From the IMG/VR virus record IMGVR_UViG_3300020179_003166, positions 1 through 20,536 of that record: a stretch of 20,536 bases of DNA; one strand, given 5' to 3'. Of the stretch, positions 1 through 20,536 are shown one piece after another. The notes under the pieces are model-generated. The model was not told the origin of the DNA and ran no database searches. It worked only from the letters and a program-made list of their open reading frames with translations. The position numbers and the translations under genes are program-made. Origin of the DNA: a virus. How positions within the stretch are numbered: position 1 is the stretch's first letter; each line of letters begins with the position of its first letter.

Positions 1-2
1 GT

Positions 3-464
3 GTTGCTTATTATGCCACGGAATTCACCACGATTGTTCGTGACGGAATCGGTGGTTCAAAAATCAAACGCACCAAGCAAGGGCAGATTCTTGACCTTGG
101 GGACGAATTTAAAGGTGCGATTTCTGATGCATTAAAGAAAGCAGCACAGGCTTTTGGTGTTGGTCTGTATCTTGCTCGCAGCGACGACGCAATTGAAATT
201 GAGCAAGTAATGGAGGCCGAACAAGTAACCACCCCAGAACAAGCATCGCAGACACAACTCATCTGGGACAACTTCATGGCTTTGAGCAAGAAATTGACCA
301 AAGGGCAAAAAGAAGAGCTTCGCACTGCTTGGGCCCAGTGGAGCAACGGTCAAGCAACTCCAAACAAAGATTCGGTAACGGAGCAGCAGGCAAACTTTCT
401 GCTCACCGAAGCAATGCGTTTATCATTTAGCGGTTCAACAGTAATAGAGACTCCGCCAAAGTGA
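3..464 (+). CDS. Rad52-like single-strand annealing protein, 3' part (5' end outside window)
   Basis: The reading frame is open from the first full codon at base 3 to the TGA at 462-464, so the gene begins upstream. The visible 153 residues include a block reading GDEFKGAISDALKKAAQAFG, followed by VGLYL. This is the signature helix-turn of Rad52/Rad22-type annealing proteins (compare the usual form ALKRAA.KFGIG.YLY). A less conserved tail follows, with the element LTKGQKEELRTAWAQW, probably a flexible or SSB-interacting C-terminus. Family knowledge: such phage proteins coat single-stranded DNA and anneal complementary strands during replication-linked recombination. The next gene, a nuclease, starts inside the last four bases (GTGA), which fits an annealase plus exonuclease pair. 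The ATG at 210 is internal to the conserved domain and is not the start. The N-terminal core is missing, so the exact subfamily is open. Confidence 0.82.
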   Translation, partial: VAYYATEFTTIVRDGIGGSKIKRTKQGQILDLGDEFKGAISDALKKAAQAFGVGLYLARSDDAIEIEQVMEAEQVTTPEQASQTQLIWDNFMALSKKLTKGQKEELRTAWAQWSNGQATPNKDSVTEQQANFLLTEAMRLSFSGSTVIETPPK

Positions 465-1246
465 ACGAAGAAATAGGAGTTTTACCAGAACACTTATCTG
501 CTTCATCGATTCAAACTTACATTCAATGCCCATTGAAATTTAAGTTGTCTCGCGTTGACAAGATAAAAGAGCCACCCACAACAGCAACGTTGCTCGGCAA
601 CTTTGTTCATGACGTGCTTGAGTATTTTTATACCGCATATCAACCAGAGGAGCGCACCATTGCGGCAGCTCGTCAAGCCTGCACCCATATATGGACTGAA
701 GCAAACTGGGCAGATACGGTAGCTCCGTTTCTTAAAAAAACACCCATCAATGATTTCAGATGGAGCGCATGGTGGTGTGTGGAAAATATTTTTTTGTTAG
801 AAAATCCCACATTGGTAATTCCAGATGGAATTGAATATGAAATTTTTGGTCAGCTCGACGGTGTCTTAATAAAAGGGTTTATTGATAGATGGACGGAAGT
901 GGATGGCGTTGTAACAATCACAGACTATAAAACCGGAAAAGTACCAGCCGCCCAATATATGGCAGACAAATGGTTTCAGTTATGCCTGTATGCGCTCCTG
1001 TTGTCTGAATTGGAGCAAAAAAAGGAATTCAATCTTCAACTTTTATACCTAAAGGACGGAGTGGCAAAAAAATATTTGCCCACAGATGAGGATTTTTCAA
1101 ATGTTAGAAATACAATATCAACGACAAAAAAGGAGATAGTAAACTCATATGACAATTCAAAGTGGCCAGCAATCCCATCAAAACTCTGCAACTGGTGCCA
1201 CTATAAATCGCATATCTGCTCATATTGGAACCCAACGAATGAATGA
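461..1246 (+). CDS. RecB/Cas4-like PD-(D/E)XK exonuclease with Fe-S cysteines
   Basis: A 261-residue protein with the layout of RecB/Cas4/AddB-C-type nucleases. The N-terminus has LSASSIQTYIQCPLKFKL, where Cys23 is the first cluster cysteine. It continues with the GxxxH element (Gly46, His50), Asp142 in GFIDRW, the catalytic TDYKTGK (Asp155, Lys157) and the QLCLY helix (Gln173, Tyr177). Near the C-terminus are Cys243, Cys246 and Cys253 in CNWCHYKSHIC. Four cysteines split between the two ends is the known signature of a 4Fe-4S cluster tying the nuclease fold together. The expected activity is metal-dependent DNA exonuclease or 5'-flap cleavage. The start is a GTG that overlaps the previous stop as GTGA, suggesting translational coupling to the annealase. 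Together they look like a two-component recombinase. Nuclease class is secure; polarity and substrate are not visible. Confidence 0.9.
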   Translation: MNEEIGVLPEHLSASSIQTYIQCPLKFKLSRVDKIKEPPTTATLLGNFVHDVLEYFYTAYQPEERTIAAARQACTHIWTEANWADTVAPFLKKTPINDFRWSAWWCVENIFLLENPTLVIPDGIEYEIFGQLDGVLIKGFIDRWTEVDGVVTITDYKTGKVPAAQYMADKWFQLCLYALLLSELEQKKEFNLQLLYLKDGVAKKYLPTDEDFSNVRNTISTTKKEIVNSYDNSKWPAIPSKLCNWCHYKSHICSYWNPTNE

Positions 1247-1724
1247 CGATATGTTTGCCCGCTTGGTGGCGGAAGATGTAAAAAATCGTATTTCTGAAAC
1301 GCAACGAGAATATCTGCACCTACCGCAAAATCGTGACCGGTGGAAGCGGGCATTGATTGCCCTCGTGCGCAATCTCGATGAGCAAATCAACGGTATTTCT
1401 GAAGACAAACAATCCGACTTGGAGCGATACGAATCCCTTGGTCGGGATGGTCAAATTTTATTAACCGAAGCAATTCAGTCATACGACAGTCGGCTGTCAA
1501 AAATTGAACGGTTTAAATTCTTTGTGAACAAACGACTTGATTATGTTGCCTCCCTTGGCGAAGACGAAGGAGCTGTTTCGCGTGCCAATTTTCTTGAAGC
1601 GGCAATTCTCCGACACAAGTCCCTAATGGACGAATTTGACATGGAGCCAACAGATGTAGATGTAGCCCTTTGGGCTGCACTAGACAATAAATGGGAGTTC
1701 GACAATATATCATCTCTTGGGTGA
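1239..1724 (+). CDS. Hypothetical helical phage protein
   Basis: I do not recognise this 161-residue protein. It is predicted to be mostly alpha-helical and charged, with stretches such as EDVKNRISETQREYLHL and YESLGRDGQILLTEAIQSYD, and no cysteines, membrane segment or signal peptide. The frame is open further upstream to an ATG at 1149, but that would give a 98-base overlap with the well-supported nuclease. The ATG at 1239 overlaps it by only eight bases and has GGAA about eight bases upstream, so I choose it. The following HNH gene starts at or before the stop of this one. Position inside a recombination block suggests a DNA-metabolism accessory role, but nothing in the residues shows it. 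Confidence 0.7.
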   Translation: MNDDMFARLVAEDVKNRISETQREYLHLPQNRDRWKRALIALVRNLDEQINGISEDKQSDLERYESLGRDGQILLTEAIQSYDSRLSKIERFKFFVNKRLDYVASLGEDEGAVSRANFLEAAILRHKSLMDEFDMEPTDVDVALWAALDNKWEFDNISSLG

Positions 1725-2023
1725 GGTATCGTTCAAAAAAGAAAGAACAGGAATACGCGCTTAGGCGCCCACTTGTTAAAAGACTTCTTTCAGAAAGACC
1801 CCATTGTGAAGCTTGTCCTGTTTTTGCTGCGCACGACAAAAAACTGACGTACATTCAAAACGCAAGCTGCGACATACACGAGGTTGTGCGAAGGTCACAG
1901 GGTGGCTCAATATTGGACGAAACTAATTTACTTGCAGTTTGTAGGTCGTGCCACAACAGAATCGGGAATTATCCACAACTTGCATTTGATTTGGGCTTAG
2001 CCAAACGTGGAAAAAAAACATAA
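1721..2023 (+). CDS. HNH endonuclease
   Basis: A small, lysine- and arginine-rich protein of about 100 residues with a complete zinc-braced HNH motif. Numbered from the GTG at 1721: Cys29-x2-Cys32 (HCEAC), His53 in DIHEVV, Asn69 in ETNLLAVC, and Cys74-x2-Cys77-His78 (CRSCH). The family cuts DNA with a single metal ion; phage copies serve in packaging, recombination or homing. I choose GTG 1721 because it overlaps the previous stop as GTGA, the same arrangement as at 461, and because the basic RYRSKKK segment is a usual N-terminus for this family. ATG 1691 is the alternative and adds ten residues with a 34-base overlap. A terminator follows about 70 bases after the stop, so this is the last gene of its transcript. 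The role in this phage is not decided by context: no terminase genes are adjacent. Confidence 0.85.
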   Translation: MRYRSKKKEQEYALRRPLVKRLLSERPHCEACPVFAAHDKKLTYIQNASCDIHEVVRRSQGGSILDETNLLAVCRSCHNRIGNYPQLAFDLGLAKRGKKT

Positions 2024-2092
2024 AACATCACTTGCATTTACAAGGTGCTAAATAATTTCGTTGTAAAATAAGTAAGGTAAGGACCGTTATAG

Positions 2093-2152
2093 GCGTTGGG
2101 ACCGAGGGCGCGGGTCATCCCATGCGACCCTCGGTCCTGGCGTGTTTTTTTT
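2093..2152 (+). terminator. Rho-independent terminator after the HNH gene
   Basis: A perfect 10-bp GC-rich stem (2099-2108 with 2128-2137) is extended outward by G-U and Watson-Crick pairs to about 2093/2143, with a 19-base loop. One base later a run of eight T residues (2145-2152) begins. Stem plus immediate T-tract is the classical intrinsic terminator layout. It lies about 70 bases downstream of the HNH stop and separates the first recombination genes from the block beginning with the RuvC-like gene. Confidence 0.88.
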
Positions 2153-2361
2153 GTTGTGCTGCATGTATCTGTTTACCTGTATTAGCGATTTGATAGTGCT
2201 ACTCTGAGCTCGGCTAGCCATTTCTCAAAAAGAAAGGCAGGTGGTCCCGAATCTAGTAGTGACAACTACGCAAAGTAAATACGGGTGAAAATTCGTATGA
2301 AATCCCGCCGGTCTTTGGCTAATGGGCCGGCGGGTCTTTGTTTCTGGACTAGGGTTTTTTT
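2153..2361 (+). promoter_or_regulatory. Non-coding leader upstream of the RuvC-like gene
   Basis: About 209 bases without a plausible gene, lying between a strong terminator and the next start codon; it should therefore hold a promoter and the 5' leader of the downstream transcript. A clear -35/-10 pair is not visible. Visible RNA structure includes: a 5-bp hairpin GTAGT/ACTAC with loop GACA (2256-2260 with 2265-2269); an enclosing CCCG/CGGG pair (2246-2249 with 2282-2285); a competing ATACG/CGTAT hairpin (2279-2283 with 2294-2298); and a GC-rich hairpin at 2304-2334. The CGGG at 2282-2285 could also pair with CCCG 2304-2307. These choices are mutually exclusive, as in attenuators and riboswitches. 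I recognise no known riboswitch class. Function is inference. Confidence 0.5.
2304..2334 (+). terminator. GC-rich hairpin before the RuvC-like gene (possible attenuator)
   Basis: A perfect 8-bp stem CCCGCCGG/CCGGCGGG (2304-2311 with 2327-2334) closes a 15-base loop. The bases directly after it (TCTTTGTTTC) are T-rich but not a clean T-tract; a run of seven T residues occurs only at 2355-2361, directly before the GTG start. It could therefore act as a weak or conditional terminator, a pause site or a translational element. The loop segment TGGCTA (2316-2321) is complementary to TAGCCA at 2215-2220, which would allow a long-range pseudoknot. Confidence 0.5.
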
Positions 2362-2907
2362 GTGCAACTCAATATTCTTGGACTTGACCTTTCTCTCACA
2401 TCCACTGGGTATTGTCATAACGGCGACGCAGGATATATATCCGTTAATGCTTCCGGTGCTAAAAGATTGCAAAACATTACAAGCGAAATAGGAAATATTA
2501 TTGTTGCAAATAAAATTCACGCGGTTGCCATAGAGGGTTATGCATTTGCGGCGAGACACTCTCAGGCTCATTCAATTGGAGAGCTTGGTGGTGTTGTCAG
2601 GGTCTTGCTTCTTTCTATGGATATTCCTTATGTTGTGATTCCGCCAACCTGCCGCGCAAAGTTTGCCACCGGAAAGGGCAATGCTGGAAAGTCTGAAGTA
2701 ATATCTTCTGTATCAGCTATTACGGGAATAGTCTGGAAGGGTGGGCATGCAGACGATATGTGCGATGCTTGGATTTTGGAGGAAATGGTGTTGGCTAAAT
2801 TGGGTTATGCAAAATTTACCTGGCCTTCAATTTCGCTTGCGGCGCTAGAGAAGATAGACTGGTCACCATTCGAGGGGATTATAAATGAACAGAACTCAAC
2901 CAATTAG
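2362..2907 (+). CDS. RuvC-like Holliday junction resolvase
   Basis: A 181-residue protein with an RNase H/RuvC-type fold. The first strand NILGLDLSLTSTGYC carries Asp9, followed by Glu58 in VAIEGYAF, then GELGGVVRVLL, the IPPTCRAKFATGKGNAGKSEV segment, and Asp132/Asp135 in HADDMCDAW. These are the four expected acidic catalytic residues of RuvC-type resolvases, which cut four-way junctions symmetrically with two metal ions. In phages they resolve branched DNA before packaging. The GTG start at 2362 sits right before the first strand, as in family members, with AGGG about eight bases upstream. The last 23 bases overlap the next gene. Together with the annealase and nuclease it makes a complete recombination toolkit. 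Crossover-junction resolvase is the best call; a general RuvC-fold nuclease is the alternative. Confidence 0.85.
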   Translation: MQLNILGLDLSLTSTGYCHNGDAGYISVNASGAKRLQNITSEIGNIIVANKIHAVAIEGYAFAARHSQAHSIGELGGVVRVLLLSMDIPYVVIPPTCRAKFATGKGNAGKSEVISSVSAITGIVWKGGHADDMCDAWILEEMVLAKLGYAKFTWPSISLAALEKIDWSPFEGIINEQNSTN

Positions 2908-3241
2908 CCAAGTTGATATTGAAAAAGAAATAATGCGATTGCTTGAAATGCTTGAAAAAGAGACAGAGAATTTTGAGATTCTCGCTGTTGACGCTGCAAA
3001 GAAAGATGCTCGATATAAAGCTGAGTGGGCAAAAGAATATCTTGGTGCTGCGGGCAAGGGCCACCGAACCATCACCGACAGAGAACAGTGGTCGCACTAC
3101 AAAATGGAACAGATGAAAGAAGATTACGAAATAGCAGAAGCGCTAGTCAAGGCAAAACGCGAGAAATTGTTATCTTTGCGAACAAGCATTGATGCACTGC
3201 GGACGCTGAATGCCAACGTACGCGCACAAATCGAGCTCTGA
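2885..3241 (+). CDS. Hypothetical coiled-coil protein
   Basis: A 118-residue, strongly charged, almost wholly helical protein. Residues about 8-40 (VDIEKEIMRLLEMLEKETE) and about 75-118 (EIAEALVKAKREKLLSL and onward) show heptad-like spacing of Leu/Ile/Ala and suggest two coiled-coil arms around a Gly-containing turn (LGAAGKGHRTITDREQW). The start has a good ribosome site, GAGGGG seven bases before the ATG, so the 23-base overlap with the resolvase gene is credible. No catalytic motif or metal site is visible. Family and function are not recognised; an oligomeric accessory protein of replication or recombination is possible from context only. Confidence 0.72.
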   Translation: MNRTQPISQVDIEKEIMRLLEMLEKETENFEILAVDAAKKDARYKAEWAKEYLGAAGKGHRTITDREQWSHYKMEQMKEDYEIAEALVKAKREKLLSLRTSIDALRTLNANVRAQIEL

Positions 3242-3252
3242 TTGTAAATTTT

Positions 3253-3792
3253 ATGTCGTCGATTAATCCATCGTTGCTTAATCCGGCGCCATGGAGAGTC
3301 AATTATATTCTTAAACCAGATATAAAAATACTGATTTCGTCAATTGAAAAATATGGTTTGTTAAATCCAATTCTTGTGCAGGAATCATCAAACACAATCA
3401 TCGATGGCCATCAAAGAATAATCGCAATATCTCAATCTAAAATTCTTTCCAAGAAATATGCAAAGTCAATTTTGTGCACAAAAATTGATTTGTCCGATAT
3501 TGACGCAATGATTTTGCATGTTCAAATGAACCGTGGTCGCGGGTCAGTAATGGCAAAACGAATGTCTGATGTTGTCAAGAGGATACATCAAAGCCGACTG
3601 TATTCAATTGAGCAATTGGACGACATGTTTAACATGTCTGTTCAGGAGTCGGAAATGATGCTAGATGGCTCGCTTTTAAAAATGCGCAAAATAAAAGAAC
3701 ATACATATTCAAAAGCATGGGTTCCAATTGAAGCACCAGCCAAACCAGGTAACGAAATAACCCTAGAAAAGCCCCCTAACCCAGACCGTTAA
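3253..3792 (+). CDS. ParB-like (ParB/Srx fold) nuclease-domain protein
   Basis: A 179-residue protein whose N-terminal half matches the ParB/sulfiredoxin domain: LISSIEKYGLLNPILVQ (about residues 27-43) followed by IIDGHQRIIAIS (about 49-60), the counterpart of the GxRRxxA box. A helical segment follows, containing MNRGRGSVMAKRMSDVVKRI and SIEQLDDMFNMSVQESEMML, which resembles the helix-turn-helix region of ParB-like proteins. Known members bind or hydrolyse CTP or nick DNA; phage copies are common and mostly uncharacterised. No partner ParA is seen, so plasmid-type segregation is not supported here. A regulator or DNA-modifying role is possible. The ribosome site is weak (AT-rich 11-base gap). 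It is the last gene before the structural block. Confidence 0.78.
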   Translation: MSSINPSLLNPAPWRVNYILKPDIKILISSIEKYGLLNPILVQESSNTIIDGHQRIIAISQSKILSKKYAKSILCTKIDLSDIDAMILHVQMNRGRGSVMAKRMSDVVKRIHQSRLYSIEQLDDMFNMSVQESEMMLDGSLLKMRKIKEHTYSKAWVPIEAPAKPGNEITLEKPPNPDR

Positions 3793-3844
3793 TTTACTAG
3801 GAATATGATGGTGTAAACTTTAGTCAAACGTTGAAGAGGTATTT

Positions 3845-4063
3845 ATGCCAGAGATAAACACCGTTCGCGACTCGGAAATCGGTGCACTGACAAGACGAAA
3901 TCCTGTAACCGCGGGCAATACGCCATCTTTTTTGCGCAGAGCCGCGGCTTACGGCCTCAATCGTCTTGCGGACGTTATTTCCGGGCAGAGAACAACTCCA
4001 AGGGGTACGGGTAGGGCATTGCTGAGAGAGAGACGAAGGCTAAATTTGGCAAGAGCCACGTGA
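3845..4063 (+). CDS. Small basic protein at the head of the structural block
   Basis: A 72-residue, arginine-rich protein (for example LLRERRRLNLARAT at the C-terminus, and FLRRAAAYGLNRLADVISGQ in the middle). A GAAGAGG ribosome site lies a few bases upstream of the ATG. The middle could form an amphipathic helix; the rest looks disordered. I do not recognise the family. The gene lies seven bases before the head-tail adaptor gene and 52 bases after the ParB-like gene, so it is the first gene of the neck/tail block and may be a head or neck accessory, but this rests only on position. It is well placed and has a good ribosome site, so I think it is real. Confidence 0.62.
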   Translation: MPEINTVRDSEIGALTRRNPVTAGNTPSFLRRAAAYGLNRLADVISGQRTTPRGTGRALLRERRRLNLARAT

Positions 4064-4070
4064 GATAGCA

Positions 4071-4925
4071 ATGCTTGTTTCTGCTTCTGATTTACAGACA
4101 TACATGGATGTCAAGTTTAGTTTAAAACAACTTGATGCTGCGGATTTTGTCATAGAGGGCCTACAGAGCGAGCTTGAGGCATACCTTCGTCGGCCCGTTG
4201 AGGTTGACGAAATTACCGAGACGCACGTTATTCCAAGCTACTTTCAGGGTGTTCCAGCTACATCTTTTTTCTACGACCACTCACTAAGCACCACAGATAG
4301 TGGAATAAGTTATATTCAACCATCTGTTGTCTTGAGTTTGCGAAATACGCCAGTTGTTTCCGTGAAGAGTGTTTCAATTAGAAACCTTTCACAAGTTCCA
4401 GTGTTTCTTGCAGAATCAACCATGAAAACTGCGACCGTAACTAATGCTTCACAATCGGGGACAGTTGTCACATTTTCTGCGGCTAATAGTTTTACTAAGG
4501 GGCAACGTGTAGTTATTAATGGCGTAACTCCTTCTAGCTACAACAAATCGTCATTGGAAATTACATCAGTTACAAGCACAACTTTTTCTGTTGGCGAATA
4601 TCCAGCCGGTTTGCCAGCCTACGTTTCTGGTGGAACAGCAACGGCAACTGGAAATGATTATGTCGTCCACAGATATGGCATTGAGCTATTTAGGGGATTC
4701 CCGAACGACACCGTAGAAGTTGTGTATAGCGGTGGTCTTGATGGCGGAACAATAAAAATGTTCAAGTTGTTTATTCTTCGCGCCGCTACCCGAGAAATGC
4801 AGAATATGCATGACGACGTTGTTGGTGTAAAAGACCTAACAACCCGAAACGTTGCGCCGCTTGAGACTGGATTTAGCGAACGAGAGCTGCTTGCTTTGCG
4901 CAGGTGGAGAAGGCGACGTATCTAA
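4071..4925 (+). CDS. Head-tail adaptor (connector) protein with inserted beta domain
   Basis: A 284-residue protein. The first 50 residues (LVSASDLQTYMDVKFSLKQL, then AADFVIEGLQSELEAYLRRP) match the helical start of head-tail adaptors that dock under the portal (HK97 gp6 / SPP1 gp15-like). The C-terminal part has VEVVYSGG followed by a helix (MFKLFILRAATREMQNM) and a loop with the VGVKDLTTRNV segment, also usual for the family. Residues about 120-193 are different: a Thr/Ser/Val-rich beta module (TVVTFSAANSFTKGQRVVIN, ITSVTSTTFSVG, YVSGGTATAT) of the kind found repeated in virion surface proteins. Family members without it are usually much shorter. The gene is followed immediately by tail completion and terminator genes, the standard neck order. 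The next start overlaps its stop by one base (TAATG). Confidence 0.72.
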   Translation: MLVSASDLQTYMDVKFSLKQLDAADFVIEGLQSELEAYLRRPVEVDEITETHVIPSYFQGVPATSFFYDHSLSTTDSGISYIQPSVVLSLRNTPVVSVKSVSIRNLSQVPVFLAESTMKTATVTNASQSGTVVTFSAANSFTKGQRVVINGVTPSSYNKSSLEITSVTSTTFSVGEYPAGLPAYVSGGTATATGNDYVVHRYGIELFRGFPNDTVEVVYSGGLDGGTIKMFKLFILRAATREMQNMHDDVVGVKDLTTRNVAPLETGFSERELLALRRWRRRRI

Positions 4926-5389
4926 TGGCTAAGGTTGAAATTGATGTAACGAAACGAGGTGTATCTTCGACTATTGCAAGACTTACCGCAATGAGCGCTC
5001 GTTCCAAAGTTTTAACACCAGTTCTTGTAAAAGCAAAACAAGAAATTAAGTTAGCCCACGCGGCAAACTTTACAAGCAACGGACTGCCCGTTGGTGGATG
5101 GGCGCCACTTGATGCCCAGTATGCAACGTGGAAAATGGCAAGATTTCCAGGACTACCGCCAATGATACGAACAGGAAAATTGTTTGCATCATTGGCTGGT
5201 GCAAATGGTTCAATAGACACAATGACAAACACTTCTTTTTCGTTTGGAACATCTGTTGAGTATGCAAAGTTTCATCAATACGGAACCAACAAAATGCCAA
5301 AACGAAAAATTGTATTTGAGCCACCACTTTTTGCAAGAAATCTTGGAGGCAACGCCGCTGAATATATTGCCAACGGTGAGGTTTTGTAA
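4925..5389 (+). CDS. Tail completion / virion morphogenesis protein (gpS/Mu gpG-like)
   Basis: A 154-residue protein with the recognisable core of the phage virion morphogenesis family: GGWAPLDAQYATWKMARFPG (residues 58-76), MIRTGKLFASL (80-90), SFSFGTSVEYAKFHQYGT (104-121) and MPKRKIVFEPPL (124 onward). The pattern W.PL..Y..WK, TG.L..SL, FGT...YA.FHQYGT and MP.R is characteristic. These proteins form or complete the neck between head and contractile tail. The ATG at 4925 overlaps the previous stop (TAATG) and has GGAGAAGG about eleven bases upstream; an ATG at 4904 would lie inside the adaptor gene and is less likely. The gene ends overlapping the next ATG by one base in the same way. Confidence 0.82.
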   Translation: MAKVEIDVTKRGVSSTIARLTAMSARSKVLTPVLVKAKQEIKLAHAANFTSNGLPVGGWAPLDAQYATWKMARFPGLPPMIRTGKLFASLAGANGSIDTMTNTSFSFGTSVEYAKFHQYGTNKMPKRKIVFEPPLFARNLGGNAAEYIANGEVL

Positions 5390-6027
5390 TGCCATCAGAA
5401 TTAATGTATGGAGCGCAATTTGCAAAATCTTTTGTTAATCAGTACTTGAACGACGATATACCCCGACGAATTGTTCGTTATAGAAACGGCTGGGGTTTGT
5501 CGTCTACGGAGTTGCCAACTCCAGAGGAATATCTAACATATGAACCGATTGCGCTTGACTCGTGGCCTACGATTATTACCGTTGCTATTTCTACTCGTTC
5601 ATTTAATAGGATTGGCTATAGCGATGGCGCCGACCCCATATACAAGGTCAACTACTCGATGCGCACATATGTTTGGGTTAGAACTGATGGCTCAAAAGAA
5701 ACTACCGAGATGAGAGACAGGCTGACCACAGTTGTTCGGTCTGCAATTTTAGACTACCCGTGTCTGCAACGAGAGGGGGCAGAAAGAGAGGCTCGTATTG
5801 AGGAAACCACCCTCGTAGAAGAATTTTCCGATTTAACCCTATTGAAGGGAGACAGAGTTCTTGCTGGCGCATACCTTGGATACGACTTATCTATTGACGA
5901 AGTAATCGCTCGTGATAATATTGCTGATGAAGTTACTGAATTTGGTTTGACTGTCGGACAAAATCCTCTGACGTCGTTAATAACCAATTTCACGAATGCC
6001 GCAGACATCACAATTACGAACGGATAA
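5389..6027 (+). CDS. Putative tail terminator / neck protein
   Basis: A 212-residue protein following the tail completion gene with a one-base overlap. Visible features are an N-terminal region with IPRRIVRYRNGWGLSSTELP, a beta-strand-rich middle (WPTIITVAIS, VNYSMRTYVWVRT), a helix with EMRDRLTTVVRSAILDYP and a segment ETTLVEEFSDLTLLKGDRVL. The sequence of strand, long helix and strand, and the position directly before the sheath region, agree with tail terminator proteins (lambda gpU/Mu gp37-like), which cap the tube and sheath at the head end. I do not see a sequence motif specific enough to prove this, so the assignment leans on synteny and secondary structure. The C-terminal 50 residues appear to be an extension. 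Confidence 0.58.
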   Translation: MPSELMYGAQFAKSFVNQYLNDDIPRRIVRYRNGWGLSSTELPTPEEYLTYEPIALDSWPTIITVAISTRSFNRIGYSDGADPIYKVNYSMRTYVWVRTDGSKETTEMRDRLTTVVRSAILDYPCLQREGAEREARIEETTLVEEFSDLTLLKGDRVLAGAYLGYDLSIDEVIARDNIADEVTEFGLTVGQNPLTSLITNFTNAADITITNG

Positions 6028-6029
6028 TT

Positions 6030-6392
6030 ATGAAAACCAACATTGAAATTGTTTCTATTTCTGAACAAATTGATGAAATACCCATTGAAAACGCTGATTT
6101 TTGTCAAATTCAGAATCTATCCTTTAAAACTATTCAAATTACGGATGATGCTTATCTTTTGGGGCGTGCATTTTGTTTGGTAAAGACAGATAACGAAAGA
6201 ATAATTCCTCTTATTGACAAAGGATTAATTCGTCTTATTGACACTCCCGTAGCCCAAAAATCGACCGATAAGAAAAAGCCAAAATCTCGTAAAATGATAA
6301 AACAAGAACAAATCGAACAGCAAAATGAAGTTCTTGAAAGCTTAAACGAGCTTTTTGTTGAACCCACCGAAAACGTACGCCAAACACCGTAA
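6030..6392 (+). CDS. Small hypothetical protein between tail terminator and sheath
   Basis: A 120-residue protein with two parts. Residues about 1-73 look like a small beta fold (NLSFKTIQITDDAYLLGRAF, ERIIPLIDKGLIRLIDTP). The remainder is a charged, lysine- and glutamine-rich tail (KKKPKSRKMIKQEQIEQQNE) that probably forms a helix or is disordered. Contractile phages often carry one small protein at this position before the sheath gene (for example Mu gp38), but I see no diagnostic motif linking them. Two bases separate it from the upstream stop, and the ribosome site is weak, so translation may depend on coupling. Function unknown; tail-related by position. Confidence 0.62.
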   Translation: MKTNIEIVSISEQIDEIPIENADFCQIQNLSFKTIQITDDAYLLGRAFCLVKTDNERIIPLIDKGLIRLIDTPVAQKSTDKKKPKSRKMIKQEQIEQQNEVLESLNELFVEPTENVRQTP

Positions 6393-6401
6393 CGTGTCTT
6401 C

Positions 6402-6407
6402 TATAAT
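6402..6407 (+). promoter_or_regulatory. Possible -10 box upstream of the sheath gene
   Basis: A perfect TATAAT lies in the 65-base gap between the small protein and the sheath gene, the longest gap before a very highly expressed protein. There is no recognisable -35 hexamer 16-18 bases upstream and no TG extension, so this may be chance in AT-rich DNA. Confidence 0.25.
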
Positions 6408-6448
6408 TTCAGTAGTCTCATACGAAATAGTTCCTAAATAACCGAGAC

Positions 6449-6453
6449 GGAGG
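6449..6453 (+). promoter_or_regulatory. Strong ribosome binding site of the sheath gene
   Basis: GGAGG ends four bases before the ATG at 6458. A complete GGAGG placed before a gene start is seen in this window only here and before the tube gene, the two proteins needed in the highest copy number. Confidence 0.75.
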
Positions 6454-6457
6454 AAAC

Positions 6458-7912
6458 ATGCCAGGCATAGTTGTTACAACTGCGGTCCGAACTGGTCCAA
6501 CTAATACGCAAACCGCACCGACGGCAACGCTGTTTCTTGCGGGCGTTACCGAAAGAGGCCCGGATGGAACCTCGCATCTTGTTACAAGTCTCTCCGACTT
6601 TGAGGATATCTTTGGTGGCTACACATCGTCCGGCTACGTACATCAAACAATTGAGACATTCTTTGAAGAGGGTGGCGCGCGCGCCTATGTCTCACGCGTT
6701 GTCGACGAATCGGCAGTTGAGGCAAGCCTTGCACTGACGGATTCTTCAGACGCAACATGCATTAATCTTCTTGCTTCCGGAACCGGCACATGGGCAAATA
6801 CCGGTGGCCTGACGGCTGAAGTTGAGCAGCCAACGGCTACTACTTTTAAAATCAAGATTCGTCTAAATGGCACATTGGTGTTCACGACCCAAACACACAC
6901 TTCTGTAAGCACCGCAATTGATGAAATAAACAACAATGAAACTGCTGGTTTGTATCTAACCGCTTCTGCTGGTGCTTCTTCAATCATCCCAGAAGTAGTG
7001 GCTGCAACAAATTTTTCAGGCGGCACAAACGGGGGCGCACTTGTTGCGGCAGACCTAGAAGATGCTCTTGATACATTTACCTCAAATCTCGGACCGGGTG
7101 CGGTTGCTGCTCCTGGTTTTTATGCCGAGGCAATGAGAAATTTTGTCTTCGCTCACGCAGCTAGTAACAACAGAATTGCTTTGACTTCTTTTGACGAAGG
7201 CACATCTGTTGCAAATGCAATTTCGTCGGCCGCCAGCCACACTGGTAGCGCAAACGCCGAATATGGCGCTTTCTACTTTCCATGGATTAAAATTCCAGAC
7301 GGTGTTTTGACAGTTTCGATTCCACCGGAAGGCTATGTTGCCGCTAAAAGAGCGCGTGTCCATAATCTTTTTGGTCCGTGGAATCCTTACGCTGGCGAAA
7401 GAACAGAGGCAACATTTGTTACCGGCCTCGAACATTCACTCACAAAGACAGAAGCGGACAGCCTTGACACAAACTTTATCAATGCACTCAAGGTTGTTAA
7501 TGGAACTGTGCGAGTTTATGGGGCCCGCTCTGCCTCGGATGACACCGCGAATTACAGATTTATTATTTCGCGAGAGGTTTTAAATCAGATTGTTCACGAG
7601 TCGGAGACCGCTCTAGAAGCACTTCTGTTCCTTCCAATCGACGGAAGACAGTCGACATTCTCTAGAGTTCGTGCAACTCTTACGGCCATTATGGAAAGAA
7701 TTCGTCTGGCTGGCGGGTTGTATGAATCGTTTGACGCAAATGGCAAGCAAGTTGACCCGGGCTACACAGTTCAAGTCAACAATGCAAACAACCCCCTGAC
7801 TCAATTGGCAACCGGAGTAATCAAGGCCAAGGTTGGCGCAAGAGTTTCCTCAATCGGTGACACTATTGAGGTAGAAATTACAAAATCAAACTTGACCGCA
7901 ACACTGGTCTAA
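6458..7912 (+). CDS. Contractile tail sheath protein
   Basis: A 484-residue protein with clear sheath features. The N-terminus begins MPGIVVTTAVRTGPTNTQTA and continues FLAGVTERGPDGTSHLV, SLSDFEDIFGG and TFFEEGGARAYVSRVV, the standard N-terminal pattern of phage and pyocin sheaths. A variable beta-rich region (about 95-210) follows and probably forms the outer surface. The C-terminal domain contains RQSTFSRVRATLTAIMERIR, LAGGLYESF and YTVQVNNANN, with strands interlocking neighbouring subunits in the family (ARVSSIGDTIEVEITKSN at the end). The sheath surrounds the tube and contracts during infection. Length is normal for the family. A strong GGAGG site precedes the start. The tube gene follows 28 bases later with an equally strong site, as in nearly all contractile phages. 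Confidence 0.95.
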   Translation: MPGIVVTTAVRTGPTNTQTAPTATLFLAGVTERGPDGTSHLVTSLSDFEDIFGGYTSSGYVHQTIETFFEEGGARAYVSRVVDESAVEASLALTDSSDATCINLLASGTGTWANTGGLTAEVEQPTATTFKIKIRLNGTLVFTTQTHTSVSTAIDEINNNETAGLYLTASAGASSIIPEVVAATNFSGGTNGGALVAADLEDALDTFTSNLGPGAVAAPGFYAEAMRNFVFAHAASNNRIALTSFDEGTSVANAISSAASHTGSANAEYGAFYFPWIKIPDGVLTVSIPPEGYVAAKRARVHNLFGPWNPYAGERTEATFVTGLEHSLTKTEADSLDTNFINALKVVNGTVRVYGARSASDDTANYRFIISREVLNQIVHESETALEALLFLPIDGRQSTFSRVRATLTAIMERIRLAGGLYESFDANGKQVDPGYTVQVNNANNPLTQLATGVIKAKVGARVSSIGDTIEVEITKSNLTATLV

Positions 7913-7931
7913 GAATATAAAATAAACACAC

Positions 7932-7936
7932 GGAGG
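7932..7936 (+). promoter_or_regulatory. Strong ribosome binding site of the tube gene
   Basis: GGAGG ends four bases before the ATG at 7941, matching the arrangement at the sheath gene and fitting the need for many tube subunits. Confidence 0.75.
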
Positions 7937-7940
7937 AATT

Positions 7941-8390
7941 ATGGCAATTTCCACAAAATTGGCACAGCGACAAATTATCGCAGAAATTACGCCAGTTGCT
8001 GGTGCGGTCACTGGACCAACCCTGTCTGGGTACTTTGCTCAAGTGTCGGGTGGAGAAATTACTGCTGCTGTCGAAAAGATTTATATTGGTGGACAAGCAT
8101 TTCCAGAAGTACTCTGTGCGCCATCGGAAGTTGGTGACGTCACACTAACCAAGCATTACGACGCAGAGCTTCGTACTCTTGTTAATCAGGTTCGACCAGT
8201 TGTTGGTCGTGCTTACTATGACATTAAAATTTATGACACCGACTGCGACCTTAAGAACCTGCAGTCTGAGCGTGTTTATGCTGGAGCACTACTCGTTGGG
8301 CTATCCGAGCCAGAGGGAGATGCCTCTTCGGGTGCGCCAGCGACGATTGCCCTTACATTTGCCATATCGGGTGTGCCAGCTCAAGCATAA
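7941..8390 (+). CDS. Tail tube protein
   Basis: A 149-residue protein directly after the sheath gene, the conserved position of the inner tube protein in contractile phages. The sequence is strand-rich with one helix and resembles the two-sheet tube fold: GYFAQVSGGEITAAVEKIYI, a central SEVGDVTLTKHYDAELRTL and a C-terminal SGAPATIALTFAISGVPAQ strand. The opening FAQVSGG..TAAVEKIYIGG is the usual tube N-terminal loop, and VGDVTLTK..D...L corresponds to the strand-helix region of the family (T4 gp19/P2 FII relatives). Subunits assemble as stacked hexamers through which DNA passes. No extra domains are present. Strong ribosome site upstream. Confidence 0.88.
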   Translation: MAISTKLAQRQIIAEITPVAGAVTGPTLSGYFAQVSGGEITAAVEKIYIGGQAFPEVLCAPSEVGDVTLTKHYDAELRTLVNQVRPVVGRAYYDIKIYDTDCDLKNLQSERVYAGALLVGLSEPEGDASSGAPATIALTFAISGVPAQA

Positions 8391-8447
8391 TTAAAATATC
8401 TAATTGACATCCGCCAGTGGCACTAAGCTGGTGATAGTGTTTGGCCC

Positions 8448-8969
8448 ATGACAAACACATTCTACTCAGACGATTCCCAATCCTCCTCAAACGCGGACAT
8501 TCCAAATGAAGATTCCGATAACGTTCTTGAACAGCTGACGAGCGTGATTAGTAAAAAAGTTTCTCGTCCAGATGTTTTTATCAATGTTCCAGAGCGTCCT
8601 GGTGTTTCTTTGTTGATTAGCCCAAACATCACTCAACAGCAAATAAAGGCTTGGCAAAAAAATTCTGGTTCCGAATCAAAGAGTGGGCTTGACGCAACAA
8701 GATTTGCTTGTCAGGTAATCGGTCACACAACGCGAGGTGTTTACCTAAACGGCGAAGAAGTTCTTGAAAATGGCAAATCGCTTGGATTTGCTTCACCTGC
8801 AATTCTAAAAATGACTGGTGCGGCTCGTGCCCTGCCAGACGCAGTGCAGAAATTTTTTGGCCTTGACCCGCACGTAGAAGCCGCAGCTCTAACAATTATT
8901 GATGCAGCAGGCTTCGGAGATACGGTTGAGCAAACCGAAAACCCTACGAATCCGTCCTCAACGAATTAA
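8448..8969 (+). CDS. Tail assembly chaperone G (zero-frame product)
   Basis: A 173-residue protein between tube and tape measure, the fixed position of tail assembly chaperones in both lambda-like and contractile phages. It starts with an acidic, Ser/Asn-rich tail (about 1-25), then a globular part including SVISKKVSRPDVFINVP, DATRFACQVIGHTTRGVYLN and GLDPHVEAAALTIIDAAGFG, and ends with a Thr/Asn-rich tail. Chaperones of this class bind the tape measure and keep it soluble while the tube is built. The frame ends at TAA 8967-8969, but a canonical -1 slippery heptamer at 8939-8945 allows part of the ribosomes to continue into the downstream frame. No clear ribosome site is seen; GGTGAT lies 11 bases upstream. 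Confidence 0.82.
   Translation: MTNTFYSDDSQSSSNADIPNEDSDNVLEQLTSVISKKVSRPDVFINVPERPGVSLLISPNITQQQIKAWQKNSGSESKSGLDATRFACQVIGHTTRGVYLNGEEVLENGKSLGFASPAILKMTGAARALPDAVQKFFGLDPHVEAAALTIIDAAGFGDTVEQTENPTNPSSTN
8939..8945 (+). promoter_or_regulatory. -1 programmed frameshift slippery site AAACCCT
   Basis: In the zero frame of the G gene the bases read A AAC CCT, which fits the X XXY YYZ rule (X=A, Y=C, Z=T). Slipping one base back lets the two tRNAs re-pair with AAA CCC. The -1 frame is open from 8930 onward to 9136, so the heptamer lies inside the short 40-base overlap of the two frames. Lambda G/GT and many other tailed phages use a -1 shift at exactly this gene. I did not find a convincing downstream hairpin by eye. 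Confidence 0.85.
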
Positions 8970-9136
8970 GTGACGACAGTCGAGTAATCACAGCCGCCCG
9001 CCTTGGGGAGGTGTTTGGGACGGACCCAATAAAAATTCTTGACTGTTCATTCGAAGAATGGATAATACGCCTTGCGTGTGCTAAAGTTATTGAGGCAGAC
9101 CGTGAGGCAGCTGAGCGTAAGTCTCAGGGGTATTAG
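8945..9136 (+). CDS. Tail assembly chaperone T extension (made by -1 frameshift from G)
   Basis: This reading frame has no suitable start codon of its own and is translated as an extension of G. It adds 63 residues after Pro166 of G, giving a G-T fusion of 229 residues. The extension is clearly protein-like: RVITAARLGEVFGTDPIKIL, then CSFEEWIIRLACAKVIEADR, ending EAAERKSQGY. The pattern FG.DP..IL and W..RLA...V.EADREAAER is usual for the T part of actinophage and other phage chaperones. In lambda the minor fusion protein recruits tube subunits to the tape measure; the same role is inferred here. It ends 30 bases before the tape measure start. It is easily missed because it is short and lacks an ATG. 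Confidence 0.85.
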   Translation, partial: YESVLNELSDDSRVITAARLGEVFGTDPIKILDCSFEEWIIRLACAKVIEADREAAERKSQGY

Positions 9137-9166
9137 CAAATGAGATTTATTACCTAGGTAGAGGTC

Positions 9167-12100
9167 ATGGCTGACGAAAATGTAAATATAAATGTTGACA
9201 TTGATGTCAAGGGTGATAATAAGCTTCTTTCTGCCGCGGCAAAAATTACTGCACTTGATGCTGCAGCAAAACGCCTAGAGAATAGAACAAATCGGCTTAC
9301 TGGAGCCATGGGCAAGTTTACAATGCGGATGACGCAGTCCGAAAAGGGCGTTGTTTCATTCACTAAAAAATTATCTCTTGTTGAAAAAGTTGGTGCCCGG
9401 TTCCTAAAAATGGCCCGAATGATTATGTTTACGGTCATTGCCCTAACCATTGAGTTTGGTATCTCAGCTCTTTCTTTGGCCTCAGTTAATGCCGCGTTTG
9501 CAATTGGCAAATTTGTTGCAAAAACATACAACTATGTAATGCAGGCATTGGCTGGCACCATCGCAGCGGTTGGTGTTGCGGCAATCGGCGCGGCAGCGGC
9601 TTTCAAGGAATTTCAGGCAGCACAATTCGCGTTTAGATACAAAGATTCAAAAGAGCTTGGTTCTGCCTTGGACCAATCCGGTTCTGGGCTTAGGAGTCTT
9701 TACAAAGATTCGATTCTTGCTTCTATGGGTGTTCAAGCCCTTGCGGGGGCCTTTACTGCTGTGAGTAAAAATTCCGCATTTACTCCAGCGTCAAAAGCCG
9801 CTCTAAAAGCCATGGCTGACTTTGTTAGCGCAAGCGGAGACCCCAAAAATGCACTTCAGGCTGCTGGGACCTTGGTTGGCATATTGCAAAAAGAAAAGAA
9901 ATTTACAGCCGAAGCACTTCAGGCGGTTAAAGCTATCAGTCCAGAATTTGAAAAAGCATTTAAGAAGGGCAACTACAAGGATTACAGAAAATTCCTTGAG
10001 GACCTTCAAAGTGGAAAGCTAGCACTAGATGCGGGAGTGTCTGGGCAAGCGGGAACAATGTCCAAAACATTAGTTGGGCAGTTTAAAACATACCTAGCCT
10101 CCGCACTTGTTGAAATGTCTGATGTTGGTGTTCGCGTTCTTGAGCCAATTAAGAAAGCCATGTCTGAAATATATTTTGGACTTGAGCGCACGTTTAGAAG
10201 AATTTCTGGCGACCTTGTTAACTTCGGAAAAGGACCGTTTCTTTCATCTCTTGTTAAATTCACAGAAAAACTAGAAGACTTCACTGTTGTTTTATTTAGA
10301 AAATTTCTTCCGGCAACGGAGGGTTTCTGGAAAAGAACAACAGACTTTTTTAAAGGATTTGCAATTTATTTCAGAGAAGTTCGGGATGCGCTTGACCCTC
10401 TCCGCGAGGGTGGGTCAATTGTTATAAAAACTTTTGGAAAACCAATCGTTGAGATATTTAAGCAGATTGGTGAAGGAGTAAAGGCACTTGCCCAACAAGC
10501 AAAAGACAATAAAGGTCTTTTTCTTGCATTCGGTGATGCCATGAAGAGTGTTGTCGTTGGCTTCTTTGAGATTATGCGAGCTCTTCGAGAAGTTTTTGCT
10601 AAAGCCCTTCCGGTAATAAATCCGTTACTTTCTGCGCTGGGAAGGGTAATGAGTTTGGTAGCTCGCATTTTCGGCACGGTCGCGGAAGGTGGGCCCATGC
10701 TATCCGCGGGAATAGTGGGACTACTTGGCGCAGCGGCGTATAAAGGTCGTCGCGCTGCAAGATTTCAACGTGGCATGGCAGGACGGGCTGGTGGCGAATT
10801 TGGAATAGCCAACATGTCAATGAAACAAGCAATTTATTCTGGTCACAAATTTGAAACTATGGCAAATAATACCACCGGTGGAGGACAGGCCACGCTGGGA
10901 CAATTTGGTCCAATATCTGGCGCAATGTCTGCAGCTGGACAAGCAGCTGGCGCAGCGGCAAGCGCAGCGATATCCCCAGGGGCAAGCGCATTGAGCGTTG
11001 CTGGCACATCTCTACAGGGTGCCGCGGCGTCGATTACTGCTGCTGCCACTGCTAGTGCTGCTGCGGTTGCAACAGGAAATACATTGCGGGGTGGATTTGG
11101 TGGCGGAGCAGTCCGTGCATCCGATGGAGCATGGACAACATTGCCGAGGCGCAAGCCAGGACAATCCAATGCTGACTATCAGCGTGATATAACCAGGTGG
11201 AAAATGGCAAACCGCGGAGAAAAAACAGTACCACTAGAGGAAAGAGGATACAGGGCTCCAAGTCTTGGCACCACTCGCACTGCTGCTGAACGCGCGGCCC
11301 GTAATGACCAAGACACTACAAATATTTTTGGAAGACGTCGTGGAGTTCCGACTCCAGATTATGAAAACATTGGACTTCGACAAATGACCAGAGAGCAATA
11401 CAGGGCTTCGGAACAGAGAAGAAGACAAGATGCCAGAACGGCAAATAATCTTTATTATGGACCTCCTGCGCCGATGCAATCCAGTGATTACAGATATGGA
11501 CTTGACTCAAGAATTCAAGAAAGCGGTTTTTTCCCCTCTGGCCGCTTTGCAAAACAGCCAAGTTTTCGTGAACGCGTCGCTGCAAGAAGAGCACGTTTTG
11601 TTTCAAGGGGTGGCATGCGTGGCGCTGGTGGTAGGGGTATAGCTGGTTTAATGAACTTTGGTTCAACGATTTTGAATGGTTACCCAATGACATCCACTTC
11701 GTTGGGTGGTGGTGGAGTTGCTGGAGCAATGGCATCGCCCGGTACACCCAACTCTGCAGTCAGGGGGGGCCTCAAAGGGTTGTTGGGAAGAGCTTTGTTG
11801 GGAACGTCATACAATGAACGTGGATATACGGGTTTAAGGCAAACAATAAGAGACCAAGCAGGTTTTGCAAAGAGCGGTGCTGGTTCCGGACTTATTGGTA
11901 GAAGTATGAATGCCGCCAAAGGCGGAAACTTTGGTCGTGGATACCGAAACGCGTATCAAAATTTTCTTACCGCAAAAATGGAAGGAAGAATTCCAGCAGA
12001 CGCAAAATTCAGCAAAATGGGAGGAATAAAAGCTGGAATGAAAACAAGTTTTAGCGGCGCAAATATGTTGGCTGGACTCGGAGCCAGCGCATTTTTAAAT

Positions 12101-14206
12101 AGTGGAATGGGTCAAAGAATGGTTTCTGACCCCGACGCTCAGGGCGCACTGCAAACAGGCGCAAGTCTCGCGGCAATTAATCCACTACTGGGCTTGGCGG
12201 TTGGCGCAGGACTTACCGCATTTAAGTCCAAGACAAAAATGGGCGGAATGGTGGCCGGTGCGGTAAGCGGCGCAGCGATTGGTGGAATGATTGCAGGCCC
12301 ACTTGGAGCAGCGGTTGGTGGACTTGTTGGGGCAGGTTTGGGCGCACTAGCCGCAAATCGAAACCAGAAAAAAATGGCCAAAGAAGCCGTAGATAAAGTT
12401 GGGGTAGCTCAACTTAGCTCAATAGCTGCGGCCGCTGCTGGTGAGGGAACAAAAGGTTCTACCAAGAATGCCAGAAATTTGCTTTTAAAAGCATCAACCC
12501 TGGCAACAGATTTCGCTGCCACGAGAAAATTTGATGATGCTGGAGACTCTGCCGGTGGAATTGCTGCAAGAACAAAACTTTTGCAACCCTACATTGATTC
12601 CGGGATAATCGACGGCAACGCGCTGAGTCTTGCTACTGGCGACAAGAATCAAGATGCGATATCTCAATTCAAAACAGTTAGTACGAATTTAACTCAAGCC
12701 CTTGGACCAAAGCTTAATCAATTTGATTCAATAATGAATTCGCTGCAACAAACAACCGGCATGACAGCGGAGGAAATCTACACACTTGCCATGGAGAGAA
12801 ATGTTGACCTGTACGATACAACGCTAAAACTAAATGACGCCACCAAGGCCCTGGGTGTTGGAATGGTGAAAACATCCAAACAATTTAGTGATGCACTAAG
12901 AGATGTTCAAATAAAGGCAATGGATGTTTTTAGACAGTTTAAGCAAAGCAAGGACATGAAGGACGCTTTACAGGCGTCAGGCGACCTTCTTAATTCTGGA
13001 GATAATTCAACTGAAGCGTTTCTTGATTACTACACCAAATATTTAGACTACTCAAATTTTAAATCTCCGAATTCGCCATTGCTTAATGCAATAGCACAGG
13101 CTCAAGCCTTTGGGACTGGTGCGAATCTCGGCAAAGGCACCTTATTCGGCCCTGGCGGAGTGCTTGAGGGAAGCGTCATGAATACAGAGACAACTAGCTT
13201 GATTGGCCAAGCCCAAACACAAACAGCGTCTGGCTCCGCAACAGAAATGACAAAACAGCTTCTTGCAATGGCCGGCGAAGCAGGGTTTAGTTTTGCAGAT
13301 GGCGAAAAAGCATTTAGCGGTTCACAAAGTGCAATAAATCAACTCATTACAGCAGCAATGGGGGGAGATGCTGATGCAACTGCAAAAGTCAGAAATCTTG
13401 AGGGCATGCTTTCAAGAGGTGTTGCGTTTAAGGGAAAAAGCGCATCTGAAATAAATAACATTATTGCCAGCGCTCTGGGTGTGCAAACAACCAAAACTGG
13501 CCGAGGCGGGAGAGGCGGTGCAACCGGATTGTTTGGGACAAATCTGACCGCGGAACTATCCGGGCAACTTGACCCGTTTAAAGACATCTTAACCGAGGAA
13601 GCAGCACTCATGCGGACTGAGTTTACCCAAGCAATTAGAGCAGAATTCTTTGACAGAACGGACACTCCAGATTGGTGGGACCAAGCGCCATCATGGTGGA
13701 CCAATGGTTTTGAGGCGCAAATTGATGCAAATGGAAATATTAGTAAACTTGTACCAATAGGCGACACAAAAACCTCCAAAATTTTGGGCAAGACCATGGC
13801 CAAGCACAGCATGTTTAATAGTGCGGTTCCCGGAAATAGAACCGTGACCAGCTCGCTTCGAGACTTTGCTTTGGGCTCCAATAACTCAGACCATGCAACC
13901 GGACATGCATACGACCTTGTTGGGGATAATTTGAACAAGTATTCGTCTCTTGTAAATGCAGCAGGAGGATTTGCCGAATTTCATGGAAGGGGTAGCGGTC
14001 GACATTTGCATGTTGTTCCGCCAGTTGGTCCAATGGGCGATACGTCTTCTGGAATTTTGGCCAAAATGACTGGTTCTACATCGGGTGGTGGGGGCGCAAA
14101 CACTTTTAATATTACGGTAAACGAATCTGCCACTCCGCAAGTAACCGCGCAAGCTGTTGCAAACGAAATAATTAAAATTCAAAAAAACATAAAGCAGAGA
14201 ATATAA
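9167..14206 (+). CDS. Tape measure protein with C-terminal M15-like peptidase domain
   Basis: At 1679 residues this is the longest gene and follows the chaperones, as tape measures do. It sets tail length and is ejected ahead of the DNA. From the N-terminus: a helical part; two hydrophobic segments (about 87-118 and 124-146); further helices to about 520; a Gly/Ala/Ser stretch (about 585-650); an Arg-rich, probably disordered region (about 690-830, with RGG-type repeats near 814-824); a glycine-zipper hydrophobic segment (about 1025-1062, GGMVAGAVSGAAIGGMIAGP); helices to about 1500; then a peptidase-like domain. The latter has SDHATGHAYDL (His1576, Asp1583), AEFHGRGSG (His1606) and RHLHVVPP (His1613, His1615), the zinc ligand pattern HxxGxAxD...HxH of M15-type murein peptidases. 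A Gly-rich linker and short C-terminal helix follow. By the common 0.15 nm per residue rule the tail could be up to about 250 nm. GAGG lies two bases before the ATG. Confidence 0.93.
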   Translation: MADENVNINVDIDVKGDNKLLSAAAKITALDAAAKRLENRTNRLTGAMGKFTMRMTQSEKGVVSFTKKLSLVEKVGARFLKMARMIMFTVIALTIEFGISALSLASVNAAFAIGKFVAKTYNYVMQALAGTIAAVGVAAIGAAAAFKEFQAAQFAFRYKDSKELGSALDQSGSGLRSLYKDSILASMGVQALAGAFTAVSKNSAFTPASKAALKAMADFVSASGDPKNALQAAGTLVGILQKEKKFTAEALQAVKAISPEFEKAFKKGNYKDYRKFLEDLQSGKLALDAGVSGQAGTMSKTLVGQFKTYLASALVEMSDVGVRVLEPIKKAMSEIYFGLERTFRRISGDLVNFGKGPFLSSLVKFTEKLEDFTVVLFRKFLPATEGFWKRTTDFFKGFAIYFREVRDALDPLREGGSIVIKTFGKPIVEIFKQIGEGVKALAQQAKDNKGLFLAFGDAMKSVVVGFFEIMRALREVFAKALPVINPLLSALGRVMSLVARIFGTVAEGGPMLSAGIVGLLGAAAYKGRRAARFQRGMAGRAGGEFGIANMSMKQAIYSGHKFETMANNTTGGGQATLGQFGPISGAMSAAGQAAGAAASAAISPGASALSVAGTSLQGAAASITAAATASAAAVATGNTLRGGFGGGAVRASDGAWTTLPRRKPGQSNADYQRDITRWKMANRGEKTVPLEERGYRAPSLGTTRTAAERAARNDQDTTNIFGRRRGVPTPDYENIGLRQMTREQYRASEQRRRQDARTANNLYYGPPAPMQSSDYRYGLDSRIQESGFFPSGRFAKQPSFRERVAARRARFVSRGGMRGAGGRGIAGLMNFGSTILNGYPMTSTSLGGGGVAGAMASPGTPNSAVRGGLKGLLGRALLGTSYNERGYTGLRQTIRDQAGFAKSGAGSGLIGRSMNAAKGGNFGRGYRNAYQNFLTAKMEGRIPADAKFSKMGGIKAGMKTSFSGANMLAGLGASAFLNSGMGQRMVSDPDAQGALQTGASLAAINPLLGLAVGAGLTAFKSKTKMGGMVAGAVSGAAIGGMIAGPLGAAVGGLVGAGLGALAANRNQKKMAKEAVDKVGVAQLSSIAAAAAGEGTKGSTKNARNLLLKASTLATDFAATRKFDDAGDSAGGIAARTKLLQPYIDSGIIDGNALSLATGDKNQDAISQFKTVSTNLTQALGPKLNQFDSIMNSLQQTTGMTAEEIYTLAMERNVDLYDTTLKLNDATKALGVGMVKTSKQFSDALRDVQIKAMDVFRQFKQSKDMKDALQASGDLLNSGDNSTEAFLDYYTKYLDYSNFKSPNSPLLNAIAQAQAFGTGANLGKGTLFGPGGVLEGSVMNTETTSLIGQAQTQTASGSATEMTKQLLAMAGEAGFSFADGEKAFSGSQSAINQLITAAMGGDADATAKVRNLEGMLSRGVAFKGKSASEINNIIASALGVQTTKTGRGGRGGATGLFGTNLTAELSGQLDPFKDILTEEAALMRTEFTQAIRAEFFDRTDTPDWWDQAPSWWTNGFEAQIDANGNISKLVPIGDTKTSKILGKTMAKHSMFNSAVPGNRTVTSSLRDFALGSNNSDHATGHAYDLVGDNLNKYSSLVNAAGGFAEFHGRGSGRHLHVVPPVGPMGDTSSGILAKMTGSTSGGGGANTFNITVNESATPQVTAQAVANEIIKIQKNIKQRI

Positions 14207-14956
14207 ATGACAATTTCAATTATTGGCAAATCAGTACCAACAGGCGTTTTGGGTAAGTTTCAATTTCAACAGTCAGGAACCGTACTTCGAAACCAATCGG
14301 ATATTCGCGAAATGCGTCAAATTACCGCGCCCGGCCTTGCATACGAGTTCTATTTTCCACCTACCACGTTTAATCATTCTGGGTATGGTGCAACATTTAA
14401 TGAAATAAATCGACCATATTCTGCGCCCATAATTGACATCATGAGTGGCAAAGCTGAAAGATGTTCTTTTGAATTTCTTATAGCTCCGCCCAAACGCATA
14501 AATACAAAACTTGATGAGGCGGGCAAAGCAAGTACTCAAACATATCAAGATTTTTTTGAATCAGTTGATGACCAAGTAAAATTTATTCAAACAATGGCTG
14601 ATTACGCCATTCCGGTTGAATTTGTAAATGTTCATCCAGCTCTTGCTATACCAAAATGGTACATAGATGAGTGCTCTATTAATCATGGGCGACAGAACAC
14701 ACTAGCCAAAACGACTAGCGCAACCGTAAATTTATCTTTAATTGAATTTATTCCTCGAAGAAAAACAATGATTCTTTTACCATTGTTTAAACATGGCAAA
14801 TTTAATCCCAAAACAAAAACAGACGGAAAAGACAAACCCCCTTCAGGTAAAGACCATGTAGCCGCCCTAGAAGCACGGCTGGCGGCCGCCAAAGCTGCTG
14901 GTAATACTAATGCTGCCAGAATGTATGCACTGGCACTTGCACAAGCGAGAAAATAG
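14207..14956 (+). CDS. Tail tube initiator / XkdP-like baseplate protein
   Basis: A 249-residue protein whose ATG directly abuts the tape measure stop. Residues about 45-195 match the pattern of distal tube initiators: AYEFYFPPTTFN, FNEINRPYSAPIIDIMSGK, CSFEFLIAPP, VKFIQTMADYAIPVEFV and WYIDECSINHGRQN followed by ATVNLSLIEF. These proteins (XkdP and T4 gp53/gp54-like roles) connect the tube to the hub. XkdP homologues usually end with a LysM domain; none is visible here. Instead the C-terminus is a Lys-rich linker and an Ala-rich helix (AALEARLAAAKAAGNTNAAR). The order tape measure, this gene, hub, spike, wedge supports the call. Sequence identity to any family is a judgement from pattern, so some doubt remains. 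Confidence 0.65.
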   Translation: MTISIIGKSVPTGVLGKFQFQQSGTVLRNQSDIREMRQITAPGLAYEFYFPPTTFNHSGYGATFNEINRPYSAPIIDIMSGKAERCSFEFLIAPPKRINTKLDEAGKASTQTYQDFFESVDDQVKFIQTMADYAIPVEFVNVHPALAIPKWYIDECSINHGRQNTLAKTTSATVNLSLIEFIPRRKTMILLPLFKHGKFNPKTKTDGKDKPPSGKDHVAALEARLAAAKAAGNTNAARMYALALAQARK

Positions 14957-14965
14957 AAAATAAAA

Positions 14966-16378
14966 ATGACACTATCCAAACGTCCAGAATATCCATCGAT
15001 GCAGTCTTTACAAATGTCGGAGGCAGACATATTTGAATATGGCAACATTAATCTTAATTTGCGACCTATTGTAAAATTGAAAAATGGTCAGATTGCGACA
15101 ATTATCTCAATTACGATTAATGATGTCATTGTAATTAATCCAGGTGTCAGTGCTAGTCAAAAAAAATGTTTTACGCTTATTCCGACGATTAGTGATGATG
15201 GCGTAATCCTGCCAACCAAAGAAGCCAACCTCACTTATTCAATAAGTGGAAGACATCTTGGTAAATTTTCAACTATAAAAATAGCAGAAAAATACGCAAA
15301 AATACTATCCAATCAAGAAAAACGACGATACGAAACACAAATAAAAAACAATCCGGATTATTTGGTAGGTGACAAAACGTGGTATCCGATTGAACAAATA
15401 ATTGAACCCTCAAACAGAAACTTGGGAGGAATTTTACAAATAACAGACCTATACGGAGCTTCAGCAGAAGATTTTAAAAACAATCTGATTTCCGTAAGTG
15501 TTAGCTATGGAATGGATTTAAATCCAGAAATAAGCATTGAAGTGATAGATGAAGACTACAAAATGTTTGATTCAAATTATTTTGTTATTCGTAGAGACAT
15601 TATGTACCGTGGGAGAAGGTACGAAATAGCTGAAGTTTCTGCAAAGCCAGGGCCGGGAGGCTCTCCAAGCGTAGTTGTTAAAGCAAGAAACAAAGCACTT
15701 CAGCAAATGCGACGAGATAAACTTCCAAATTCAGTTAGTGGAAGCTCTGGATATGAATATGCCGGCAACGCTGCAAAAAAATTTGGTTTACAATTTGTTG
15801 GTCAGCAATCCGCAAAAACAAAATCAACATTCAAAGCCCGCACCGGAGATGGCGAAGAATCAGTTTGGGATGTACTGACAAGAACTGCCGGCGACAATCA
15901 ATTTGTTGTTTTTGAAGTAGATGGAGTTCTGGTTTATGCATCACAAGAATGGCTGCTATACAAATTTGGTAGTTCATACACGACAGAGTCCGGGAAAACA
16001 AAAAAATTTGTGCCGTTGCTTTTTTATCCAAATAGAAACATTAAGGAACTTGTTGATGAATTGTTATTGGGAAATCATACAGATTTATTTGAGCTTGAGA
16101 CATGGCACGATTTTTCTTCCTCCGACAATGAGCCATTGGCCGCTACGGGGAGCTGCAATGTTTTGATGCCCCAGGGTGGAGCCCTGCGTCCTGGTCATAC
16201 CGCAATTTGTGGACCATACCCCAATTATTTTTTTGGTGCATATTTAATTACCGAAGTATCCTTTAGCGAAGGTTCACCCCAGTCAGCGCAAATATCATTT
16301 CGCACGCCAGAAGAGCCAAAAGACCAAAAGGGTAAACCGATTAAGCCTAAAGCCGGCTCAAAACCTGGTATTTTCTAA
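14966..16378 (+). CDS. Baseplate hub protein (gp27/gpD-like) with extra N-terminal module
   Basis: A 470-residue protein. From about residue 150 it follows the hub pattern: ISVSVSYGMDLNPEISIEVI, YFVIRRDIMYRGRRYEIAEV, AAKKFGLQFVG, ESVWDVLTRTAGDN and a C-terminal strand set ending FGAYLITEVSFSEGSPQSAQ. Hub trimers join tube and spike. The first part is unusual. Residues about 35-121 contain KNGQIATIISI, TLIPTISDDGVILPTKEA, SISGRHLGKFSTIKIAEKYA and NQEKRRYE. This matches a module seen in other phage virion proteins, with consensus IPT..DG....EA...Y..TG.HLG.F.T.E.A..YA..L...Q...Y. The function of the module is unknown to me. The gene starts ten bases after the previous stop in AT-rich DNA without a clear ribosome site. 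The spike gene starts two bases after its stop. Confidence 0.75.
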   Translation: MTLSKRPEYPSMQSLQMSEADIFEYGNINLNLRPIVKLKNGQIATIISITINDVIVINPGVSASQKKCFTLIPTISDDGVILPTKEANLTYSISGRHLGKFSTIKIAEKYAKILSNQEKRRYETQIKNNPDYLVGDKTWYPIEQIIEPSNRNLGGILQITDLYGASAEDFKNNLISVSVSYGMDLNPEISIEVIDEDYKMFDSNYFVIRRDIMYRGRRYEIAEVSAKPGPGGSPSVVVKARNKALQQMRRDKLPNSVSGSSGYEYAGNAAKKFGLQFVGQQSAKTKSTFKARTGDGEESVWDVLTRTAGDNQFVVFEVDGVLVYASQEWLLYKFGSSYTTESGKTKKFVPLLFYPNRNIKELVDELLLGNHTDLFELETWHDFSSSDNEPLAATGSCNVLMPQGGALRPGHTAICGPYPNYFFGAYLITEVSFSEGSPQSAQISFRTPEEPKDQKGKPIKPKAGSKPGIF

Positions 16379-16380
16379 TT

Positions 16381-16758
16381 ATGCTGTATGACCCAACCGC
16401 AAGGTTTTCGAACTCCAAAAAAGCCTCATCGCGCAAGCCATCTCCTGGTGGCCTATACCTCGGCACGGTGGTAAGAGTGAGTGCCGAGGGGGTTTTTGTC
16501 AATGTTCCAAAAGTTGCATCACAAACAATTTTTGGTCCATCCCTGGTGTTTTGTACGTATCCGATTGTCGGGCAAAAAGTATTATGTGGATTTCTTGACA
16601 ATAGATTTGAAGAAGTTGTCATTCTTGGAAGAGAAACTGCTAGTAAAATTATTAAGGAGGTCGATGTGCCAATTGCGGCAACCGATGCCGCAAACAAAAC
16701 ATACGTTGACACGGAAATATTGGAATTAAAAAATTACGTCGATGCAAATTTTGATTAG
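16381..16758 (+). CDS. Baseplate spike / OB-fold protein (gpV/gp5-like) without enzyme domain
   Basis: A 125-residue protein. Residues about 25-84 form an OB-type barrel: GLYLGTVVRVSAEGVFVNVP, then YPIVGQKVLCGFLDNRFEEV and VILGR, the usual beginning of contractile-tail spike proteins that sit under the hub trimer. There is no lysozyme domain as in T4 gp5. The C-terminus (about 96-125) reads PIAATDAANKTYVDTEILEL, a motif well known from trimeric tail-fibre stalks (AATDAANK.YVD), and probably forms a short trimeric coil at the tip. An ideal AAGGAGG sequence lies inside the gene at 16654-16660, five bases before an in-frame GTG at 16666. Position between hub and gp25-like gene is standard. Confidence 0.78.
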   Translation: MLYDPTARFSNSKKASSRKPSPGGLYLGTVVRVSAEGVFVNVPKVASQTIFGPSLVFCTYPIVGQKVLCGFLDNRFEEVVILGRETASKIIKEVDVPIAATDAANKTYVDTEILELKNYVDANFD

Positions 16759-16763
16759 GATTT

Positions 16764-17063
16764 ATGGACACTCTCAAACTACCCATGACTTTTGGACGCG
16801 GCAGGGCGGCCACCTTAATCGATGGAACTCGTCCGTATTATTCACAGATAATTGCTGTGGCCACAAGAATTGAGAGAGGAGAATTGCCTCTAGAAATAAC
16901 TTACGGCGTAAAAGACCCTACATTTTCTACATTAAGAGAATCGGAAATTAGATACACAATTGCTCAGTTTTGGCCAGAAATTCAACTCACCTTGATTGAG
17001 AGGGGAAAACCGACAAATGACGGTGAACAAAGAATTTTGATTGATTTTGTGATTGGAGATTAA
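16764..17063 (+). CDS. Baseplate wedge protein (gp25/gpW-like)
   Basis: A 99-residue protein of normal length for the gp25-like family, which is related to bacterial TssE. Characteristic parts are PMTFGRGRAATLIDG at the N-terminus, the core VATRIERGELPLEITYGVKD, TIAQFWPEIQLTLIE and the terminal GEQRILIDFVIGD strand. These proteins start the baseplate wedge and contact the first sheath ring. A TAGGAT ribosome site is just upstream of the ATG, five bases after the spike stop. The gpJ-like gene follows two bases after its stop, completing the conserved gp25-gpJ pair. Confidence 0.85.
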   Translation: MDTLKLPMTFGRGRAATLIDGTRPYYSQIIAVATRIERGELPLEITYGVKDPTFSTLRESEIRYTIAQFWPEIQLTLIERGKPTNDGEQRILIDFVIGD

Positions 17064-17065
17064 TC

Positions 17066-18556
17066 ATGCCATCTCCAGATTTTTCAGAATACATTGACCT
17101 CACAATAAATGATAAACAACCGGACGAGTTATACGATGAGTCTGTTGAGTATGCTCGTTTGGCAATGCCAGAATTTTCTCCTCGACCGGGGACAATCGAA
17201 GACGCAATTCTTCAGGCGGCTGCCTATTTAGGTTCGTTTAATTTGGGAAATATAAACCGCTTGCCAGATGGGCTCATGGAGGGCATACTTCGATATTTGG
17301 ACATTATCAGAAAAGAAGCCACCTTTGGTTCTGTGCAACTTGAATTTACATTATCTCAAGCTGGCGAGACAGTTCCCGCAGAAACTGTCGCAGTATACGA
17401 AATAGTTAATGGCGATGATATAGAACAATATCCATTTTCCACAAATAGCACTGTGGTTGCAGATGGCGCGTCTACAACCGTAACTGCAACTGCTACGTCC
17501 TTGGTTGCTGGTGTTCTGCCAACAATCACCCCCGGCACACAGTTGGTCCTGGTTCAACCAAGTGCAACGATACTAGATGTTGTAACAGACAGCAATATTA
17601 CACAAGGTGCACTAGCCGAAACTACCTCTGAATACCTAAGCCGTGGAACTACACACCTAGAGAGTTTAAGCTCTGGACTGTCAACCGCCAAACAGGTTGA
17701 GAATTACATTCTTACAAATTTTGTTGACGTGCATAGGTGTAAAGTTTACGATGTTTCTAGGGCGGCGTATTATAACGCTTCTGCCGGCACCCTGAACGGA
17801 CAAAATGCGGCAAACGACATTGCGACAGTGTCAACAAGTGAGGATTTTGTTGAGCTCTCAAATGATTTTAATAGTAACTTGTTTTTAATTTTGGGTCCTG
17901 ACTATTACGGAGACAATACATATGTAAATACAATTCGCACCGGCATATATACAGGTGAAACTGTTGGTGATTCAGATGTTGAATTCACAAATTTGAATAC
18001 TGCAGCAACTGGCTCCGCCGGTCCAATTGATGTATTGTCTATTAATTCGATAGAATATTCAACTCAAGGCAATCATCCTGGATATTTTATTATCTTTGCA
18101 TGCGACTCGGGTGGTTCCCCGCTTTCTGATTCATTAAAAATTGAGATTCGTAATGCAGTTGCCGAGCGCATAACGGCCGGCCTCAAGTTTGAATTACTCG
18201 ACGCATATCCTTTTGACGTCGATATCACAGCTACCGTGTCTATCAATCCAGAATTTGGAGCAAGCTCTGTGGCCACAAATATTGCAAACGAAATTGAATC
18301 TTTGGTCTCTTTGGCAAATTGGCCCAACTGGAATCGAACCTTACGAATATTTGACATAGTTGTTGCTGCAAGCAAGATTGCTGGCGTCGACTATGTATAT
18401 AGCATTAGTGCCACCGTGCCAGAGTATCCCGCTGCAGAATACCCAGGCAATCAATTATTGGCGTCTGAATTGAATGCCAACAATAATTTAATCGGATATC
18501 AAATAAATTATTTTGGTGTTTTGCCCAGAGCATCAGTTGAAGTTGTGGTCTTGTAG
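17066..18556 (+). CDS. Baseplate wedge protein J (gpJ / Mu gp47-like)
   Basis: A 496-residue protein following the gp25-like gene, as in P2, Mu and related tails. Recognisable parts are the N-terminal MPEFSPRPGTIEDAILQAAA (about 34-53) with a helix through ILRYLDIIRKEATFGSVQLE, beta-rich middle domains (about 90-175), and the family hallmark SEYLSRGTTHLESLSSGLST (about 188-207) followed by the helix AKQVENYILTNF and the DVHRCKVYDVSRA strand. A later segment has SDSLKIEIRNAVAERITAGL and the strand FDVDITATVSINPE, also standard. The protein dimerises with the gpI-type protein to form wedge arms that trigger sheath contraction. Length is somewhat larger than P2 gpJ but fits Mu gp47-like relatives. 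No oddities in frame or stop. Confidence 0.88.
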   Translation: MPSPDFSEYIDLTINDKQPDELYDESVEYARLAMPEFSPRPGTIEDAILQAAAYLGSFNLGNINRLPDGLMEGILRYLDIIRKEATFGSVQLEFTLSQAGETVPAETVAVYEIVNGDDIEQYPFSTNSTVVADGASTTVTATATSLVAGVLPTITPGTQLVLVQPSATILDVVTDSNITQGALAETTSEYLSRGTTHLESLSSGLSTAKQVENYILTNFVDVHRCKVYDVSRAAYYNASAGTLNGQNAANDIATVSTSEDFVELSNDFNSNLFLILGPDYYGDNTYVNTIRTGIYTGETVGDSDVEFTNLNTAATGSAGPIDVLSINSIEYSTQGNHPGYFIIFACDSGGSPLSDSLKIEIRNAVAERITAGLKFELLDAYPFDVDITATVSINPEFGASSVATNIANEIESLVSLANWPNWNRTLRIFDIVVAASKIAGVDYVYSISATVPEYPAAEYPGNQLLASELNANNNLIGYQINYFGVLPRASVEVVVL

Positions 18557-18557
18557 T

Positions 18558-19802
18558 ATGGCTAAAATAAAAAATCGTCTTAGTGACTCTTTGGCAAAAC
18601 TTTCGTCGATATATGTGAATGATTTTTGGCAAACTATTGACTTGAGCTATGAGGTTGATGGTTCTTCTGAACTGTTTGAAGGTTTTTCCGATTTTAAACA
18701 ATTAAAAATTGAACTGTTAAACAATTCAACACATGGCACTCTTTTTAAAGATGACATACAGTTATTTCAAACAGATATTAATTCGCCAATGGTTTTTTTG
18801 TTTGCGGTTAAAATGCCTTCTGGTGGAACAGTTACATGCACTATCACTGACGTAAATGAAGTGATTGTAACTTCGATTGTTACGGTGCTTAATTTAAGTC
18901 AATCAGATGCAGTAATTAATGCTCCGGGAGTTCTTTCGCCTCAGTGGAATATTTTTAGAAGCGATACAATTGAATTGCCACCCGGCCAAGAAGTACCCGC
19001 TATGAATATTGCCATTGAGTTTGAGCCAACTAATTCAAATGAACCTTTTTATTTTACAACTCCAGCACTGTATCCCGCCTATGAGTTTGCCATAACAAAT
19101 ATTGCTGTTCCAATAATTACTTCATTGCTTCCAAATGTTATTTCTGAAACAGATTTTTATTCTGAAACAAAACCAGACCTACCAATACGCCGCTTAATTG
19201 ATGTTGCATATTCGGGCTTGGGCGACTCAATGGAGTTGACGCAAGATTTTGCCTATATTGACAAAGAGGAAGGGTTTTTGTCAAATTTAGACAATACAAA
19301 AAGCACACTTGTAAATTCTTCGATTGCCTCCTTAGAAACATTAATATGGTTGTGCAAATTCACTGGAACGCAACCGCTTACACGATTTATTTTTTCTCCA
19401 GAATTTGTGGGTGATGCTTTTGTGTTAAATACAAGTAATTTAAATTCAGAAAATCAATTACGTCTTACTGGTTATACGGAGCTCAATCCACCACTGTCTG
19501 ACGTTGCATTTCAGAAAACTTTTTTAAGATGGCAGTTGGATACTGGATACTACGGCAAAAATGCCGGAAGTATGAATTCCATTGTTGAGGCCACAAAACT
19601 AGTGCTAATTAATGACAAGACAGTTGTGGCGGAGTTTGATTATTCTACAAATCCATTTGAAATAAACATACAGACAAAATGGTTTGAAACTATTGGCGCT
19701 ATTGGTCCTGAGGTTGTTGGACAATCTTCACTTATTGTTCTTGAATCAATAGAACGAGCGCGCCCACTTGGTACAAAAATTACTCACGAATACGTGGCAT
19801 AA
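18558..19802 (+). CDS. Putative gpI-like baseplate wedge protein with N-terminal beta extension
   Basis: A 414-residue protein. The ATG at 18558 lies one base after the gpJ stop; an upstream ATG at 18513 overlaps gpJ by 44 bases and is less likely. Residues about 1-185 are strand-rich (MVFLFAVKMPSGGTVTCTIT) and unrecognised. From about residue 190 the pattern resembles tail protein I: SLLPNVISETDFYS, LPIRRLIDVAYSGLGDSM, SLETLIWLCKFTG, and near the end FLRWQLDTGYYGKNAGSMNS with VEATKLVLINDKTVV and the closing LESIERARPLGTKITHEYVA. The order wedge gp25, J, then I is typical, which supports the call. P2 gpI is much shorter (about 180 residues), so this would be an enlarged or fused version. A minor tail or fibre adaptor is the alternative. 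Confidence 0.55.
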   Translation: MAKIKNRLSDSLAKLSSIYVNDFWQTIDLSYEVDGSSELFEGFSDFKQLKIELLNNSTHGTLFKDDIQLFQTDINSPMVFLFAVKMPSGGTVTCTITDVNEVIVTSIVTVLNLSQSDAVINAPGVLSPQWNIFRSDTIELPPGQEVPAMNIAIEFEPTNSNEPFYFTTPALYPAYEFAITNIAVPIITSLLPNVISETDFYSETKPDLPIRRLIDVAYSGLGDSMELTQDFAYIDKEEGFLSNLDNTKSTLVNSSIASLETLIWLCKFTGTQPLTRFIFSPEFVGDAFVLNTSNLNSENQLRLTGYTELNPPLSDVAFQKTFLRWQLDTGYYGKNAGSMNSIVEATKLVLINDKTVVAEFDYSTNPFEINIQTKWFETIGAIGPEVVGQSSLIVLESIERARPLGTKITHEYVA

Positions 19803-19804
19803 CC

Positions 19805-20053
19805 ATGCAAGATGACGACGACCAGACCCTTCAAAATTTATTTAACTCAATAATGAAAAACATAATGCCGTCAAGACTTGTCACTAATTTTATAATCGTT
19901 GCGGAAGTTGCTGATGAAGAAACTAGTGAATTATCCGTGTCTGTGTCTGAAGGACTTTCGCCCTGGGCGGCAGATGGAATGTTAAGGTATGCACAGCAAA
20001 TGATGATGACCGGTGATTTTAACCGGTCCGACGACGAAGACCTAGAGGATTAG
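19805..20053 (+). CDS. Small acidic protein of the tail region
   Basis: An 82-residue protein with acidic ends (MQDDDDQ at the start and SDDEDLED at the end). The middle reads LVTNFIIVAEVADEETSELS, then EGLSPWAADGMLRYAQQMM. The pattern of a hydrophobic strand with VAE, a polar turn, a strand and a helix starting at SPW resembles small conserved proteins of unknown function seen in actinobacterial phages (forms like LVAEW.D..G...L......TW...G.L..AL), but the match is loose. Two bases separate it from the preceding stop. Function unknown. Confidence 0.65.
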   Translation: MQDDDDQTLQNLFNSIMKNIMPSRLVTNFIIVAEVADEETSELSVSVSEGLSPWAADGMLRYAQQMMMTGDFNRSDDEDLED

Positions 20054-20107
20054 TAAATGAGTTATATAAAGTACAATTGTAAATCAACGATATTTAGTAG
20101 GTGATTT

Positions 20108-20536
20108 ATGGCTCTTCAAACCTTTACTGCTGGTCAGACGCTTACTGCTGCGGCGATGAATACGCTTCAAGCAAGCGACTATAACTACACCAGAAAAGTC
20201 ATAACCACCGCGACCTATACCGCTGTACTAGAAGACAGGGGTCAACTGCTTGAATTTCAAAATGCCGGAGGCACAACGGTTACCGTACCCCTAAATTCCT
20301 CAGTTGCGTATGATGTGGGTGATGTTCTTGAGTTTATAAATGGTTCTGCTGCAACGGTTTCTATAGTTGGTGCTTCTGGGGTAACCATAGAGGCAACCGG
20401 TGATATTACGTCCATGACCTCTGAATGGCAAAGGGCAACTCTTGTAAAGAGAGAAACCAATAACTGGCTTCTTGTTGGATTGACTTCTGTTTCAATTTTG
20501 GATTCTGCAATAGTAACTGCCGATATTAGTGATGGT
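20108..20536 (+). CDS. Tail fibre / receptor-binding-type structural protein, 5' part (3' end outside window)
   Basis: The frame is open from the ATG at 20108 to the end of the window (143 residues so far). An AGGTGAT ribosome site precedes it. The beginning, ALQTFTAGQTLTAAAMNTLQ followed by ASDYNY, is a common opening of phage minor structural and fibre proteins (FTAGQ.LTAA.MN.L). Residues about 30-120 form a beta module (LLEFQNAGGTTVTVP, SVAYDVGDVLEFING, TVSIVGASGVTIEATG, TNNWLLVG) found in many tail-fibre and capsid-surface proteins of environmental phages. The last residues (SVSILDSAIVTADISDG) look like the start of a fibre stalk. Its place at the end of the baseplate genes supports an adsorption role; the receptor cannot be inferred. 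Confidence 0.75.
   Translation, partial: MALQTFTAGQTLTAAAMNTLQASDYNYTRKVITTATYTAVLEDRGQLLEFQNAGGTTVTVPLNSSVAYDVGDVLEFINGSAATVSIVGASGVTIEATGDITSMTSEWQRATLVKRETNNWLLVGLTSVSILDSAIVTADISDG

What the first reader, a model, noticed from the sequence alone, without database searches (positions are those of the whole stretch)
2153..2361. Structured leader with competing hairpins before the RuvC-like gene
This is the only long non-coding stretch. It follows a strong terminator and carries at least three hairpins. CGGG at 2282-2285 can pair with CCCG upstream (2246-2249), can be part of the ATACG/CGTAT hairpin, or can pair with CCCG of the GC-rich hairpin at 2304. Such mutually exclusive pairings are what an attenuator or riboswitch would show. 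I recognise no known class, so this is the best candidate for an undescribed element in the window.
Basis: partly seen in the sequence, partly recalled or inferred. Interest (0 to 1): 0.62.

Follow-up and report, generated by a model that had tools for sequence, protein, structure and literature searches.

The report
Phage small RNAs aimed at ribosomes
The stretch before the RuvC-like gene is not a riboswitch leader but two previously unlisted phage small-RNA genes, one matching (in antisense) a vital part of the host's 23S ribosomal RNA and the other the tail of its 16S ribosomal RNA, which suggests that these phages steer the host ribosome with RNA instead of protein.

Summary
The hairpins are real and conserved, but the "leader before RuvC" is not a leader. 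RuvC has its own -10 box (TAnnnT) 6-8 nt before its start codon in 28 of 29 relatives (0-4 of 29 at control offsets), so its mRNA should be leaderless. The 338-nt gap holds two independently promoted, terminated small RNAs. The A seed is exactly antisense to 23S rRNA 1914-1931 (helix 69 onward): 13 nt in the window, 17-18 nt in relatives. B's AAAGG(n)AGGTGRTCC is complementary to the 16S 3' tail. Both sit between HNH and RuvC genes in dozens of environmental phages with actinophage-like genes; A also occurs in an unrelated phage lineage. Best explanation: paired rRNA-targeting sRNAs that remodel host translation. Complementarity, structure and promoter signals are computed results; ribosome binding and effect are inferred. 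The proposed competing pairing is partly supported (two of three alternatives), but not as an attenuator of RuvC.

The parts
2064..2069 (+). -10 box (TAAAAT) of RNA A
   Evidence: TAnnnT ends exactly 8 nt before the TTAGG seed in 48 of 68 distinct A elements
2076..2152 (+).
   Evidence: conserved between HNH and RuvC in most loci carrying it; hairpin covaries; start inferred from the -10 position
2080..2092 (+). RNA A seed AGGACCGTTATAG, exact reverse complement of E. coli 23S rRNA 1914-1926 (helix 69, 3' side); 17-18 nt to about 1931 in relatives
   Evidence: mean column entropy 0.07 bits against 0.65 in the stem
2094..2143 (+). RNA A hairpin, followed by T8
   Evidence: fold -40.3 kcal/mol, z -5.4; 10 of 13 pairs with changes on both sides in relatives, G-U pairs included
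2172..2177 (+). TTTACC, upstream promoter element of RNA B, 22 nt before its -10 box
   Evidence: TT(T/C)AC 21-22 nt before TAnnnT in 19 of 19 distinct promoters of this group
2197..2205 (+). extended -10 box (TGC TACTCT) of RNA B
   Evidence: TAnnnT 6-8 nt before the RNA's 5' motif in 32 of 32; TGn in 19 of 19
2213..2345 (+). RNA B: about 130-nt stand-alone small RNA (the element of the finding)
   Evidence: covariance model R1, window hit 2211-2343, 99 bits; relatives down to E about 1e-3
2217..2238 (+). P1 stem: GCC 2217-2219 with GGC 2236-2238, inner TTTCT 2221-2225 with AGAAA 2231-2235
   Evidence: GCC/GGC 100% paired in 17 relatives; inner stem read by eye
2233..2247 (+). AAAGGCAGGTGGTCC, complementary to the 16S rRNA 3' tail GGATCACC(T)CCTTT
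   Evidence: 16S tail is the best rRNA duplex partner in 23 of 45 B RNAs and within the top 12 of about 278 sites in all; A/G variation keeps the pair with U
2246..2285 (+). P0: CCCG 2246-2249 with CGGG 2282-2285, encloses P2 and overlaps the anti-16S motif; excludes full P3
   Evidence: kept in the subfamily against shuffles p < 0.001, permutation p = 0.066
2256..2269 (+). P2 hairpin GTAGT/ACTAC
   Evidence: 3 of 5 pairs with changes on both sides
2279..2298 (+). P3 hairpin ATACGGG/TTCGTAT
   Evidence: matched strands against permuted strands p < 5e-5
2304..2345 (+). RNA B terminator CCCGCCGGTC/GGGCCGGCGGG plus TCTTTGTTTCT
   Evidence: 5 of 10 pairs with changes on both sides
2350..2355 (+). 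-10 box TAGGGT of the RuvC gene, 6 nt before GTG
   Evidence: 28 of 29 distinct relatives have TAnnnT 6-8 nt before an in-frame start; 0-4 of 29 at other offsets
2362..2907 (+). RuvC-like Holliday junction resolvase, predicted leaderless
   Evidence: Pfam PF02075, PHROG 159

Best explanation
The gap carries two phage-encoded trans-acting small RNAs that target host ribosomal RNA. RNA A exposes a nearly invariant 5' seed antisense to 23S rRNA helix 69 and the strand after it (1914-1931), held on a terminator hairpin. RNA B carries a stretch complementary to the 16S rRNA 3' tail (about 1529-1542, anti-Shine-Dalgarno included), framed by P1, P2, a switchable P0/P3 segment and a terminator. Made from their own promoters during infection, they would pair with free or maturing subunits, block SD-dependent 30S initiation and 50S function or joining, and so shift translation away from host mRNAs, perhaps towards leaderless phage mRNAs such as that of RuvC. 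Computed here: separate promoter signals, terminators, covarying stems, invariant seeds, complementarity. Inferred: expression, duplex formation on ribosomes, direction of the effect.
For: A: 13 nt (window) to 17-18 nt (relatives) exact antisense to 23S 1914-1931. It is the dominating rRNA match in 1.83 Mb of phage loci (158 loci against at most 13 for any other site; some loci were selected by this motif). Among 80 loci selected only by RuvC protein, 23 have the exact core, always on the RuvC strand, none reversed. Seed entropy 0.07 against stem 0.65 bits; 10 of 13 stem pairs with changes on both sides, 0/500 shuffles. -10 box 8 nt before the seed in 48/68. Same seed in an unrelated lineage with its own -10 and terminator (L154, L159, L161, L163, L186, L212, L215-L217). 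B: 39 of 80 RuvC loci; covariation; promoter 32/32. 16S tail is the top rRNA partner in 23/45, and divergent subfamilies (L072, L139, L147, L181) reach it with different sequence. [quoted passage not shown]
Against: No expression or binding data. B's motif resembles a strong Shine-Dalgarno sequence and could serve translation; 9 of 31 B RNAs have a start codon at usable spacing. In most B RNAs an extra base interrupts the match, and for about half another rRNA site gives an equal or better computed duplex. In predicted folds the GGUGGUC stretch is partly paired. Helix 69 is folded and shielded in mature 50S, so A would need to invade or act during assembly. Many A hairpins lack a U-run. No actinobacterial rRNA was at hand; E. 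coli and one alphaproteobacterium were used for 23S and E. coli for 16S. The host itself is inferred.
Confidence: 0.58

Rival explanations
1. Cis-acting attenuator or riboswitch leader of the RuvC gene.
For: Hairpins before a terminator directly upstream of the gene; competing P0/P3 segment partly supported; B adjoins RuvC in the window's group.
Against: RuvC has its own -10 box 6-8 nt before its start in 28/29; in the second group A lies between B and RuvC; the switch segment does not pair with the terminator arm (p = 0.09); no Rfam class.
Confidence: 0.08
2. rRNA shields: A and B pair with rRNA to protect it from host toxin RNases that cut these places as an anti-phage response. In mycobacteria RelE1 and MazF11 cut 16S just upstream of the anti-SD, and MazF toxins cut 23S helix/loop 70.
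For: Nearest cultured relatives of RuvC and the exonuclease are actinophage proteins; RelE1 cuts four nucleotides before U1537, inside the stretch B would cover, and MazF3 cuts helix/loop 70 next to A's target (PMC12620021; PMC12274833).
Against: The duplexes would themselves hinder initiation; A's complement ends near 1931 and does not cover the helix-70 cut (position from my own knowledge); no toxin of the true host is known here.
Confidence: 0.14
3. B is a mini-mRNA: the 16S-complementary motif is a Shine-Dalgarno site for a short leader peptide (for example MSSG..HGKEA in one group).
For: In the second group, L028/L069/L070 and L181 an ATG follows at about 7 nt; L035 has TTG.
Against: Usable start codon in only 9 of 31 distinct B RNAs; the TCTAG-P2 block is 19/8/4 in length modulo 3 while CGGCAA stays, so no frame is kept; the canonical GGAGG is interrupted while the non-SD part GTGRTC is nearly invariant.
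Confidence: 0.1
4. Other sRNA or DNA function: A's seed is a DNA site (rRNA-gene homing or attachment site like I-CeuI's) and B an sRNA with an unknown target or protein partner.
For: The A seed is part of the known I-CeuI recognition site (own knowledge); an HNH gene lies next to it.
Against: Only 17-18 bp shared; fixed distance to a -10 box; hairpin compensations including G-U pairs point to RNA; the second A lineage (L159) shows no similarity to the window's HNH or RuvC nearby.
Confidence: 0.1

Closest known systems
Phage-encoded trans-acting sRNAs with a 5' seed and terminator
   Same: own promoter, short transcript, conserved seed, stable terminator stem
   Different: the apparent target is rRNA, not an mRNA; two RNAs side by side aimed at both subunits
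Synthetic antisense PNAs against helix 69 and the 16S mRNA-binding site (PMC7038079)
   Same: same two rRNA sites, antisense principle; shown to inhibit growth
   Different: man-made; A and B are natural, structured, conserved RNAs
Mycobacterial MazF/RelE toxins that cut the anti-SD and helix/loop 70 (PMC12620021, PMC12274833)
   Same: hit the same two regions of 16S and 23S rRNA
   Different: protein nucleases, host-encoded; no RNA guide
I-CeuI/I-CreI 23S rRNA homing sites
   Same: A's seed is the complement of the core of this conserved 23S sequence (own knowledge)
   Different: A is a transcribed seed on a covarying hairpin, not a complete recognition site
Riboswitches, T-boxes, attenuators
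   Same: alternative helices before a terminator
   Different: not co-transcribed with the downstream gene by the evidence here; no Rfam match

Membership tests
Cis-regulatory attenuator/riboswitch of RuvC | element lies in the 5' UTR of the controlled gene's mRNA | tested here: not met
   RuvC -10 box 6-8 nt before the start in 28/29; element A intervenes in group 2
Cis-regulatory attenuator/riboswitch of RuvC | mutually exclusive helix that disrupts the terminator | tested here: not met
   switch segment against terminator arm p = 0.09; only P0 against P3 supported
Any Rfam 15 family | score at or above gathering threshold | tested here: not met
   (only two tRNAs, elsewhere in L159); only chance-level matches
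Trans-acting antisense sRNA | own promoter and terminator | tested here: met
   B 32/32, A 48/68 at fixed distance; terminator stems covary; transcription not measured; many A hairpins lack a U-run
Trans-acting antisense sRNA | conserved accessible seed complementary to a target | tested here: met
   A: 13-18 nt exact to 23S, mostly unpaired in folds. B: 16S tail, interrupted match, accessibility doubtful
Trans-acting antisense sRNA | duplex with the target in the cell | not testable with these tools
   needs crosslinking or chimera sequencing
Small mRNA / leader peptide | conserved reading frame and start codon | tested here: not met
   start codon 9/31; block length modulo 3 is 19/8/4

The most novel reading that the evidence does not exclude
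A widespread group of environmental, probably actinobacterial, phages carries a two-RNA system in which one RNA pairs with the anti-SD tail of 16S and the other with helix 69 of 23S, reprogramming or disarming host ribosomes during infection; to my knowledge the first natural sRNAs whose target is functional rRNA of both subunits.
Probability: 0.5. Interest if true: 0.92.

Novelty: categorically new. Interest (0 to 1): 0.77.

Why it matters
Known phage attacks on host translation mostly use proteins (for example PMC10914614). If A and B work as inferred, some phages do it with antisense RNA against the two most functional rRNA sites, which are also the sites hit by mycobacterial toxins and by synthetic antisense antibacterials. 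It gives two new RNA families with simple tests, a possible reason for leaderless phage genes, and natural templates for rRNA-directed antisense agents.

Tried and rejected
Rfam at gathering and permissive thresholds: nothing relevant. tRNA/tmRNA: none in the window. Nucleotide search of 50,697 phage records for the gap, A and B: no homologue; the 23-nt Klebsiella phage hit has no supporting context and was treated as chance. Genome-contig scan with the B pattern: one hit, Vineibacter (L225), treated as chance and not followed. L097 B-pattern hit lies in repetitive, apparently coding DNA and is chance. Weak R1 hits in L186 were treated as chance. Peptide in B: frame not kept. A:B pairing (GGTCC with GGACC): considered, not needed, not tested. 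A general sequestering helix for GGTGGTC across all B RNAs: not supported (mean z -0.47). Exact 13-mer rRNA matches other than 23S 1914-1931: those inspected recur in a few related loci at positions that look coding.

Full report
What is there. The window is a 20.5-kb environmental phage contig (IMG/VR) with a contractile-tail module (tail sheath) and, at its left end, a recombination block: exonuclease, a 191-aa ORF, HNH, gap, RuvC-like resolvase, a 118-aa ORF, ParB-like protein. The nearest cultured relatives of RuvC are mainly phages of Gordonia, Mycobacterium and Streptomyces, and those of the exonuclease mainly phages of Mycobacterium and Rhodococcus, so an actinobacterial host is likely but not shown. 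The only long non-coding gap of this block is 2024-2361. Permissive Rfam and nucleotide searches of 50,697 phage records found nothing.

Comparison. RuvC relatives from IMG/VR (80 loci) show two conserved elements in this gap. In 39 of 80 loci a B core lies within 420 nt upstream of RuvC; in 23 the exact A core AGGACCGTTATAG is present, always on the RuvC strand and never reversed. In loci fetched by the RNA patterns the order is A-B-RuvC or B-A-RuvC or A-RuvC, nearly always between HNH and RuvC. The pattern scans selected those loci by A or B, so only the RuvC-selected counts are unbiased.

Element B is a structured RNA. On 17 relatives, P1, P2 and the terminator have 97.3% of cells paired (31-44% when slid), 8 of 18 pairs with changes on both sides, 35 such cells against 9.8 expected from shuffles. 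The covariance model finds further members down to E about 1e-3. A -10 box lies 6-8 nt before the 5' motif in 32 of 32, against 2.6% at random positions, and in the window's group the -10 box is extended (TGn) and TT(T/C)AC stands 21-22 nt before it in 19 of 19. The 5' motif is TCTAGCC in one group and AGGTACC in the other. So B is most simply a stand-alone RNA of about 130 nt.

RuvC is not its downstream cistron. In 28 of 29 distinct relatives a TAnnnT box ends 6-8 nt before an in-frame RuvC start; at control offsets 0-4 of 29. That is the spacing of leaderless actinobacterial genes (own knowledge); leaderless transcripts are common in mycobacteria (PMC12274833). In the second group element A stands between B and RuvC.

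The competing pairings. In the window's subfamily (8 distinct members) the P3 hairpin is strongly supported: matched strands pair far better than permuted ones (p < 5e-5). The upstream pairing P0 (CCCG 2246-2249 with CGGG 2282-2285) is kept better than in shuffles (p < 0.001) but with marginal strand-swap covariation (p = 0.066). The pairing with the terminator arm is not supported (p = 0.09). I chose the strands of this subset by eye. Over the whole family no general sequestering helix is found. P0 overlaps the 16S-complementary motif, so a P0-to-P3 change on target binding is possible; this is inference.

Element A. Its seed is nearly invariant (0.07 bits mean entropy) while its 13-bp stem varies (0.65 bits) with 10 of 13 pairs changed on both sides and many G-U pairs. 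The seed lies 8 nt after a -10 box in 48 of 68. The seed is the exact reverse complement of 23S rRNA 1914-1931: 13 nt in the window, 17-18 nt in others; the target is identical in E. coli and an alphaproteobacterium. In 1.83 Mb of phage loci this is the only strongly recurrent 13-mer rRNA match; those others inspected recur in a few related loci at positions that look coding. A second, unrelated phage lineage carries the same seed after a -10 box and before its own terminator.

Element B's motif. AAAGG(n)AGGTGRTCC complements the 16S tail GGATCACC(T)CCTTT. Across 45 B RNAs the tail is the best rRNA duplex partner in 23 and within the top 12 of about 278 sites in all; divergent subfamilies reach it with different sequence (AGGGAGGGGGTGGTCC, AAAGGTGGTGATTT, GAAGGTGATCC). 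The A/G variation keeps pairing to U. It is not simply the ribosome site of an ORF: a start codon at usable spacing exists in 9 of 31, and the block before CGGCAA varies 19/8/4 in length modulo 3.

Mechanism. Most likely A and B are made during infection and pair with rRNA of free or maturing subunits, A on helix 69 (bridge B2a, own knowledge), B on the anti-SD tail. Antisense PNAs to exactly these two places inhibit bacterial growth (PMC7038079). The main functional rival is a shield against toxin RNases: in mycobacteria RelE1 and MazF11 cut just upstream of the anti-SD (four nucleotides before U1537 for RelE1) and MazF3 cuts helix/loop 70 (PMC12620021; PMC12274833). [quoted passage not shown] coli but has not been well supported since (PMC12274833), so that consequence is uncertain.

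Known or new. No paper found describes natural phage sRNAs antisense to rRNA (open-access library only). The RNA families are new to Rfam 15, and an sRNA pair aimed at rRNA of both subunits matches no system known to me. The complementarity of A is firm; B's is likely; function is untested.

Noticed in passing
window 2172-2205 and B promoters of its group: Promoters of RNA B have TT(T/C)AC separated by 21-22 nt (22 in most) from an extended -10 box (TGnTAnnnT) in 19 of 19, too long for an ordinary sigma-70 spacer; suggests a phage-specific activator or sigma factor.
   Followed up: partly
L159:10656-10760 and L154, L161, L163, L186, L212, L215-L217: Unrelated phage lineage with the same 18-nt anti-23S seed (ACCTTAGGACCGTTATAG) and its own terminator, whose stem GACCGTTA/TAGCGGTC overlaps the seed; no RuvC, HNH or RNA B like the window's found nearby.
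   Followed up: partly
L021, L024, L046, L048, L103, L122, L131 (B element): In the second B group the 16S-complementary motif is followed by an ATG and a possible 14-19-codon ORF (MSSG..HGKEA); possibly a translated mini-ORF or a decoy start.
   Followed up: partly
B terminator loops, for example L003, L019, L021: Terminator loops carry palindromes (GCTAGA in group 1, CTGCAG in group 2); in group 1 the loop can pair with the 5' end TCTAGCC, with wobble-preserving changes (L031/L032). Kissing or dimer contacts are conceivable.
   Followed up: no
L025, L050, L052 upstream of RuvC: Divergent A-like elements (CTACCTGAGGACCCAAATAGG, CTACCTGGGGATGGTATAGG) extend the antisense match on the 5' side but lose the centre; they may be degenerate or retargeted.
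   Followed up: no
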